64,000 bases of DNA. Origin: Stenotrophomonas sp. ESTM1D_MKCIP4_1. GTDB taxonomy: Bacteria > Pseudomonadota > Gammaproteobacteria > Xanthomonadales > Xanthomonadaceae. The stretch's first letter is position 1; every line of letters starts with the position of its first letter. This document shows, one piece after another, positions 1-64,000 of this stretch. Position numbers and translations under genes: made by a program. Location of the stretch: assembly GCF_003086895.1 (NCBI RefSeq), contig NZ_CP026004.1, positions 296,317 to 360,316 of the forward strand, read 5' to 3'. The notes under the pieces are model-generated. The model saw only the letters and a program-made list of their open reading frames with translations, was not told the DNA's origin and did not search any database.

Positions 1-92
1 AAGCCTTCGTCGATCTGTTCGACACCGCCGACCAGGTCGAGGGCGTGACCGCCTTCCTGGAAAAGCGCGCCGCGCAGTGGAAGAACGCATGA
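1..92 (+). CDS. enoyl-CoA hydratase/isomerase family protein, C-terminal end only
   Basis: Only the last 29 codons lie in the window, read from base 3 and ending with the residues FLEKRAAQWKNA. A closing helix with DQVEG followed by an AFLEKR-like segment is the usual C-terminus of crotonase-fold enoyl-CoA hydratases. The stop TGA overlaps the ATG of the next gene (ATGA), so the two are probably translationally coupled. With a 3-hydroxyisobutyryl-CoA hydrolase and mmsB downstream, the likely role is hydration of methacrylyl-CoA in valine breakdown, but the substrate is inferred from context alone. Confidence 0.65.
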   Translation, partial: AFVDLFDTADQVEGVTAFLEKRAAQWKNA

Positions 93-1264
93 GTACCGAC
101 ACCGTTGCCGATGAAGCACCGGTGCTGTTCGAGGAGCGCGTGGCGGGCAATGGCACGCGCATCGGCCTCGCCACGCTCAACGCACCGCGCACGCTCAATG
201 GCTTTTCGCTGCCGATGGCGCACCTGCTGTTGAAGCAGCTGAACGCCTGGGCCGAGGATGATGGCATCGCGATGGTGGTGCTGCAGGGGGCGGGTGAGAA
301 GGCCTTCTGTGCCGGCGGCGATCTGCACAGCCTGCACAAGGCCATGGTCGCCTTCCGCGAGGCGGGCCAGACCGATATCCGCAGGAATGACTACGCCGCC
401 GAGTTCTTCGACGTCGAGTACCGCGTCGATTACCTCATCCACACCTACCCCAAGCCGATCCTGTGCTGGGGCCACGGCATCGTGATGGGCGGTGGCATCG
501 GCCTGATGTCCGGCGCCAGCCACCGCGTGGTCAGCGAGCGTTCCAAGCTGGCCTTCCCGGAAATCACCGTCGGCCTGTTCCCGGATGTGGGTGGCAGCTG
601 GCTGCTGCCGCGCGTACCGGGAATGGGTGGCCTGTTCCTGGCACTGACCGGCGCGCTGCTGAATCCGGGTGATGCCATCTATGCCGGCCTGGCCGATGTG
701 CATGTAGCCGAAGAGCGCCGCAATGCGGTGTTGGATGCGCTGCTGCAGGTGGCGTGGTCGGGCGATGCCGCCCACAACCATGAACGCCTGAGCCAGCTGC
801 TGCAGTCGCATGCCAGCGATGCGGCCACCGGCCCGCTGCTGGCCAACGCCGCACAGGTGGACGCGTTGTGCGAAGGCGACGACCTGGATGCCATTGTCGC
901 GCGCATTGCCGCCCTGCAGACCGAGGACACCTGGCTGCAGGCCGCGCAGAAAACCCTGGCGGCCGGTGCACCGGGTTCGGCGCGGCTGGCCTTCGCGTTG
1001 CAGCGTCGCAGCGCCGGCCAGGATCTGGCCAGCGTCTACCGCCTCGAATACATCGTCGCCCTGCACTGCGCGGCCCATGGCGATTTCGCCGAAGGCATCC
1101 GCGCGCTGCTGATCGACAAGGACCGCAACCCGCAGTGGCACCCGGCCACCCTGGCCGAAGCCACGCCCGCGTGGGCGGACACTTTCTTTGTTTCCCCCTG
1201 GGCCGACGCCGCGCATCCGCTGGCCGACCTGGGTACCCCCATGGCTGAAAGGAGCCTTGCATGA
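89..1264 (+). CDS. 3-hydroxyisobutyryl-CoA hydrolase (crotonase superfamily)
   Basis: This 391-residue protein should hydrolyse 3-hydroxyisobutyryl-CoA to free 3-hydroxyisobutyrate and CoA, a cytosolic step of valine catabolism. It shows the crotonase oxyanion-hole segments KAFCAGGDL (about residues 70-78) and GIVMGGGIGL (about 133-142), followed by FPEITVGLFPDVGGSWLLPR, which is characteristic of the hydrolase branch rather than of simple hydratases. At about 390 residues it is longer than a hydratase (about 260), as expected for this branch. A GTG at 77 is in frame, but ATG 89 overlaps the upstream stop as ATGA and is preferred. It overlaps mmsB by 4 bases, so the three genes form an operon. 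Confidence 0.88.
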   Translation: MSTDTVADEAPVLFEERVAGNGTRIGLATLNAPRTLNGFSLPMAHLLLKQLNAWAEDDGIAMVVLQGAGEKAFCAGGDLHSLHKAMVAFREAGQTDIRRNDYAAEFFDVEYRVDYLIHTYPKPILCWGHGIVMGGGIGLMSGASHRVVSERSKLAFPEITVGLFPDVGGSWLLPRVPGMGGLFLALTGALLNPGDAIYAGLADVHVAEERRNAVLDALLQVAWSGDAAHNHERLSQLLQSHASDAATGPLLANAAQVDALCEGDDLDAIVARIAALQTEDTWLQAAQKTLAAGAPGSARLAFALQRRSAGQDLASVYRLEYIVALHCAAHGDFAEGIRALLIDKDRNPQWHPATLAEATPAWADTFFVSPWADAAHPLADLGTPMAERSLA

Positions 1265-2151
1265 GCCGCATTGCATTCATCGGGTTGGGCAACATGGGTG
1301 GCCCGATGGCCGCCAACCTGGTCAAGAACGGCCACACCGTGCGCGTGTTCGACCTGGTGCCGGCCGCGGTGCAGGCCGCCGTCGATGCCGGTGCCAGCGC
1401 CGCGCCGTCGGCACGCGACACCCTGGCCGATGCCGAAGTGGTGATCTCGATGCTGCCGGCCAGCCGCCACGTCGAAGGCGTATACCTGGGGGACGAGGGC
1501 ATCCTGGCCGCCATTCCGGCCGGCGCACTGGTCATCGACTGCAGCACCATTGCACCGGCCAGCGCCCGCAAGGTTTCTGAAGCCGCCGCCGCGCGTGGCC
1601 TGCAGATGCTTGACGCACCCGTGTCCGGCGGTACGGCCGGTGCACAGGCCGGCACCCTCACCTTCATCGTCGGTGGTGAAGAGGACGCGCTGGAACGTGC
1701 GCGCCCGGTGCTGCAGGCGATGGGCAAAAACATCTTCCACGTCGGTGCCAGCGGCGCCGGCCAGGTTGCCAAGCTGTGCAACAACATGGCGCTGGGCGTG
1801 ATCATGGCGGTGACCGGCGAAGCCATCGCGCTGGGCGTGGCACACGGGCTGGACCCGAAGGTGCTGTCGCAGATGATGGCGGTCAGCACCGGCCGCAGCT
1901 GGGCCACTGAGGTCTGCAACCCGTGGCCGGGTGTGCTGGAAAACGCCCCGGCCTCGCGCGGCTACAGCGGCGGTTTCGGCAGCGACCTGATGCTGAAGGA
2001 CATGGGCCTGGCGGTGGAAGCGGCGATGAGCGTCGGCGCCTCGATTCCGCTGGGCGAAGTGGCCCGCAACCTGTACTCGATGAACCACCAGGCCGGCCGC
2101 GGCAAGCTGGATTTCTCCAGCGTCGTGCAGCTGATCACCAGCGAGAAGTGA
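1261..2151 (+). CDS. mmsB: 3-hydroxyisobutyrate dehydrogenase
   Basis: The 296-residue enzyme oxidises 3-hydroxyisobutyrate to methylmalonate semialdehyde with NAD+, using the product of the preceding gene. The N-terminal Rossmann signature IGLGNMGGPMAANL is at residues 7-20, the substrate-binding signature DAPVSGGTAGAQAGTLT is at about 118-134, and the catalytic lysine is in the GQVAKLCNN segment at about residue 170. Length and motif order match the family fully. It starts inside the end of the upstream gene (ATGA) and is followed by a strong rho-independent terminator, so it is the last gene of the valine operon. Confidence 0.95.
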   Translation: MSRIAFIGLGNMGGPMAANLVKNGHTVRVFDLVPAAVQAAVDAGASAAPSARDTLADAEVVISMLPASRHVEGVYLGDEGILAAIPAGALVIDCSTIAPASARKVSEAAAARGLQMLDAPVSGGTAGAQAGTLTFIVGGEEDALERARPVLQAMGKNIFHVGASGAGQVAKLCNNMALGVIMAVTGEAIALGVAHGLDPKVLSQMMAVSTGRSWATEVCNPWPGVLENAPASRGYSGGFGSDLMLKDMGLAVEAAMSVGASIPLGEVARNLYSMNHQAGRGKLDFSSVVQLITSEK

Positions 2152-2155
2152 CCTG

Positions 2156-2180
2156 GTAGCGCCGGCCGCTGGCCGGCAAC
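2156..2180 (+). repeat. SMAG palindrome just after mmsB
   Basis: GTAG followed by the perfect palindrome GCCGGCCGCTGGCCGGC. This is the GCCGGCC class of the short GTAG-ended palindromes known as SMAG in S. maltophilia. It begins 5 bases after the mmsB stop codon and could fold as a hairpin in the mRNA. Confidence 0.85.
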
Positions 2181-2211
2181 CTCATGCCCCGTGCGGGACA
2201 ACGAAGGTGGG

Positions 2212-2254
2212 ATGGGCGGATGCCCGGTTTCGGCCGGCATCCGCCCATTTTTTT
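2212..2254 (+). terminator. rho-independent terminator after mmsB
   Basis: A 13-bp stem (ATGGGCGGATGCC paired with GGCATCCGCCCAT) closes an 11-base loop and runs directly into a T tract. It lies downstream of mmsB and should end the valine operon transcript. Confidence 0.9.
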
Positions 2255-2275
2255 GGCCGCATCAGAAATGACCTG

Positions 2276-2300
2276 GTAGTGCCGGCCGCTGGCCGGCAAC
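2276..2300 (+). repeat. second SMAG palindrome, near copy of the one at 2156
   Basis: This is the same GTAG plus GCCGGCCGCTGGCCGGC palindrome 120 bases downstream. The 7 bases before it (TGACCTG) and the bases after it (AACCT) match those around the first copy, so the two copies share their flanks as well as their core. Confidence 0.8.
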
Positions 2301-2310
2301 CTGGTCTTTT

Positions 2311-2351
2311 GGGGTCAGAGCCCTTTCGCGTTGCGAAAGGGATCCGACCCC
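2311..2351 (+). repeat. 41-bp imperfect palindrome, GGGGTC...GACCCC class
   Basis: GGGGTCAGAGCCCTTTCGCG pairs with TTGCGAAAGGGATCCGACCCC with few mismatches. This second palindrome class is distinct from SMAG and recurs at 34962-35055. It sits between the converging ends of mmsB and ohr. Confidence 0.7.
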
Positions 2352-2366
2352 GCCGGCCCAACCGCA

Positions 2367-2792
2367 TCAGGCAACGATCAGCGTCACGTCGATGTTGCCG
2401 CGGGTGGCGTTGGAGTACGGGCAGACGATGTGGGCCTTCTGCACCAGTTCTTCCAGCTGTTCGCGCGGCACGCCCGGGGCGTTGATGGTCAGCTCGGCTT
2501 CAATGCCGAAACCGGTGGGGATCTGGCCGATGCCGACCTTGCCGGTGACGGTGGTGTCGGCCGGCAGCGCGACCTTGGCCTGGCCGGCCACGAACTTCAG
2601 CGCGCCGAGGAAGCAGGCCGAGTAGCCAGCGGCGAACAGCTGTTCCGGGTTGGTGCCCGGGCCGCCGGCGCCGCCCAGCTCGCGCGGGGTCGACAGCTGG
2701 ATGTCCAGCACGTTGTCGGAGGAGACCGAACGGCCTTCACGGCCGCCGGTGGAGGTGGCCTGGGCGGTGTACAGAACCTTTTCGATGGACAT
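2367..2792 (-). CDS. ohr: organic hydroperoxide resistance protein Ohr
   Basis: Ohr is a cytosolic thiol peroxidase of the OsmC/Ohr family that reduces organic and fatty-acid hydroperoxides, usually with lipoylated proteins as electron donors. The 141-residue length is typical. Both catalytic cysteines are visible: Cys60 in [12 protein letters not shown] and Cys124 in [13 protein letters not shown]. The N-terminal [17 protein letters not shown] is the family hallmark. The start has a clear AGGAG seven bases upstream. No ohrR regulator is next to it in this window, unlike the ohr-ohrR pairs of many relatives. Confidence 0.96.
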
Positions 2793-2822
2793 GGGATGCT
2801 CCTGGTCAGTGGGTGGGTGTTT

Positions 2823-2891
2823 CGATGGGTCTACTTTGCCCGTTCCCGTTGCACGATGGGTGATAGAAAGTCTCGAATATTTGACCCATCG
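2823..2891. promoter_or_regulatory. possible operator region upstream of ohr
   Basis: The 8-mer CGATGGGT occurs at 2823-2830 and 2854-2861 and in inverted form (ACCCATCG) at 2884-2891, all within the 109-base gap between ohr and the next gene. The last two form an inverted repeat with a 22-base AT-rich spacer. The arrangement suggests regulator binding or an RNA hairpin. It does not resemble the AT-rich OhrR box, and the function is inferred only. Confidence 0.35.
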
Positions 2892-2901
2892 TCCTGGCGG
2901 C

Positions 2902-3858
2902 CTAGATCGTCCATTCGCGGTCAGTGGTGAACATGATCGTCAGCCAGCGGTCCGGCGAGGCCTCACCCAGCGCATCGCCAATCTCATCTCGCAGCTGGTC
3001 CCATTCCACCAGTGCCCGCGGCGGGTCGTCCTCGCGCACCACGAAGAACAGCTCGATCTGCTCGCCCCGGCCCACCTGCGCCACGTAGCTGCGGTGTTCC
3101 ACGAACCCGTAGCGCGCCACGATGTCGCGCGCCACGGCGTCCACATGTGCCTGCAGTTCCGGTGGCGTCACCAGCAGGATGCCGGCCAGCGCCCGGCGCA
3201 CCGTGCCCAGCGGCGCCACCATCACGAACAGGCAGACCACCGCCAGGATGGCCGGATCGATATAGGGCCCGACCCAGGCCAGCGGCGTGCCCTGCACGAG
3301 CACGCCACCCACGAAGGCGACCACGTAGCAGGCTGACATGCTGGCGGCGATCATCCAGTTCTTCGCATCCAGTGCGATGAAGTCGGAACCGATGCGGCGG
3401 TTGGCGCGCCACACGAAAGCGCCGAGCGCGCTTTCCGCCAGCAGCGAAACCACGCCGAACACGATGGCCGGGCCCAGCGCGATGTGGCGCCCGCCGGACA
3501 TCAGCGCATCCACTGCATTGATCAGGGCATACAACGCCGCGCCGATCATCAGCAGACCGCTCACCCCCAGCACGATGGGTTCCAGGTGCCAGAAGCCCAT
3601 GGTGAAGCGCTGGTTGAGCCGCGACTGCAGCGCATCGGTCTGCGTTGACAGCGCAATCAGGCGCGCCACCAGCAGCGACAGCCAGGTCATCACCACGTCG
3701 ATGAGCCCGTAGATGCCGTCGAAGATGATCAACGAGGAGTTGGCCAGCAGGCCGAACACCACCCCGGCCAGCGCCACCGCCAGTGAGAACGCGATGGACA
3801 GGCGCAGCACGCCCTGTTCGGTGGCGGGGTCGAAGAACCGGGAAGCGGGCAGGGCCAT
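2902..3858 (-). CDS. cation diffusion facilitator (CDF) family transporter
   Basis: A predicted inner-membrane divalent-cation/proton antiporter of 318 residues. It shows about six hydrophobic segments (for example around residues 20-45, 50-75, 95-120, 130-150, 175-200 and 205-225) and a soluble C-terminal domain rich in charged residues, as in CDF proteins. The segment [15 protein letters not shown] resembles the CDF TM2 signature that normally carries metal-binding Asp residues, and [18 protein letters not shown] resembles the TM5 signature. The frame is open to 3909, but that extension runs through a SMAG palindrome, so the ATG at 3858 is preferred. The metal (Zn, Fe, Co or Mn) cannot be read from the sequence. 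Confidence 0.8.
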
Positions 3859-3867
3859 GGCCCGATT

Positions 3868-3891
3868 GTAGAGCGGAGCCATGCTCCGCTG
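3868..3891 (+). repeat. SMAG palindrome upstream of the CDF gene
   Basis: GTAGAGCGGAGC, then ATGCTCCGCT: a GTAG end plus an AGCGGAG/CTCCGCT stem. Read on the minus strand the CTAC end plus the next bases gives TACAAT six bases before the CDF start codon, a possible -10 box. Confidence 0.75.
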
Positions 3892-4092
3892 CGTTACCGC
3901 CCGGCCCATGCGCTACCCCCATCGCGCCGCATCCCGTAGACTGCGCGCCTCCCACGTACCGGCTCCCGACTGCAGTGATCACGCCACCCTGACCCTTGCC
4001 GCACCTCGGCAGCCGGCACGCCCGGCTCAGGAACCCGCGTCTTTCCACTGCAGCGCCACGTGGCCCCACGCCCGTGCGCGCGGAGTTTTCCC

Positions 4093-5547
4093 ATGCAAAC
4101 GTCCTACCCCCTGCGTCAGCAATGGCTCGGCAACATCCGTGGTGATCTGCTGTCCGGCATGGTCGTCGCCCTGGCCCTGATTCCCGAGGCCATCGCTTTC
4201 TCGCTCATCGCCGGCGTCGATCCCAAGGTCGGCCTGTACGCCGCGTTCTCCATCGCCGTGGTCACCGCCATCGCCGGCGGCCGCCCCGGCATGATTTCCG
4301 CCGCGACCGGCGCCATGGCGCTGGTAATGGTCGATCTGGTCAAGGACCACGGCCTGCAGTACCTGTTCGCCGCCAGCATCCTGGCCGGCCTGCTGCAGGT
4401 GCTGGCCGGCGTGTTCAAGCTCGGTTCGCTGATGCGCTTCGTCTCGCGCTCGGTCATCACCGGCTTCGTCAACGCACTGGCCATCCTCATCTTCCTGGCG
4501 CAGATGCCGGAACTGATCGGCCGTGGCCCCACCGTCTACGTGCTGTGCGCCGCCGCGCTGGCCATCATCTACCTGCTGCCGCGCATCACCCGCGCCGTGC
4601 CATCGCCGCTGGTCGCCATCGTCGTGCTCACCGCCGTGGTCATCGGCTTCGACGTGGATGTGCGCAGCGTGGGTGACATGGGCCAGCTGCCCGACAGCCT
4701 GCCACACTTCCTCATTCCCGATGTGCCCTTCACCTGGGACACCCTGCGCATCCTGCTGCCGGTCTCGGCCACGCTGGCCGTGGTCGGCCTGCTCGAATCA
4801 ATGATGACGCTGCAGATCGTCGAGGACATCACCGAGACGCCCAGCGAGCGCAACCGCGAATGCGTCGGCCAGGGCGTGGCCAACACGGTCACCGGCTTCC
4901 TGGGCGGCATGGCCGGCTGCGCGATGATCGGCCAGTCGGTCATCAACGTGACCTCCGGTGGCCGCGGCCGCCTGTCCTGCCTGGTGGCCGGCGTGCTGCT
5001 GCTGGTGCTGGTGGTGTACGGCAGCGACCTGGTGCGGCAGATCCCGATGGCCGCACTGGTGGCGGTGATGATCATGGTCAGCATCGGTACCTTCAGCTGG
5101 CGCTCGCTGCGTGACCTGCGCACCCATCCGCGCAGTTCCTCTGCGGTGATGCTGCTGACCGTGGTGGTCACCGTGGCCACCCACGATCTGGCCAAGGGCG
5201 TGCTCAGCGGTGTGCTGCTGTCGGCGCTGTTCTTCGCCCGCAAGGTCGGCCGCATGCTGGATGTGCAGCGCGAAGGCACGGGCGATACCCAGGTGTACCG
5301 CGTGCGCGGGCAGGTGTTCTTCGCCTCGGCCGGCCAGCTCGGTGCCGCCTTCGATTACCAGCATGTGGCGCCGAAGGTGCAGATCGACCTGCGCGATGCG
5401 CATCTATGGGATCTGACCGCCGTGGCTGCACTGGAGCGGGCGCAGGAAAAGCTGGCCGCGCATGGTGCGCAGGTGGAGGTGGTGGGCCTCAATGCGGCCA
5501 GCCAGACGCTGATCGAACAGGTGGGCGGCGCGCGCGGCGGGCACTGA
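4093..5547 (+). CDS. SulP-family inorganic anion transporter with C-terminal STAS domain
   Basis: A 484-residue inner-membrane protein of the SLC26/SulP family, which moves sulfate, bicarbonate or other anions by proton or sodium symport. The N-terminal [20 protein letters not shown] and [19 protein letters not shown] segments are classic SulP core sequence. The last 95 residues (from about 390) form a short STAS-like domain with [16 protein letters not shown]. The frame opens at 4060, but ATG 4093 has a GGAG seven bases upstream and begins the usual basic N-terminus. The transported anion is not determined. Neighbours give no hint, since it stands alone between palindromes. Confidence 0.88.
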
Positions 5548-5560
5548 GCAGGTCAGGGCG

Positions 5561-5590
5561 GTAGCGCCGGGCCATGCCCGGCGGATGTAG
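5561..5590 (+). repeat. SMAG-like palindrome after the SulP gene
   Basis: GTAGCGCCGGGCCATGCCCG, then GCGGATGTAG. The stem CGCCGGGC/GCCCGGCG sits between two GTAG tetranucleotides 14 bases downstream of the SulP stop codon. Confidence 0.7.
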
Positions 5591-5697
5591 CGGCGACGGA
5601 ACGCGCTCGGGCAACCGTTCCAAGCGCTTCCTGGTAATGGTCTGCATCACCCGCTGCCTGCGCTTCGCTCAGATAGGCGGCGATTCACCCATCGTCC

Positions 5698-6471
5698 TCA
5701 AAAAGCGCCGCCACCGCCCCCCGTACCGATCCCGGTGATGAGCTCGTCCAAGCCGGGGCGTGTATCGATGCCAAGCGGGGGAAGGCCGTTTGCCTGCCGT
5801 TCGCGGTCGAGGGTGGCAATGATCTGGTGCGCCATCAGCGTGGCCTGCATCTGCTGCTGGCGCGTCAGTGTTGTGCGGTCGCCCGCCAGTGCCACCGGCC
5901 AACTGCCGCGCAGCTCCGCCGCCTTGCGATACGCCGATGCCCGCAGCGGATCGGCGATGCCATCGACGCCGTGATCATGGATGCGGGCAAATGTCTCCAG
6001 CGCATAGATGGACCCGGCCTGCGCAGACGCCGCCAGGAACTCCATCGCTTCTCCGCGCCGGGAGGTCTCTCGCAGCGCCAGTTGTTCGGCGTCGAGGATG
6101 GCGGCCGGGTCCAGCCGTTCCTGTGCGGTGAACCCGCCTCTGGTCCCTCCGCGGAGCAGTGCATCCCGTGCCGCCTCGGTGGATGGATACCCGTTGCGTG
6201 CCAACCACGCCACATCGGCATCGGTGCGGGCGCCGGACAGGGTGTCACCCACACGCGGGGACGCCGAAAAGACCGTCCGTGCCACAGGGCGCTGGCCAGC
6301 CGCGATGGGCGCCGGTCCGCGCGCGGACGCGCCTGGCCCCGGCGAGGCGATGGAAGCGGGCGTTGGCCGGCCTGTCGCACCGTTCTGCGTTTGCCGGTTT
6401 GCTGTCCAGGCCACAACGGCCGTGATCGCAAGGCCTGCGAGTGCAAGTGCAATGGATCGTGCTGACAGCAT
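5698..6471 (-). CDS. hypothetical exported or membrane-anchored protein
   Basis: This 257-residue protein is not recognised. It begins with a hydrophobic stretch (residues 4-23, ALALAGLAITAVVAWTANRQ) that would act as a signal anchor or signal peptide. A Pro/Ala/Gly-rich linker (about 25-65) follows, then a helical region with a Sel1-like appearance around residues 140-185 (AQAGSIYALETFARIHDHGV), and a Gly-rich end. A GGGAGG lies six bases before the ATG. It is divergent from dusA. The Sel1-like reading is weak and no function is proposed. Confidence 0.6.
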   Translation of the reverse strand: MLSARSIALALAGLAITAVVAWTANRQTQNGATGRPTPASIASPGPGASARGPAPIAAGQRPVARTVFSASPRVGDTLSGARTDADVAWLARNGYPSTEAARDALLRGGTRGGFTAQERLDPAAILDAEQLALRETSRRGEAMEFLAASAQAGSIYALETFARIHDHGVDGIADPLRASAYRKAAELRGSWPVALAGDRTTLTRQQQMQATLMAHQIIATLDRERQANGLPPLGIDTRPGLDELITGIGTGGGGGAF

Positions 6472-6590
6472 GCCGGCCTCCCAGGCGGATTCATTTCGCG
6501 TTCACCAAAATTTCCCATGCCGCGCGGCCTGTCAACGGGTGCTCCGGGCAGCGTTCATGGCAAGCAGGTAAACTATTGATCTCACTGGCA

Positions 6591-7622
6591 ATGCCAGTCC
6601 CCACGATCAATGCCCCGATGACGTCCGCCGCCGCCCGTTACGCCGATTCCCTGCGCCTGTCCGTTGCCCCCATGATGGACTGGACGGACCGCCACTGCCG
6701 CGTGTTCCATCGCGTGCTGGCGCCGGGTGCGCGGCTGTACACCGAGATGGTGCACGCCAACGCGGTCATCCACGGCGACCGCGAGCGCCTGCTTGGCTTC
6801 GACGCCAGCGAACAGCCGCTGGCCCTGCAGCTGGGCGGCAGCGATCCGGCCCTGCTGGCACAGGCCGCGCGCATCGCCGCCGACTGGGGCTACGACGAGG
6901 TCAACCTCAACTGCGGCTGCCCGTCCGACCGCGTGCAGGCCGGGCGCTTCGGCGCCTGTCTGATGCGCGAACCGGTGCTGGTGGCCGAGTGCGTGGCGGC
7001 CATGGTGGCGGCAGTGGACATCCCGGTGACGGTGAAATGCCGCCTGGGCGTGGACGAAGACAACGATTACGAGGTGTTCGCCGCTTTCGTCGACCAGCAG
7101 GTCGCCGCAGGTGCCGGCATGGTGGTGGTGCATGCGCGCAATGCGTGGCTGAAGGGCCTGTCGCCCAAGGAGAACCGCGAGGTTCCGCCGCTGAAGTACG
7201 ACTGGGCTTATCGCCTCAAGCAGGAACGGCCCTCGCTGCCGGTGGTCATCAATGGTGGCCTGGCCACGGTGGAGGCGGTGCAGGCGCAGTCCGTGCACGT
7301 GGATGGCGTGATGCTGGGCCGCGCGGCCTACCACGACCCCTACCTGCTGCATCAGCTGGAGGCGCTGCACACCGGCGCCGCACTGCGCCCGCGTGGCGAA
7401 CTGCTGCGCGCGCTGCGCCCCTACATCGAAGCCCGCCTGGCCGAAGGCCTGGCGCTGAAGCACATCACCCGCCACCTGCTGGGCCTGTTCCACGGCCAGC
7501 CGGGGGGCCGCGCCTTCCGCCAGGTGCTGAGCGAGGGCGCGCACCGCCCCGGCGCCGACTGGGCGCTGATCGAGCAGGCGCTGGCCGTGACCGAGCGCGC
7601 ATCGGACCGCGCCGCAGCGTGA
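6591..7622 (+). CDS. dusA: tRNA-dihydrouridine synthase A
   Basis: DusA reduces uridine to dihydrouridine at positions 20/20a of tRNA, with FMN and NADPH, in the cytosol. The protein has the TIM-barrel start SVAPMMDWTDRHCRVFHR, the catalytic-cysteine motif NLNCGCPSDRVQ, the FMN-phosphate segment VVINGGLATVEAV with VDGVMLGRAAY, and HARNAWLKGLSPKENRE, which is diagnostic of the DusA subgroup. ATG 6591 gives 343 residues and ATG 6618 gives 334. Neither has a good ribosome-binding site. A TAAACT at 6570-6575 could be the -10 box, which would leave a very short leader for either start. Confidence 0.93.
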   Translation: MPVPTINAPMTSAAARYADSLRLSVAPMMDWTDRHCRVFHRVLAPGARLYTEMVHANAVIHGDRERLLGFDASEQPLALQLGGSDPALLAQAARIAADWGYDEVNLNCGCPSDRVQAGRFGACLMREPVLVAECVAAMVAAVDIPVTVKCRLGVDEDNDYEVFAAFVDQQVAAGAGMVVVHARNAWLKGLSPKENREVPPLKYDWAYRLKQERPSLPVVINGGLATVEAVQAQSVHVDGVMLGRAAYHDPYLLHQLEALHTGAALRPRGELLRALRPYIEARLAEGLALKHITRHLLGLFHGQPGGRAFRQVLSEGAHRPGADWALIEQALAVTERASDRAAA

Positions 7623-7670
7623 CGTCAGCCACATTTCTGACTTGACAAGTCCCCGGGATTCGTCCCGAAT

Positions 7671-7686
7671 GTTCACTTATATGAAC
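7671..7686. promoter_or_regulatory. short palindrome GTTCA-N6-TGAAC downstream of dusA
   Basis: GTTCACTTATATGAAC is a perfect 5-bp inverted repeat around an AT-rich centre. Just upstream are a TTGACA (7642-7647) and a CGGGA-TTCG-TCCCG hairpin (7654-7667). It may be a regulator site in the promoter region of the small exported gene at 7836, but no regulator can be named. Confidence 0.3.
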
Positions 7687-7835
7687 GACGACAGCGGACA
7701 GCCGGAAAAGTTCAGATCGGATTCACCGCGTCAATCCAATCATTTGCAAAGGAAATGTAAAGGCCGGGACCCGAATCCGGCGCCCCGGATTTACGACTTT
7801 TGAACGAATCGCCGTGCTCGGCTAGGATCGCATCG

Positions 7836-8219
7836 ATGTCTTCCGCTTCCTTCCACCGCCGCATTGCCCTGGCCACCTGCGTGGTCCTGGCGGCTGCCCC
7901 GCTTTCTGCGGCGATGGCGCAGCAGCCACCGCGCGGCGGCGGCGGCGAGCCGCGTGCAGCCATGCGGGCGGAAATGATGGATCGCGGCAGCCGTGGCGAT
8001 GACCGTTCGCTGTCCGATGCCGTGCGTCGGGTGCAGCGCTCCACCGGCGGCCACATCCTCGGTGCCGAGCGCGTGCCGTTCGATGGCCGCGACATCAACC
8101 GGGTCAAATACATGGACGACCGGGGCCGGGTCCGCTACATGGACGACCCCGCCCCGGCACGTTCACAGCCGCGCACGCCGCGGTCGGATATGTCATCACT
8201 ACGCGGCGATAACCCCTGA
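7836..8219 (+). CDS. small exported PepSY-like protein upstream of phoPQ
   Basis: The 127-residue product starts with a clear signal peptide (RRIALATCVVLAAAPLSAAMA, cleavage expected near residue 28-29). A Gly/Arg-rich linker follows, then a region LSDAVRRVQRSTGGHILGAE with a beta-rich RVKYMDDRGRVRYM, which resembles the single PepSY repeat of small periplasmic proteins. A TTG at 7800 opens the frame, but ATG 7836 has AGGA eight bases upstream and begins the signal peptide. It ends 71 bases before phoP and may be co-transcribed. A role in modulating PhoQ sensing is a guess from position. Confidence 0.65.
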   Translation: MSSASFHRRIALATCVVLAAAPLSAAMAQQPPRGGGGEPRAAMRAEMMDRGSRGDDRSLSDAVRRVQRSTGGHILGAERVPFDGRDINRVKYMDDRGRVRYMDDPAPARSQPRTPRSDMSSLRGDNP

Positions 8220-8290
8220 ACAGGGATAGTTGCTGTAATACACCGTACCCACAGGCCTCCGGGCCACACCCAGGACACTAGGGAGAGTTC

Positions 8291-8974
8291 ATGCGTATCC
8301 TTCTGGTCGAAGACGAAGCCCCGCTGCGTGAGACCCTGGCAGCCCGGCTCAAGCGCGAAGGTTTTGCCGTCGATGCCGCACAGGACGGCGAGGAAGGCCT
8401 CTATATGGGCCGCGAAGTGCCGTTCGACGTCGGCATCATCGACCTGGGCCTGCCCAAGATGTCGGGCATGGAGCTGATCAAGGCCCTGCGCGATGAAGGC
8501 AAGAAGTTCCCGGTGCTGATCCTGACCGCGCGTTCGAGCTGGCAGGACAAGGTCGAGGGCCTCAAGCAGGGCGCCGACGATTACCTGGTCAAGCCGTTCC
8601 ATGTGGAAGAGCTGCTGGCCCGCGTCAACGCGCTGCTGCGCCGCGCCGCTGGCTGGAGCAAGCCGACCCTGGAATGCGGCCCGGTTGCACTGGATCTGGC
8701 AGCACAGACGGTCAGCGTCACCGGCAGCAATGTCGACCTGACCAGCTACGAGTACAAGGTGCTGGAATACCTGATGATGCATGCCGGTGAACTGGTCTCC
8801 AAGGCCGACCTCACCGAGCACATCTACCAGCAGGATTTCGACCGCGACTCGAACGTGCTGGAAGTGTTCATCGGCCGCCTGCGCAAGAAGCTGGACCCGG
8901 ACGGCGAACTGAAGCCGATCGAGACCGTGCGTGGCCGCGGCTACCGTTTCGCGATCCCGCGCAACGAGGGCTGA
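8291..8974 (+). CDS. phoP: response regulator PhoP (OmpR family)
   Basis: A 227-residue DNA-binding response regulator. The receiver domain (1-120) has the acidic pair in LLVEDEA, the phospho-acceptor Asp51 in VGIIDLGLPKMSGMEL and the conserved Lys in DDYLVKPFH. The C-terminal winged-helix domain ends in the OmpR-type VRGRGYRFAIP. Together with the adjacent phoQ it forms the PhoPQ system, which in enterobacteria responds to low Mg2+, acid and cationic peptides and in Stenotrophomonas is linked to polymyxin resistance. GGGAGAG lies just before the ATG. The phoQ start is 22 bases downstream of the stop. Confidence 0.93.
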   Translation: MRILLVEDEAPLRETLAARLKREGFAVDAAQDGEEGLYMGREVPFDVGIIDLGLPKMSGMELIKALRDEGKKFPVLILTARSSWQDKVEGLKQGADDYLVKPFHVEELLARVNALLRRAAGWSKPTLECGPVALDLAAQTVSVTGSNVDLTSYEYKVLEYLMMHAGELVSKADLTEHIYQQDFDRDSNVLEVFIGRLRKKLDPDGELKPIETVRGRGYRFAIPRNEG

Positions 8975-8996
8975 GCCTTCCACAAGGCGATAAACG

Positions 8997-10421
8997 ATGT
9001 CCGGCCGTCTGTGGTTCTTCCGACGCTGGCGGCCGCGCTCACTGCAGGCGCGCCAGCTGTTCGCCGCGTCCGTGGGTCTGGTTGCGTTCCTGGCGCTGGC
9101 CGGTTACGCGCTCGATGCTGCCTTCGCCGATACGGCGAAGGCCAACCTGCGTGAGCGCCTGAAGAACTACGCCACGGCCTACGCGGCCGGCATCGATTTC
9201 ACCCGCGACCGCTCGCTGTACATCCGCGAGCAGCCGCCGGATCCGCGCTTCGACGTGCCCGGGAGCGGCCTGTACCTGCAGGTCGTGATGCCCGACGGCA
9301 AGGGCAACTCGATGTCCGCCGAAGGCCCGATGCTGCCCACCGTGGGCGGCGGCCTCCTGGCCCCGCGCCAGGAAGTATTCGAGGGCCCGCTGCCGATGAT
9401 CCAGATCGACGGCAGCCAGGGCTCGGTGTACCGCTATGGCCTGGGCCTGGTGTGGGATGCCGACGCCGATCCGGCCACCGAATTCCCCTACACCATCTAC
9501 GTGATGGAAGACTCGCGCGCGCTGGGTGCGCAGCTGCGCGTGTTCCGCAGCCGGGTCTGGTTCTACCTGGGTGGCATCGGCCTGATCCTGCTGCTGCTGC
9601 AGACGGTCATCCTGCAGTGGAGCCTGCGCCCGTTGCGCAGGGTCATCACCGAACTGACCAAGGTGCAGCGCGGTGAGACCGAACGCATGAGCGAGCGCCA
9701 CCCGCGCGAGCTGGAACCGCTGACCGACAGCATCAACGCCTTCATCGAAAGCGAACGCGAGAACCTCGAACGCCAGCGCAACACCCTGGCCGACCTGGCG
9801 CACAGCCTGAAGACGCCCATCGCGGTGCTGCGCACGCAGATGGACAGCGGTGCCGGCGATGGCGCACTGCGCGAAGAACTGGACGTGCAGCTGCAGCGCA
9901 TGAACAACCTGGTGTCCTACCAGTTGGCGCGCGCGGCGTCGTCGGGCCACAAGCTGTTCTCCGCACCGCTGCCGGTGGAATCCAACGCCGAGGAAATCGT
10001 ACGTGGCCTGGAAAAGGTCTACGCCGCCAAGGGCGTGCTGTGCGAATTCGACATCGACCCGGCCGCGCGTTTCCACGGCGAACCGGGCGATCTGCAGGAA
10101 CTGCTGGGCAACCTGCTGGAAAACGCCTTCAAGTGGGCCAAGCGCCGCGTGCTGCTGACCGCGCAGCCGCTGCCGGCGCCCAACGCACGCCGTGCCGGCC
10201 TGCTGCTGGCGGTGGATGACGATGGCCCGGGCATTGCCCCGGAAGACATCGGCAAGGTGCTGCAGCGTGGCGTGCGTGGCGATGAGCGCGTGCAGGGCCA
10301 CGGCATCGGTCTGTCGATCGTGCAGGATCTCATCAAGGATTACCGCGGCGAACTGCTGGTAGCCCGTTCCAGCGAACTGGGCGGCGCCCGCTTTGAAGTG
10401 CGCCTGCCGCCGGGACCGTGA
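8997..10421 (+). CDS. phoQ: sensor histidine kinase PhoQ
   Basis: A 474-residue inner-membrane sensor kinase. One transmembrane helix is at about residues 22-44 and a second at about 188-208, enclosing a periplasmic sensor of about 140 residues. A HAMP-like region follows. The phospho-acceptor His269 lies in LADLAHSLKTPIAVLRTQM, the N box in LGNLLENAFKWAK, and the ATP lid in DDDGPGI and GHGIGLSIVQDLI. This HSLKTP form of the H box is characteristic of PhoQ-type kinases. It shares an operon with phoP and should phosphorylate it. Confidence 0.92.
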   Translation: MSGRLWFFRRWRPRSLQARQLFAASVGLVAFLALAGYALDAAFADTAKANLRERLKNYATAYAAGIDFTRDRSLYIREQPPDPRFDVPGSGLYLQVVMPDGKGNSMSAEGPMLPTVGGGLLAPRQEVFEGPLPMIQIDGSQGSVYRYGLGLVWDADADPATEFPYTIYVMEDSRALGAQLRVFRSRVWFYLGGIGLILLLLQTVILQWSLRPLRRVITELTKVQRGETERMSERHPRELEPLTDSINAFIESERENLERQRNTLADLAHSLKTPIAVLRTQMDSGAGDGALREELDVQLQRMNNLVSYQLARAASSGHKLFSAPLPVESNAEEIVRGLEKVYAAKGVLCEFDIDPAARFHGEPGDLQELLGNLLENAFKWAKRRVLLTAQPLPAPNARRAGLLLAVDDDGPGIAPEDIGKVLQRGVRGDERVQGHGIGLSIVQDLIKDYRGELLVARSSELGGARFEVRLPPGP

Positions 10422-10435
10422 TCCCCCGTTGATCG

Positions 10436-10493
10436 GTAGTGCCGGCCGCCGGCCGGCAATTTCATCTCGCTGCCGGCCAGCGGCCGGCACTAC
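10436..10493. repeat. inverted pair of SMAG palindromes between phoQ and mtfA
   Basis: One copy reads GTAGTGCCGGCCGCCGGCCG and an inverted copy ends GCCGGCCAGCGGCCGGCACTAC. The pair forms a dimer that could fold into one long cruciform. The CTAC end at 10490-10493, read on the minus strand, supplies the TAG stop codon of mtfA. Confidence 0.9.
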
Positions 10494-11281
10494 CGTTCTG
10501 CGAACGCCGGCGGCTCGCCATAGAACCGCCGCAGGTGCGCGGCCACGTCCGGCAGCGCCTGCGCCAGCAGATCCGGCGCGGAGAAGTGGTATTCGCTGGC
10601 CACCGCGAAGAACTCTTCCGGCGCCTCGGCCGCATACGGGTCGATCAGCGTTTCAACACCGGCATCCACCTGCGCGCAGAACGCATCGTAGGCCTGCTGG
10701 AAGGCGGCCGCCCACTCACGCTGCCATGCACGCGGCAACGGCGGGGTACCGTCCATCGCGCCATCCAGCGCATCCAGCTTGTGCACCATTTCATGCACGG
10801 CCACGCAGTAGCCCTCGTGCGGTGCGGCCAGATCCGCCTGCACGTCGGCCCAGGACAGGATCAACGGACCGCTGTCCCACGATTCGCCAATCAACTCGTC
10901 ATCCCACTCGTGCAGCACGCCGGCCGCATCCACATGGCTGCGGTGCACGCGGAACGCATCGGGATAGACGATCAGCTGCGACCAGCCTTCCAGCCCGACC
11001 TCGCCGAATTCCAGCAAGGGCAGGCAGCACAGCGCGGCCAGCAGCACACCATCGGCGGGCTGCAGCTGCAGTTCGCCAATCGGGGTGATGGTCTTTTCAT
11101 GCAGGAAGCGGGTGGCCAGCACACGCAGCCGCCCGCGGCGCTCGTCGCCAAGGCCCTGCAGCCAGGCGGCGCGGCCGCAGGCTTCGTTCCACACCGCATC
11201 TTCGATCGGCCGCGGCGCAGGCCGCAGCCACTGCAGCAGCGATTTGATCAGCGGAACATACCCGGCAGGTAGCTGTGCCAC
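10490..11281 (-). CDS. mtfA: zinc-dependent peptidase, MtfA family (M90)
   Basis: A cytosolic zinc metallopeptidase of 263 residues. MtfA of E. coli binds the Mlc repressor and so affects glucose PTS control, and it has aminopeptidase activity. The zinc motif HEMVH is at residues 163-167 within AVHEMVHKLDALDG, and the downstream Glu is in EEFFAVASEYHF (about 215-226), as in the family. The best start in frame is a GTG at 11281, which overlaps the end of the upstream gene by 34 bases. The TAG stop lies inside a SMAG repeat. Whether Mlc is the partner in this organism is unknown. Confidence 0.88.
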   Translation of the reverse strand: MAQLPAGYVPLIKSLLQWLRPAPRPIEDAVWNEACGRAAWLQGLGDERRGRLRVLATRFLHEKTITPIGELQLQPADGVLLAALCCLPLLEFGEVGLEGWSQLIVYPDAFRVHRSHVDAAGVLHEWDDELIGESWDSGPLILSWADVQADLAAPHEGYCVAVHEMVHKLDALDGAMDGTPPLPRAWQREWAAAFQQAYDAFCAQVDAGVETLIDPYAAEAPEEFFAVASEYHFSAPDLLAQALPDVAAHLRRFYGEPPAFAER

Positions 11282-11541
11282 TTCGGCGCGCGGATGCGCT
11301 GCAGCACATCGTCATCGCTGCCACCGCCGCCGCTGCTGGTCGCACTGCTGGCGGCCGGACGTACCGGCGCCGGCTTGGCGGTGGTGGCCGAAGCGGTGCT
11401 GGTGGCGGCACGCTGCGAAGCGGCATCCGGGGTGGAATACACGCAGCCCCCACGGCTGTCATCCAACGACGCCGTCGCCGACGCCGCGAAGGGCATCGTC
11501 AGCAGGACCAGGCAATGGGCATAACGGCGCATTGACGACAT
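11248..11541 (-). CDS. small exported hypothetical protein
   Basis: This 97-residue protein is not recognised. It has an N-terminal signal peptide (MRRYAHCLVLLTMPFAASATA), one Cys shortly after the predicted cleavage site (GGCVYSTPD), an Ala/Thr/Ser-rich linker and a conserved-looking C-terminus, RAPKWHSYLPGMFR. Starts at 11541 and 11532 are both possible. A TAGAAT at 11566-11571 on the minus strand may be the -10 box. The end overlaps mtfA by 34 bases, so the two may be co-transcribed. Confidence 0.6.
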   Translation of the reverse strand: MSSMRRYAHCLVLLTMPFAASATASLDDSRGGCVYSTPDAASQRAATSTASATTAKPAPVRPAASSATSSGGGGSDDDVLQRIRAPKWHSYLPGMFR

Positions 11542-11663
11542 CCACGTTAAGGGAGGGTGAGTTCCCGATTCTAGCCCGAACCCGGCCCCGGATTGGAAGC
11601 CCCGCCCGCGGGCACCCCGCAGGCGTCGCTGGCGGCTTTCCCGCATAATTCCTGTCTGACCCT

Positions 11664-12641
11664 GTGGAAGCTGCCGTGGACGATCGCCAACTGCTGGCCA
11701 AACTCGCTGCCGGTCGCCTGTCCGGCGACGCCCTGGCCCGTGAGCTGGGCCAGACCCGCGCCGCCATTTGGAAGCGTATTCAAGGGCTTAGGGCTGCCGG
11801 TGTGGATATCCAGGGCCGTGCTGGCGAGGGCTACGGCCTGAGCCACCCGCTGGAACTGCTGGACCCGGCCGCCATCCGCGCGCACCTGCCCGACGCTGCC
11901 GAGGGCCTGCTGCATGACCTGCAGGTGGCCTGGACCGTGGATTCGACCAATGCCGAATTGTTGCGGTGCAGCGCGCCGCAGCGCGGTGTCTGCGTCCTGC
12001 TGGCCGAGCGCCAGACCGGCGGCCGTGGCCGTCGCGGCCGCAGCTGGGCCTCGCCGCTGGCGGCCCATGTCTACCTGTCGGTGCTGCGCCTGTTCTCCGG
12101 CGGCCTGGGCCGCCTGGCGGGCCTCAGCCTGGTGGCCGGCATTGCCGTGGCCGAGGCCCTGCACGACTTGGGTTATACCCAGGCGCAGCTGAAATGGCCC
12201 AATGACGTGCTGGTGGACGGCCGCAAGCTGGTCGGCCTGCTGGCCGAGGGCGGCGGCGAATATGCCGGCCCGGCCCGCGCGGTCATCGGCATCGGCATCA
12301 ATGTGCACATGCCGCCGGCCTTCGCCGAGCAGATCACCCAGCCGTGGGTGGACCTGGACACCCTGGCCGGTACCCACGTGGACCGCAACGTGGTGGTGGC
12401 CGCCGTGCTGGCGCGGCTGCTGCCGGCGCTGGAAGTGTTCGACCGCGAAGGTCTGGCCCCGTTCCTGCCTCGCTACGCGGCCTTCGACATGCTGGCCGGG
12501 CGCGAGGTGCGCGTGGAACTGGACGGCCAGTGGCAGCACGGCACGGCCCTGGGCCTGGCCGATGATGGCGCCCTGCGCGTGCGCATTGATGGCCATGAGC
12601 GCCTGCTGCATGCCGGCGAAGTGAGCGTGAGGAAGGCATGA
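11664..12641 (+). CDS. birA: bifunctional biotin--[acetyl-CoA-carboxylase] ligase / biotin operon repressor BirA
   Basis: BirA activates biotin with ATP and attaches it to the acetyl-CoA carboxylase carrier protein. Versions with an N-terminal helix-turn-helix also repress the biotin genes. Here a winged-helix region (residues about 8-60, SGDALARELGQTRAAIWKRI) precedes the catalytic domain, with the biotinoyl-AMP loop GGRGRRGRSW at 119-128 and KWPNDVLVDGRKLVGLL at 177-193. The length of 325 residues is normal. Starts are GTG 11664 or GTG 11676. A CATAAT at 11644-11649 is a plausible -10. It overlaps coaX by 4 bases. Confidence 0.93.
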   Translation: MEAAVDDRQLLAKLAAGRLSGDALARELGQTRAAIWKRIQGLRAAGVDIQGRAGEGYGLSHPLELLDPAAIRAHLPDAAEGLLHDLQVAWTVDSTNAELLRCSAPQRGVCVLLAERQTGGRGRRGRSWASPLAAHVYLSVLRLFSGGLGRLAGLSLVAGIAVAEALHDLGYTQAQLKWPNDVLVDGRKLVGLLAEGGGEYAGPARAVIGIGINVHMPPAFAEQITQPWVDLDTLAGTHVDRNVVVAAVLARLLPALEVFDREGLAPFLPRYAAFDMLAGREVRVELDGQWQHGTALGLADDGALRVRIDGHERLLHAGEVSVRKA

Positions 12642-13369
12642 GCGATTGGTTGTTCGACCTGGGCAATTCGCGCTTCAAGTTCGCGCCGTTGCAGGGTGAC
12701 CGTGCCGGTGATGTGCAGGCCTGGGCGCATGGCGCTGAAGGCATGGCCGCGCAGCCACCGCACAGCCTGCCCAGCGGCGGCACCGCCTTTGTTGCCAGCG
12801 TGGCCGCACCATCGCTGACCACGGCCATGCTGCAGCAGCTGCAGGCCCGCTTCGGCGAGGTGCGCGTGGTGCGCACCAGTGCCGAATGCGCGGGCGTGCG
12901 CATTGCCTATGCCCGGCCGGAAAAGTTCGGGGTTGATCGTTTCCTGGCCCTGCTGGCCGCCGCCACCGCGCGCCGCCCGGTGCTGGTGGTAGGCGTGGGT
13001 ACCGCGCTGACCATCGATCTGCTGGATGCCGACGGGCAGCACCACGGCGGCCGCATTTCCGCCTCGCCCACCACCATGCGCGAAGCGCTGCACGTGCGTG
13101 CGGTGCAGCTGCCGGCCAGTGGCGGCGATTACAGCGAATTCGCCAACGACACCGCCGATGCGCTGGCGTCCGGCTGTGACGGTGCCGCCGTGGCCCTGGT
13201 GGAGCGCAGTGCCCGCCACGCACAGGCGCTGCTGGGCGTGGCCCCGGCGCTGCTGGTGCACGGGGGCGGCGCACCCGCGCTGATGCCGCTGCTGGATGGG
13301 GCCGACTACCACCCGTCGCTGGTGCTGGACGGCCTCGCCCGCTGGGCGGTGCACCAGCCCGCAGGCTAG
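12638..13369 (+). CDS. coaX: type III pantothenate kinase
   Basis: CoaX phosphorylates pantothenate, the first step of coenzyme A synthesis, and is the usual pantothenate kinase in this group in place of CoaA. The 243-residue protein shows the ASKHA phosphate motif DLGNSRFK near the N-terminus and GVGTALTIDLLDADG (about residues 126-140), with the substrate segment HHGGRISASP. The ATG overlaps the birA stop (ATGA). The next gene starts 10 bases after the stop, so birA, coaX and the SPOR protein are one operon. Confidence 0.93.
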   Translation: MSDWLFDLGNSRFKFAPLQGDRAGDVQAWAHGAEGMAAQPPHSLPSGGTAFVASVAAPSLTTAMLQQLQARFGEVRVVRTSAECAGVRIAYARPEKFGVDRFLALLAAATARRPVLVVGVGTALTIDLLDADGQHHGGRISASPTTMREALHVRAVQLPASGGDYSEFANDTADALASGCDGAAVALVERSARHAQALLGVAPALLVHGGGAPALMPLLDGADYHPSLVLDGLARWAVHQPAG

Positions 13370-13379
13370 TATCGGCAGC

Positions 13380-14210
13380 ATGCTGACCCGAGCCCTGATT
13401 GTCGTCCTGGCCATCCTCAACGTAGGCGTCGCCAGCTGGTGGCTGCTGCGCAGTGACCCCGCACCGGCCGTGCCACCGCCGCCGGCCACGGGCGTGGCCG
13501 AACTGCGCTGGCTGCCGGGCGGCACCGACGCCGCTGCCGTAGCGCAGACGGCGGCGGCCACCCCGACCGACGCACTGCAGGATCGTGAGGCTGCGCCCAG
13601 TGCCGCCGTGGCGGCCACCGAGGCGCCCACGCCTGCAGCAGCCCCCCCGGCCGAGGCCACCGCCCCGGCCGGCGCCGCAGCCGCAGTGGCCGCCACCACC
13701 CCGGCCGGGCCGGTGGCCGAGCCGCCTGCCGCAGAGAAGCCCGCTGCACCGCCGCGCTGCGTCGCCCTGGGGCCGTTTGCCGACCGTGCTACCGCCGTGG
13801 CCGCACAGGGCCGGGCCGCCAGCGTGCTGGCCCCGGCGCACCTGCGCGAACAGCCGGCTGCCAGCGGCAGCACCCGTTACCGCGTACTGCTGCCGGCCGC
13901 CGCCAGCCGCGAGGAGGCCCAGGCCACGGTGAAGCGCATCGTTGCTGCCGGCCTCAGCGATTACTACATCATCAGCCAGGGCGAAGAGAGCAACGCCATC
14001 GCCCTGGGCCAGTACCGCAACCGCGAGGGCGCCGAGCGCCGCATTGCCGCCGTGCAGGCGGCCGGCTTCACCCCGCGCCTGGTGGCCAGCGGCGATGCCG
14101 GCCAGTGGTGGCTGGAAGGGCAGCTGGCCGCTGGCAGCACACCGGCACAGGCGCAGCAGCGCAGCGGTGCCGCGCAGCAACGGTCGCTGGAATGCACGCG
14201 ACTGCGCTAG
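13380..14210 (+). CDS. SPOR-domain membrane protein
   Basis: A 276-residue protein with one N-terminal transmembrane helix (LIVVLAILNVGVASWWLL, residues about 5-22), a long Ala/Pro/Thr-rich periplasmic linker (about 30-120) and a C-terminal domain (about 122-215). That domain has FADRATAVAAQGRAAS and EGAERRIAAVQAAGFTPRLV, the repeated alpha/beta pattern of SPOR domains that bind denuded glycan strands at the division site. It is the third gene of the birA-coaX operon. The TAG stop overlaps a TAGAAT that may be the -10 box of the following tRNA gene. Confidence 0.75.
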   Translation: MLTRALIVVLAILNVGVASWWLLRSDPAPAVPPPPATGVAELRWLPGGTDAAAVAQTAAATPTDALQDREAAPSAAVAATEAPTPAAAPPAEATAPAGAAAAVAATTPAGPVAEPPAAEKPAAPPRCVALGPFADRATAVAAQGRAASVLAPAHLREQPAASGSTRYRVLLPAAASREEAQATVKRIVAAGLSDYYIISQGEESNAIALGQYRNREGAERRIAAVQAAGFTPRLVASGDAGQWWLEGQLAAGSTPAQAQQRSGAAQQRSLECTRLR

Positions 14211-14213
14211 AAT
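14208..14213 (+). promoter_or_regulatory. possible -10 box of the tRNA-Thr gene
   Basis: TAGAAT lies 37 bases before the mature tRNA 5' end and shares its first three bases with the stop codon of the SPOR gene. No good -35 hexamer is seen at the expected distance. Confidence 0.35.
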
Positions 14214-14250
14214 CGCCCCACCGCGGCACTGCCGCCGGTGAAGCACCCAT

Positions 14251-14326
14251 GCCGCTTTAGCTCAGTTGGTAGAGCAACTGTCTTGTAAACAGTAGGTCAT
14301 CCGTTCGATTCGGATAAGCGGCACCA
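14251..14326 (+). tRNA. tRNA-Thr, anticodon TGT
   Basis: A 76-base cloverleaf with the CCA end encoded. Acceptor stem GCCGCTT/AAGCGGC (with one G-T pair), D arm GCTC-AGTTGGTA-GAGC, anticodon arm ACTGT-CTTGTAA-ACAGT with anticodon TGT, variable loop AGGTC, and T arm ATCCG-TTCGATT-CGGAT. All stems pair. Thr identity follows from the TGT anticodon. Confidence 0.97.
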
Positions 14327-14353
14327 ACACCTTCACGCCTCACGAGGCGTTGT

Positions 14354-15064
14354 TCAGCCTTCACTCGCACCGGTGAGCCACTTTTCGGCCAAGCGAGGAG
14401 CGACAGTGGTTGCCAAACCCTGCAGGTAGGTAAACCCATAGGGAATCCTGTCCATCTCGAGCGAGACCAGCACTTTCTCGGCCCTGCCGCGCGCAGCCTT
14501 GACCAGCGAGGCCGCCGGCTGCACGGCAAGTGATGTGCCTATGACAAGAACCTTTGCTGCAGTGGACACGTGCCATCGCGCCTCATCCATGTGCTGCGTT
14601 TCTTCGCCGAACCAGACAATGTCAGGCCTGAGCTGAGTGCCGTCCTCGCACAGCTGGCCAAGCGAAATCGCAGAGTCCTCGATACGGTAGCGCTTCGGGC
14701 TGTCCGACGTGCCACGCGCATAGGCAAGTTGGCCATGCAGATGAATCACGTTGCTGGAACCGGCGCGCTCGTGAAGCTCATCGACGTTCTGGGTGATTAC
14801 GACCACCTCAAAGGCCGATTCCAGGGAAGCGATCGCCGAGTGTGCGGCATTTGGCAACGCGTTCCATGCCTTCAGGCGACGCTCGTTGTAGAAGGCCAGG
14901 ACGGCTTCCGGACGAAGCCTCCAACCCTCGGGGCTGGCCACGTCCTGCCACGAGTAATTGTTCCAAAGACCGTGCGAATCGCGGAATGTAGGCAAGCCGC
15001 TTTCCGCGCTCAGACCGGACCCGGAGAGAACAACAACTTTGTCTGGCACAACGTCAGGTTTCAT
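14354..15064 (-). CDS. Sir2-family (sirtuin-like) NAD-dependent deacylase, divergent
   Basis: A 236-residue protein with sirtuin motifs: NAD-binding VVLSGSGLSAESGLPTFRD (the family usually has GAGxSxxSGIPTFR), catalytic-region TQNVDELHERAG, HLHGQL with the putative catalytic His, and DIVWFGE. Sirtuins remove acyl groups from lysines using NAD+. The zinc-binding region between HLHG and the second Rossmann half contains no paired cysteines (only one Cys, in QLCEDG), so the usual zinc tetrad is missing. The gene is lower in GC than its surroundings, directly follows tRNA-Thr and faces it. Horizontal acquisition is likely but unproven. Confidence 0.8.
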   Translation of the reverse strand: MKPDVVPDKVVVLSGSGLSAESGLPTFRDSHGLWNNYSWQDVASPEGWRLRPEAVLAFYNERRLKAWNALPNAAHSAIASLESAFEVVVITQNVDELHERAGSSNVIHLHGQLAYARGTSDSPKRYRIEDSAISLGQLCEDGTQLRPDIVWFGEETQHMDEARWHVSTAAKVLVIGTSLAVQPAASLVKAARGRAEKVLVSLEMDRIPYGFTYLQGLATTVAPRLAEKWLTGASEG

Positions 15065-15138
15065 GGAGCACTCGCCATCTGGAGGCCGAGCATCTGTGCC
15101 CGGCCATACGACACATCCACAGCGCACTGCTTGGTGGG

Positions 15139-15167
15139 CTGACGCGTTGCTACCCCACCGCTATAGT
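15139..15167 (+). promoter_or_regulatory. possible sigma-70 promoter upstream of the PEP mutase family gene
   Basis: CTGACG and TATAGT are spaced by 17 bases. The next gene on this strand starts at 15447, leaving a leader of about 270 bases in which no convincing ORF was found (15065-15446 holds nothing else that I can support). Confidence 0.4.
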
Positions 15168-15446
15168 GGCACTGCTGGCAACGGACTCCATAACGGCATG
15201 AGCAACACACGAACCGGTGCCTTGCGCGCACCTGCGTGTGTCAGCGGACAGGAATCTCCCGTTCCGGTCCGTCAACACGAAGAACAACAGGAAAGGGTCC
15301 GCCGCGATGCTTTGCATTCAGCGCCGGCCGATCTTAGAACGGCGCCCTGCCTCCGCGCCAGCGGCCAGAGCATTGCCGTCTGGAAACGGCGAGCGTTCCA
15401 CGACCTTCAGCGGCAGACTCCAGCGCCCGATCCCTCTGGAGTTCAC

Positions 15447-16244
15447 ATGTCCAACCGCCATCAACGGTTCTTCCATCTGCACCATCAGAAAGAACTACTG
15501 GTCCTGCCCACCGTATGGGACGCAGCATCGGCGCGCATGGCGCAGGCGTGTGGTGCCGATGCAGTGGGCACCTCCAGTGCAGCGCTGGCGTGGTCATGTG
15601 GCCTTGCCGACGGCGGGGTGTTGCCAGTGCAGACCCTGCTGCACCGTGTGGCCGGGATCGTGCAGGCCACGATGCTGCCGGTGACCGTCGATATTGAAGC
15701 TGGCTACAGCGCCGACCCGCGTGCGGTAGCTGCGCTTGTGCAGGATCTGGCTGGGCTGGGCGTGGTCGGCATCAACATCGAGGATGGTGACGGCGAGCCG
15801 GATCTGCTGATTGCCAAGATCGCTGAAGTGCGGCACACCCTCGTGTCGCGACCGATGTTCATCAATGCACGCACAGACGTGTATCTGCGCGGCTTGGCCG
15901 AAGGTGAGGCGGCAATACGGATGAGCGCGGAACGCCTGCAGTCCTACGCCCGGGCCGGTGCGCACGGGGCGTTTGTGCCCGGCATGCAGGATCCACACGC
16001 CCTCAGCGCGCTTGCTGGGCAGATTCCGCTGCCGCTCAATGTGATGTGGCTGCCGGGCATGCCGTCCAACGCGGCGCTGCACACGGCCGGCGTACGCCGA
16101 CTGAGTGCCGGGCCGGCGATCTTCCAGCATGCCTGGGCAAGCGCATCAGCAGCGACCCGTGCGCTGCTGGCCGGCACGCTTTCCGCCGCCGACCCGTCAG
16201 CGGACTACGCCACGCTCAATGCGCTGTTCACGGAGCAGCGGTAG
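15447..16244 (+). CDS. isocitrate lyase / phosphoenolpyruvate mutase family protein
   Basis: A 265-residue TIM-barrel protein of the ICL/PEPM superfamily, whose members form or break C-C or C-P bonds of oxyacids with Mg2+. The N-terminal LVLPTVWDAASARMAQACGA, the metal-binding VTVDIEAGYSADP, INIEDGDGEP and INARTDVYLRGLAEGEAAIR all fit this superfamily. The catalytic KKCGH of true isocitrate lyase is absent, so a small-substrate lyase or mutase is more likely than ICL. The frame extends far upstream, but ATG 15447 has GGAG seven bases before it and begins the conserved domain. Substrate unknown. Confidence 0.82.
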   Translation: MSNRHQRFFHLHHQKELLVLPTVWDAASARMAQACGADAVGTSSAALAWSCGLADGGVLPVQTLLHRVAGIVQATMLPVTVDIEAGYSADPRAVAALVQDLAGLGVVGINIEDGDGEPDLLIAKIAEVRHTLVSRPMFINARTDVYLRGLAEGEAAIRMSAERLQSYARAGAHGAFVPGMQDPHALSALAGQIPLPLNVMWLPGMPSNAALHTAGVRRLSAGPAIFQHAWASASAATRALLAGTLSAADPSADYATLNALFTEQR

Positions 16245-16348
16245 CACCGTGCATGCGTAACGCCTGACGATGAGCCTTGGCAGGGTCATGGGGCCCGGTT
16301 TTTCCTTGCCGACCGCACCCGCAAGGACAACCTGCCGAGGACAACACG

Positions 16349-16683
16349 ATGACGCATCCGCGAGTGCCGGTCGCGCTGCTGGGTCTGCTGCTGCCGATGA
16401 TGGCCAGCAGTTCGATTTCCTGCAGGCCGGGTCCGCCGAAACGCCACTGCCGCCGGGGCAGTGCCTCACCTACGGTGAAGGTGGGACAACCGCGCCGGCC
16501 CTGCAGAGCGGCAAGCACTACCAGGTGGAAATGTGGGGGCGCACACCGGGTACGCCGGGCCACAAGGGCGAAGCGCAGTCGCGCTGGTTCACTCTTCGCT
16601 TCTGCAGGATGGATGTGGCTGGAAGGGCCGTGATCAGGACGGACAAGGCGGACTGCGCGCCCACCATGCAGCCGGGCGATTGA
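16349..16683 (+). pseudogene. probable frameshifted small exported protein
   Basis: A good ribosome-binding site (GAGGA) and ATG at 16349 start a short signal peptide, VALLGLLLPMMAS, but that frame then becomes Arg/Pro-rich shadow sequence and ends at 16633. The +2 frame takes over at about 16400 and reads GQQFDFLQAGSAETPLPPGQ and SGKHYQVEMWGRTPG before stopping at 16683, which looks like a real mature domain without a start of its own. A single indel near 16400-16410 would join them. A sequencing error or a real inactivation are both possible. Confidence 0.5.
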
Positions 16684-16697
16684 CCTCCACCCACGCC

Positions 16698-17102
16698 TTA
16701 CCCCGCCCGCGCCTGCAGCGCCACGTACTCGGCCAGCCCCCGGCAGGCGAGTATCAACCCTTCGCGCGCGCGATCGCCGATATCCTCTTTTTCCTCGCCA
16801 TCCACGCGTACGCGTTCGGTGGCGTGGTACACCTCCAACAGGGCGACCAGGCCTGCGGCGGTGCGGTCGCGGCGCGCGGCTGCGGTGGCCTGCGCGGGCG
16901 TGTTGACCGGGCCGGACCAGGGCTGGCCGTCGGCGGCATCACCACAGGCGATGTTGTACAGGCAGTTGCGCAGGGTGATGGGTGACGCGGGTTCATTTGC
17001 CGCCGCAAACGCGGCTTCCAGCGGCTGCGCCAGTTCGGGCGGCAACTGCGTGGCGGCGTCGCCCAGCGTGGCAGTCAGGAACGGGTGGCGGGATCTGGAC
17101 AT
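16698..17102 (-). CDS. hypothetical protein preceded by a structured leader
   Basis: This 134-residue, mostly helical, acidic protein is not recognised. It has no signal peptide and no membrane segment. Notable parts are PITLRNCLYNIACGDAADG (about residues 40-58) and EEKEDIGDRAREGLILACRG near the end. The ORF is open further upstream, but ATG 17102 has GAGGA seven bases before it, and the upstream part coincides with a strongly folding RNA region (17103-17334), so that part is treated as leader rather than coding. Translation may be controlled by that leader. Confidence 0.6.
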   Translation of the reverse strand: MSRSRHPFLTATLGDAATQLPPELAQPLEAAFAAANEPASPITLRNCLYNIACGDAADGQPWSGPVNTPAQATAAARRDRTAAGLVALLEVYHATERVRVDGEEKEDIGDRAREGLILACRGLAEYVALQARAG

Positions 17103-17334
17103 GCGGGCATCCTCGGCAGGAACGGAGACGCCACCAGCAAAGGTGGCGGGCGATGCGTGGTTTCCAATCCGGTGCTTGATGAAACCGGCGGGCACGAGGC
17201 CCCCACGCACCGCCCGCCATACAGCCGCAAACGGATTGCCAGCCGACGCCGCCCATGGAGGGACGGCGTCGACTGACAAGCGTACTCACATCAAGCAGCG
17301 GGGTTGGAAGCCCCGGCCATCCTTTGTCGATGGC
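17103..17334 (-). ncRNA. candidate structured leader RNA (cis-regulatory or small RNA)
   Basis: On the minus strand, in the direction of the gene at 17102, the sequence can form these helices in order: a 6-bp hairpin (17316-17334); a 5-bp hairpin with loop CTTCCAA (17299-17315); an 8-bp hairpin (17244-17271); and a long 16-bp stem (17203-17218 with 17145-17160). A 7-bp hairpin with loop TTTGCT (17142-17148 with 17129-17135) follows and shares four bases with the long stem. The only mismatch of the long stem is a G-U wobble on the minus strand but A-C on the plus strand. The loop TTCCAA is complementary to TTGGAA inside the long stem-loop, a possible pseudoknot. Structure is read by eye. Function is inferred. 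Confidence 0.5.
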
Positions 17335-17884
17335 AATTCATCTTGAACACGCAGAGTCGTGACGCACCAATCAATTGTTTGGATGAATCCACGGGTCATC
17401 AGTGGAAAAATGAATGATCGCGATTGGCCCGTTTTGCTCGGCACAAAGGCAAAAACGACAATGCGCGCAAATGCGTTGCTCAACCCCTGACGAAGAACCG
17501 CGCACCGCACCGCCGAGCGCCAGCCCGCACATGCGTTGTTAAGTTGCCTTGCCTGCTGCGCCGCGTCTTGCACACAACCCGCCCCACGCCAAGCAACGAG
17601 CCCGCTGCAGCCCGCGTTTCGGATGCCCGAGGTCGCTGAAAAATCACACTATTCTCAAAATGGAGGACGCCGCCGCGCATGCCGGGCGCGTGTGCGACGC
17701 ACTGCAGGCCCGCCGGCAAGGGCAGAAGCGTCACCCGCCGCCTCGTCGCGCGCGCGGCTGCACGCACGGGAGCCGCTGCTCAGCGGGGCCACGACCGGCA
17801 GGCTGATGGTCCTCACGCCCTCCCATGCGCCTCCCGACGCATACTGCGGCCATCCGCCCCTACGGGCCGCCTCGGGAACCGATC
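17335..17884. other. 550-base intergenic stretch with no supported gene
   Basis: Between the structured leader and the DUF3011 gene I see no convincing ORF, tRNA or repeat. The part at about 17340-17480 is noticeably richer in A and T than its surroundings and probably holds the promoter of the leader RNA on the minus strand. Short ORFs here have atypical composition and no ribosome-binding site. Confidence 0.5.
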
Positions 17885-18646
17885 ATGCGCCACCATGCTG
17901 TTTCCCTTACCGCTGCACTGTTGTGCGCTGCCTTCGCGGCCCCGGCCATGGCCGCCGTGCCTTTCTTCAATGCAAGCTGCCCCGGTGGCCTGGATGTCCA
18001 CGCCGACGCGGGCGGTCCGGTGTACGTGCAGGGGCGCGAAGCATCGCTGAAACGCTTCAACGACCGTTACTTCGAGGCACGCGACGCGCAGAGCGGGGTG
18101 ACCCTGTCGATCACCACCGTTGACGACGGCACGCCGCAGATCAGTTACACCGGCCGTGGCGGCGCCAACGGCATCTGCCAGATCAGCAGCAACGGTGGCC
18201 CGGCCGCACCGGAGCGGCATGACCGCCACCGCGGGGATGACCTGGATGGGGCAACGCTTCCCAGCGAGGTGACCTGCGAATCGACCGACCAGCGCCAGGT
18301 CTCGTGTGACATGGATACGCGCGGCACGGTGGAAGTGGCCCGGCAGATAAGCCGCACCCGCTGCGAACAGGGCCAGAACTGGGGCCTGTCGCGGCATTCG
18401 GTGTGGGTGAACGGTGGCTGCCGCGCGGTGTTCCGCAATACCTCGCGCGCGGCGTATACCGCGCCCAGCGGTGACAAGCTGGGTGCCTGCAACACGCGCA
18501 AGGGTGCGCAGGGCACGCTGGTCACCCAGGTGCCGGTGGGCAGCGATTATCAGGAACTCATTGTCGATTACCCCGATGGCCGCTTCCTGTGCATGCTGCG
18601 CAACACGGGTGAGGTGCAGAGCCTGACGCCGCTGCGCCACCGCTGA
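17885..18646 (+). CDS. exported DUF3011 domain protein
   Basis: A 253-residue protein with a signal peptide (VSLTAALLCAAFAAPAMAA, cleavage near residue 23). Its DUF3011 region contains EVTCESTDQRQVSCDMDTRG and ISRTRCEQGQNWGLSRHSVW, ending in the short motif VNGGCRAVF, with the regularly spaced cysteines of that family. The function of DUF3011 is not known; members are secreted or periplasmic and common in Xanthomonadaceae. The C-terminal part (about 190-253) has two further cysteines. An in-frame ATG at 17825 is less likely because 17885 starts the signal peptide. Confidence 0.75.
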   Translation: MRHHAVSLTAALLCAAFAAPAMAAVPFFNASCPGGLDVHADAGGPVYVQGREASLKRFNDRYFEARDAQSGVTLSITTVDDGTPQISYTGRGGANGICQISSNGGPAAPERHDRHRGDDLDGATLPSEVTCESTDQRQVSCDMDTRGTVEVARQISRTRCEQGQNWGLSRHSVWVNGGCRAVFRNTSRAAYTAPSGDKLGACNTRKGAQGTLVTQVPVGSDYQELIVDYPDGRFLCMLRNTGEVQSLTPLRHR

Positions 18647-18730
18647 GCGTCTTTTCCTGCTGCACCGCCGCGAGTGGTGTCACATCCCGATGGCTAGACT
18701 GGGCTTCTTTTTCGTCTGCAGGAGGCACCC

Positions 18731-19651
18731 ATGGCCCATCCCATTTCCGTCACCCTCATCGGCGTTCCCACCGATGTGGGCGCGGGCCATCGCGGGGCGC
18801 GCCTGGGCCCGGAAGCCCTGCGGGTGGCCGGCCTGCCGGAGGCGCTGGCGGCGCGCGGCGTGGACGTGCGTGACCTGGGCAACCTGGATGGCCCGCGCAA
18901 CCCGTGGACCGCGCCGGTACAGGGTTACCGCCACCTGGACGAGGTGGTGGCCTGGAACCGCGCGCTGATGGAGGCCAGCTACGCCGAACTGCAGGCCGGG
19001 CGCATGCCCATCATGCTGGGTGGCGACCACTGCCTGGGCATCGGTTCGATCACCGCTGTGGCGCGCTGGTGCCGCGAACAGGGCAAGACCCTGCGCGTGC
19101 TGTGGCTGGATGCGCATTCGGATTTCAACACCAGCGATGTCACCCCGTCGGGCAACATCCACGGCATGCCGGTGGCCTGCCTGTGTGGCCTCGGCCCGGA
19201 CGCGCTGACCCAGCTCGGGGGCAGTGCGCCGGCCATCACCCCGGCGCAGATGCACCAGATCGGCATCCGTTCGGTGGACCCGGACGAGAAGCGCCTCATC
19301 AAGACCCACAAGGTCGATGTGTACGACATGCGCTACATCGACGAGAACGGTATGAAGCGCACGGTGGAAGCCGCGCTGGCGGGCATCGACGAAAACACGC
19401 ACGTGCATGTGAGCTTCGATGTGGACTTCCTCGACCCCAGCATTGCCCCCGGCGTGGGCACCACGGTGCCGGGCGGGGTGAACTACCGCGAGGCGCAGCT
19501 GGTGATGGAGATGATTGCCGACAGCGGCCGCATGGGCTCGTTGGACATCGTTGAACTGAACCCGCTGCTGGACAAGCAGAACGCCACCGCCGAGCTGGCC
19601 GTGGACCTGGTGGAAAGCCTGTTCGGCAAGTCCACGCTGATGCGCGACTGA
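18731..19651 (+). CDS. rocF: arginase
   Basis: Arginase hydrolyses L-arginine to ornithine and urea using a binuclear Mn2+ centre in the cytosol. All metal ligands are visible in the 306-residue protein: His100 in MLGGDHCLGIGS, Asp127/His129/Asp131 in WLDAHSDFNT and the two aspartates in SFDVDFLDPS. SGNIHGMP is the arginine-binding loop of true arginases as opposed to agmatinases. AGGAGG stands a few bases before the ATG, and TAGACT at 18693-18698 is a possible -10. No ornithine or urease genes are adjacent. Confidence 0.93.
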   Translation: MAHPISVTLIGVPTDVGAGHRGARLGPEALRVAGLPEALAARGVDVRDLGNLDGPRNPWTAPVQGYRHLDEVVAWNRALMEASYAELQAGRMPIMLGGDHCLGIGSITAVARWCREQGKTLRVLWLDAHSDFNTSDVTPSGNIHGMPVACLCGLGPDALTQLGGSAPAITPAQMHQIGIRSVDPDEKRLIKTHKVDVYDMRYIDENGMKRTVEAALAGIDENTHVHVSFDVDFLDPSIAPGVGTTVPGGVNYREAQLVMEMIADSGRMGSLDIVELNPLLDKQNATAELAVDLVESLFGKSTLMRD

Positions 19652-19802
19652 GGCTGGCGCCCCGCGCCTGAATGGTTTTTACCCCTGTTCACACTCGCTG
19701 CACGCGGCAGACGCCAGATTGCACTTCACGCAAGGCCTTCCCCACGCGGGATGGCCCAGCGCGATGGAAAACCATGTAGTGGCGAACCCCAGGAGAAAAC
19801 CC

Positions 19803-19940
19803 ATGAAGCGTGTCGTTGCCCTGATGCTGTTGTCGATGTTCTCGGTGGCCATGCTGGCTGGCTGCAACACCGTTGCCGGTGCCGGCAAGGATGTGCAGAA
19901 GGCTGGTGAGAAGGTCGAGGATGCCGCCAAGGGCAACTGA
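19803..19940 (+). CDS. entericidin A/B family lipoprotein
   Basis: A 45-residue lipoprotein. Hydrophobic signal VVALMLLSMFSVAMLAGC carries the lipobox LAGC with the lipidated Cys, followed by a short mature part, NTVAGAGKDVQKAGEKVEDA, typical of entericidins. These small membrane lipoproteins act as antidote or toxin in E. coli and are stress-induced. The ATG has GGAG about seven bases upstream, and the gene is followed by a strong terminator, so it is monocistronic. Confidence 0.88.
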   Translation: MKRVVALMLLSMFSVAMLAGCNTVAGAGKDVQKAGEKVEDAAKGN

Positions 19941-19962
19941 GCCCGGGGTGGTACCGAACGAG

Positions 19963-19992
19963 AAAGGCCGGGCCGTGCGCCCGGCCTTTTTT
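19963..19992 (+). terminator. rho-independent terminator after entericidin
   Basis: AAAGGCCGGGC pairs perfectly with GCCCGGCCTTT, followed by TTT. It lies 22 bases after the entericidin stop codon. Confidence 0.93.
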
Positions 19993-20131
19993 GTGCGCAA
20001 TCGCAGGCCTTCGCTAGTGAACCATTCAAGCAGGTGAGCACGCTTTTCATTGCGGGTTGACCGTTGTTCAACAGCCGATGCGCGACGCTGTAGCCACGGT
20101 AAGAACGCCGTTGCAACCAAGGGTTCCAGCA

Positions 20132-20353
20132 ATGAACAAAGACATCATTTCCGGCAAGTGGTCGCAGCTCAAGGGCAAGGCACAGGCCAAGTGGGGCGAT
20201 CTGACCAACGACGATTTCGATGTGGCTGAAGGCAACGCCGAATATCTGGCTGGCCGTCTTCAGGAACGCTACGGTTGGGCCAAGGACCGCGCGGAGAAGG
20301 AAGTGCACGAGTTCTCCGACAGCGTCCGCAAGGATTACCCGGACTTCAAGTAA
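20132..20353 (+). CDS. CsbD-family stress protein
   Basis: A 73-residue hydrophilic protein beginning [20 protein letters not shown] and continuing [19 protein letters not shown], the standard CsbD pattern. CsbD-like proteins are small, abundant, general-stress-induced proteins of unknown biochemical role. Length is typical. An upstream in-frame ATG at 20057 would add a non-conserved extension. It is followed by a strong hairpin terminator. Confidence 0.9.
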
Positions 20354-20387
20354 GTCCTTTGCGCATCCCCACAGCGTATTCCCCGCC

Positions 20388-20428
20388 GCCCGACGCCCGT
20401 ACCGTGATGGTGCGGGCGTCGGGCTTTT
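20388..20428 (+). terminator. rho-independent terminator between CsbD and the converging gene
   Basis: GCCCGACGCCCG pairs with CGGGCGTCGGGC around a 13-base loop, followed by TTTT. The CsbD gene ends 35 bases upstream and the opposite gene ends at 20433, so it may serve both directions. Confidence 0.88.
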
Positions 20429-20432
20429 CACT

Positions 20433-21233
20433 TCAGCGCGAGGGGGGATCGGGCACGTAGCGGTTGGGAAAGGCCTGCGGTTCGCGCGGCAGGCGCGAGG
20501 GCGCATCGGGCACGATGCCGCGCGCGCGCAGGTTGCGTGCGCTGTCGTAGCGCAGTTCGGTCACAAAGGCCGGGTCCCGGCTGGCGCGGTCGAAGGTGGT
20601 ATCACGTACTTGCGAGGTCTCGCGGTCGCCGTGGCCGGTGCCCAAGGCGGGCGCCTGCGATCGGGCGGCGTAGCCTTCGGCACGCGCACTGCTGTCGGCC
20701 GCCGCGGACGCTTCGGCCATCGGTGCGGGTGACTCTGCCCGGCGCAGAATGGGGCGCGGCTGCGGCCGCCACAGCGTGCGTTCGTTGAATACGGCGATGC
20801 CGATCACGCCCACGTTGTCCGGCCGCCCGGTGCGGCTGGCGTAGCTGCCGCTGGGGCTGCTGAACACGAACTGGGCCACCTCGTCCTGGCTCTTGCGCCA
20901 GCCGGTGATGTCCGCGCGCTGGCCGGGGTTGAGCACGTAGCCGGTCTGCGACGGGGTGGCATCTTCGCCGGAAATGGCATTGATGCCGTCCACCGACAGC
21001 ACCACCAGCACCCGCCGCGGGCTGTCGTTGTATAGGCGCACGGCATAGCGATGGCCGCGTTCGCCGGCCACCCAGCGCTGGCCGTCGGCCGGGTAGCTGC
21101 GTAGTTCGGTGCCGCGGTCACGGTCCACCAGGGTCATGCGTACCGGGCCGTCCTGGGCGACCGGCGGTGGCAGCGGGGCTGGGCGGAAGCCGGCCAGGGG
21201 CAGGATCAGCAGCAGGGGCAGCAGGCGTTTCAT
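20433..21233 (-). CDS. hypothetical exported protein
   Basis: This 266-residue protein is not recognised. It has a signal peptide (LLPLLLILPLAGFRPAPLPPP), a beta-rich N-terminal domain of about 130 residues (from RMTLVDRDRGTELRSY to VGVIGIAVFNE, with WVAGERGHRYAVRLYNDSP suggesting an immunoglobulin-like fold), an Ala/Ser-rich linker and a charged C-terminal tail. The frame extends to 21320, but ATG 21233 begins the signal peptide. It is divergent from trpS and likely periplasmic or surface-exposed. Confidence 0.65.
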   Translation of the reverse strand: MKRLLPLLLILPLAGFRPAPLPPPVAQDGPVRMTLVDRDRGTELRSYPADGQRWVAGERGHRYAVRLYNDSPRRVLVVLSVDGINAISGEDATPSQTGYVLNPGQRADITGWRKSQDEVAQFVFSSPSGSYASRTGRPDNVGVIGIAVFNERTLWRPQPRPILRRAESPAPMAEASAAADSSARAEGYAARSQAPALGTGHGDRETSQVRDTTFDRASRDPAFVTELRYDSARNLRARGIVPDAPSRLPREPQAFPNRYVPDPPSR

Positions 21234-21341
21234 CGGGCGTCTCCAGCGGGGTTGGGTGAACAAACGCGCCGCAGGCCCTGACGGGGTTGGTCGTGGGCAC
21301 GGTAAACTGGCCCCGTTCATCGAAGGTTACCCCACGCAGTC

Positions 21342-22634
21342 ATGACGACCCGAGTCCTTACCGGCATCACCCCCTCTGGCACGCCCCACCTGGGCAATTA
21401 CGTTGGCGCCATCCGTCCGGCGATCGCTGCCAGCCGCGCCCCGGGCATCGAGAGTTTCTTCTTCCTGGCCGACCTGCACAGCCTGATCAAGGCGCAGGAC
21501 CCGCAGCGCACCCAGCGCGCGACCCTGGAGATTGCCGCCAGCTGGCTGGCCTGTGGCCTGGATGCGGAACACGTGTGGTTCTACCGCCAGAGTGATATCC
21601 GCGAAACCACCGAGTTGATGTGGTTCCTGACCGCCATCGCCAGCAAGGGTATCCTCAACCGCGCCCATGCCTACAAGGCGGCGGTGGACAAGAACCGCGA
21701 AGAGGGCGTGGATGAGGACGCGGGCATCAGCGCCGGTCTGTTCATGTACCCGGTGCTGATGGCCGCTGACATCCTCATCTTCAAGGCCAACCAGGTGCCG
21801 GTGGGCCGCGACCAGATCCAGCACATCGAGATGGCACGCGATTTCGCCCAGCGCTTCAACCACGTGTACGGCAAGGAATACTTCCCGCTGCCGGACGTGG
21901 TGATCGACGAACAGGTGGCCACCCTGGCCGGCCTGGACGGCCGCAAGATGAGCAAGAGCTACCACAACACCATTCCGCTGTTCGCCCCGCGCGAAGAGCT
22001 GAAGAAGCTGGTGTTCTCGATCCTCACCGATTCGCGCGCACCGGGCGAACCGAAGGACACCGAAGGTTCGGCGCTGTTCCAGATGTACCAGGCGTTCGCC
22101 ACGCCGGAACAGACGGCAGCATTTGCCAAGGCGTTCGCCGAGGGCATCAGCTGGGGCGATGCCAAGCAGCAGCTGTTCGAGCGCATCGATGGCGAGCTGT
22201 CGCCGCTGCGCGAACGCTACAACGCGCTGATGGCCGAGCCGGAAAAGATTGAAGCGCTGCTCAAGCGTCGCGGCCAGCAGCTGCGCGAAAAGCTGGCGGC
22301 ACCCTTGCTGGAAGAACTGCGCCATGCGGTGGGCCTGCGTGACCTGTCCACGGCCGGTGACATCGCCAGCGAGGATGCCGGCGTGGCCCGCGTGGCACCG
22401 CCGCTGTTCAAGCAGTACCGCGAAAAGGATGGCCGCTTCTACTTCAAGCTGACGGCAGGCGACGGCACGCTGCTGATCCAGAGTGAAGGCTTTGATTCGC
22501 CGCGCGATGCAGGCCAGTTGATCGCGGTGATCAAGCAGGCCGAGCAGGGCGACCAGCTGCAGAGCGAACTGTTCAAGCTGGAAGCTGAAGTGGAGGTCGT
22601 GCTGGCCGCCTTGGCGATGCTGCGTACCGAGTGA
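21342..22634 (+). CDS. trpS: tryptophan--tRNA ligase
   Basis: TrpS charges tRNA-Trp. The class I signatures are present: the HIGH-equivalent HLGN at residues 16-19 and KMSKS at about residue 202 in LDGRKMSKSYHN. The protein has 430 residues, about 90 more than E. coli TrpS. The extra part is a C-terminal domain (from about residue 350) containing FYFKLTAGDGTLLIQSEGFD, which resembles a small DUF1508-like beta fold seen in TrpS of relatives. A TAAACT at 21303-21308 may be the -10 box. Confidence 0.95.
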   Translation: MTTRVLTGITPSGTPHLGNYVGAIRPAIAASRAPGIESFFFLADLHSLIKAQDPQRTQRATLEIAASWLACGLDAEHVWFYRQSDIRETTELMWFLTAIASKGILNRAHAYKAAVDKNREEGVDEDAGISAGLFMYPVLMAADILIFKANQVPVGRDQIQHIEMARDFAQRFNHVYGKEYFPLPDVVIDEQVATLAGLDGRKMSKSYHNTIPLFAPREELKKLVFSILTDSRAPGEPKDTEGSALFQMYQAFATPEQTAAFAKAFAEGISWGDAKQQLFERIDGELSPLRERYNALMAEPEKIEALLKRRGQQLREKLAAPLLEELRHAVGLRDLSTAGDIASEDAGVARVAPPLFKQYREKDGRFYFKLTAGDGTLLIQSEGFDSPRDAGQLIAVIKQAEQGDQLQSELFKLEAEVEVVLAALAMLRTE

Positions 22635-22637
22635 TCG

Positions 22638-22696
22638 GTAGTGCCGGCCGCTGGCCGGCTGCAGCACGGGACATGCCGGCCAGCGGCCGGCACTAC
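22638..22696. repeat. inverted pair of SMAG palindromes after trpS
   Basis: GTAGTGCCGGCCGCTGGCCG at the left and an inverted copy ending CACTAC at the right. The pair begins 3 bases after the trpS stop and could act as a transcription-pausing or mRNA-stabilising hairpin. Confidence 0.9.
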
Positions 22697-22758
22697 CACG
22701 TCTCAGCGCCCATGGCATGATGCCCACGCGCCTCCGGCGCGATGACATGGAGTCTGCA

Positions 22759-23055
22759 ATGGCCTGGTTGTCGCTGCTGCTGTTCCTGCCCTGGTTCCTG
22801 CTGCTGGGCAGCCTGTACTGGTTGTTTCCGCGCCAGCCGCGCACCACGCGGCGGCGCTGGTTCGACACCGCCACCCTCGCACTGGCCTTCGCGTTGAGCA
22901 TCGTGTCGATGCTGTGGGGGCACCACATCGGCCTTGCACAGCCCGGCGCGGGCCCGATCTGGCCGCAGGTGCTGGCGGTGCTGTACGCCTATGGCGCATT
23001 CCTGGCGGTGCTGGTGCTGGCGTTGCTGCTGCGGCCGAAATACCTGGAACGGTAG
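22759..23055 (+). CDS. small membrane protein, hypothetical
   Basis: A 98-residue protein, not recognised, with three hydrophobic segments (about residues 2-22, 38-56 and 68-90) separated by an Arg-rich loop, PRQPRTTRRRW. The predicted topology is an inner-membrane protein. ATG 22759 has GGAG six bases upstream. An ATG at 22747 is also in frame. The TAG stop codon is the TAG of a SMAG repeat that starts at 23052. Confidence 0.65.
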   Translation: MAWLSLLLFLPWFLLLGSLYWLFPRQPRTTRRRWFDTATLALAFALSIVSMLWGHHIGLAQPGAGPIWPQVLAVLYAYGAFLAVLVLALLLRPKYLER

Positions 23056-23120
23056 AGTCGACCGTTGGTCGACTGCTCTTCTGCACGCTTCGCGCGGAGT
23101 CGACTGACAGTCGACTCTAC
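23052..23120. repeat. SMAG dimer of the GTCGAC type
   Basis: GTAGAGTCGACCGTTGGTCG at the left and an inverted partner, GTCGACTGACAGTCGACTCTAC, at the right, 69 bases in all. The same left arm builds the arrays at 25939 and 45121. Confidence 0.9.
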
Positions 23121-23214
23121 CCCCGGCCACCCCGTGTCCTCCGACCAAAGCCGCATCGAACCGGGCCTGCACAGGCGCCTAACATGGGGGTCTGTTCCTG
23201 CCAGGTGCGTGCCG

Positions 23215-24147
23215 ATGACCGCCGATCCCAGCATCCACACCATCGATACCGGTTTCCAGCGTCCCGATTTCGATGCTGCCTACCTCATCGTCGAGAACGG
23301 CCGTGCGGCGTTTGTCGACTGCGGTACCGGCCTGTCGGTGCCGGCCATGCTGCAGGCACTGGCCAACGCCGGGCTGGGCGTGGAGGCTGTGGATTGGCTG
23401 CTGCTGACCCACGTGCATCTGGACCATGCCGGTGGTGCCGGCCTGCTGATGCAGCAGCTGCCCAACGCCAAGGCCGTGCTGCACCCGCGCGGTGCGCCGC
23501 ACATGATCGACCCGACCCGGCTGATTGCCGGTGCCACGGCCGTCTACGGCGCAGAGGAAATCGCCCGCAGCTACGGCCGCATTGAAGCCATTCCCGAGGC
23601 CCGCGTGGTCGTGGCCGAAGACGGCCACCGCATCGACCTGGCTGGCCGCGAACTGCTGCTGCTGCACACGCCCGGCCACGCGCAGCATCACTACTGCGTG
23701 TGGGACGCGCGCAGCCGCAGCTGGTTCACCGGCGATACGTTCGGCATTTCCTACCGCGAGCTGGACAGCGCGCAGGGCGCCTTCATCTTCCCCACCTCCT
23801 CGCCGGTACAGTTCGACCCGGACGCGATGAAGGCCTCGATCCAGCGCATGCTGGGCTACGGCCCGCAGGCGATGTACCTGACCCACTACGGTCGCGTGCA
23901 GCAGGTGGAAAAACTGGCCGATGATCTGTTCGAGCAGATCGACGCGATGGCGGCGATCGGCCGCCAGTGTGACGGGCGCCCGGACCGCCACCGCTGCCTG
24001 CTGGCCGCGCTGCAGGCGCTGTATCTGGAACGTGCGCAGCAACACGGTTGCGTGCTGGACCAGGCGGCGGTGACCGGGGTGCTGGCGATGGACATCGAGC
24101 TCAACGCGCAGGGCCTGGCCTGCTGGCTGGACCGCGCACGACGCTGA
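23215..24147 (+). CDS. metallo-beta-lactamase-fold hydrolase
   Basis: A 310-residue cytosolic protein with the metallo-beta-lactamase metal motif LTHVHLDHAGG (first His at about residue 66), a later His in LLHTPGHAQHHYCVW (about 155-170) and a bridging Asp in SWFTGDTFG (about 175). The C-terminal part, YLTHYGRVQQVEKLADDL, supplies the last His. It resembles the glyoxalase II/YcbL-like and lactonase-like groups more than true beta-lactamases. There is no signal peptide, which argues against an antibiotic-degrading role. TAACAT at 23180-23185 may be the -10 box. Substrate unknown. Confidence 0.82.
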   Translation: MTADPSIHTIDTGFQRPDFDAAYLIVENGRAAFVDCGTGLSVPAMLQALANAGLGVEAVDWLLLTHVHLDHAGGAGLLMQQLPNAKAVLHPRGAPHMIDPTRLIAGATAVYGAEEIARSYGRIEAIPEARVVVAEDGHRIDLAGRELLLLHTPGHAQHHYCVWDARSRSWFTGDTFGISYRELDSAQGAFIFPTSSPVQFDPDAMKASIQRMLGYGPQAMYLTHYGRVQQVEKLADDLFEQIDAMAAIGRQCDGRPDRHRCLLAALQALYLERAQQHGCVLDQAAVTGVLAMDIELNAQGLACWLDRARR

Positions 24148-24219
24148 CCGGGAGGCCTGCGCGGCAGTGTCACGACCACGTTACACTCTGGTGACTCCTC
24201 TTCCTGCCGTGGTATTGCC

Positions 24220-25881
24220 GTGAACCCGATGCGCGTGTTGCTGCTGTCGTCCTGCCTCTTCGTCGGGGGCCTGGCCCATGCGGCCAACGACCTGCCCGGT
24301 GGCGGCATCGATCCGCAGGCATTGTCGCGCCACGTGCGTGTGCTGGCGTCGGACGAGTTTGAAGGCCGCGCGCCGGCCAGCGAAGGCGAAGAGCGCACCG
24401 TGCAGTATCTGATCGAGCAGTTCCGCAGCTACGGCCTGCAGCCCGGTGGCCCGGACGGCAGCTGGGTGCAGGCGGTGCCGCTGGTGCGCGCGCAGCTGGA
24501 CGGCCCGGCCAAGGCCAGCCTGCAGCTGAAGCACGGCAAGCGTGCGCTGGCCAATGGCGTGGACGTGACCCTGCAGAGCCTGCAGCCGCGCAAGCGCGTG
24601 CAGATCAGCAACGCGCCGCTGGTGTTCGTGGGCTACGGCATCGATGCACCGGAACGCCACTGGAACGATTACAAGGACGTGGACCTGCACGGCAAGATCG
24701 CCGTCATGCTCATCAATGACGCTGACTTCGAGGCCGATGCGCCGGGCGCGTTCGATGGCAAGGCGGTGACCTACTACGGCCGCTGGACCTACAAATTCGA
24801 AGAAGCCGCACGCCGCGGCGCCGAAGGCGTGCTGATCGTGCACGAGACGGCGCCGGCCGCCTACGGCTGGGCGACGGTGAAAAGCTCGGGCACCTCGCCG
24901 CTGTTCGATATCGAACGTGACCAGGCCGAGGCGATGGCCCAGCACACGCCGCTGCGTGGCTGGATGCAGCGCGAACTGGCCGAGGCGATCTTTGCCGACG
25001 CGGGCCTGGATTTCGACGCCGAGAAGCGCAAGGCCATGCAGGCCGACTTCCGTCCGGTTGCGCTGGACAACGCGAAGCTGAGCGTGGATTTCGCACTGAA
25101 GCGCGAACAGGTGGTGACCCGCAACGTGGTGGCCAAGCTGCCCGGTGGCGAGCACGGCGATGAGGCGGTGATCTTCTCCGCGCACTGGGATGCTTTCGGT
25201 ATCGGCCAGCCCGATGCCAAGGGTGACCGCATCCGCCACGGCGCCATCGACAATGCCACCGGTGTGGCCACCGTGCTGGAACTGGGCCGGGTCTTCGCCG
25301 CCGGCCCGCAGCCGCAGCGCAGCCTGTATTTCGTGGCACTCACCGCCGAGGAAAAGGGTCTGCTGGGGGCCAGCTACTACGCGGCACACCCGCTGGCGCC
25401 GCTGGAAAAGACCGCCGCCGTGCTGAACATCGAAATGTTCAGCCCGGATGGTGCGACCCGTGACATCGCCTCGTGGGGCAAGGGCCGGGTATCGCTGGAA
25501 GGCGACCTGGAACGCGTAGCCAAGGCGCGTGGCCGCAGCTACAGCCCGGACCCGAACCTGGAAGCGGGCTTCTTCTACCGCGCTGACCACTTCGCCTTCG
25601 CACGCCTGGGCGTGCCCGCGATCACCATCGGCCCGGGCCTGGACAAGCTGGACGGCGGCGTCGACGCTGGCCGCGCGCTCCGCGAGAAGTACTTTGCCGA
25701 GTGCTACCACCAGGCATGTGATGCCTGGACCCCGAGCTGGGACCCGGCGGGCCATGCTGCCGACACCCTGCTGGTCTACGACCTGGGCGCCGAGCTGGCC
25801 AACAGCCGCCGCTGGCCGCAGTGGGACAAGGATTCGGAGTTCCACGGCGCGCGTGAGAAGAGCGACGCCGCCCGCCGTTGA
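24220..25881 (+). CDS. exported M28-family aminopeptidase with PA domain
   Basis: A 553-residue zinc aminopeptidase predicted to act in the periplasm or outside the cell. A signal peptide (VLLLSSCLFVGGLAHAA) is followed by a domain containing a PA-like insertion (about residues 130-250) and the M28 zinc core: HWDAFG (first His/Asp ligand), GAIDNATGVATVLELGR, LTAEEKGLLGASYY with the catalytic Glu pair, and NIEMFSPDGA. Length and order fit peptidases of the YwaD/PSMA-like branch. Start is GTG 24220 or ATG 24229. A TACACT at 24183-24188 may be the -10 box. Confidence 0.88.
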   Translation: MNPMRVLLLSSCLFVGGLAHAANDLPGGGIDPQALSRHVRVLASDEFEGRAPASEGEERTVQYLIEQFRSYGLQPGGPDGSWVQAVPLVRAQLDGPAKASLQLKHGKRALANGVDVTLQSLQPRKRVQISNAPLVFVGYGIDAPERHWNDYKDVDLHGKIAVMLINDADFEADAPGAFDGKAVTYYGRWTYKFEEAARRGAEGVLIVHETAPAAYGWATVKSSGTSPLFDIERDQAEAMAQHTPLRGWMQRELAEAIFADAGLDFDAEKRKAMQADFRPVALDNAKLSVDFALKREQVVTRNVVAKLPGGEHGDEAVIFSAHWDAFGIGQPDAKGDRIRHGAIDNATGVATVLELGRVFAAGPQPQRSLYFVALTAEEKGLLGASYYAAHPLAPLEKTAAVLNIEMFSPDGATRDIASWGKGRVSLEGDLERVAKARGRSYSPDPNLEAGFFYRADHFAFARLGVPAITIGPGLDKLDGGVDAGRALREKYFAECYHQACDAWTPSWDPAGHAADTLLVYDLGAELANSRRWPQWDKDSEFHGAREKSDAARR

Positions 25882-25883
25882 GG

Positions 25884-26874
25884 CAATGCCGGCCGCTGGC
25901 CGGCAACGCGGCATGATGTCGCGCGGATGACGACGGGGGTAGAGTCGACCGTTGGTCGACTATGCGCGAAGCGCCGGTTTCATGCCCCTTGAGGGGAGAG
26001 CAGTCGACCAACGGTCGACTCTACCCAGCCGCAATCATCGGCGCCTGCGCCGGCGCAGCAGCGTCCACGCGCTCCCAGCGCGGGCAGCGGAGGTAGTGCC
26101 GGCCGCTGGCCGGCAACGCGGCATGACGACGCGCGGATGACGACGGGGGTAGAGTCGACCGTTGGTCGACTATGCGCGAAGCGCCGGTTTCATGCCCCTT
26201 GAGGGGAGAGCAGTCGACCAACGGTCGACTCTACCCAGCCGCCATCATCGGCGCCTGCGCCGGCGCAGCAGCGTCCACGCGCTCCCGGCGCGGGCAGCGG
26301 AGGTAGTGCCGGCCGCTGGCCGGCAACGCGGCATGATGTCGCGCGGATGACGACGGGGGTAGAGTCGACCGTTGGTCGACTATGCGCGAAGCGCCGGTTT
26401 CATGCCCCTTGAGGGGAGAGCAGTCGACCAACGGTCGACTCTACCCAGCCGCCATCATCGGCGCCTGCGCCGGCGCAGCAGCGTCCACGCGCTCCCAGCG
26501 CGGGCAGCGGAGGTAGTGCCGGCCGCTGGCCGGCAACGCGGCATGACGACGCGCGGATGACGACGGGGGTAGAGTCGACCGTTGGTCGACTATGCGCGAA
26601 GCGCCGGTTTCATGCCCCTTGAGGGGAGAGCAGTCGACCAACGGTCGACTCTACCCAGCCGCCATCATCGGCGCCTGCGCCGGCGCAGCAGCGTCCACGC
26701 GCTCCCGGCGCGGGCAGCGGAGGTAGTGCCGGCCGCTGGCCGGCAACGCGGCATGATGTCGCGCGGATGACGACGGGGGTAGAGTCGACCGTTGGTCGAC
26801 TATGCGCGAAGCGCCGGTTTCATGCCCCTTGAGGGGAGAGCAGTCGACCAACGGTCGGCTCTACCCAGCCGGCA
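25884..26874. repeat. 210-bp tandem array of SMAG dimers with gene fragments
   Basis: Five dimers beginning GTAGAGTCGACCGTTGGTCG lie at 25939, 26149, 26359, 26569 and 26779, exactly 210 bases apart. Each unit also holds a GCCGGCC-type SMAG and about 60 bases homologous to the 3' end of the neighbouring gene at 26875. Units alternate between two variants (GATGTC versus GACGAC after GGCAT, and CCCAGCG versus CCCGGCG), giving a 420-base higher-order period. Short ORFs repeated here are a by-product. No gene lies inside. Confidence 0.95.
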
Positions 26875-27234
26875 TCACCTACGCCGAGACCGGCGCAGCA
26901 GCGTCCACGCGCCCCAGGCGCTGGCAGCGAACGCGGCCAGATAGAACACCACCATCGTGCGCAGGCCAACAGGCGATCCGGGATGGATGCCGCGATGCAG
27001 GCGCAGTCGCATCGAGCTGTGGCCGCTGCCCAGATCCAACGCCAGCTGCAGCGCCAGCGCGGCACAGAACACCAGCAGCGCCACCCCGAAACCAAGACGC
27101 GGCCACGAGGCCTGCGCGTCAGGGCGGCGCAGCAGCCAGGCCAGCGCCGTGGCGGTGGCCAGCACCACCGCGATCCACATCAGCGGCGACGCGGGAGAGG
27201 CAGCAGCCACCGGCATTGCACCGGTGGCTGCCAT
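26875..27234 (-). CDS. small membrane protein, hypothetical
   Basis: A 119-residue protein, not recognised, with three hydrophobic segments (about residues 18-35, 50-72 and 88-110) and an Arg-rich C-terminus, LLRRSRRR. It starts 13 bases after the stop of the MFS transporter upstream and is probably co-transcribed with it. A GGGGG run about nine bases before the ATG may be its ribosome-binding site. Its 3' end is the likely source of the gene fragment repeated in the adjacent 210-bp array. Confidence 0.6.
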   Translation of the reverse strand: MAATGAMPVAAASPASPLMWIAVVLATATALAWLLRRPDAQASWPRLGFGVALLVFCAALALQLALDLGSGHSSMRLRLHRGIHPGSPVGLRTMVVFYLAAFAASAWGAWTLLRRSRRR

Positions 27235-27247
27235 CAACACAGCCCCC

Positions 27248-28582
27248 TTACTTGCGGGTGCCGTCGAGCCAGTTCGGGCCCTTGTTGGTGAGGAAGAACA
27301 CATAGACCACCAACGATACCGCGATCGTGGCGGTGACGTAGATGGCGAACCAGTCGACGTGGCCGGTCTTCAGCGCGCCCTGGTACAGCAGCGGGGCGGT
27401 ACCGCCGAACAGCGAGTTGGCCAGCGCGTAGCCCAGGCCCACGCCCAGTGCACGGATGTGGGTGGGGAACAGTTCGGCCTTCACCACCGCGTTGATGGAG
27501 GTGTAGCCGGTAAGGATGACAAAGCCCAGCGCCAGGGTGAGGAAGGCGAGGGTGGCATCATGCTGGTGCGGCAGCTGGGTGATGAGGTACCAGCTGTACA
27601 GCACGCCGCCCACGCCGAAGAACACCAGCAGGCTCTTGCGGCCGATGATGTCCGACAGCCAGCCGCCGACCGGCTGCAGCACCATCAGGAAGGTCAGCAC
27701 GCCGAGGTTGACCAGGGTGGCCGTCATCGGATCTTCCGCGGCGAAGGCGCTCTGGATCATCTTCGGGCCGTTCACCGAGTAGGTGTAGAAGGCAATCGTG
27801 CCGCCGGCGGTGATCAGGAAGCACAGCAGCAGCGGGCGCCACTGGTGCACGAACAGTTCGTACATCGAGCCGGACTTCTTGGCCTTGCCCTCGCGCACGG
27901 CTTCGATGGACGATTCTTCCATCGTCTCATCCATGCCGCGGCGCAGCCAGAACACCACCACGGCCGCAATGCCACCGATGCCGAAGGCGATGCGCCAGCC
28001 GAATTCGGAGATTTCCGGCTTGCCCCAGACGTTCAGCATCAGGAACAGCGTGAGCTGTGCCAGCACGTGGCCACCCACCAGGGTGACGTAGTGGAAAGAG
28101 GACAGGAAGCCGCGGCGGCCGGGAATGGCGGCCTCGGACATGTAGGTGGCGCTTGCGCCGTATTCACCACCGGTGGCGAAGCCCTGCAGCAGGCGCGCGA
28201 ACAGCAGGATGATCGCCGCCCAGATGCCGATGCTGGCCGCGGTGGGCGTGATGGCGATGAGGAAGGAGCAGACGGCCATCAGGGTGACCGACACGGTGAG
28301 CGCCAGGCGACGGCCGTGGCGGTCGGCGAAGCGGCCGAAGAACCAGGCACCGATCGGGCGCATCAGGAACGTGGCGGCGAAGATCGCCCACACGTACATG
28401 GTGGAGTTCTTGTCTTCGGGCGAGAAGAACTGCGACTCGAAATACACGGCAAAGACCGAGTACACGTAGACGTCATACCACTCCACCAGGTTGCCGGCGG
28501 AACCTTTGAGGGTATTGGAGATCGAGCGGCGCAATGCGGCGCCGTCGTTGCTGGGAACAGCAGGTTGGGACGTGGTGCTCAT
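27248..28582 (-). CDS. MFS transporter, metabolite:H+ symporter family (KgtP/ProP-like)
   Basis: A 444-residue inner-membrane symporter with 12 predicted helices. The N-terminal SAGNLVEWYDVYVYSVFAVY and the loop 2-3 motif GRFADRHGRRLALTVSV are characteristic of the metabolite:H+ symporter branch that includes the alpha-ketoglutarate permease KgtP and the osmoprotectant permease ProP. FATGGEYGASATYMSE is a further branch signature. It lacks the C-terminal coiled coil of ProP, which favours a KgtP-like organic-acid permease. The frame opens at 28678, but ATG 28582 starts the normal N-terminus. Confidence 0.85.
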   Translation of the reverse strand: MSTTSQPAVPSNDGAALRRSISNTLKGSAGNLVEWYDVYVYSVFAVYFESQFFSPEDKNSTMYVWAIFAATFLMRPIGAWFFGRFADRHGRRLALTVSVTLMAVCSFLIAITPTAASIGIWAAIILLFARLLQGFATGGEYGASATYMSEAAIPGRRGFLSSFHYVTLVGGHVLAQLTLFLMLNVWGKPEISEFGWRIAFGIGGIAAVVVFWLRRGMDETMEESSIEAVREGKAKKSGSMYELFVHQWRPLLLCFLITAGGTIAFYTYSVNGPKMIQSAFAAEDPMTATLVNLGVLTFLMVLQPVGGWLSDIIGRKSLLVFFGVGGVLYSWYLITQLPHQHDATLAFLTLALGFVILTGYTSINAVVKAELFPTHIRALGVGLGYALANSLFGGTAPLLYQGALKTGHVDWFAIYVTATIAVSLVVYVFFLTNKGPNWLDGTRK

Positions 28583-28805
28583 CTGGGTGAGGATCCTCGA
28601 TGCGGTGCTTCCATGCGGGAAAGATCGGTGCCAGGGGCGCGCGTGGGGCGCTGCCAGCCAGCCTCCTAGGTACTGCATCCCACGTCAACGCCGGGTGCCG
28701 GAGGGGCGGGCAGGGCATGGGGACCGCACAGGGTGACAGCGTGAGGGGGGAGGGACCATAGCTAGATCGTCGTACGCGATGGTCCCCATTTGTCACATGA
28801 TCGAC

Positions 28806-29933
28806 TCAATGAAGCGCTGAAGCCGTCCCGTCGAGCGGGGAAACGATGGCGTCCCTGAAGTTTCTCCTGGCCCAGGTCCTCAAAATGGCTGCGCTAGCTG
28901 CCAGAAGCGCTATTGACACCAGAAGCTGCCACATCGGCACGTCCACGTAGAGCAGGCGGATCGGCATTGCCGCCATTGAAGTGAACGGAAAGAGCGACAT
29001 GGCCTGCATGAATAGTCCCTCCGGTGCCCGTAGACCCCCAAAACCGATCATGATCATGGTCAGAGGAAAGGCCGCGAGGGTGTTGCGGAATGCTGAATGG
29101 GGTGACCGTATTGCGGTAGCGCACGCGGCAAAGAACCAGTTCCACAGCATGAGACCCAGGAAACAGAATGCAAACAGGCCAACTACGAGGACCAGGCTCC
29201 GGCCAGAAATGTCTGCGAACACGCTGGTCGATCCCGACATGAGCATCCAAGCGAAAGCCGCGTAAACGCCATAGATCGTGATCGTTTTCATTCCATGACA
29301 GATGGATGCTGCAACTTTGCAGTCGAGCCAGAAGCCCGGCGGAGAGGCACTGAGGATCATCTCTGTCACATGAGCAAAGCGCTCGCCGAGCAAGCCCTGA
29401 AACAACATGCCCAGGCAGCCGAGAATGGCAAGTGTGGTCAGTACGACCATGCTGATCGAAAGAGCGGTGAGTGATGAGTTCGGGAGAACCGGTACCCCGG
29501 AGCGATCCATTACCTTCAGTGACGCCGGTGAATCAGCATGCTGCAGCTGGTCGGCGGACACTCCGAGCGTCTCAAGCAAGCGTTGACGCTGAAGCGAATC
29601 GAGCGCGCGTTGCAACTCGGCTATCCAGCCGGGTGACTGTGTGACGCGGAGTACATAGTCACTTGAATCCATCGATAGCGTTGGCTGTCCGTCGGCGACG
29701 ACGCCGCCCTGGGTATTGGTGAAATGGAAGCGTCCCTCACTCATTCCAGCCACGGGAGTTCCTCCGGCTGGAATCTGGATCGTGGTCGCGGCTTCCCTCG
29801 CCAGAATGGCATCGCCTCCCAGTTTCACCAAGGCAATCACTGCCAGCAGGAGAAGACCAACCAGCTCGCCGCGAATATCCAGGTGCCGCCTGAACTCAAA
29901 GCCGATGACCCTGGCATAGTGGCTCATGCGCAT
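28806..29933 (-). CDS. ABC transporter permease of the peptide-like operon
   Basis: A 375-residue ABC-2-type permease. One helix near the N-terminus (GELVGLLLLAVIALVKLGG, about 22-40) is followed by a large non-membrane region (about 42-150) and then five or six helices (for example ALSISMVVLTTLAILGCLGM, and AFCFLGLMLWNWFFAACATA). This layout fits NatB/ABC-2 exporters that carry an extracytoplasmic loop after helix 1. It is the last gene of the minus-strand operon and overlaps the ATPase gene by 10 bases, so they form one exporter. The DNA is lower in GC than flanking genes. Confidence 0.75.
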   Translation of the reverse strand: MRMSHYARVIGFEFRRHLDIRGELVGLLLLAVIALVKLGGDAILAREAATTIQIPAGGTPVAGMSEGRFHFTNTQGGVVADGQPTLSMDSSDYVLRVTQSPGWIAELQRALDSLQRQRLLETLGVSADQLQHADSPASLKVMDRSGVPVLPNSSLTALSISMVVLTTLAILGCLGMLFQGLLGERFAHVTEMILSASPPGFWLDCKVAASICHGMKTITIYGVYAAFAWMLMSGSTSVFADISGRSLVLVVGLFAFCFLGLMLWNWFFAACATAIRSPHSAFRNTLAAFPLTMIMIGFGGLRAPEGLFMQAMSLFPFTSMAAMPIRLLYVDVPMWQLLVSIALLAASAAILRTWARRNFRDAIVSPLDGTASALH

Positions 29934-30661
29934 GCTCTCTCCTCCCGTGACGTCGATGCCTGCGATGGGGAATCGCCCAAGTCATCCTGGTCATGAGCGC
30001 CCGCGGGCAGATGAAGGTCCTCAGCCTTGGCAGGCTGGAGTTGCGCGTTCTTGAGCACCAGGATCCTCCCGCAGAACCGCTGCAGAAGTTCAATGTGATG
30101 CGCCGACAGGAGCACCGCTGCACCTTGACGCGCTGCGGCCGAGATCAGCTCGACGACCGCAACCTGATTGACCGGATCCAGTCCTGAAAAGGGCTCGTCC
30201 AGTACAAGCACCTTCGGTGAATGAAGCATGCACGCTGCAATCTGGAGCTTCTGCAGGTTGCCCTTTGACAGGCTGGAAACCCGGTGTGACGCGCGATCAA
30301 GAAGCCCGATCTTGCCCAGCCAAAGGTCACGTGCGCGGACCGCATCCGATCTCGTCATGCCTCTCATGGCAGACCAGAACTCCAGTGACCGGCCTACGGT
30401 AACCTCGGGGAACAGGCTCCGGGCTTCCGGCAGATAGCCGATGTCAGACCATGGAGCCCGCGCTCCGCTCTCACTCCCGGCAACGGAGACGACGCCGGAA
30501 TCGGCCGCGATGAGGTTGCAGAGGATACGGAACAGCGTCGTTTTGCCGGCACCATTGGCCCCTATGATTCCGACAATCTCTCCAGCATCGACCTGCACTT
30601 CCAGATCATGCAGGATTACGCGTGATCCGTAAGTTTTGCAAAGGCGTTCAGCGTGCAGCAT
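29924..30661 (-). CDS. ABC transporter ATP-binding protein of the peptide-like operon
   Basis: A 245-residue ATPase. Walker A is GANGAGKTT (about residues 36-44), the signature loop is a variant, SSLSKGNLQKLQ, Walker B is VLVLDEPFSGLDP, and the switch His is in LLSAHHIELL. The SKGN signature variant is common in ABC-2 exporters of the bacteriocin or self-resistance type. ATG 30661 has GGGAG upstream and lies inside the end of the preceding gene. The stop overlaps the permease start. It should energise export of whatever this operon makes. Confidence 0.88.
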   Translation of the reverse strand: MLHAERLCKTYGSRVILHDLEVQVDAGEIVGIIGANGAGKTTLFRILCNLIAADSGVVSVAGSESGARAPWSDIGYLPEARSLFPEVTVGRSLEFWSAMRGMTRSDAVRARDLWLGKIGLLDRASHRVSSLSKGNLQKLQIAACMLHSPKVLVLDEPFSGLDPVNQVAVVELISAAARQGAAVLLSAHHIELLQRFCGRILVLKNAQLQPAKAEDLHLPAGAHDQDDLGDSPSQASTSREERACA

Positions 30662-31574
30662 CTGAGGCTCCCTTCTCAATCCTTTCGGCAATCTGTCGAG
30701 CTCTGGATTGCATGAAACGGCTGTGCCGGCTCTCAACCATTGCGATCAACTGCAGCGACGCCTCACGGCTGCGAGAATTTGCGACCAGCGCCTCCAATGC
30801 AGCCATCCGTACACGCTCCATTGGATGGCATCGGAAAATGTCTCTCAGCAGCTGCTGCGCCTCTCCATCCGTATCTCCGGCGGCAATCATGAACAGGGCG
30901 GATGCACTGGACCGATTGATGATCTGTGAGATCGTCCCTGTACCAGGTTCAAACTCATACTGATCCATGGTTACGCTTCTCAGGGAGTGCTCCATGATGT
31001 TGATGCTCACGGAGAACTCATCGGGCGCCATTTGCTGGTGTACGTCCCTGAACGCCCTGTACAGAAGGATGTTTCCCTTCTTCAACTGAGAGCGCTCGGT
31101 GAAGCGAAGATCCACTTTCTCGCCAGGGATTCCGGCTACGGAGGCGTAGTCGTACTCAAAGTAGTCGCTTTCGTATCCAGGTCCCTGGTAGCCAATCGTC
31201 AGAAAGTTGAAATTGTGGTCATGCGGAACACCGTAGAAGAATGCTCCGGGGCCACTTGCGCCAAGAATCTCGTCATTCTTTCCGGGCCAGAAGCATGCGC
31301 GAATGAAGTAGCTCTGACCTGAAGACTGGGGGGCGTGAAGCATGATGACTTGTGGTGTGTAGTCATTGTCGACCTGGATTTCCTTCGAATCCTTGAGCTC
31401 GGCGCAAATGACATCGCTGAGAAATGTACGGTTGTTTCCCAGCCTCTTGAGCATGGGAGCCATCGCCAACATCGAGTGTTGGTCACGTGGATCGAATGAC
31501 GATTGCTGGAGGTGATCGACAAGATCCGTCAGTGTGATCGAATCAATCGACGGGTCTACTATCTGGACGGGCAT
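30648..31574 (-). CDS. cupin-like protein with HEAT-like C-terminus (candidate peptide-modifying oxygenase)
   Basis: This 308-residue protein is not a family I can name. The middle part looks like a cupin: GVPHDHNFNFLTIGYQGPG (His118 and His120, resembling the first cupin motif), acidic residues in GYESDYFEYD (about 133-142), and KKGNILLYRAFRDVHQQM with His179 resembling the second motif. These could bind iron as in non-haem oxygenases. The last 65 residues contain HPMERVRMAALEAL, a HEAT-repeat-like helix pair. It starts 6 bases after the stop of the paralogue upstream. A peptide-tailoring role is inferred from context only. Confidence 0.65.
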   Translation of the reverse strand: MPVQIVDPSIDSITLTDLVDHLQQSSFDPRDQHSMLAMAPMLKRLGNNRTFLSDVICAELKDSKEIQVDNDYTPQVIMLHAPQSSGQSYFIRACFWPGKNDEILGASGPGAFFYGVPHDHNFNFLTIGYQGPGYESDYFEYDYASVAGIPGEKVDLRFTERSQLKKGNILLYRAFRDVHQQMAPDEFSVSINIMEHSLRSVTMDQYEFEPGTGTISQIINRSSASALFMIAAGDTDGEAQQLLRDIFRCHPMERVRMAALEALVANSRSREASLQLIAMVESRHSRFMQSRARQIAERIEKGASDAAR

Positions 31575-31580
31575 GGAATT

Positions 31581-32531
31581 TCATCCTTGTTCCAATGAAC
31601 GGGCCGCGAGGTTTCTGATCTCATCATTCGGATCGTCTTCTCTCATTTCCGACAGCCGCGTAGAGGCCGATTCCGCATCGACCTGATAGAGCGCCCTGAG
31701 GGCACTCCAGCGCACGAACGTCGTCGGATGGTGAGATAGATCAAGAAGCGAACTCACAGCTCCGTTGCCGCATAGATGCGCGAGTGCCGCAGCGATGAGC
31801 TGGAGACGGGAGTCAGTGACGCTGGCTGCTGTGCAGCCGGCCAGCCGGCTGGTCCTGAGGGAGAAGTGCCTGGTTGATTCACATCTCGGCAGCGCGGCAA
31901 GGCAAACGACCATCGACGTCGGCGCATCCCCTTGGAGCAGTCGCATGCCCTGTCTACCGCCCTCAAGAAACACGAAGTCTCCTGATCGGGAATCCCCATT
32001 GGAGGGAGGGCCCAGCACCGGCGCCGCTGCTGCGTCGTGCACAACGGAGAACGTCTGGTGGTTGACGTGCTCTGTCTGCGCGAAGAGCACCAGCGAGTCC
32101 GTCCCGGTGATCGTGATCCCTGTCTCGATGTTACCCTCTGAAGCTGCCGTGAGCTGGCACGGCGGCCTGTGCATGTAGTGAACCTGCACGAACTCGTCCT
32201 TGTAGATGACCATCCCAGCCAGAGGGTGCTTGACGAAGAATCGTCCAGGCGTCGTGTAGAGCGCGCTTTCAAGATGGTTCCGGCATTCCCTGCCGAAGTG
32301 CTGCTTCAGCGTCGCCAGATCGAACTCCCGGCAGATGGAAAGCATCAATTCACGATTCATCTCGGCGCTGCCGTCACCGCGGATGCGTTTGCTCCAGCCG
32401 CGAATTCGATTCGCTTGTCCTGTTGCTTCAAGCGCGCTGAGGAGTGAGGTGTTCCTTCCATGAGCAGTCTTCAGTTTCTGAAGCTGGGAAGGATCATCAG
32501 CCAGGTCAAGCATTTGCCTCGGACGTTCCAT
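31581..32531 (-). CDS. paralogous cupin-like/HEAT-like protein, metal site degenerate
   Basis: A 316-residue protein, not recognised by name. Its last 70 residues (HPTTFVRWSALRAL and following) align with the HEAT-like end of the next gene, and SGDFVFLEGGRQGMRLL aligns with the second cupin-like motif there. The HxH metal pair is missing (nearby are only VHYMHRPP), so it may be a non-catalytic partner. The frame opens at 32600, but ATG 32531 has GGAGG four bases upstream. It follows the second peptide ORF by 49 bases and precedes the intact paralogue by 6 bases, so the two proteins are probably made together. Confidence 0.65.
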   Translation of the reverse strand: MERPRQMLDLADDPSQLQKLKTAHGRNTSLLSALEATGQANRIRGWSKRIRGDGSAEMNRELMLSICREFDLATLKQHFGRECRNHLESALYTTPGRFFVKHPLAGMVIYKDEFVQVHYMHRPPCQLTAASEGNIETGITITGTDSLVLFAQTEHVNHQTFSVVHDAAAAPVLGPPSNGDSRSGDFVFLEGGRQGMRLLQGDAPTSMVVCLAALPRCESTRHFSLRTSRLAGCTAASVTDSRLQLIAAALAHLCGNGAVSSLLDLSHHPTTFVRWSALRALYQVDAESASTRLSEMREDDPNDEIRNLAARSLEQG

Positions 32532-32580
32532 ACCGCCTCCAATGCGGTGGGCCGGGTATCCAGCCCACCGCCGATTCACG

Positions 32581-32724
32581 TCAGACCGGATGAATGCCAC
32601 GATTGATCAGGATGCCGACAACGACGCCAACTGCGGCGCAACCAGCTCCCGTCGTCTCGATCAGGATGCATGAACCATGCATACCAACCGGGAGTTTCTG
32701 CCGCGGCAGTGCGGTGGGTTTCAT
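32581..32724 (-). CDS. small peptide, candidate precursor 2
   Basis: A 47-residue ORF. The N-terminal part, MKPTALPRQKLPVGMHG, is basic and Pro-containing; the C-terminal part is very hydrophobic and Gly/Val-rich (GAGCAAVGVVVGILI). The segment LPVGMHGSCILIE matches the pattern PV-x-G-x-C-x-IE of the two modules upstream. AAGGA lies eight bases before the ATG and overlaps the stop codon of the previous ORF, which points to coupled translation. It could be a ribosomal peptide precursor, a leaderless bacteriocin or a small membrane peptide. Assigned on motif and context, with no family recognised. Confidence 0.6.
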   Translation of the reverse strand: MKPTALPRQKLPVGMHGSCILIETTGAGCAAVGVVVGILINRGIHPV

Positions 32725-32735
32725 GTCTGTGTTCC

Positions 32736-32978
32736 TTATACGGGGAGAACGGCGATGACGATTGCGACGGCAATCGTGACTGGTTCAATCGGTGAGCAGA
32801 GCATTGAAGTGCCAGCCAATCCCACGGCTGGGGTGAGGGGAAGCGGAATGCCATCCATTGGTTTCTCCTTTTCAGATCGGTGGCCCAACTCATGCTGGGC
32901 AGATCCGTTCTCAATGATCACGAAGCAGGGATTCATGACGTGGATCCCAGTTACTGGAGCTTCGGTAGAAAGCGTCAT
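32736..32978 (-). CDS. small peptide ORF with two modules, candidate precursor(s) 0 and 1
   Basis: An 80-codon ORF from ATG 32978. Its first 40 residues contain APVTGIHVMNPCFVIIENG and its last 40 begin MDGIPLPLTPAVGLAGTSML, then CSPIE and a hydrophobic end, AVAIVIAVLPV. Both halves carry the C-x-IE pattern of the peptide at 32581. An internal ATG at 32858 has a near-perfect AAGGAG six bases upstream, so the second half is probably also, or only, translated as a 40-residue peptide. The start at 32978 has a weaker AGG. Three related modules before tailoring-like and export genes suggest a peptide natural product or toxin family. Confidence 0.55.
   Translation of the reverse strand: MTLSTEAPVTGIHVMNPCFVIIENGSAQHELGHRSEKEKPMDGIPLPLTPAVGLAGTSMLCSPIEPVTIAVAIVIAVLPV
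32865..32870 (-). promoter_or_regulatory. strong internal ribosome-binding site
   Basis: AAGGAG on the minus strand, six bases before ATG 32858, inside the 80-codon ORF. It is much better than the site before ATG 32978 and argues that the 40-residue peptide is an independent product. Confidence 0.7.
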
Positions 32979-33149
32979 GCTTTGCCTGTGAATTCCGCTC
33001 CCAAGGGAAGAGGCCGCTAGGGCTTCAGCCCACTGGTGGTGCCAGAAACTCTGACTGGGCCGTGGGGTCGCAGATCCAGTTCGGGAACCGGGGTTATTTC
33101 CGTCACCCGAACCTTCTAGAATCCCTTTTCCCCTGCCTGCTGGTGCGTC

Positions 33150-34055
33150 ATGTCGGCTTCCCCTGTTCCTTCTGCGGCTGCCCCCCGGGGTGGCCTTGTC
33201 GCGCTGGCCCTGCTGCTGGTCTACGTGGTCTGGGGCTCGACCTACTTGGGCATCGCCAAGGCCCTGCACGGCGGCGCGCTGCCGCTCACCATGGTCTCCG
33301 GCAGCCGCTTCATCATCGCCGGCGGCCTGATGTACCTGGCCCTGCGCCTGTTCTGGAAGATGCCGCGGCCGAGCCTGCGGCAGTGGCGCAACCTGATCAT
33401 CATGGGCGTGACCATGCTGGTGCTGGGCAACGGCATGGTGGTGCTGGCCGAGCGTGAAGTGTCCTCCGGCCTGGCCGCCACGGCAGTGGCCTCGGTGCCG
33501 TTGTGGATGGCGCTGTTCTCCGCGTTTCGCGGCCAGCACGCCAGCCGCGGCGAATGGCTGGGCATCGCGGTCGGTTTCATCGGCGTGGTCTGGCTCAATG
33601 CGGGCAGCAGCCTCACGGCGTCGCCCACCGGGCTGGTGCTGCTGTTGATCGCACCGGTCGGCTGGGCATTCGGTTCGGTGTGGGCGCGCGGCCTGGATCT
33701 GCCTGGTCCGTTCATGACCGCTGCCGGGCAGATGATCTGCGGTGGCGTGCTGCTGGTGTTGATCGGCCTGGCGGTGGGCGAGCGCCCGACCACGCTGCCC
33801 GATACCGGCGGCCTGCTGGCGATGGCCTACCTGTGTGTGTTCGGGTCCATCGTGGCCTTCACCGCCTATGTCTGGCTGCTGCACAACGTGCGCCCGGCGC
33901 TGGCCGGCAGCTATGCCTACGTCAACCCGGTCATCGCGGTGCTGCTGGGCGCGGCCTTGAATGGCGAGCAGTTCGGCTGGCGCGATTTCCTGGCCATGGC
34001 GGTCATCCTGCTGGGCGTGGTGGTGCTGACCATGGCCCGGACCCGGAAAAAGTGA
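33150..34055 (+). CDS. EamA/DMT-family transporter (YedA-like)
   Basis: A 301-residue inner-membrane protein with ten predicted helices in two EamA repeats. The start of the first repeat, LLLVYVVWGSTYLGIAKAL, and the second-half segment VRPALAGSYAYVNPVIAVLL are typical of the YedA/RhaT-like drug/metabolite transporter group. It lacks soluble domains. The substrate is unknown; such proteins export amino acids or other small metabolites. It is divergent from the peptide operon (172 bases between starts) and has normal high-GC composition. The next DMT gene begins 10 bases after its stop. Confidence 0.85.
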   Translation: MSASPVPSAAAPRGGLVALALLLVYVVWGSTYLGIAKALHGGALPLTMVSGSRFIIAGGLMYLALRLFWKMPRPSLRQWRNLIIMGVTMLVLGNGMVVLAEREVSSGLAATAVASVPLWMALFSAFRGQHASRGEWLGIAVGFIGVVWLNAGSSLTASPTGLVLLLIAPVGWAFGSVWARGLDLPGPFMTAAGQMICGGVLLVLIGLAVGERPTTLPDTGGLLAMAYLCVFGSIVAFTAYVWLLHNVRPALAGSYAYVNPVIAVLLGAALNGEQFGWRDFLAMAVILLGVVVLTMARTRKK

Positions 34056-34065
34056 GCATGACCAA

Positions 34066-34995
34066 GTGAGCATGGACGAGAAGGAACAACGCCGCGGCCT
34101 ATGGGTCACTGCTTCCACCTTCGTGCTGTGGGGGCTGGTGCCGGTCTACTGGCATCTGCTCAACGAGGTGCCGTCGTTCCAGATCATTGCCCACCGCATC
34201 ATCTGGTCCACGGTGCTGGTGGTGGCGTGGCTGCTGCTGAGCGCGCGCCTGGGCTGGTGGCGGAAGATCGCCGCGCAGCCACGCGCGCTGCCGATCCTGG
34301 CGGTATCCAGCCTGACCATTGCCTTCAACTGGGGCCTGTACATCTGGGCGGTCAATGCCGGGCATGTGATCGAAACCAGCCTGGGCTACTTCATCAACCC
34401 GCTGGTGAACGTGCTGCTGGGCGTGCTGGTGCTGAAGGAGCGCCTGCGCCGCGTGCAGTGGATCGCAGTGGCGATGGCCGCGGTGGGCGTGGCCTGGCTG
34501 ACCATCGATGCTGGCACGCCGCCGTGGATCGCGCTGGGCCTGGCGTGTTCGTTCGGCCTGTACGGGCTGCTGCGCAAGCTGGTGTCGGTCGATCCGGTGG
34601 CCGGGCTGGGCGTGGAAAGCCTGTACCTGTTCCTGCCGGCGCTGGCGTTTGCGGTGTGGGCCGAGAACGGCCATGGTGGCGCGTTCTTCCACGGCTGGGG
34701 CTGGCGCAACGATCTGCTGCTGGTCTTTGGCGGCGTGGTCACGGCCGTGCCGCTCATCGGCTTCGCCTACGGCGTGAAGCGCATCCCGCTGTCGCTGGTC
34801 GGCATCCTGCAGTACATCGCACCGAGCCTGCAGCTGCTGCTGGGCGTGTTCTTCTTCCATGAAGCATTCGATACCGGCAAGGCGATCGGCTTTGCGGTGA
34901 TCTGGGCGGGGTTGGTGCTGTTCGTGGGTGACAACCTGCGCGTGATGCGAGCGGCGAGGAGGGGGCGGATCCCTCCGCAACGCGGAGGGCTCTGA
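34066..34995 (+). CDS. rarD: EamA family transporter RarD
   Basis: A 309-residue DMT transporter with ten helices. LWGLVPVYWHLLNEVPSFQI with AHRIIWS and the central NWGLYIWAVNAGHVIETSLG are diagnostic of RarD, named for a chloramphenicol-sensitivity phenotype in relatives. Its physiological substrate is not established. Start is GTG 34066 or ATG 34072. The last twelve residues (RRGRIPPQRGGL) and the stop codon are encoded by a GGGGTC-type palindrome at 34962, so the natural C-terminus has apparently been replaced by repeat sequence. Probably co-transcribed with the DMT gene before it. Confidence 0.88.
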   Translation: MSMDEKEQRRGLWVTASTFVLWGLVPVYWHLLNEVPSFQIIAHRIIWSTVLVVAWLLLSARLGWWRKIAAQPRALPILAVSSLTIAFNWGLYIWAVNAGHVIETSLGYFINPLVNVLLGVLVLKERLRRVQWIAVAMAAVGVAWLTIDAGTPPWIALGLACSFGLYGLLRKLVSVDPVAGLGVESLYLFLPALAFAVWAENGHGGAFFHGWGWRNDLLLVFGGVVTAVPLIGFAYGVKRIPLSLVGILQYIAPSLQLLLGVFFFHEAFDTGKAIGFAVIWAGLVLFVGDNLRVMRAARRGRIPPQRGGL

Positions 34996-35055
34996 CCCCC
35001 GGGCTGAGCAGAGAAAGGGGTCGGAGCCCTTCGCGTTACGCAGGGATCCGACCCC
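34962..35055. repeat. inverted pair of GGGGTC...GACCCC palindromes
   Basis: Copy one (34962-34999) begins GGGGCGGATCCCTCCGCAAC and ends CTGACCCC; copy two (35017-35055) begins GGGGTCGGAGCCCTTCGCG and ends GGATCCGACCCC, in inverted orientation. The class is the same as that at 2311. Copy one overlaps the 3' end of rarD. Confidence 0.8.
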
Positions 35056-35065
35056 GCCTCACACA

Positions 35066-36382
35066 TCAGGTTTCGCGCAGCGCGGTGGTGATCGGCAGGC
35101 GCGCCGCGCGCAGTGCCGGGAACAACCCGCCGACCAGGCCGATGCCCAGCGCCCACTTCAAGCCATTCCACAGCAGCTCCGGCGAGACGTGGAACTTGAA
35201 CACCACCGCGCTGAAATTGCTGCCGATGGTGGACACGCTGTAGCCGTTGAACAGCAGCCAGGCGACCGCGCAGCCCAGCAACCCGCCCAGCAGTGCCAGC
35301 AGCATGGTTTCCAGCATCACCGCTGTCACCACGGGCAGGCCGCGGAAGCCGATGGCCCGCATGGTGGCGATCTCGCGTGCTCGCGTCGCGACCGCGGCAT
35401 ACATGGTGTTGAGCGCGCCGAACACCGCGCCCACCGCCATGATCGTGCCGATGACCTTGCCAAGGATGTCGATCAGCTTGGTCAGGCCGCCGCCCTGCTT
35501 GCTGTAGTACGCACGGGTGGTTTCCACATCCAGCTTCAGGCGCGGATCGGCGGCCACGGCGGCCTTGAACTGCTCGAAACCGGGCTTGCCATCGGTGCGC
35601 ACGCTGATCGACTGCCAGGCACTGCGCTGGTAGGTGGTGGCCAGCGTATCGGCATCGGTCCACATCTCCGAATCATGCGCATCCCCACTGGCAAACACGC
35701 CCACCACGGTCCAGGTCTGGTTGCCCAGGGTCAGCGTCCTGCCAACCTCAAGGTTGCGGAACTGTCCCTGCGCGCCCTGGCCCACCACGATCTCGCGCAG
35801 GCCGGTGCCGAATTTGCGGCCCTGCACGATCTTCACCTTGTCATGCACCGCCCACGCCTGCGGGCCGACGCCGCGGAACTGCGCGTTGACGTCGGTGCCA
35901 TCGGCCTTGGAGACCAGGTTCACCACCTGCGAAAGCTCCGGTGACAGCAGCGACCGGCCTTCGCCATCGCGGCTGATGCCGGGCAGGGTGGAGAGCATGG
36001 GTACCTGTTCACGGGTGATGACCGAATTGGTTTCGGCCTGCGAACCGCCACGCAGCACGATGGCGGTGGTGTCATCGCCGGTGTTGCTGAGCGTGGCCTG
36101 GAAGCCTTCGCCCATGGCGAGCATGGCCACCAGCACGCCGACCACGCCGGCAATGCCGACCACGATCACCGAAGATGCGCCCCAGCGCTGCGGCAGGCTG
36201 GCGATGCCGATGCGGGTGGCCGCCAGGGCCAGGCGCCCGCTGCGGGTCAGCAGCAGCCACAGCGCCACCAGCACAGCCACGGCCAGCACGCCCAATGCCG
36301 GCAGGCTGATCCACACCACCAGCCCCACTGCCAGCAGCAGCACGGTCAGTGCGTTCCCCATCCACTTCCTGAGCTTGTTCAT
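35066..36382 (-). CDS. ABC transporter permease, MacB/FtsX-type (second permease)
   Basis: A 438-residue permease of the MacB/LolCE type. Two helices at the N-terminus (about 10-45) precede the region that holds the periplasmic MacB-type core domain (about 85-280). Three C-terminal helices follow, with VATRAREIATMRAIGFRG, the coupling segment of FtsX-domain permeases, and GLFPALRAARLPITTALRET, the family's standard end. It is the last gene of a four-gene operon (membrane fusion protein, ATPase, two permeases) and starts 12 bases after the first permease stops. Substrate unknown. Confidence 0.87.
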   Translation of the reverse strand: MNKLRKWMGNALTVLLLAVGLVVWISLPALGVLAVAVLVALWLLLTRSGRLALAATRIGIASLPQRWGASSVIVVGIAGVVGVLVAMLAMGEGFQATLSNTGDDTTAIVLRGGSQAETNSVITREQVPMLSTLPGISRDGEGRSLLSPELSQVVNLVSKADGTDVNAQFRGVGPQAWAVHDKVKIVQGRKFGTGLREIVVGQGAQGQFRNLEVGRTLTLGNQTWTVVGVFASGDAHDSEMWTDADTLATTYQRSAWQSISVRTDGKPGFEQFKAAVAADPRLKLDVETTRAYYSKQGGGLTKLIDILGKVIGTIMAVGAVFGALNTMYAAVATRAREIATMRAIGFRGLPVVTAVMLETMLLALLGGLLGCAVAWLLFNGYSVSTIGSNFSAVVFKFHVSPELLWNGLKWALGIGLVGGLFPALRAARLPITTALRET

Positions 36383-36394
36383 TGGATGTTCTCC

Positions 36395-37552
36395 TCAGCG
36401 GCCGGCCAGCGCATCGACGATCTTCAGGCGCTTGGCGCGCAGCGCGGGCAGCAGCCCGACCACGATGCCGATCACCACGATCAGGCCCACGCCCACCAGC
36501 CAGGTAGGCGTGGGGACATGCGGTGGCAGCATGCCCATGCTCTTCGGCGCGATGGCCGGCAGCACCAGCGCGGCCAGGCCCATGCCGATCAGGCCACCGA
36601 GGCCGATCAGCAGCACCGACTCGACCATCACCAGGGTCAGCACGGTGCTGTCCTTGAAGCCCAGCGTCTTCAGCGTGGCCAGTTCGGGAATGCGTTCGCG
36701 CACGGCCTGGGCCATGGTGTTGCCGGTCAACAGCAGCAGGGTGAAGAACACCGCGCCCATGATCGAGGTGACGATCATGCCGATATCCGCGAACTGCTTG
36801 ACGAACGCCTGCTGGAACGCCGATTCGGTCTGGGTCTTGGTCTCGTGGTCGGAGTTGGCCGAGATCGCATCGATGGCCTGGGCCACCCGCGACGCATGGT
36901 CGGGGTTGTCCAGGGTGATCGTGTACCAGCTCACCTGGTTCTTGATGTAGTCGTTGGATTCGTCGAAGTACTTCCAGTTCATCATCAGCTGGCGCTCTTC
37001 GTTGCCCGCCTGCGCGCGGTCCTTGGAACGGAAGATGCCCTTCAGTTCCAGCGGCCAGTCATTGCTGCCGCCACGCGGGAAGATGGTTGCCTGCAGCGGG
37101 ATGGTGTCGCCGATCTTCCAACCGAACTGGTTGGCCAGGCTTTCGCCGACGATGGCGCCGGTGCGGGTCTGCTTCCAGTCTTCCAGCTGCGCCGGGTCGA
37201 TCTGCAGTTCGCGGTAGACATCGAAGTAGTTGGGCGACACCGAGAAATTCGGGAAGAAGTTCTTCGGGTCCTGGTAGATGCCGCCGAACCACATGCCGTA
37301 GGCCACGTCGCGCACGCCATCGACCTGGCGGATCTGCGTTTCCAGGCGGATCGGCAGCGACTGGGTGATCGACAGCCGCGAGGCGGTGACTAGGCGGTTG
37401 GCACCTTCCACGCTGCCGCCGGAATTGAATGCCACGCGCACCGAATCGAGCATGCCGAACAGCAGGAAGGCCGCGACCACCGAAAGCAGGGTCAACAGGG
37501 TCCGGGTGCGGCTGCGGAACAGCTGCGCCCAGACCAGGGAAAAGTATTTCAT
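36395..37552 (-). CDS. ABC transporter permease, MacB/FtsX-type (first permease)
   Basis: A 385-residue permease with one N-terminal helix (TLLTLLSVVAAFLLFGMLDS, about 17-36), a periplasmic MacB-like domain of about 200 residues, and three C-terminal helices. AVRERIPELATLKTLGFKD matches the FtsX coupling helix and LLPALRAKRLKIVDALAGR the C-terminal signature. It is one of two unequal permeases in the operon and starts 14 bases after the ATPase stop. MacAB-like systems with split permeases export peptides, siderophores or toxins, or move lipoproteins; which applies is not clear. Confidence 0.87.
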   Translation of the reverse strand: MKYFSLVWAQLFRSRTRTLLTLLSVVAAFLLFGMLDSVRVAFNSGGSVEGANRLVTASRLSITQSLPIRLETQIRQVDGVRDVAYGMWFGGIYQDPKNFFPNFSVSPNYFDVYRELQIDPAQLEDWKQTRTGAIVGESLANQFGWKIGDTIPLQATIFPRGGSNDWPLELKGIFRSKDRAQAGNEERQLMMNWKYFDESNDYIKNQVSWYTITLDNPDHASRVAQAIDAISANSDHETKTQTESAFQQAFVKQFADIGMIVTSIMGAVFFTLLLLTGNTMAQAVRERIPELATLKTLGFKDSTVLTLVMVESVLLIGLGGLIGMGLAALVLPAIAPKSMGMLPPHVPTPTWLVGVGLIVVIGIVVGLLPALRAKRLKIVDALAGR

Positions 37553-37566
37553 CGCCGCAGCCTCCG

Positions 37567-38256
<690 letters not shown>

Positions 38257-38360
38257 CGGGGTTCTCCACGAAAGGCGGGACACGGGGACGCGCGCCGGCC
38301 ACGGGCCGGAGGGCATGCATGGAACGGTGCTGCCGGCGGCGCCATGACAGCGCCAGACCG

Positions 38361-39611
38361 TTACTGCGCTTGTTTCAGCCGAACCCTGGCGCCATCGCGC
38401 AGAGTGTCCGGCGGGCTGACCACCACGCTCTCGCCCGCACTGACACCCTTCAGCAGCTGACGGTCCTTGCCCATCGCCTGGCCGGCCTGCACGGCACGCT
38501 GCTGTACGCGGTCGGCATCGCCCAGCACGAAGGCGACGGTGGCGCCATCGCGTTCGACCACGGCGGTGGCCGGTACGCGCACACCCTGCGGCGTGCTGGC
38601 GGCTGCCTGCGGCGGTGCCTGTTCCAGGAAGCTGACCCGTACACCCATTTCCGGAACGATGCGCGGGTCCTTCACCTTCAGCGCCACGCGCACCTTCACC
38701 GTGGCCTTGCCGCGGTCGGCGGTGGGAATGATGGCGATCACCTCGCCGGGGATCTTCCATTCCGGGTAGGCATTGAGCGTGGCTTCCACCGGCATCTTCG
38801 GCTGCACGCGGCCGATGAAGGCTTCGCCCACTTCCACTTCGATTTCCAGCGAATCCATGTCGACGATGGTGCCGATGCCGGTGCGGGTGAAGCCGCCGCC
38901 GGCCGACAGCGGCGACACGATCTCGCCCGGCTGCGCGGCCTTGGCGGTGACCACGCCAGAGAACGGCGCGCGCACGATGTTGTTGTCCACGCCCAGATCG
39001 GCGATGGCGAGCTGGTCGCTGGCCACCTTGACGTTGCGCTGGGCGGTATCCAGCTGCGCGCGGATGCTGTCCCGCTGGGCCACGGCCTGGTCGTACTGCG
39101 AACGCGACACCAGCTGCTGGCCGACCAGCGCCTGCAGGCGGCTGGCTTCGGCGGCGGCCTGGCGCTGCTGCGCCTGCAGGCCGGCCACCTGTGCACGCGC
39201 GGCCTGCACCTGCGAGGCGGACAGGCTGCGCTGTGCATCGGCATCGATCGGGTCCAGCGTGGCCATGATCTGCCCGGCCTCCACCCGCATGCCTTCTTCG
39301 ATCATCACTTCGCGCACCTTGCCGGTGATCTTGGCCGAGACCGTGGCCATGCGCCGCGCCACCACGTAGCCGCTGGCATCCAGCACTGAGCTGCTGGCGT
39401 TGCCCTGCTGGATCGCCACGGCCGGTGCGGTGTCGACTTCAGGCGCCGGCTCGCGGCCGAACAGCAGGAAGGCACCGCCGGCCAACAGCAGCACGATCAC
39501 CACCAACGCGATCCACAGCCAGCGACGTCCGCCCGGACCATCCCCGGAGGACGGCGGCGGGCTCTTGCGGTCGATACGGAGTTCCTTCAACAACTCGGCA
39601 GAAGCGTTCAT
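38361..39611 (-). CDS. membrane fusion (periplasmic adaptor) protein, MacA/HlyD-like
   Basis: A 416-residue adaptor with one N-terminal helix (LWIALVVIVLLLAGGAFLLF, about 32-51). A biotinyl-lipoyl-like half (SAKITGKVREVMIEEGMRVE), an alpha-helical hairpin rich in Ala/Gln (about 120-190), the second lipoyl half (IVRAPFSGVVTAKAAQPGEI) and beta-barrel domains follow. This is the first gene of the operon with the ATPase and two permeases. Together they would form a MacAB-like tripartite efflux system needing an outer-membrane TolC partner encoded elsewhere. It is divergent from the ABC exporter at 39765. Confidence 0.9.
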   Translation of the reverse strand: MNASAELLKELRIDRKSPPPSSGDGPGGRRWLWIALVVIVLLLAGGAFLLFGREPAPEVDTAPAVAIQQGNASSSVLDASGYVVARRMATVSAKITGKVREVMIEEGMRVEAGQIMATLDPIDADAQRSLSASQVQAARAQVAGLQAQQRQAAAEASRLQALVGQQLVSRSQYDQAVAQRDSIRAQLDTAQRNVKVASDQLAIADLGVDNNIVRAPFSGVVTAKAAQPGEIVSPLSAGGGFTRTGIGTIVDMDSLEIEVEVGEAFIGRVQPKMPVEATLNAYPEWKIPGEVIAIIPTADRGKATVKVRVALKVKDPRIVPEMGVRVSFLEQAPPQAAASTPQGVRVPATAVVERDGATVAFVLGDADRVQQRAVQAGQAMGKDRQLLKGVSAGESVVVSPPDTLRDGARVRLKQAQ

Positions 39612-39764
39612 TGCGTTCCATCACAGGCGTTCGGGCGGGTAGGGCCGGAAGGGCGACAGCAGCGGTTCCGGTGGCAGAGCGTGCGGCACAGCATGCAGGT
39701 GGCACGGGGCAGGAGGGCAGTGACAGCTGTCATCCGATGCTGATGACGGCGGCCACTGCGAAAC

Positions 39765-40724
39765 GTGACCGGGGCGGTACAGGATGGCAACGTCCCCGCT
39801 ACCGGTACCGCACCCATGGATCCGACCGCTGCCCCCACAACGGCCCCGCTGGCCCGCCTGCACCAGGTGCAGGTGCACTACGCTGGCCATGCTGCACTGC
39901 AGGGTGTCGACCTGCAGGTCCGCGCCGGCCAGGTCCTGGCCCTGCTGGGCCGCAACGGTGCTGGCAAGAGTACCGCGATCAGCGTGCTGCTGGGCCTGCG
40001 CCGCGCCGATGCGGGCCAGGTCGAGTTGCTGGGTGGCGACCCGCAGCAGCGCGCCAGCCGGGCGCGGCTGGGCGTGATGCTGCAGAGCACCAGCCTGCCG
40101 CCGATGCTGCAGGTGGATGAACTGGTGGCGCAGGCCAGTGCCTGCTATGCCGAACCGATGCCGCTGGCCGAAGTGCTGCAGCGCACCGGCCTGCAGGACC
40201 TGGCCCGCCGGCGCTACGGGCAGCTTTCCGGTGGCCAGCAGCGCACGGTGCAGTTCGCCATCGCCGTGTGCGGCCGCCCGCGCGTGCTGTTCCTGGATGA
40301 GCCCACCACCGGCCTGGACATCCAGGCACGGCAGGTGATGTGGCAGGCGATCCGGCAGTTGGTGGCCGAAGGCTGCGGCGTGCTGCTGACCACCCACTAC
40401 CTGGAAGAAGCCGAAGCCCTGGCGCAGCAGGTGGTGGTGCTGGAACAGGGCCGCGTGCTGGCCGATGCGCCGCTGGCCGCGCTGCGCCTGGCCGACCGGC
40501 CGCGCCGCATCCGCTGCCGCAGCACGCTGGCCATTGAAGCGGTGCAGCAGTGGCCGGGTGTGCAGCAGGTGCAGCGCGACGGCGCGCACCTGCAGGTGTT
40601 GGCCAGCCCCGCCGAACCGGTGGTGGCGCGCCTGCTGGCCGCCGATGCGCAGCTGCAGGAATTGGAAGTACAGGGCGCGGCACTGGCCGACGCCTTCCTC
40701 GACATGACCCGGGAGGCCGCATGA
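39765..40724 (+). CDS. ABC transporter ATP-binding protein (ABC-2 exporter)
   Basis: A 319-residue ATPase with Walker A LLGRNGAGKSTAISVLLG, the signature GQLSGGQQRTVQFAIA, Walker B VLFLDEPTTGLDIQ and the switch His in LTTHYLEEAEAL, followed by a C-terminal domain of about 90 residues as in drug- and lantibiotic-exporting ATPases of the NatA/CcmA type. Start is GTG 39765 or ATG 39816; neither has a good ribosome-binding site. It overlaps the permease gene by 4 bases, and a two-component system follows, a common arrangement for stress-induced exporters (DesK/DesR and bacitracin-sensor-like). Confidence 0.88.
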   Translation: MTGAVQDGNVPATGTAPMDPTAAPTTAPLARLHQVQVHYAGHAALQGVDLQVRAGQVLALLGRNGAGKSTAISVLLGLRRADAGQVELLGGDPQQRASRARLGVMLQSTSLPPMLQVDELVAQASACYAEPMPLAEVLQRTGLQDLARRRYGQLSGGQQRTVQFAIAVCGRPRVLFLDEPTTGLDIQARQVMWQAIRQLVAEGCGVLLTTHYLEEAEALAQQVVVLEQGRVLADAPLAALRLADRPRRIRCRSTLAIEAVQQWPGVQQVQRDGAHLQVLASPAEPVVARLLAADAQLQELEVQGAALADAFLDMTREAA

Positions 40725-41497
40725 ACACCGTGACCCGTACCCTCGCTGCGCCGCGCGCTTCCGTGCGTGCCGCCCTGCGTCCCTACATCGCCGAACTGCA
40801 GGCCGAACTGCGCCGTGCCTGGCGGACACCGGCCTTCGCGGTGCCGTCGCTGCTGTTCCCGGTGCTGTTCTACCTGTTGTTCGGCGTGCTGCTGGGGCGC
40901 GGTCATGCGCCGCTGTACCTGCTGGCCACCTACTGCGTGTTCGGCGCGATGGCACCCGCGCTGTTCGGTTTCGGTGTACAGCTGGCGCTGGATCGCGAAG
41001 GCGGCCTGCTGACCCTCAAGCGCGCGCTGCCGATGCCGTCGGCGGCACCGTTGCTGGCGCGGCTGGCGATGGCGGTGCTGTTCGCGCTGCTGGTGGCGGG
41101 GTTGCTGGTCACCGTGGCCTGCACCCTCGGCGGTGTGCACCTGCAGGCGCAGCAGATCCTGCAGCTGCTGGCCGTCGCGGCGCTGGCCGCCCTGCCGCTG
41201 GGAGCCATCGGCCTGCTGATCGGCAGCCATGCCAGCGCCAGCGCGGCACCGGCGATGGTCAACCTGGTGTACCTGCCGTTGGCGCTGCTGTCGGGGCTAT
41301 GGCTGCCGCTGTCGGCGCTGCCGACGCTGTTTTCGACGATGGCACCGCTGTGGCCCACCTGGCACCTGGCGCAGCTGGCGCTGCCGGTGGTGGGGCAGCC
41401 GGCGGTGGGCAGCATCGCCGGCCACCTGCTGGTGCTGCTGGGGGTAACCGTGGCCGCATTGCTGCTGGCGCGCCGTCGCCTGCGCCGCATCGGCTGA
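40721..41497 (+). CDS. ABC-2 type permease
   Basis: A 258-residue inner-membrane permease with six predicted helices (first at about 35-55, PSLLFPVLFYLLFGVLLG). The hydrophobic block PLALLSGLWLPLSALPTLFS is the usual ABC-2 segment before the last helix. It starts inside the stop codon of the ATPase gene (ATGA) and pairs with it as an exporter. The sensor kinase gene begins 6 bases after it, so all four genes are likely co-transcribed. Substrate unknown. Confidence 0.87.
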   Translation: MNTVTRTLAAPRASVRAALRPYIAELQAELRRAWRTPAFAVPSLLFPVLFYLLFGVLLGRGHAPLYLLATYCVFGAMAPALFGFGVQLALDREGGLLTLKRALPMPSAAPLLARLAMAVLFALLVAGLLVTVACTLGGVHLQAQQILQLLAVAALAALPLGAIGLLIGSHASASAAPAMVNLVYLPLALLSGLWLPLSALPTLFSTMAPLWPTWHLAQLALPVVGQPAVGSIAGHLLVLLGVTVAALLLARRRLRRIG

Positions 41498-41503
41498 ACT
41501 GGC

Positions 41504-42718
41504 ATGATCGGCAGCGAACATCCCCGCCTGGATCCGCCCGTGTCGTCGAGCTGGCTTGCCTCACTGCTGCGCCCTGCGCCGGATTCGGCCGTGGCCGATC
41601 AGCTGCGGCGTGGCAAGTCGCCCTGGGGCGGCGCGATCCATCTGTTGTGGTCGGTGTGGATCTTCCTGACGCCGGCGATGGGCGGTGGCTTCACCCTGCG
41701 GTGGTTGTTCCTCACGCTGGCCAGCTACCCGGTGTTCCTGCTGCTGTATGCGCGGGTGATGCTGGCGCCGCGCCACCACGGGCCGCGCTATGCGCTGGCC
41801 ATGATCGCGCTGTCGCTGGTGCTGCTGCCCTGGTATCCCTCGGGCCTGAGCTACTTCGTGTTCGGTTGCGTGCTGCTGCGCATGAACGGACGCAGCAGCT
41901 GGTGGATGTACCTGCTGCAGCTGACCGCGCTGAACCTGCTGTTCTGTTCGGCCGCGCTGTATTTCGGCTACCCGTGGCAGGCACTGGTGTGGATGCCGGC
42001 GGTGTCCTTCATCGTCGGCCTGGTGGTGAACGTGGAAGCCTTGAGCCACCAGCGCGACGTGGCCCTGCAGCTGTCGCAGGACGAAGTACGGCGGCTGGCC
42101 ACCACCGCCGAGCGCGAACGCATCGGCCGCGACCTGCATGATCTGCTGGGCCACACGCTGTCGCTGATCACGCTGAAGCTGGAGCTGGCGCGCAAGCTGT
42201 ACGACCGCAATGACGCGCGTGCGCGGCAGGAGATCGGCGAGGCCGAGGCGATTGCGCGCGAAGCACTGGCGCAGGTGCGCAGTGCGGTCACCGGCATCCG
42301 CGCCAGCGATCTGGCCGGCGAGCTGGCCTCGGCGCGGTTGCTGCTGGAATGCCAGCAGGTGCACCTGCAGTACGCGGTGCCGCCGCCGATGCCGGTGGAG
42401 GTCGAGCGTGGCCTGGCCCTGGTGCTGCGCGAGGCGGCCACCAATATCGTGCGGCATGCGCAGGCCACCCAGGCGCAGGTCGCGTTCATGCAGGAAGGAC
42501 GACAGCTGGTGATGCAGATACGGGATGACGGACGCGGCGGCCTGCAGGCCGAAGGCAATGGCCTGTGCGGCATGCGCGAGCGCGTGGCCGCGCTGGGCGG
42601 GCAGCTGCAGGTGCAGTCGGCCAAGGGCGAGGGCACGGTGTTGAGCGTGCGCGTGCCGCTGGCGGCGGTGACGGCACCGGTCCCGCCGGGGGCGCTGGCA
42701 CAGGAGGGTGAGGCATGA
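41504..42718 (+). CDS. sensor histidine kinase, DesK/NarX type
   Basis: A 404-residue kinase. About five to six hydrophobic segments lie between residues 45 and 180 with no obvious extracytoplasmic domain, as in DesK-type intramembrane sensors. The HisKA_3 box is ERIGRDLHDLLGHTLSLITL (phospho-acceptor His in RDLHDLLGH, about residue 212). The ATPase domain has LREAATNIVRHAQA and DDGRGG with GLCGMRERVAALGG. It overlaps the response regulator gene by 4 bases. The preceding ABC exporter suggests that it senses membrane or envelope stress. Confidence 0.9.
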   Translation: MIGSEHPRLDPPVSSSWLASLLRPAPDSAVADQLRRGKSPWGGAIHLLWSVWIFLTPAMGGGFTLRWLFLTLASYPVFLLLYARVMLAPRHHGPRYALAMIALSLVLLPWYPSGLSYFVFGCVLLRMNGRSSWWMYLLQLTALNLLFCSAALYFGYPWQALVWMPAVSFIVGLVVNVEALSHQRDVALQLSQDEVRRLATTAERERIGRDLHDLLGHTLSLITLKLELARKLYDRNDARARQEIGEAEAIAREALAQVRSAVTGIRASDLAGELASARLLLECQQVHLQYAVPPPMPVEVERGLALVLREAATNIVRHAQATQAQVAFMQEGRQLVMQIRDDGRGGLQAEGNGLCGMRERVAALGGQLQVQSAKGEGTVLSVRVPLAAVTAPVPPGALAQEGEA

Positions 42719-43317
42719 TCCGCATCCTGCTGGCCGAGGACCAGGCGATGGTGCGCGGCGCGCTGTCGGCGCTGCTGGGCCTGGAGCCGGACATCGAGGT
42801 GCTGGGCAGTGCCGCCGACGGCGAGTCCGCCTGGCGCATGCTGCAGCAGCTGCAGCCGGACATCCTGGTGACCGACATCGAGATGCCCGGCCTGACCGGC
42901 CTGGAACTGGCCCAGCGCATCGCCCGCCACGAACTTCCGATCAAGGTGGTCATCGTGACCACCTTCGCCCGTGCCGGTTTCCTGCGCCGCGCGCTGGAAG
43001 CGGGCGTACTGGGTTATCTGTTGAAGGATGCCCCGGCGGAGAACCTGGCCGACGCGCTGCGCAAGGTACAGCAGGGCATCCGCGCGATCGACCCGCAGCT
43101 GGCGATGGACGCGTGGTCGCAGGCCGACCCGCTGACCGACCGCGAACGGCGCGTGCTGCGCCTGGCCGGCGAGGGCCGCACGGCCAGCGAGATTGCCGAG
43201 CAGCTGGGGCTGTCGCACGGCACGGTGCGCAATTACCTGTCCGAATGCATCGGCAAGCTGGGCGTGGCCAACCGCATCGAGGCGTACCGGCTGGCGCGGC
43301 AGAAGGGCTGGCTGTAG
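42715..43317 (+). CDS. response regulator, NarL/DesR type
   Basis: A 200-residue regulator. The receiver domain has the acidic residues in LLAEDQA, the phospho-acceptor Asp in ILVTDIEMPGLTG (about residue 54) and Lys in GYLLKDAP. The LuxR-type helix-turn-helix begins at LTDRERRVLRLAGEG and includes TASEIAEQLGLSHGTVRNYL. EDQAMVRGALSALLGLEPDI and the whole layout are close to DesR. The stop codon TAG is part of the GTAG that begins a SMAG repeat. Confidence 0.92.
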   Translation: MIRILLAEDQAMVRGALSALLGLEPDIEVLGSAADGESAWRMLQQLQPDILVTDIEMPGLTGLELAQRIARHELPIKVVIVTTFARAGFLRRALEAGVLGYLLKDAPAENLADALRKVQQGIRAIDPQLAMDAWSQADPLTDRERRVLRLAGEGRTASEIAEQLGLSHGTVRNYLSECIGKLGVANRIEAYRLARQKGWL

Positions 43318-43339
43318 AGCCGAGCCCACGCTCGGCTGC
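43314..43339 (+). repeat. SMAG palindrome overlapping a stop codon
   Basis: GTAGAGCCGAGCCCACGCTC, then GGCTG: stem AGCCGAGC/GCTCGGCT. The TAG is the stop codon of the response regulator before it. Confidence 0.85.
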
Positions 43340-43359
43340 TGTTCGCCGCTGCGCGCTGC

Positions 43360-43896
43360 TCAATCCTTTCCGCGAGCCATCGCCTGGAACACGCCATCGC
43401 GGCGCACCCACAGGTGGAACAGCGCCGCCCCCACGTGCATCAGCACCGTGGCGAACAGCACATACGCCAGCAGGCTGTGCGCGTTGCGCAGGGCCGCATA
43501 CAGCGCCGGGGTGTGCGGCACGATCGGCGGCAGGTGCAGGCCGCCCCACAGGGTGATCGGATAGCCACCGGCCGACAGCATCGCCCACCCGATAAGCGGC
43601 ATCGCCAGCATCAGCCCATACAGCATCCAGTGCGATGCCGTGGCTGCCAGCGCCTGCCATGCGGGCAGATCGGCCGGAAGCGGGGGCGGGCGATGGCGCA
43701 GGCGGTTGTACAGGCGCAGCAGCACCAGCACGAGGATGGCGATGCCCAGCGGGCGGTGCAGGTCGATCAGCATCGGCCGCAAGTGCAGCGAGGCGACCAT
43801 GGTGACGCCGATGAACAGCATGGCAATGATCATCACCGCCATGGTCCAGTGCAGGAGGCGCGCAAGCAGGTTGAAGTGGCCGTTGCCGGTACTCAT
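43360..43896 (-). CDS. cytochrome b561
   Basis: A 178-residue inner-membrane di-haem cytochrome b. Four helices are predicted, with haem-ligand histidines in LLARLLHWTMAVMI (helix 1), LIDLHRPLGIAIL (helix 2), ATASHWMLYGLML (helix 3) and NAHSLLAYVLFATVLMHVGA (helix 4). It should pass electrons from quinol to a periplasmic acceptor. It overlaps by 4 bases the end of the catalase-like peroxidase gene, which is upstream in the same operon and whose product would lie on the periplasmic side of the same membrane, so the two probably form a peroxide-reducing pair. Confidence 0.93.
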   Translation of the reverse strand: MSTGNGHFNLLARLLHWTMAVMIIAMLFIGVTMVASLHLRPMLIDLHRPLGIAILVLVLLRLYNRLRHRPPPLPADLPAWQALAATASHWMLYGLMLAMPLIGWAMLSAGGYPITLWGGLHLPPIVPHTPALYAALRNAHSLLAYVLFATVLMHVGAALFHLWVRRDGVFQAMARGKD

Positions 43897-44999
43897 CGTG
43901 CGCCCTCCTGCTTCGGTTGTTCGACGTTGCCGGCGGCGCGTTCGCGTTCGCGGCGGTTGAAGGACTGCGAGTACACGGCCGAGCGCGCGGCCAGGATCGG
44001 GTCATCACTGCCGCGCACACCGCTGGGCAGAATCAGCGGATCAAAGTTGATCTGGCCGCAGGCGCCTTCTTCCTGCGATTGCATGCGGTCCAGGCTGAGC
44101 ACGCCGGCCACGACCTGCTCGCGCGAGTCCGGCCACGGCGTCGATGGATCATTGATGGCATCGTCGGGCGCGGCAATGCTGACCACCAGGTTCCAGCGCA
44201 CCGGGCCTTGGGCCAGGCGCTGCTGCAGTTCCTGGCTGAGGAAATCGGCGCTGGCCTGATTGCGCGTTTCCGCATCCATTTCCGCCACCGGGGCCTGCGG
44301 CTGCCAGCGCCAGCGCACGGCACGCTTCTGCCCCTGCGCATTGGTGAACCAGAAACTGTTGACGCTGTTGTAGGTGGTATCGGCCCAGCTGCTGGTCCAC
44401 GGTGCGGTTTTCGCCCAGTGCTGGAAGGCCTGCGCGCTGGGGTATTTCGCCAGCACCGCCACCATCTTCTGCGGGTCGGGCTTGCCGGTGGCCGGGTCGG
44501 GAATGGAGGCGCGGGTCTGCTCGTAGAAGGCTTCGGCATCGGGCACGGCGAAGAACGGGAAGCTGTTCATCGCCATCCGCCATTCCTGGCCGTCATCGCT
44601 GACCATCTGCACGGCCATGCTGCGCACGCGCGCGGTGTTGTCGGCGCCGTAGGGATCGCCACCGCCGATCGACAGGCGGCCCATCACCGGCACGCGGGCC
44701 TGCTTGAAGACCCGCGCGCTGGACAAGGTGGGCGCCTGTGCGCTGGGCTCGAACCAGCCGCTGACGCAGATGCCTTTGCTGTGTGCGCGGCGGAAACCCG
44801 GGTGGGCCGGGCCGGTGGCTTCGATGGTGTCGGTGAAGCGCTGCGCGGTAAGGCGGTTGCCAACCCAGCCGGCCAGCCAGGCGAAGGCCAGTGCGACGCC
44901 GCCCAGGATCAGTGCGATCAGGGCGATCCAGGGCAGTGGGGAGTGCCTGCGCGGTGCGCCCGGGGTCTGCCCGGCGCGGGTGTAGCGGAAGAGCGACAT
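43893..44999 (-). CDS. membrane-anchored catalase-family peroxidase (SrpA-like)
   Basis: A 368-residue haem protein with one N-terminal helix (LPWIALIALILGGVALAFAW, about 21-40) that anchors it on the periplasmic side. It retains the catalase core: the distal His in RRAHSKGICVSGWFEP, the Asn region in AMNSFPFFAVPDAEAF, and the proximal Tyr in RSAVYSQSFNRRER near the end. It lacks the NADPH-binding part of long catalases, as in SrpA/KatA-like mini-catalases, which act as peroxidases. ATG 44999 has AGGAA eight bases upstream. The next gene is cytochrome b561, a plausible electron donor. Confidence 0.87.
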   Translation of the reverse strand: MSLFRYTRAGQTPGAPRRHSPLPWIALIALILGGVALAFAWLAGWVGNRLTAQRFTDTIEATGPAHPGFRRAHSKGICVSGWFEPSAQAPTLSSARVFKQARVPVMGRLSIGGGDPYGADNTARVRSMAVQMVSDDGQEWRMAMNSFPFFAVPDAEAFYEQTRASIPDPATGKPDPQKMVAVLAKYPSAQAFQHWAKTAPWTSSWADTTYNSVNSFWFTNAQGQKRAVRWRWQPQAPVAEMDAETRNQASADFLSQELQQRLAQGPVRWNLVVSIAAPDDAINDPSTPWPDSREQVVAGVLSLDRMQSQEEGACGQINFDPLILPSGVRGSDDPILAARSAVYSQSFNRRERERAAGNVEQPKQEGAR

Positions 45000-45120
45000 G
45001 GTCGGGTTCCTGCCTTCACGGATCGTGTGGGTGGTCGACCCGCACATCCTCGCAGAACCCGGCCAGTGCCGAAATTCAATTTTTCGTCAAACTTCCAAGG
45101 CCCGCCAATGTCGGCTGTGG

Positions 45121-46216
45121 GTAGAGTCGACCGTTGGTCGACTGATCTTCAATCGGCCGTGGAAAAACCCCGCGCTGCGCGCGATAGTCGACTGACAGTC
45201 GACTCTACCGTGCTGCACGCTGCCGGCTGTGGGTAGAGTCGACCGTTGGTCGACTGATCTCCAATCGGCCATGGAAAACCCCGCGCTGCGCGCGATAGTC
45301 GACTGACAGTCGACTCTACCGTGCTGCACGCTGCCGGCTGTGGGTAGAGTCGACCGTTGGTCGACTGATCTCCAATCGGCCGTGGAAAAACCCCGCGTTG
45401 CGCGCGATAGTCGACTGACAGTCGACTCTGCCGTGCTGCACGCTGCCGGCTGTGGGTAGGGTCGACCGTTGGTCGACTGATCTTCAATCGGCCGTGGAAA
45501 AACCCCGCGCTGCGCGCGATAGTCGACTGACAGTCGACTCTACCGTGGTGCACGCTGCCAGCTGTGGGTAGAGTCGACCGTTGGTCGACTGATCTTCAAT
45601 CGGCCGTGGAAAAACCCCGCGCTGCGCGCGATAGTCGACTGACAGTCGACTCTACCGTGCTGCACGCTGCCGGCTGTGGGTAGAGTCGACCGTTGGTCGA
45701 CTGATCTCCAATCGGCCATGGAAAACCCCGCGCTGCGCGCGATAGTCGACTGACAGTCGACTCTACCGTGCTGCACGCTGCCGGCTGTGGGTAGAGTCGA
45801 CCGTTGGTCGACTGATCTCCAATCGGCCGTGGAAAAACCCCGCGTTGCGCGCGATAGTCGACTGACAGTCGACTCTGCCGTGCTGCACGCTGCCGGCTGT
45901 GGGTAGGGTCGACCGTTGGTCGACTGATCTTCAATCGGCCGTGGAAAAACCCCGCGCTGCGCGCGATAGTCGACTGACAGTCGACTCTACCGTGGTGCAC
46001 GCTGCCAGCTGTGGGTAGAGTCGACCGTTGGTCGACTGATCTTCAATCGGCCGTGGAAAAACCCCGCGCTGCGCGCGATAGTCGACTGACAGTCGACTCT
46101 ACCGTGCTGCACGCTGCCGGCTGTGGGTAGAGTCGACCGTTGGTCGACTGATCTTCAATCGGCCGTGGAAAAACCCCGCGCTGCGCGCGATAGTCGACTG
46201 ACAGTCGACTCTACCG
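45121..46216. repeat. ten-unit SMAG-dimer tandem array with four-unit higher-order repeat
   Basis: Units begin GTAGAGTCGACCGTTGGTCG (GTAGGG in two units) at 45121, 45233, 45344, 45456, 45568, 45680, 45791, 45903, 46015 and 46127, with a period of 111 or 112. Each unit ends with an inverted arm, AGTCGACTGACAGTCGACTC. Variants (CTTCAAT/CTCCAAT, CCGTGG/CCATGG, GCTGCGC/GTTGCGC, TACCG/TGCCG) repeat in the order 1-2-3-4, so units 1-4 and 5-8 are the same 447-base block and 9-10 resemble its ends. No gene lies inside. ORFs of 78-134 codons seen here are repeat by-products. Confidence 0.96.
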
Positions 46217-46235
46217 TGGTGCAGGCTTCGGGGGC

Positions 46236-47603
46236 TCAGCCGTACCGCGCCTTCAGCATTGCCCAGGCCGAACGCAGGGCAAGGGCTTCGCCGCCGGCCG
46301 GACGGCCCGGGCGTTCACCGTCGTTCCAGGCGTACACGTCCAGGTGCGCCCAGCGCTGGTCGTTTTCCAGGAAGCGCTCCAGGTACAGCGCGGCGGTGAC
46401 CGAGCCGGCCATGCGCGAACCGGCATTGGCCAGGTCGGCCACGCCGCTGCTCAGGTAACGCAGGTACGGGCGCCACAGCGGCATGCGCCACACCGGGTCG
46501 CGGGTTTCATCGCCGGCCTGCAGCCACTGCTGGGCCACCGTGTCGTCATTGCTGAACAGCGCCGGCAGATCCGGGCCCAGGGCGATGCGCGCCGCGCCGG
46601 TCAGGGTGGCGAAGTCCAGCACCAGGTCGGGCGTCTGCTCGCCGGCGAAGGTCAGCGCATCGCACAGGATCACCCGGCCCTCGGCATCGGTGTTGTCGAT
46701 CTCGATGCTCAGGCCCTTGCGCGTGGCGATGATCTCACCGGGACGGAAGGCATCGGGACCGATCGCATTTTCCACCGCCGGAATCAGCAGGGTCAGGCGC
46801 ACCGGCAGCTGCTGGGCCATCACCAGCCCGGCCAGGGCCAGCGCGTGGGCGGCACCGCCCATGTCCTTCTTCATGTTGCGCATGCCATCGGCCGGCTTGA
46901 TGTCCAGGCCGCCGGTGTCGAAGCACACGCCCTTGCCGACCAGGGCCAGCGCCGGGTCGCTGTCCTTGCCCCAGCGCAGCACGATCAGGCGCGGCGCGCG
47001 GTGCGAGGCGCGGCCCACCGCATGGATGGCCGGGAAGTTCTGCTTCAGCAGTTCATCACCGGTGATGGCCTCGATCTGCGCGCCGTGGGCTTCCGCCAGC
47101 GCACGTGCTGCGTCTTCCAGCTGCTGTGGGCCCATGTCCTCGGTGGGGGTGTTGACCCAGTCACGCACGCGCAGGCTGGCGGCAATCAGGTCGGCCACTT
47201 CCGCGCTGGGGCTGGCCAGCAGCTGCGCCGGCGCACGGTTGCGCTTGCGGTAGCGGTCGAAGCGGTAGCTGCCCAGGCCCCAGCCCAGCTGCAGCAGCGC
47301 CTGTTCGGCGTCCGGCAGTTCGGTGGCCAGCTGCCACACGCTGCCTTCGGGCAGGGCATGCGGGGCATGTGCATAGGCGTAGGCATCGGCGCGTTCGCCT
47401 ACGCCGATCACCGCACCGGCCAGGCCGTTCTCGCCCGGCAGCAGGGCCACGCTGTGGGCGCCGGCGGTGAAGCCCTGTGCATCCAGCCACGCCTGCTGTG
47501 CGGCTGGCTGTGCGGCCTTCCAGGCGGCGAACGCGGTACGGTCCAGCACGTGCAGCGGCAGTGCGGCGGTAGCGGTGGCGGTGAAGCCGGTGATCTCGCT
47601 CAT
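46236..47603 (-). CDS. leucyl aminopeptidase family protein (M17)
   Basis: A 455-residue cytosolic metalloaminopeptidase of the PepA/PepB family that removes N-terminal residues using two divalent metals. The metal and catalytic segments are present: VGKGVCFDTGGLDIKPADGM (catalytic Lys and ligands), MKKDMGGAAHALAL, and NTDAEGRVILCDAL at about residue 303 with the second catalytic Arg. The length is slightly below that of PepA, and the N-terminal domain is shorter and poorly conserved, as in the M17 branch often annotated simply as leucyl aminopeptidase family. The HAD hydrolase gene upstream stops 3 bases before its start. Confidence 0.92.
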   Translation of the reverse strand: MSEITGFTATATAALPLHVLDRTAFAAWKAAQPAAQQAWLDAQGFTAGAHSVALLPGENGLAGAVIGVGERADAYAYAHAPHALPEGSVWQLATELPDAEQALLQLGWGLGSYRFDRYRKRNRAPAQLLASPSAEVADLIAASLRVRDWVNTPTEDMGPQQLEDAARALAEAHGAQIEAITGDELLKQNFPAIHAVGRASHRAPRLIVLRWGKDSDPALALVGKGVCFDTGGLDIKPADGMRNMKKDMGGAAHALALAGLVMAQQLPVRLTLLIPAVENAIGPDAFRPGEIIATRKGLSIEIDNTDAEGRVILCDALTFAGEQTPDLVLDFATLTGAARIALGPDLPALFSNDDTVAQQWLQAGDETRDPVWRMPLWRPYLRYLSSGVADLANAGSRMAGSVTAALYLERFLENDQRWAHLDVYAWNDGERPGRPAGGEALALRSAWAMLKARYG

Positions 47604-47606
47604 GCG

Positions 47607-48329
47607 TCAGTTACTCCGGTGTTCGTCGGTGGCATCGAGGTTGGCGTCCAACCAGTCGGCCAGGCCGGTAAGGGTGTCGAACTGCAGGTCCGGCTGCAGC
47701 TGCGGATGGGTCCAGGGGGCGGCGTCGCGGTTGATCCAGCAGCCGCGCAGGCCGGCGGCGATCGCCCCGGCCACGTCCATCTCGATATGGTCGCCCACGT
47801 GCAGCACCTGCGCCGGGGCCACGCCCAGGCGGTCGCAGGCGGCATGGAAGATGCTGGCCTCCGGCTTGGCCGCGCCATGTTCGCGCGCGCCCAGCTGGAA
47901 GGCGAAAAGATGCGACAGGCCGATCCGCTCCAGGTCGGCGTTGCCGTTGCTCAGCGCCGCCACCGGCACCCGCGCGGCGATGCGCGTCAGCGCCTCCAGC
48001 GCGTCGGGGTAGTACTCCACCTGGTTGCGCGCGGCATAGAACACTTCGTAGGCCGGCTCCAGCAGGTCCAGGCTGGCGCCGCTGTTCTGCAGCGCTTCCT
48101 GGATCGTCAACCGGCGCAGCGCGCTCAGGTCGAAGTGCAGGTGCGGATTGTCGCGGTAGGAGCGCTCGCGCAGTTCGCGCATCGCCGCCACCGGATACAG
48201 GGCGGCGGTGGCGGGGCTGTGTTCGCACATCCATTCGTGCAGGACCACGTCGATGCGGGCGCCGATCGGCGCGAACGGCCACAGCGTGTCGTCGAGGTCG
48301 AGGGTGATGGCTTGGACGGGAAATTTCAC
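47607..48329 (-). CDS. HAD-superfamily hydrolase (YigB-like phosphatase)
   Basis: A 240-residue HAD subfamily IA phosphatase. Motif I is ITLDLDDTLWPF with both catalytic aspartates (residues about 10-14), motif II is VAALSNGNADLE, motif III is the Lys in GAAKPEASIF, and motif IV is VLHVGDHIEMDVAG. DLDDTLWPFAP with an alpha-helical cap is typical of the YigB group, which in E. coli can dephosphorylate FMN and other small phosphates. It forms an operon with the M17 aminopeptidase gene. Confidence 0.9.
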   Translation of the reverse strand: MKFPVQAITLDLDDTLWPFAPIGARIDVVLHEWMCEHSPATAALYPVAAMRELRERSYRDNPHLHFDLSALRRLTIQEALQNSGASLDLLEPAYEVFYAARNQVEYYPDALEALTRIAARVPVAALSNGNADLERIGLSHLFAFQLGAREHGAAKPEASIFHAACDRLGVAPAQVLHVGDHIEMDVAGAIAAGLRGCWINRDAAPWTHPQLQPDLQFDTLTGLADWLDANLDATDEHRSN

Positions 48330-48360
48330 CCGGTCATTCTACGCCTGCGCGCGGTGGCTT

Positions 48361-49467
48361 TCATTCCAGCAGCCGCGCCCAGCCCTGCATGCCTTCAAGG
48401 CGGGCCAGCACCAGCTTGATGCAGACCAGCAGCGGTACCGACAGCAGCAGGCCGACCATGCCCCAGGCCCAGCCGAACACCATCAGGGCCAGGATCAGCA
48501 CCAGCGGCGACAGCTTCATCTGCCGTCCCAGCACGATGGGGGTCACCAGCTGCCCTTCCAGGGTATGTAGGGCCAGGTAGGCGGCCGCGGGCAGCACCGC
48601 CTGCAGCGGATCGCGGAATTCGACGAAGCCCATCAGCAGCATCATGGCCACGCCGATCAGCGGGCCCACGTACGGCGCGAAGTTCAGCAGCGCCGCCACC
48701 GTGCCCCACAACAGCGCCTCCTGCAGGCCGATGCCGAGCAGCATCAGCACGCCGGCAAACACCAGCCCGACCAGCGTGTTGATGACACTGATGGTGAGCA
48801 CGTAGCGCGAAACCTCACGTTCGATCGAGCGCAGGATGTCGGTGGTGAAGCGTTGTTGCTGGCGGTTGGGAAACAGGGCGATGGCCGCGCGCTGCAGGCT
48901 TTCGCCATAGATCATGAAGAACAGGGTGAGCAGTACCACCGCCAGCACCGAGGCGGCCAGCTTGGGCGCCCGCGTCAGCATGCGGTAGGGGTCGTCCAGC
49001 TGGGTGCGGATGATCTGGATCTTGCGGTTGCTTTCACCGCCGGCCGCGCGGGCGAAGTTCTCCGCTGCCAGGTTGGCCTGCTGCACCGGTCTGGTCAGGT
49101 CCTGCATCTGGCGGGCGACCTTGCGCAGCTGCTGCGGCGCTTCCTGGGCCCAGTCCATCGCCGGGCCGATCAGCTGCACGCCCAGCGAAGCGGTCACCCC
49201 CAGGCCGGTGCCGAGGATCAGCAGCGCACCGACCGCGCGCGGAATCCACAGCCGGCGCAGGAAGCGCAGGATCGGGTTGCCGACCAGGGCGAAGAACATG
49301 GCCAGCAGCACCGGCAGGATGATGTCCTGCGCGGCCCACAGGGTGAAAGCCACGGCCAGGGTGGCCAGCACCACCAGCGACATCGGCCCGCGCGGGCGCG
49401 AGGGCGGTGGCGGCGGGGCGGCGTTTTCCGGTGCGGGTGCGGCAGGGGACAACAGGGACTCGCTCAT
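48361..49467 (-). CDS. AI-2E family (PerM-like) membrane permease
   Basis: A 368-residue inner-membrane protein of the TqsA/PerM superfamily. Hydrophobic segments are at about 28-65, 75-95, 165-190 and in the second half, where the family signature ALLWGTVAALLNFAPYVGPLIG and QLVTPIVLGRQMKLSPLVLI appear. The family includes an AI-2 exporter and Na+/H+ antiporters; the substrate here cannot be told. The N-terminus is Pro-rich (PPPPPSRPRGP). It stands downstream of, but separate from, the small membrane genes at 49535-50819. Confidence 0.87.
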   Translation of the reverse strand: MSESLLSPAAPAPENAAPPPPPSRPRGPMSLVVLATLAVAFTLWAAQDIILPVLLAMFFALVGNPILRFLRRLWIPRAVGALLILGTGLGVTASLGVQLIGPAMDWAQEAPQQLRKVARQMQDLTRPVQQANLAAENFARAAGGESNRKIQIIRTQLDDPYRMLTRAPKLAASVLAVVLLTLFFMIYGESLQRAAIALFPNRQQQRFTTDILRSIEREVSRYVLTISVINTLVGLVFAGVLMLLGIGLQEALLWGTVAALLNFAPYVGPLIGVAMMLLMGFVEFRDPLQAVLPAAAYLALHTLEGQLVTPIVLGRQMKLSPLVLILALMVFGWAWGMVGLLLSVPLLVCIKLVLARLEGMQGWARLLE

Positions 49468-49534
49468 CGACGCACCGACCGGGAAAGGAGGCCCATTATC
49501 CGCCCGCCGCGATCAACGCGGCGGGTGCGTCAAG

Positions 49535-49981
49535 TCAACGTTCGGAGACGTCGGTGGCGGCTTCGGCCGGCTGCGGTTCACGCAGTTCCGGTTCGGGCGT
49601 GGCCGGCGGCGCAGGGGCAGGGCGGGAAGCGCCCTGTGGTGCCATCTGCTCGGCCGCTTCATCGGCCTGGTCCGCCGCTTCATCCGCAGTATCGGCCGCA
49701 TGTGCGGCCATTGCAGCGGCAAAAGCGGCCTGGCCACTGGCAAACAGGTTGGACACCGAGCCGATCATCTGCAGCCACCGCGCACCGTTGACCTTGCCCG
49801 GCACTTCCAGCTTGCCGGCGAGGAAGCCACCGGCAAGGCCCACGGTGATGATGCGCAGCGGTGACCAGCCCTGGCGCCAGACCTGGCTGAGCACGGTCCA
49901 GTTGTCCTGGGTTTCGGCCATGCGCACGGCCATCACCTGTTCGCAGCGCTTCACCCGCCGCTGCAGCGCGCCGAACTTCAT
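49535..49981 (-). CDS. hypothetical protein, third gene of a YqjD/YqjE-like stress cluster
   Basis: A 148-residue protein, not clearly recognised. It has a basic N-terminus (FGALQRRVKRCEQVMAVRMA), one hydrophobic segment (about 42-55, IITVGLAGGFLAG) and a C-terminal half rich in Ala, Asp, Glu and Pro. Its ATG overlaps the stop of the holin-like gene (49978-50448). The position is that of the YqjK-like gene in the enterobacterial yqjD-yqjE-yqjK cluster, but sequence similarity is not obvious to me. Confidence 0.6.
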   Translation of the reverse strand: MKFGALQRRVKRCEQVMAVRMAETQDNWTVLSQVWRQGWSPLRIITVGLAGGFLAGKLEVPGKVNGARWLQMIGSVSNLFASGQAAFAAAMAAHAADTADEAADQADEAAEQMAPQGASRPAPAPPATPEPELREPQPAEAATDVSER

Positions 49982-50448
49982 GGCTTGCCCTCCGGAATCT
50001 GCACCTCGGCGTCAGGGTCGTCTTCGCTGGGCTCATCAAACAGGCCCAATCGCGACAACTGGCGCCGTGTGGCGTGCATGCCGGTGTGGTGGAAGAAGTA
50101 GGACACCCGCCAGATTGCATAGCCGGTGACGGCCAGGCTCAACAGCGAGGTGATCAGCAGGGCCTGCAGCCAGCTCAGTCCCCAGCTCTGCAGCAGGGCA
50201 ATGAGGGTGGCGGCCATCAGCAGCCAGGCGGAGGCACCGAACACGATGCCGACGCCGGCCCAGGCCAGTGCGCGGCCGAACGCGCTGCGCGCCAGTGCGA
50301 AATCGGCCGAGGCCAACCGTCGCAGCGAGCGCAGCGAATTGCGGGCCGAATCGGCGGCGGCCTTGCCCGCCGCACCGACCTGGCGGATGCTCTCGTCCAG
50401 CGGCGGGGTCGCCGCCGGATCAGGTGCCTGGGTGTTCTCTTCGCTCAC
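49978..50448 (-). CDS. phage-holin-superfamily-III/YqjE-like membrane protein
   Basis: A 156-residue protein with two adjacent helices (about residues 64-86, GVGIVFGASAWLLMAATLIA, and 92-113, LQALLITSLLSLAVTGYAI) flanked by an N-terminal amphipathic region (SARNSLRSLRRLASADFALA) and an acidic tail. This pattern matches YqjE-like proteins, called holin superfamily III by similarity of topology only. It lies between a DUF883 protein and a small unknown and overlaps the latter, so they form an operon. A role in membrane stress or ribosome tethering is inferred from the YqjD relation. Confidence 0.68.
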   Translation of the reverse strand: MSEENTQAPDPAATPPLDESIRQVGAAGKAAADSARNSLRSLRRLASADFALARSAFGRALAWAGVGIVFGASAWLLMAATLIALLQSWGLSWLQALLITSLLSLAVTGYAIWRVSYFFHHTGMHATRRQLSRLGLFDEPSEDDPDAEVQIPEGKP

Positions 50449-50456
50449 GCCGCAGC

Positions 50457-50819
50457 TTACTTGTCGCTGCTGCTGGCCAGCTTGGCGATCAGCCAGCCGG
50501 CGGCGAAGGCCACGCCGAAGGACGCCAGCGGACGCTCACGGATCAGTTCGGCGGCGCTGTCGACCAGGTCCTTGCCCTTGTCCATCAGTGCGTCGACCTG
50601 TTCCTTGGCGGCGGCACCGCCGAACTCGGCAGCGGCCAGGCCGGACAGCGCGCTGTCGGACAGCTCGGCCTTGACGTTGGCCTTGCCGATGCGCAGTTCG
50701 TCACCGGCGGCGCCGGTTGCACCCTTGATCGCACCGCCAGCAGCACTGGCAGCCTGCTTCAGGTGGGAACCGGCTTCACCCAGGTGTTCCTTCAGGTTCT
50801 CGGTATTGGTGGGGCTCAT
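50457..50819 (-). CDS. DUF883 family protein (ElaB/YqjD-like)
   Basis: A 120-residue protein with a helical, Ala/Gly-rich soluble part (for example LGEAGSHLKQAASAAGGAIK and VDALMDKGKDLVDSAAELIR) and a single C-terminal helix (ASFGVAFAAGWLIAKLASS). A conserved arginine-proline, RERPLASFG, before the helix is the hallmark of ElaB/YqjD/DUF883 proteins, C-tail-anchored inner-membrane proteins that bind ribosomes in stationary phase in E. coli. It heads the operon with the two genes downstream. Confidence 0.82.
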   Translation of the reverse strand: MSPTNTENLKEHLGEAGSHLKQAASAAGGAIKGATGAAGDELRIGKANVKAELSDSALSGLAAAEFGGAAAKEQVDALMDKGKDLVDSAAELIRERPLASFGVAFAAGWLIAKLASSSDK

Positions 50820-50920
50820 CGAATCACTCCTGTTGCGATGGGGGGACGAACGAAGGGTTCGGCCGATGGGACGTACAGCAATAGCATCGGCCGGGTATAG
50901 GAGGTGTTACGGCGGGGCGA

Positions 50921-52354
50921 TCAGCGCATCACCAGCTGGCCCTGCTGCTGGCCATTGTTGCGCAGGATGCGCAGGACCAGCGTGGCCGGGCGCTGCTGGA
51001 AGTTGGCACGCCAGCTGGCCAGGTCGGCGAATTCGCCCACGGTAGCCTCGGCGATGATGTCGCCCTGCTGCAGGCCGTTGCTGGCCGCGCGGCTGCCGCG
51101 CTTGACCTCGCTGACCAGCACGCCGCCCACGCCGGACTGGCGCAGCGACTCGGGCAGGTCGGTGAAGGTGGCACCGCCCAGGCGCGGGTCGAGGCTTTCG
51201 CCGGTCACCGAGCGCGCCTGTTCCTTCAGTGTGGCTTTGACCTGCAGCGGCTTGCCGTCGCGGCGCACGTCCAGGCCAAGCACGCTGCCGACGGCGGCCA
51301 GGCCCTCCACGTTGTGCAGTGCTTCGGCGCTGTCCACGCGCTGGCCATTGGCCGCCACCACCACATCGCCCGGCTTCAGCCCGGCCGCAGCGGCGGCCGA
51401 ACCGGCCAGCACGCGCGTGATGAGCGCGCCACGCGTTTCACCCAGGCCCAGCCCCTGCGCGATCTGCGTGCTCAGGTTCTGCGCTTCCACGCCCAGCGTG
51501 CCGCGCACCACCACCCCGTGCTTGACCAGCTGGTCGACCACGCTGCGCGCCAGGTTGGAGGGGATGGCCAGGCCCAGGCCGATGTTGCCGGCCATGCTGC
51601 CCTGCGGGTTGAAGCTGGCGGTGTTGATGCCCACCAGCTGGCCTTGCAGGTTGACCAGCGCGCCACCGGAATTGCCCGGGTTGATCGACGCATCGGTCTG
51701 GATGAAGTTCTGGTAGCCCAGGCCGCGGATGCCGCTGCGGCCCACCGCCGAGACGATGCCCGAGGTCACCGTCTGGCTGAAACCGAACGGGTTGCCGATG
51801 GCCACCACGAAGTCGCCCACGCGCAGCTGGTCGCTGTTGCCGAGCTTGATGTCGGTGAGGTTCTGCGCCGGGATGCGGATCAGCGCGATGTCGGTGTCAC
51901 GGTCCGAGCCGAGGAATTCGGCTTTCACCGTGCGCCCATCGGCCAGGGTCACCTGCACATCATCGGCATTGTCGATGACGTGGTGGTTGGTCAGCACCAG
52001 GCCCTCGCTGGCATCGATGATGACGCCCGAGCCGAGTGATTCATTGATACGTTCCTGCGGTACGTCCGGGAACAGACGGCGGAAGAACGGATCGTTGAAG
52101 AACGGATTGCGGACCCGCACCACCTGTTTGGTGTTGACGCTGACCACGGCCGGCATGGCCTTTTCCAGCATCGGCGCCAGCGACGGCACCGCCTGCCCGG
52201 CCACCGCGGCCGGCAACGCGGCGCTGGTCGGCAGCGCTGCGGGCAGCGGTGCCGCGTCGGCGCGGTTGTCCAGGTGGGCGTTGATGCCGGTGGCGACGAA
52301 GCCGCCGAAGGCAGCAGCAATTGCGAGCGTGAGCAGGGTGGGTAGCGGTCGCAT
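50921..52354 (-). CDS. Do/Deg-family periplasmic serine endoprotease (DegQ/MucD-like)
   Basis: A 477-residue trypsin-like protease and chaperone of the periplasm. A signal sequence (LLTLAIAAAFGGFVATG) precedes the catalytic domain with His in VLTNHHVID (about residue 123), Asp in DTDIALIRI (about 153) and Ser in INPGNSGGALV (about 227). Two PDZ domains follow (from about 290 and about 400), with GLGLGETRGALITRVLAGSA in the first. The frame opens at 52408, but ATG 52354 begins the signal peptide. It degrades or refolds misfolded envelope proteins. No anti-sigma or algU genes are in the window. Confidence 0.92.
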   Translation of the reverse strand: MRPLPTLLTLAIAAAFGGFVATGINAHLDNRADAAPLPAALPTSAALPAAVAGQAVPSLAPMLEKAMPAVVSVNTKQVVRVRNPFFNDPFFRRLFPDVPQERINESLGSGVIIDASEGLVLTNHHVIDNADDVQVTLADGRTVKAEFLGSDRDTDIALIRIPAQNLTDIKLGNSDQLRVGDFVVAIGNPFGFSQTVTSGIVSAVGRSGIRGLGYQNFIQTDASINPGNSGGALVNLQGQLVGINTASFNPQGSMAGNIGLGLAIPSNLARSVVDQLVKHGVVVRGTLGVEAQNLSTQIAQGLGLGETRGALITRVLAGSAAAAAGLKPGDVVVAANGQRVDSAEALHNVEGLAAVGSVLGLDVRRDGKPLQVKATLKEQARSVTGESLDPRLGGATFTDLPESLRQSGVGGVLVSEVKRGSRAASNGLQQGDIIAEATVGEFADLASWRANFQQRPATLVLRILRNNGQQQGQLVMR

Positions 52355-52801
52355 GGGAGTCGGTTCGCAGGCGGTGGAGTGGGGCCGTAGGCCTATACGG
52401 TAGAACAAGCTGAATGAGTGTGTCGCGATCCGGATAAATGGCTCATGAAAAATACCGGCTCCGCGAGTCGCGTGGCGACCCGGGAAGCGTGCTCACGAAG
52501 CGCGCGGATACGTGCCGATACTTGCGCAGTTCGGCGCATCCGGGCGTTCTGGTGACGCATGGCGCGCCTGTCGAGCCCTGGCGCGGCGGCAGCGCTGGCA
52601 CGACACCCGCGCACACGCGGGCATCACCGCGCAGCACTTAAATAAAGGGGTTTTCTGAATGCAGTTCGGTTCGTTGCCGGTGGTTGCCTACACCAGTGCC
52701 GTCGCATCCGATGCGATTGAACATGTGCGCCCCGTTCCACGATGGACAATGTCGGTATAGCATCGCCCCGTTTTGACAATCCAGGCCCCCAGGAGGGCAA
52801 C
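52355..52801. other. 447-base intergenic region between two divergent genes
   Basis: No supported gene. It should hold both the protease promoter and that of the histone-like gene; a TATAGC at 52755-52760 is a possible -10 for the latter. A short inverted repeat, CCCGCG-CACA-CGCGGG, is at 52608-52623, and the sequence at 52639-52650 is unusually AT-rich (TTAAATAAAGGG). The ORF of 67 codons at 52438 has no ribosome-binding site and reads as shadow sequence. Confidence 0.5.
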
Positions 52802-53692
52802 ATGAGCAACGGTAATGGTGTGTCGGTCGTGACCGACGCCGTCGAGAACGTGAAAGAAACCGCCACCAACGTTGGCGAGACCATCGCCCACGCCGCCGAA
52901 GACGCCGTGAAGTCGGTCAAGAAGACCGTCAAGCGCGCCACCAAGGCTGCCGGTACCCGCGTTGCCAAGGCCAAGAAGGCCGTGGCCAAGGTCGAGAAGA
53001 CCGTTGCCAAGAAGGCCGAGAAGGCTGCCAAGTCGGTTGGCAAGACCGTTGCCAACGCGAAGAAGAAGCTGGAAGCCGCCAAGAAGAATGCCAAGGCTGA
53101 AGCCGCTGCCCTGAAGAAGGAAGTGGCCAAGAAGAAGGCTGCTGCCGGCAAGGCTGTGACCAAGAAGGCCGCTGCGGCCAAGAAGACCACCAAGGCTGCC
53201 ACCAAGGTTGCCGGCAAGAAGGTCGCCACCGTGAAGAAGGCTGCCACCAAGAAGGCTGCCGTGGCCAAGAAGACCGTCGCCAAGAAGACGGCCGCTGCCA
53301 AGAAGGTTGTCGGCAAGAAGGTCGCGACGGCCAAGAAGGCTGTGGCCAAGAAGACCGTTGCTGCCAAGAAGGTCGCCGGCAAGAAGGCCGTGGCTGCGAA
53401 GAAGGTTGTCGGCAAGAAGGTTGCCGCCAGCAAGAAGGTCGCCACCAAGAAGACCGCCGTGGCCAAGAAGGCTGTCGGCAAGAAGGTTGCCGCCACCAAG
53501 AAGGTCGCCACCAAGAAGACCGCGGCCGCCAAGAAGGTTGTCGGCAAGAAGGTTGCCGCCACCCGCAAGAACGTGGCCAAGAAGGCTGCACCGCTGAAGA
53601 AGGTCGCTGCCAAGAAGGCACCGGCCAAGAAGGTTGTCGCCAAGAAGGCGCCGGCCAAGAAGGCCGTGCGCAAGGCTGCCAAGCGCAAGTAA
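52802..53692 (+). CDS. lysine/alanine-rich histone H1-like protein
   Basis: A 296-residue very basic protein. The first 45 residues form an amphipathic helical region (VTDAVENVKETATNVGETIA) that resembles phasin or DUF883 helices. The rest is made of imperfect repeats of a KKVAxKK/AVGKKVAATKK type, like the C-terminal tail of eukaryotic histone H1 and of bacterial AlgP/HC1 proteins. It should bind DNA or RNA and compact the nucleoid. AGGAGG five bases before the ATG is optimal, so it is likely abundant. Codon use is biased toward AAG and GCC. A strong terminator follows. Confidence 0.85.
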   Translation: MSNGNGVSVVTDAVENVKETATNVGETIAHAAEDAVKSVKKTVKRATKAAGTRVAKAKKAVAKVEKTVAKKAEKAAKSVGKTVANAKKKLEAAKKNAKAEAAALKKEVAKKKAAAGKAVTKKAAAAKKTTKAATKVAGKKVATVKKAATKKAAVAKKTVAKKTAAAKKVVGKKVATAKKAVAKKTVAAKKVAGKKAVAAKKVVGKKVAASKKVATKKTAVAKKAVGKKVAATKKVATKKTAAAKKVVGKKVAATRKNVAKKAAPLKKVAAKKAPAKKVVAKKAPAKKAVRKAAKRK

Positions 53693-53710
53693 TCCGCGCT
53701 GGCGCCATGA

Positions 53711-53747
53711 ACCCTTCCGCCCGTCACGGGCGGAAGGGTTTTTTTTT
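53711..53747 (+). terminator. rho-independent terminator after the histone-like gene
   Basis: ACCCTTCCGCCCG pairs perfectly with CGGGCGGAAGGGT around the loop TCA, followed by nine T residues. It lies 18 bases after the stop and just before the converging MFS gene. Confidence 0.96.
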
Positions 53748-53752
53748 GCCGG

Positions 53753-54943
53753 TCAGTGGCGCGCCAACTGAGCCGCCGGTCGCCAGTGGAGGATCGCCAG
53801 CGCAGCCAGCGGCAAGACGCCACCGAACACTGCAACACCCGTCCAGCCGAAGTGATGCCAGGCCAGTGCACCGGCCCACGAGCCGAAGGCGCCGCCCAGG
53901 AACATGCCGGTCATGAAGACGGTGTTGAGCCGGCTCTTGAACTCAGGATGCAGCCCGTAGACCTGGTGCTGGTGGCTGACCAGCGCTACCTGCACGCCGA
54001 AGTCGAGCACGACCACGCCGATCACCAGGCCGGCCAGGCCCGGCCACAGGCCCAGCAGCAGCCACGACACCACGGTGGCCAGCACGCCCAGCCGCACTAC
54101 CGGCGCCGGACCACGGCGGTCGGCCAGGCGCCCGGCCAACGGTGCGATCGCCACGCCCACCACGCCGATGATGCCGAACAGTCCGGCCGTGGCCGCGCCC
54201 AGCTGCAGCGGTGGCGCTGCCAGATGCAGCGACAGGGTGGTCCAGAACACCGAGAACGAAGCGAACACCAGCGCCTGCGCCCAGGTGGCCCGGCGCAGCA
54301 CCGGATGCTCGCGCCACAGCGTGCGCAGCGATGCCAGCAGTGCGCCGTAGCCCGGTGGGTGGCCCGGCGGTGCATGCCGTGGCAGCGTGCGCGCCATCAG
54401 CAGCGCCGCGCCCAGCGCCAGCGGTACGCCCAGCCAGAACATGGCGCGCCAGCTGCTGGCGCTGGACACCAGGCCCGCCACGGTGCGGCTGAGCAGGATG
54501 CCAGCGAGCAATCCGCTCATCACGGTGCCGATGGCTGCACCCCGTCGTTCGGGTTCCACCAGCAGCGCGGTGAACGGCACGATCTGCTGGGCCACGGTGG
54601 CGGCCGCACCCAGCAGGATCGCGCCGATCGCCAGTGCCGGCAGCCCGGGCGCCAGGGCCGACACCACCAGCGCCAGCGCCACCGCCAGGAACTGCAGCAC
54701 GATCAGCCGCCGTCGCTCGTGGCGGTCGCCCAGCGGCAGCAGCAGGAGCAGCCCTGCGGCGTAACCCAGCTGGGTCAGCGCGGGAATCCAGCTGCTTACC
54801 CGCACATCACCCAGATCGTGGGCCATGGCCGCCAGCATCGGCTGGTTGTAATAGATGTTGGCCACGCCCAGGCCGGCGGCCACTGCCATGGCAAACAGCG
54901 GTGCCGTGCGCACGGCACCGGCTGCAGTGGGGGAGGAAGACAT
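53753..54943 (-). CDS. MFS transporter (drug/metabolite exporter type)
   Basis: A 396-residue transporter with 12 helices. GVANIYYNQPMLAAMAHDLG is the N-terminal signature of the YtfF/YgaY-like MFS subgroup, followed by LPLGDRHERRRLIVLQFLAV, the loop 2-3 motif. It has no soluble domain. Such proteins export drugs, sugars or amino acids; the substrate is unknown. The ATG has GGAG eight bases upstream. The alpha/beta hydrolase gene lies 61 bases upstream on the same strand and may be co-transcribed. Confidence 0.82.
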   Translation of the reverse strand: MSSSPTAAGAVRTAPLFAMAVAAGLGVANIYYNQPMLAAMAHDLGDVRVSSWIPALTQLGYAAGLLLLLPLGDRHERRRLIVLQFLAVALALVVSALAPGLPALAIGAILLGAAATVAQQIVPFTALLVEPERRGAAIGTVMSGLLAGILLSRTVAGLVSSASSWRAMFWLGVPLALGAALLMARTLPRHAPPGHPPGYGALLASLRTLWREHPVLRRATWAQALVFASFSVFWTTLSLHLAAPPLQLGAATAGLFGIIGVVGVAIAPLAGRLADRRGPAPVVRLGVLATVVSWLLLGLWPGLAGLVIGVVVLDFGVQVALVSHQHQVYGLHPEFKSRLNTVFMTGMFLGGAFGSWAGALAWHHFGWTGVAVFGGVLPLAALAILHWRPAAQLARH

Positions 54944-55004
54944 GGCGATGCTCCTGGCGGAAGAGGCGCGCGGGTGCAGGCAAACGCCCGCGCGCGGGGA
55001 CAAC

Positions 55005-55841
55005 TCAGCCCTGCACGAAGGCCAGCAGGTCCGGATTGATGACATCGGCGTGGGTGGTCAGCATGCCGTGCGGGTAGCCCGGGTAGACCTTCAGCGTGCC
55101 GTTGGCCAGCAGCTTGATCGATTCACGCGCGGCGGCGTCGATCGGCACGATCTGATCGTCGTCACCATGCAGGACCAGGGTCGGCACGGTGATTGCCTTC
55201 AGGTCTTCGGTGAAGTCGGTTTCGGAGAATGCCTTGATGCCCTCGTAATGCGCCTTGGCACTGCCGGCCATGCCCTGCCGCCACCAGTTCTGGATGGCAC
55301 CGGGCACGACCTGCGCACCTTCGCGGTTGAAGCCATAGAACGGGCCGCCGGGCAGGTCGAGGAAGAACTGCGAGCGGTTGGCCGCCAGTGCGGCACGCAG
55401 GCCGTCGAACACGTCGATCGGCAGGCCCTTGGGGTAGGCGGCCGTGCGCAGCATGATCGGCGGCACGGCGCTGACCAGCACCGCCTTGGCCACGCGGCCC
55501 TGCGGCTGGCCGTAGCGGGCCACGTAGCGGGCCACTTCGCCACCACCGGTGGAATGGCCGATGTGCACCGCGTTGCGCAGGTCCAGGTGCTGCATGACCA
55601 CGGCGGCATCGGCGGCGTAATGGTCCACGTCGTGGCCTTCGCTTACCTGCGCCGAACGGCCGTGGCCGCGACGGTCATGGGCCACCACGCGATAGCCCTT
55701 GGCCAGGAAGAACAGCATCTGCGTGTCCCAGTCATCACTGGACAGCGGCCAGCCATGATGGAAGACGATCGGCTGGGCCTCCTTCGGGCCCCAGTCCTTG
55801 TAGAAAATCTCGACGCCATCGGGGGTAGTGACAGTGCTCAT
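55005..55841 (-). CDS. alpha/beta-hydrolase, arylesterase/non-haem chloroperoxidase type
   Basis: A 278-residue cytosolic hydrolase. The N-terminal [20 protein letters not shown] and [14 protein letters not shown] are the family start. The nucleophile Ser lies in [15 protein letters not shown] (GHSTGG, about residue 97), the acid Asp in [13 protein letters not shown] (about 228) and the His in [12 protein letters not shown] (about 258). The GHSTGG form and length match cofactor-free haloperoxidase/arylesterase enzymes such as Pseudomonas fluorescens esterase EstF. Physiological substrate unknown. It may be co-transcribed with the MFS transporter. Confidence 0.9.
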
Positions 55842-55907
55842 CCGGGTAACTCCTCAGGGGTGGGTGGGAACAGGGCCCACGCTACGCCTGCGGTGTTCGC
55901 CGCAACA

Positions 55908-56315
55908 TCACACGCTCGGTTCGCCGGGGCATACCTTGGTGTGATCGCCGGCTTCGAGCAGCTGCTGCAGGCACCCGGCAAGGGCATCGGCATCCACCGG
56001 CTTGCGCAGGAACGCCACCGCGCCGGCTGCGCGCACGCGCTGCTCCACCACCGGGGTGGGGAAGGCGGTCAGGAAGATCATCGGTGGCACGGCACCGCGC
56101 GCACGCAGCTGTGCCTGCAGCTGCTCGCCATCCAGCACGGGCATCTGCACATCACTGATGATGCAGGCCGGCGGGGGCTGCTGGCTGTCGTCCAGCAGCG
56201 CCTGGCCGTGGGCATAGCCACGCACGGCATAGCCCAGCGCGCGCATCAGGCTGGACAGCGACGCGCGGACGCCGGCATCGTCGTCCACGATCGCAATAAT
56301 GGGGGGCGGAAACAT
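55908..56315 (-). CDS. single-domain response regulator (receiver only)
   Basis: A 135-residue protein that is only a receiver domain: the acidic triad in IAIVDDDAGVR, the phospho-acceptor Asp in CIISDVQMPVLDG (about residue 55), Thr in MIFLTAFP and Lys in FLRKPVDAD. There is no output domain, so it would act by protein-protein contact or as a phosphate sink. VDDDAGVRASLSSLMRALGY resembles the FixJ receiver, matching the FixJ-like regulator gene 125 bases upstream. Likely part of the same signalling block. Confidence 0.88.
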   Translation of the reverse strand: MFPPPIIAIVDDDAGVRASLSSLMRALGYAVRGYAHGQALLDDSQQPPPACIISDVQMPVLDGEQLQAQLRARGAVPPMIFLTAFPTPVVEQRVRAAGAVAFLRKPVDADALAGCLQQLLEAGDHTKVCPGEPSV

Positions 56316-56440
56316 GTGGGACTCCTTCGTGCCGCCACGGACGCAACGGGTCCGGGGTTGGCTGGTGTCCTTTATGCCGCAGTCGTGCAGCGGCCGCCAT
56401 CATACGCAGGTGTGGGTAGCGGCCCGGGCGCGGGCTGTGC

Positions 56441-57076
56441 TCAGTGGCCGATGCCCAGTGCTTCGGCCTGCCGCACCAGCTCGGCCAGCGAGCGGACGCC
56501 CATCTTGCGCATCACGTTGCCGCGGTGGATCTTCACCGTGATCTCGCTCAGCTGCAGCTCGGCGGCCACCTGCTTGTTCATCAGGCCGGACACCACCAGG
56601 GCCATCACTTCGCGTTCGCGGCTGGTCAGCGTGGCGTAGTGCGCGCGCACACCGTCCAGTGCACCGTCGCTCTGGCGGCGCTGGCGGTCGCGCTCGATGG
56701 CCGCGGTCACCGCATCGAGCATGTCCTGGTCGCGGAAGGGCTTGGCCAGGAAATCCACCGCGCCGGCCTTCATCGCCTTCACGGTCATGGGAATGTCGCC
56801 ATGGCCGGTCATGAACACCACCGGCAGGGCCACCCCCTGGGCAGCCAGCTGGGCCTGCACGTCCAGCCCGCTCACGCCCTGCAGGCGCACGTCCAGCACG
56901 ATGCAGCCGGGCACATCGGGCAGCGGCTGGGCACCCAGCTCGCCCGGCGCGGCGTACAGCCGCGTCTGCAGCCCGACCGAGCGCAGCAGGCTGTCCAGCG
57001 ACGCACGCACCGACGGGTCATCATCCACGATCACCACCAGCGGCGGCGCGGCAGGCGGGGGAGCGGAACGATGCAT
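56441..57076 (-). CDS. FixJ-family response regulator
   Basis: A 211-residue regulator. The receiver has VVIVDDDPSVRASLDSLLRS, the phospho-acceptor Asp in CIVLDVRLQGVSG (about residue 60) and Lys in DFLAKPFRDQ. The LuxR-type output has TLTSREREVMALVVSGLMNK and SEITVKIHRGNVMRKMG. The proline-free linker and KIHRG helix are typical of FixJ/TodT/StyR. Its ATG is one base before the stop of the kinase gene, so kinase and regulator are a cognate pair. FixJ itself controls microaerobic genes, but targets here are unknown. Confidence 0.92.
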   Translation of the reverse strand: MHRSAPPPAAPPLVVIVDDDPSVRASLDSLLRSVGLQTRLYAAPGELGAQPLPDVPGCIVLDVRLQGVSGLDVQAQLAAQGVALPVVFMTGHGDIPMTVKAMKAGAVDFLAKPFRDQDMLDAVTAAIERDRQRRQSDGALDGVRAHYATLTSREREVMALVVSGLMNKQVAAELQLSEITVKIHRGNVMRKMGVRSLAELVRQAEALGIGH

Positions 57077-57077
57077 G

Positions 57078-59024
57078 TCAGGCGGTCTCCTGTGCAGTGG
57101 CCAGCAACAGGGTAAAACAGGTGCCGGTTCCGGGTGTGCTGCGGACCTGCAGCTGGCCGCCGTGCGCTTCCACCGTGGTGCGGCAGATCGGCAGCCCCAT
57201 GCCCATGCCCTGTGCCTTGGTAGTGAAGAAAGGCTCGAACAGGCGCGCCACGTGGTCAGCGGCGATCCCCGGACCGGTGTCGGTCACGTCGATGCGCACG
57301 TGCCCTTCCACGGGCTGCAGTTCGATGCGCAGGGCACGCGCGCCGGTCTGGCCGCTCATGGCCTGGCAGGCATTCAACACCAGGTTCACCAGCACCTGCT
57401 GCAGCTGGATGCGCTGGCCCGGCACGTCCGGCAGCGTAGCGGCCTGGTCCACCTGCACATGCACCTGCTCGCGCTGCAGCTCGTGCTGCAGCAGCCGCAG
57501 CGCATCCTCCACCAGCACGGCCGGCGCCAGGATCTCGTTGGCCGGCGGCGTCTTGCCGAGGAAGTCGCGCACGTTCTTGACGATGCCGCTGGCGCGGCGC
57601 CCTTCGGCGATGGTGCGTTCGATCGCCTGCTCCACCTCGTGCAGTTCCGGCTGTGGCCGGCGCAGCCAGCGCAGGCCGGCTTCGCCGTTGGTCACCACCG
57701 CCATCAGCGGCTGGTTCACCTCATGCGCCAGCGATGCGGTCAATTCACCCAGGGTGGCGACGCGGCTGGCATGGGCCAGTTCGGCCTGCGCGGCCTGTGC
57801 GCGGGCCTCAGCCTCCTTGCGCTCGTGGATGTCGACCACGAACACCAGCACCGTGCCGTCGCCGTCGCGACGGTCGGGGAAGGTAATGGTGAACAGCACC
57901 GGCACGGTGCTGCCGTCGGCGCGCACGAGGGTGGTTTCGCCCTCGCAGTGGGGCGCGCCCGCGACGAACGCGGCCAGCGATGCGGCGAACGTACGGTCAT
58001 CGTCGGCCAGTACCGCATCGACCGTGGCCGGCGGCGTACCTTCTCCCATCAGGCGGCGGAACGCCGGGTTCAGGCCCACCAGCCGCGCCAGCTGGCGGAA
58101 CCGGGTCAGCGCTTCCGGGGATGCCTGCAGATAGGCCTGCAGCTGCGCACGATCACCCACCCCATGCCGCGAAAGCTCCGCCTGTACCGCGCTCCAGTCC
58201 TGTTCCACCACGCCGATGCGGCTGCCGTCGAACATGCGCCGGTAGCGTTGTTCGCTGCGCACCAGCGCCGCATGGGCGGCCTGTCGCTCGCTCACGTCGG
58301 TGTGGGTTTCCAGCACGCGCAGGGGGCGTCCCTGGCGATCGCGCTGCAGCACCCAGCGGCTTTCCAGCCACAGCGTGCGGCCATCGCGGGTACGCTGCGC
58401 CAGCAGGCCTTCCCAGCGGTCGTGCTGCAGCAGGTCCGCTTCAATCTGCGCACGGGGTGCCGGGTAACGGGTCTGCAGCAGGCGGTCGGCGGGCTGGCCG
58501 GCGGCTTCCTCGCGGCTCCACCCGTACACCTGCTCGGCGGTCAGGTTCCAGAAGCCGATCACCCCGGCCGGGTCGCGCACGAAGATCATGTCGTGCGACA
58601 GGTCCAGCAGCACGGCCTGGTCAGCCAGGGTGCGCATGGAACGCTGGTTCTGCAGCGCCAGCACGGCGCTGATCGCAATGGCGACCAGGCTGACCACCGC
58701 GCGTACGGTCTGCGGCCCCACATGGTCGATGCCGTGGGTGTCCAGGTAGGCGCACAGGGTCAGCCCGGCGCCGGCCACGGCCACGGCGATGATGTCGCCG
58801 CGGCGCCCGGTGCGCGCCACCAGCAGCACCGGCAGCACATACAGCACCGCCACCGCGCCCTCCAGTGTGGAAAGCGTATCGAACAGGGCGATGCCCAGCA
58901 CCAGCACGCAGGCAACCGCGCGCAGCACCATCGCGGGAATGATCCGGTGCGGGAACACCACGTCGCCGCCGCCGCTCGGCTGCGGTGCGGGAATCCAAGG
59001 GGTTGTAGTGCGCGGTGTGGGCAT
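57078..59024 (-). CDS. PAS-domain sensor histidine kinase (FixL-type)
   Basis: A 648-residue membrane kinase. The N-terminus holds four to five hydrophobic segments (about residues 35-125). A PAS domain (about 135-240) contains VIGFWNLTAEQVYGWSREEA, and a second PAS region covers about 260-395. The H box is ASLAHEVNQPLMAVVTNGEA (phospho-acceptor in LAHEVNQPL), then VLVNLVLNACQAM, DTGPGI and GMGLPICRTTVEAHGG. HEVNQPL is the FixL/DctB-like H box. AGGAGG precedes ATG 59024. It is paired with the FixJ-like gene. No haem-PAS His motif was identified, so the signal is unknown. Confidence 0.88.
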   Translation of the reverse strand: MPTPRTTTPWIPAPQPSGGGDVVFPHRIIPAMVLRAVACVLVLGIALFDTLSTLEGAVAVLYVLPVLLVARTGRRGDIIAVAVAGAGLTLCAYLDTHGIDHVGPQTVRAVVSLVAIAISAVLALQNQRSMRTLADQAVLLDLSHDMIFVRDPAGVIGFWNLTAEQVYGWSREEAAGQPADRLLQTRYPAPRAQIEADLLQHDRWEGLLAQRTRDGRTLWLESRWVLQRDRQGRPLRVLETHTDVSERQAAHAALVRSEQRYRRMFDGSRIGVVEQDWSAVQAELSRHGVGDRAQLQAYLQASPEALTRFRQLARLVGLNPAFRRLMGEGTPPATVDAVLADDDRTFAASLAAFVAGAPHCEGETTLVRADGSTVPVLFTITFPDRRDGDGTVLVFVVDIHERKEAEARAQAAQAELAHASRVATLGELTASLAHEVNQPLMAVVTNGEAGLRWLRRPQPELHEVEQAIERTIAEGRRASGIVKNVRDFLGKTPPANEILAPAVLVEDALRLLQHELQREQVHVQVDQAATLPDVPGQRIQLQQVLVNLVLNACQAMSGQTGARALRIELQPVEGHVRIDVTDTGPGIAADHVARLFEPFFTTKAQGMGMGLPICRTTVEAHGGQLQVRSTPGTGTCFTLLLATAQETA

Positions 59025-59244
59025 CGGGCCTCCTGTGCCTGGGGGGGCGTGCCATCGGCGACGCCGAAGGACCGCAGCCACGGTCCGGTGCGTGGCCATG
59101 CTGGACACCGGGCGGGCCACTGTCTTGCATGGATGTGCACAACCGGCCGGGCAAACCAAGGTATGCCCCGGACGATACCCAGGTGCAATGGGCGCGCGCC
59201 TGGGCCATGCCTACGCTGGGCCTGTCCCCTCTGGAACCGCCGCC

Positions 59245-59748
59245 ATGACCGCTTCCACCTTCTCCACCGCCCTGCGTGTACGCAATGACCTGGGTTCGCA
59301 GGCCGCCGCCGATCTCGCGCCGGCGCTGACCGCCCTGCTGGCCGACATGTTCGCGCTGTACCTGAAGACGAAGAACTTCCATTGGCACATGAGCGGACCG
59401 CACTTCCGCGATTACCACCTGATGCTGGATGAGCAGTCCGCGCAGGTGCTGGCCACCACCGATGCCATTGCCGAACGTGCGCGCAAGGTGGGTGGCACCA
59501 CGCTGCGTTCGATCGGCCATATCCAGCGCATCCAGCGTCTGCTGGACAACGATGCCGAGTATGTCACCGCACAGGACATGCTGGCCGAGCTGGCCGACGA
59601 CAACCGCCGCCTGGCCGGCTTCCTGCGCGCCACCCATGGCGTGTGCAGCGAGTACGGCGATGTGGCCAGCACCAGCCTGATCGAGACCTGGATCGACGAG
59701 GCCGAACGTCGCAGCTGGTTCCTGGGCGCTTGCCGCGAAACACGCTGA
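59245..59748 (+). CDS. dps: Dps-family DNA-binding/ferritin-like protein
   Basis: A 167-residue ferritin-like protein that stores iron and protects DNA from oxidative damage as a 12-mer. The Dps ferroxidase motif is clear: KTKNFHWHMSGPHFRDYHLM with His ligands, followed by a helical bundle (EQSAQVLATTDAIAERARKV) and the C-terminal helix with IETWIDEAERRSWFLGA. There is no Lys-rich N-terminal tail, so tight DNA binding is uncertain. It is divergent from the PAS kinase gene. A clear ribosome-binding site is not seen. The next gene follows 35 bases later. Confidence 0.93.
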   Translation: MTASTFSTALRVRNDLGSQAAADLAPALTALLADMFALYLKTKNFHWHMSGPHFRDYHLMLDEQSAQVLATTDAIAERARKVGGTTLRSIGHIQRIQRLLDNDAEYVTAQDMLAELADDNRRLAGFLRATHGVCSEYGDVASTSLIETWIDEAERRSWFLGACRETR

Positions 59749-59783
59749 TCCCCCCACCTGTCCGCATTGCAAGGAGAGCGGTA

Positions 59784-60500
59784 ATGCATACCCCAGTGGC
59801 ACTCGCCCCCGCCGACCCGGCCCCCGCCAGCCGCCTGGCCATGCTCGGCCATGATCTGAACAACGTGCTGCAGGCCGCCGCCGCTGCGATCGGGCTGGCG
59901 TTGCAGGGCGGCCGCCTGGGCCCTGCCGACAGCGCCCTGCTGGATGTGGCAGGCCAGGCGCTGCAGCAGGGCGCGGGCATGGCCCGGCTGTTCCTGGGGC
60001 AGGACATTCCGCGTCCCTGCAGCAGTGACGGGGTGGATCTGGCCGAGCTGGTGCAGGAAATGGAACCGCTGCTGCGCCATGCCATCGCCCCGGACATGCA
60101 GCTGGAACTGGATGCGTGCGCGTTGTCCGGGCGCGTGCAGGTGGACCGCAGTGCACTGCAGCGTGCACTGGTGAACCTGGCACTGAATGCACGCGAAGCG
60201 TGCGCGCCCGGCGCACGGCTGCGCATCAGTACCGACGCCTGCACCCTGGCGGTGGCCGGGCCCGGACGCATCCCCGGCCGCTACGGCATCGTGCGTGTGG
60301 CCGACGATGGCCCCGGTATCGATCCGGCGGTCGCCGCACGCGTGTTCGAGCCCGGCGCCAGCAGCCGCGGGCCGGGGCGTGGCCTGGGCCTGGCCCAGGT
60401 GCGTGCAGCCGTGGAAGCCAGTGGGGGCTTTGTCGATGTGCAGTCGTCGCGCCGCCGCGGTACCTGTTTCCTGCTGGCACTGCCCAGCACCACCGCCTGA
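59784..60500 (+). CDS. sensorless histidine kinase-like protein
   Basis: A 238-residue soluble protein that consists only of a kinase core. The H box is AMLGHDLNNVLQAAAAAIG with His23, followed by LVNLALNAREACAPG (N box), RVADDGPGIDPAV (G1) and GRGLGLAQVRAAVEASGG (G2). The HDLNN form is seen in hybrid kinases of the NtrB-like group. There is no sensor, membrane segment or receiver, so it may act on the lone receiver encoded at 55908. GGAG lies seven bases before ATG 59784. It lies between dps and the bicupin gene in one transcript. Confidence 0.8.
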   Translation: MHTPVALAPADPAPASRLAMLGHDLNNVLQAAAAAIGLALQGGRLGPADSALLDVAGQALQQGAGMARLFLGQDIPRPCSSDGVDLAELVQEMEPLLRHAIAPDMQLELDACALSGRVQVDRSALQRALVNLALNAREACAPGARLRISTDACTLAVAGPGRIPGRYGIVRVADDGPGIDPAVAARVFEPGASSRGPGRGLGLAQVRAAVEASGGFVDVQSSRRRGTCFLLALPSTTA

Positions 60501-60517
60501 TTGCCAGGGAGAACGCC

Positions 60518-61552
60518 ATGCCTGCTTCCCGTCACGTCCGCTCGCTGGCCCACGCCGAACTGGCCCATGCCAGCGCGCTGGGCGAGGTCCGCCGCCTGGA
60601 CGGCACTGCGTTTCCGCTGCTGCAGGGGCTGTCCATCAAGCGCCTGCGCCTGGAGGCCGATGCCATGCGCGAAGCGCACTGGCACGCCAATGCCGATGAA
60701 CTGGCCTATGTCTGCCAGGGCGAGGTACGCGTGCAGGTGATCGACAATGGCGACCAGGTGAGCACCTTCGCCGTATCGCAAGGGCAGATGTTCCACATTC
60801 CCAGCGGCGCACTGCACCTGATCGAGAACCTCGGCCCCGGCCGTGCCGAACTCATCATCGCCTTCAGCCATGCCCACCCGCAGGATTTCGCATTGCAGGC
60901 GGCGTTCGGCGCGATGAGCGATGCGGTGCTGGGCAATACCTTCGATCAGCCGGCCAGCGCCTGGGCGGCGTTGCCCCGTGACACCGGCACCCGCTATCTG
61001 GTGCCGCGCCCGGCCGACCTGCCGCCTCCGCCGGCCGACCACGCCCAGCCGTTGCGCTTCGACGTGGAGGCGCAGTCGGCGCCGGTGACGTTCCCGTACG
61101 GCCATGCGCGCGTGGCACGCAGCCAGTTCTGGCCGGCACTGCGGCACCTGGCCATGTACTCGCTGCAGGTAGGCGAGGACGGTATGCGTGAACCGCACTG
61201 GCATCCGGATACGGCCGAAATGGGCTACGTGCACCGCGGCCATGCCCGCATGACCGTGCTTGACCCCGATGGCAGCGCCGACACCTATCTGCTGTCGCCG
61301 GGGGATGTGTACTTCATTCCGCCGGCGTATCCCCACCAGATCGAGGCACTGGGACAGGACATCCATTTCCTGGTGTTCTTCGACCGGCCGATGCCCGCCG
61401 ACATCGGTTACCGCCTGTGTGGCGCGGCGTTGCCACCGGCTACCCTGGCCGCGACGCTCGGCGTAGCGGTGGAACGGATGCCGCTGCTGCCGGCCACCAC
61501 CGACGACCCGCTGATCGTGGCCCGCCGCAATCCTCTCGATCCCTCCACCTGA
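60518..61552 (+). CDS. bicupin (oxalate-decarboxylase-like) protein
   Basis: A 344-residue protein with two germin-like cupin domains. Domain one (about 40-150) has REAHWHANADELAYVCQGEV and GQMFHIPSGALHLIENLG; domain two (about 220-330) has REPHWHPDTAEMGYVHRGHA and GDVYFIPPAYPHQIEALG. Each supplies the HxH...E...H metal set of Mn-type bicupins such as oxalate decarboxylase. There is no signal peptide. The substrate is not certain; relatives act on oxalate or are simply called cupin proteins. It starts 17 bases after the kinase gene's stop, with AGGGAG upstream. Confidence 0.88.
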   Translation: MPASRHVRSLAHAELAHASALGEVRRLDGTAFPLLQGLSIKRLRLEADAMREAHWHANADELAYVCQGEVRVQVIDNGDQVSTFAVSQGQMFHIPSGALHLIENLGPGRAELIIAFSHAHPQDFALQAAFGAMSDAVLGNTFDQPASAWAALPRDTGTRYLVPRPADLPPPPADHAQPLRFDVEAQSAPVTFPYGHARVARSQFWPALRHLAMYSLQVGEDGMREPHWHPDTAEMGYVHRGHARMTVLDPDGSADTYLLSPGDVYFIPPAYPHQIEALGQDIHFLVFFDRPMPADIGYRLCGAALPPATLAATLGVAVERMPLLPATTDDPLIVARRNPLDPST

Positions 61553-61591
61553 GATCGGTCACCATGGGCGCCTTCCCGGGGAGGCTGTCGC

Positions 61592-62281
61592 ATGCGCGGT
61601 ATCGACTTCAGTTCCTGGCAGGGGGTGCTGTCCACGCTGGCCGGGCTGGTGCTGATCACCCTGCTGGGTGTGGGCATCCGCCTGCTGGTGATGCAGACCC
61701 TGCAGCAGCGTCGCGAACGCGAGAACCGGCAGATCAACGAGCGCCTGCGCACGCTGATGGCCGCCTACAAGACGTTGGGCGGCTCGTTCACGGGCGATCT
61801 GGGCGTGGATCCCACCCATCGGCGTGAACTGCGCCAGCGCGCTCATGAAAGTGGCAGCGACGAACCCGGATCGGATCGCAGCCGGCGCATCCGCGATGCG
61901 GTGGAAGCGGCGCTGTCGGACATTCTCCTGCTGGGCACCGACGAACAGGTGCGGCTGGCAGCGCGTGCCGCCACCGAGCTGGCGCAGGGCCGCCCCGTGC
62001 ACACCCATGAACTGGTGATATCCCTGCGCGACTTCGTGCGCCAGGCGCTCGACCTGGCCCCGGTGCCGGCCGACCTGCAGATCCCACCGCAGGGCCCCAC
62101 GCGACCGGCCGCTGGCGGTGCCGGTGGCAAGGCGCGCGGCGGCGACGGTGAAGCGAAGGGTGGACGCGGCGGTGGTGGGGGTGGGGGTGGCATGGGTGCG
62201 GGCATGGGCGGGCTCGGCCTGGGGGCCGGCGCCGCACTGGGCGCCGGCCATGCCCAGGAAGAAGACCCGGGCGCACGCTGA
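61592..62281 (+). CDS. hypothetical membrane-anchored protein with glycine-rich tail
   Basis: A 229-residue protein, not recognised. It has one N-terminal helix (about residues 13-33, VLSTLAGLVLITLLGVGIRL). A charged helical region (RRERENRQINERLRTLMAAY, then ELRQRAHESGSDEPG) leads to a helical domain of about 90 residues (IRDAVEAALSDILLLGTDEQ, LVISLRDFVRQALDL). A Gly-rich tail (GGGGGGGGMGAGMGGLGLG) completes it. The central domain may be a regulatory or scaffold domain on the cytoplasmic side. It follows the bicupin gene by 39 bases and may share its transcript. Confidence 0.6.
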   Translation: MRGIDFSSWQGVLSTLAGLVLITLLGVGIRLLVMQTLQQRRERENRQINERLRTLMAAYKTLGGSFTGDLGVDPTHRRELRQRAHESGSDEPGSDRSRRIRDAVEAALSDILLLGTDEQVRLAARAATELAQGRPVHTHELVISLRDFVRQALDLAPVPADLQIPPQGPTRPAAGGAGGKARGGDGEAKGGRGGGGGGGGMGAGMGGLGLGAGAALGAGHAQEEDPGAR

Positions 62282-62294
62282 GCCGCGTCGCCGC

Positions 62295-62654
62295 TCAGGG
62301 CAACAGGTCGAGGATCGGCACGAAGCCACCGTAGATCATGCGCGCACCGTCGAAGGGCATCGGATTCTTCGACGGGTCCATCCGTGGGTCTTCCATCATC
62401 TTCTGCATGCCAGCATCGCGCGTGGCCTTGTCCGGCCATTCAATCCAGGAAAACACCACCGTCTCATCCGGCGTGGCCTTCACCGCACCGAAGAAGTCGG
62501 TGGTCTTGCCGGGCGGTACATCGTCACCCCAGCACTCGACCACGCGCAGCGCGCCGTATTCGATGAACACGACGTCACCCATGCGGGCATGGGCCAGGAA
62601 TTTTTCCTTGTTGGCGGTGGGCACCGCCAGGACGAAACCATCGATGTAACTCAT
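62295..62654 (-). CDS. DUF1428 family protein (YbaA-like)
   Basis: A 119-residue protein of the DUF1428/YbaA family, an alpha/beta barrel fold of the dimeric kind. MSYIDGFVLAVPTANKEKFL is the family start, with VVECWGDDVPPGKTTDFFGA and FSWIEWPDKATRDAGMQKMM. The ending MPFDGARMIYGGFVPILDL is also conserved. The function is not known. ATG 62654 has GGAGG six bases upstream. The longer frame to 62723 is not conserved. It converges on the gene at 61592. Confidence 0.92.
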   Translation of the reverse strand: MSYIDGFVLAVPTANKEKFLAHARMGDVVFIEYGALRVVECWGDDVPPGKTTDFFGAVKATPDETVVFSWIEWPDKATRDAGMQKMMEDPRMDPSKNPMPFDGARMIYGGFVPILDLLP

Positions 62655-62930
62655 CGCTTGCCTCCGTGGTGGACCGTGGCGGATCCACGGTCTTGCTGGT
62701 TCGACGAATGAGGGCGTGTGCAATCGACATGCGCGTGGCCATTGGAATGCAGTGCGTGTGCACGCAGCGCGCGCGTATGCCAGAAAGTGCCTGAATCAAG
62801 CCAGAAAATTCAGCAATGCGAAGGCTGCTGTTTTCAGGGAGCGTTGTGGCGGATAACGGAGAATTTACATTCCCGATGCGATGGCGCTCTGGCGCTGCTG
62901 CACAACATAAGAAAGTAAAGGTGTACCCCC

Positions 62931-63503
62931 ATGAAGAATTCGCTGATTGCCCTGGCGCTGGCCGCTGCCCTGCCGTTCACTGCCTCTGCCGCCGAGAACC
63001 TGTCCTACAACTACGCAGAAGCCGACTACGCCAAGACCGACGTTGACGGCGTCAAGGCCGATGGTTGGGGCGTGAAGGGTTCCTACGGCTTCCTGCCGAA
63101 CTTCCATGCTTTCGGTGAGTACAGCCGCCAGGAAATCGACCACACCAACCTGAAGGTTGACCAGTGGAAGATCGGTGCCGGTTACAACGTCGAAATCGCC
63201 CCGTCGAGCGACTTCGTTGCCCGCGTCGCCTACCAGAAGTTCGACCCGAAGCACGGCCTGGATTTCAACGGCTACAGCGCTGAAGCCGGTATCCGCACTG
63301 CCTTCGGCCCGCACGCCGAAGTCTACGGCCTGGTCGGCTACGAAGATTACGCCAAGAAGCACGGCGTCAATCCGGAAGGCCAGTGGTACGGCCGCTTGGG
63401 TGGCCAGGTGAAGCTGAACCAGAACTGGGGCCTGAATGGCGAGCTGAAGATGAACCGCCACGGCGACAAGGAATACACCGTCGGCCCGCGCTTCAGCTGG
63501 TAA
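62931..63503 (+). CDS. ax21: Ax21-type outer-membrane beta-barrel protein
   Basis: A 190-residue protein with a signal peptide (SLIALALAAALPFTASAAEN, cleavage near residue 20). The mature part starts NLSYNYAEADYAKTD and consists of amphipathic strands with Tyr/Gly alternation, ending in FSW, the C-terminal aromatic signal for outer-membrane insertion. The sequence closely matches Xanthomonas Ax21, a small outer-membrane barrel made abundantly and linked to biofilm and motility; earlier claims of a quorum-sensing role were withdrawn. The leader upstream is AT-rich, with a long untranslated part. A terminator follows. Confidence 0.9.
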   Translation: MKNSLIALALAAALPFTASAAENLSYNYAEADYAKTDVDGVKADGWGVKGSYGFLPNFHAFGEYSRQEIDHTNLKVDQWKIGAGYNVEIAPSSDFVARVAYQKFDPKHGLDFNGYSAEAGIRTAFGPHAEVYGLVGYEDYAKKHGVNPEGQWYGRLGGQVKLNQNWGLNGELKMNRHGDKEYTVGPRFSW

Positions 63504-63538
63504 TCGCAGCGGGCGCGTCCGCGCGCCGCACGCGTATC

Positions 63539-63565
63539 AACAGGCCCGGCACTGCCGGGCCTGTT
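63539..63565 (+). terminator. hairpin terminator after ax21
   Basis: AACAGGCCCGGC pairs perfectly with GCCGGGCCTGTT around the loop ACT. The T tract is short, so termination may be partial. Confidence 0.75.
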
Positions 63566-63691
63566 GCGTTATGACGAACCGGAACGACAGGTGACCGGCA
63601 GGCGTGCCGCCGGCGGCATTACAAGAAATTGGATTCCGCTGCTGGGACGGCAGTCCCACGATGAGGATCCTGTCCACCCGGACCTGACGCG

Positions 63692-64000
63692 ATGCCCCCT
63701 GCGCTTCCTCCCCTGCTTCCCGATCGGCCGCGCCGGCTCGCGTTGCTGGATCCGCATCCGGTGCTGCGGCTGGGTGTGGAAGTCCTGTTGAGCCAGCACA
63801 GCGGCGTGCAGGTCTACGCCAGCTATGCCGACCAGGCACCGCTGCTTGCGCTGCTGCAGCGCGACCCACAGGCGGTGGATCTGCTGGTGATCGACGCGTT
63901 GCCGCTGGGCGACCTCGGCGATGGCCTGGCCCTGCTGCGTCAACTGGCGCAGCGCTGGCCACGGCTGCCCGTGCTGGTGCTGTCGGCCCACTGTAATGCC
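63692..64000 (+). CDS. response regulator, N-terminal part (cut by the window edge)
   Basis: An ORF open to the end of the window, 103 codons so far. The start MPPALPPLLPDRPRRLALLD is followed by PHPVLRLGVEVLLSQ and VDLLVIDALPLGDLGDGL, which fits a receiver domain of the RcsB/NarL type, with the phospho-acceptor Asp expected in LVIDALPLG and LPVLVLSA as the fourth strand. The first acidic pair is reduced to a single Asp (LALLDPH). The output domain, probably LuxR-type, lies beyond the window. Confidence 0.7.
   Translation, partial: MPPALPPLLPDRPRRLALLDPHPVLRLGVEVLLSQHSGVQVYASYADQAPLLALLQRDPQAVDLLVIDALPLGDLGDGLALLRQLAQRWPRLPVLVLSAHCNA

Follow-up and report, generated by a model that had tools for sequence, protein, structure and literature searches.

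A three-gene unit, encoding a short hydrophobic peptide and two larger proteins designated here c1 and c0, recurs across bacterial classes and probably specifies a RiPP-like system in which the peptide is matured by a c1/c0 partnership. The copy analysed here lies in the window, a stretch of 64,000 nucleotides from a Stenotrophomonas genome (positions 296317–360316 of a single contig of 4,475,880 bases); the named close relatives of the window proteins are likewise from Stenotrophomonas. An initial annotation of this DNA had proposed precursor peptides, putative metal oxygenases and an exporter belonging to no known class. The core of that proposal is strengthened by the co-occurrence of peptide and protein genes across classes and by the three-His fold predicted for c0, whereas its details of a start codon, an enzyme pair and the exporter required revision. 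Because none of the family models tried describes c0 and no account of the module was seen among the literature titles listed, it is regarded as a RiPP-like variant that has a real chance of being a new class.

Inspection of the window sequence confirmed the coordinates, gaps and overlaps first given for six minus-strand ORFs. The most upstream of these, read as 80 codons (32978–32736), is nevertheless over-extended, and the real start is that of a 40-codon ORF at 32858. Peptide gene 1 (32736..32858, 40 aa) thus begins at an ATG behind AAGGAG and ends in an I/V/A-rich C-terminus; the same 40-codon ORF is kept in the relatives L044, L045 and L046, whose 40 codons ahead of this ATG are interrupted by 3, 1 and 1 stops, and the extra upstream codons yield no protein sequence common to the window and these loci. 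Peptide gene 2 (32581..32724, 47 aa) encodes a Cys in a GAGC stretch followed by an aliphatic C-terminus. Downstream lie c1 (31581..32531, 316 aa), c0 (30648..31574, 308 aa), an ABC transporter ATPase (29924..30661; ABC_tran, 3.5e-27) and an ABC-2 type permease (28806..29933; ABC2_membrane_3, 4.9e-15). Scans of 28600–33300 returned 0 promoter-like sites and 4 terminator-like sites, the latter against a chance expectation of 3.5.

Ratios of dN/dS were 0.00–0.30 for peptide 1 and 0.07–0.10 for peptide 2, each from 6 pairs, and 0.17–0.27 for c1 and 0.08–0.13 for c0 in the same analysis; by this measure each short ORF behaves like a gene. Eleven further peptide pairs gave dN < dS in nine, that is, in all with defined dS. 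Together with a layout that recurs across classes, this pattern indicates a gene set and arrangement that exceed chance. Candidate peptides elsewhere were drawn from an automated listing of ORFs upstream of c1 and then chosen by eye, which yielded 77 peptides of 36–63 aa from 56 of 69 loci; the upstream listing gave none in the other 13, one of which starts inside c1. Genes of 36–63 codons are easily left unannotated. The peptides have in common a motif near L-P-x-L...G-x-x-G-S/T in their N-terminal part and hydrophobic residues at the C-terminus; the first half of the motif as written is present in 47 of 72 distinct peptides and the second half in 52. Two peptides are encoded in the window, L015, L016, L093 and L095, and L033 and L035 carry tandem copies. 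The aligned peptides have no target residue in common.

Since choice by eye can introduce bias, peptide profiles were tested across classes. At E ≤ 1 a gammaproteobacterial profile searched against 6,364 small ORFs from alphaproteobacterial loci had 11 matches, every one of them upstream of c1; at E ≤ 10, 26 of its 32 matches were so placed. The reverse search placed 19 of 22 matches upstream of c1 at E ≤ 1 and 25 of 34 at E ≤ 10; the three misses at the stricter threshold are a tandem copy in L033, probably another in L035 and an unrelated ORF in L020. Individual cross-class E-values are mostly weak, and the evidence therefore resides in the position of the matches. The same association holds on the scale of whole genomes: among 149 Sphingomonadaceae genomes the peptide profile matched 45 (8 of which had supplied rows to the profile), all of them among the 56 c0 carriers and each match 908–1165 nt upstream of c0, with 0 matches in the 93 genomes that lack c0. 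Fisher's test gives 5e-28, a value overstated by the relatedness of the genomes. The remaining 11 carriers gave no profile match; three have a candidate chosen by eye, and one that was looked at had none. The proposed check of whether peptide genes accompany the protein pair is thus borne out across genomes and classes, and dN < dS and cross-class homology mark the peptide as a genetically encoded precursor of the kind that defines RiPPs.

The two larger proteins are also linked. Searches with c0 gave 75 matches in 69 non-duplicate loci (the split gene of L095 being counted twice), and c1 ends just upstream of 73 of the 75, the distance between the two genes being estimated at −23 to +34 nt. 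Peptide, c1 and c0 form the fixed unit. The two proteins had been described as related, and they are distant paralogues (profile-profile probability 95%, E 3e-8, 254 columns, 12% identity). In comparisons between the window and alphaproteobacterial rows, c1 diverges far more, at about 12–18% identity against 34–46% for c0. When 150 family genomes were scanned separately using the c1 alignment, 14 matched, 7 by the HEAT part alone and the other 7 all c0 carriers. The HEAT assignment in the initial annotation also stands: HEAT_2 matches c1 at 2.8e-8, and in c0, where the window protein falls below the cut-off (0.063), 12 of 56 relatives match at E ≤ 0.01. Apparent c1–c0 fusions in L100 and L103 were discarded, as the first halves of these long frames proved on translation to be out-of-frame read-through. 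Linkage and co-occurrence place a tailoring-type protein beside the precursor, and the peptide would be what it tailors.

Cupin was the correct term for the fold as judged from predicted structure, although neither Pfam nor NCBIfam has a cupin model that matches. The structure predicted for c0 falls in the thiol dioxygenase superfamily, with C-terminal HEAT-type helices; H118, H120 and H179 are invariant in 74 of 74 rows and align with the metal site of authentic thiol dioxygenase relatives. Residue N192 is also present in all 74. By sequence alignment, the positions of the Ser-His-Tyr triad of cysteine dioxygenase are occupied by Ser-Asn-Met in the window protein. CDO_I (PF05995) matches 0 of 56 c0 members, and comparison of the c0 profile with Xanthomonadales thiol dioxygenases gave a probability of 0.1 and E 0.53; assignment as a thiol dioxygenase by sequence was dropped, the profile comparison being negative for both c0 and c1, and what ties c0 to this superfamily is its predicted structure and the order of its motifs. 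The idea of two similar enzymes does not hold. Protein c1 is a putative thiol-dioxygenase-like cupin with C-terminal HEAT repeats and no conserved metal ligands, its 61-row alignment containing no His column at 40%. Sequence searches against solved structures returned a single chance-level row for c0 (E 0.2) and only HEAT or helical-repeat rows for c1. The family models tried do not recognise c0, and in public data the sources call several of its relatives transposase. That designation was rejected for c0, because no Pfam or NCBIfam transposase model matches in 56 members and the predicted fold is a thiol-dioxygenase-like cupin.

These properties suggest a division of labour between the paralogues. 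One or more short precursor peptides would be made together with c1 and c0, of which c0 is a predicted mononuclear three-His metalloenzyme that joins the cysteine dioxygenase fold to HEAT repeats. Because c0 carries a site of the mononuclear iron oxygenase type and c1 does not, c1, the degenerate paralogue with HEAT repeats, would most likely bind and present the peptide, and c0 would most likely bind iron and oxidise its C-terminal part, the two proteins presumably acting as a heterodimer. The aliphatic residues of the hydrophobic part are our guess for the target of oxidation. A dedicated ABC transporter may then carry the product out of the cell in Stenotrophomonas and certain other Gammaproteobacteria; most Sphingomonadaceae have no exporter linked to the unit. 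Possible, though somewhat less likely than not, is a more specific version in which a new RiPP class of Sphingomonadales, Xanthomonadales and Alteromonadales-type bacteria uses a catalytic and an inactive thiol-dioxygenase-fold/HEAT protein to oxidise aliphatic residues, the product serving Gammaproteobacteria as an exported antimicrobial or signal and Sphingomonadaceae as an oxygen-dependent, cell-associated housekeeping peptide.

The nearest known kin of c0 are the thiol dioxygenases, comprising cysteine dioxygenase, the 3-mercaptopropionate and mercaptosuccinate dioxygenases, plant cysteine oxidases, ADO and ergothioneine dioxygenase. This fold is known for the oxidation of small molecules and of N-terminal cysteine. 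The c0 protein differs from these enzymes in its HEAT fusion, its paired inactive paralogue and its linked precursor-like peptide gene, as well as in Ser-Asn-Met for Ser-His-Tyr and in the lack of a CDO_I or profile-profile match. If the proposal is correct, use of the thiol-dioxygenase fold with a pseudo-enzyme partner in peptide maturation would be chemistry that the family models tried do not predict, and the occurrence of the three-gene unit in many Sphingomonadaceae makes chemistry and physiology directly testable. The nearest chemistry found in print is that of PbsQ, a cupin-like, JmjC-related hydroxylase of a biphenomycin-type RiPP pathway (PMC12257519). With PbsQ and with MNIO/DUF692 enzymes and their RRE partners, the module shares a short precursor gene, an iron-type oxygenase and an adjoining dedicated partner. 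It departs from the former in a thiol-dioxygenase rather than a JmjC-related fold and from the latter in that c0 is no MNIO, having instead a mononuclear three-His cupin site; in place of an RRE protein, the partner here is a degenerate paralogue, and none of the Pfam or NCBIfam models matched by the window proteins is an RRE. A full-text literature search gave no title describing the module among the matches listed, in a scope that mostly leaves out subscription journals and so does not prove absence from print.

Alternative readings of the same genes deserve weight, and the most serious, which we nonetheless consider unlikely, is that the peptides are bacteriocins or signals active without modification, with c1 and c0 as peptide-binding chaperones or immunity proteins whose metal site senses oxygen or metal. 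Two-peptide and other class II bacteriocins are hydrophobic, sometimes form complementary pairs and are accompanied by an ABC exporter, features that the window module shares; HEAT repeats are protein-binding, and in Alteromonadales-type loci the pair has HlyD, ABC and MacB genes nearby, together with a LytTR regulator and a histidine kinase. The ABC protein of the window, however, shows no peptidase C39 model among the 25 families listed (the only ones there being ABC_tran and other nucleotide-binding-domain models), no double-glycine leader was seen by eye, and we know of no counterpart of the c1/c0 pair in class II systems. Invariance of the three His residues over 74 widely divergent rows is hard to explain without metal chemistry, and in Sphingomonadaceae the peptide gene and the pair stay at a conserved chromosomal position with no exporter beside them.

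Were c0 instead a thiol dioxygenase acting on peptide Cys, converting a G-P-x-C-type residue to sulfinic acid or to a substrate for a further step, its predicted fold and three-His site would be accounted for. Plant cysteine oxidases act on an N-terminal Cys. The initial annotation had stressed Cys-containing peptides, and both window peptides do contain one, as do 15 distinct peptides in which Cys directly follows a G/A-G/P pair; only 30 of the 72 distinct peptides carry Cys at all, however, and the 42 Cys-free ones rule out a peptide thiol as the general substrate. Taken with the Ser-Asn-Met replacement, this makes ordinary thiol dioxygenation unlikely as a general reaction, and we consider this explanation improbable. 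Very unlikely is a toxin–antitoxin or defence system with the hydrophobic peptide as a membrane toxin under c1/c0 control, for which the short hydrophobic peptides, the sporadic island in Stenotrophomonas and a PADLOC HEAT model that the HEAT part of c1 matches weakly (E 2e-6) could be cited. Neither c0 nor either peptide matches PADLOC, c0 finds no phage record and just two plasmid records, and the conserved chromosomal place in Sphingomonadales, the exporter and regulator linkage elsewhere and the enzyme-like site likewise speak against it.

Placing the exporter at the core of the pathway was not sustained. The initial annotation had held that homologues lacking peptide genes or an exporter would tell against it; homologues without an exporter do occur, beside the 13 loci without a peptide found. 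An ABC ATPase lies on the same strand within 5 kb in 17 of 70 rows, some loci being shorter than 5 kb, and in L044–L046, which an overlap rule left out of this automated count; exporter linkage is a minority trait. In ten loci including the window, c0 is followed by the ATPase, mostly with an ABC-2 permease. Several Alteromonadales-type and Xanthomonadales loci and L014/L018 instead have Yip1, HlyD, ABC and MacB genes within 5 kb, some with a LytTR regulator or histidine kinase as well. Neither type of neighbour is seen in most Sphingomonadaceae loci, L014 being the one locus of this family with a linked ABC ATPase; there the unit keeps a conserved position, with thioesterase genes to one side and ruvX, DUF3089, AI-2E transporter, signal peptidase, acpS and pdxJ genes to the other. 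No peptidase model matched the window proteins, among which the ABC exporter is present, and the one possible protease among scanned genes near the pairs is an alpha/beta hydrolase in L096.

The lower GC noted for this segment is genuine: 28782..33083 has a GC content of 0.577, against 0.650–0.709 in 511 other stretches of the same length and 0.677 in the rest of the window. This island is missing from most relatives, and comparison with L155 and L156 sets its edges, which fall within 28697–28782 and 33083–33109 when other relatives are used. The neighbouring transporter gene was matched 81 times, in 80 of the 90 genus genomes, and among 30 loci fetched around it the flanks directly adjoin in 27 and the island is present in 3, counting the window. 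L044, L045 and L046 carry the island between the same flanking gene families, and in L047 this neighbourhood has c1, c0 and a single peptide gene but neither the adjacent transporter gene nor the exporter pair. Insertion by a mobile element was rejected, as no transposase or integrase model matches the six ORFs and c0 searches gave no phage match and only two plasmid records.

Relatives of c0 occur in 10 of 91 genus genomes, five at E 1e-113 or better. At higher ranks, in samples that overlap, c0 was found in 19 of 296 family genomes, 3 of 370 class genomes (counting the window's own and one weak match) and 17 of 397 phylum genomes. In Sphingomonadaceae, 56 of 149 genomes, from 38 of 91 genera, carry c0; this sample overlaps the others. 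The c0 tree does not keep the classes apart, forcing at least 4 changes of the alphaproteobacterial label, and transfer of the gene between classes is therefore likely.

Relatives of the pair formed by c1, a putative thiol-dioxygenase-like cupin with HEAT repeats, and c0, a predicted thiol-dioxygenase fold with a three-His site, are not uniformly accompanied by a recognizable copy of the short precursor-like peptide proposed as their substrate. Upstream of the pairs at loci L097–L099 and L102–L105, from other genera of the family to which the window belongs, no recognizable peptide is present; either these peptides have decayed, or they are placed differently, or the pair there acts on another substrate. 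The genome carrying L093 contains a second, divergent c1–c0 pair on the opposite strand, for which no peptide was recognized. Two genes are broken into two frames, c0 in L095 and c1 in L099, which suggests that these are decaying copies.

At L096 (module at 4048–5866 of the oriented locus), the genes following the pair encode a TAP/S33 aminopeptidase-type alpha/beta hydrolase, which is a possible leader protease, and an ABC ATPase. In the window, genes for HlyD, an ABC ATPase, and two MacB-type permeases lie on the minus strand at 35066–39611, ~2 kb upstream of the island. These could encode a companion exporter, a role that is conceivable because the same families occur near the pair in Alteromonadales-type loci, or their proximity could be coincidental.

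An inverted repeat, GGGACCAT...ATGGTCCC (28752–28786), lies directly past the permease stop, where the island has its left edge; it is not among the calls from a terminator scan of 28600–33300. The window also contains a tandem array of five copies of a 210-base unit (25880–26929), matching one another at 96%; within the unit are two short palindromes of the type known from repetitive extragenic elements.
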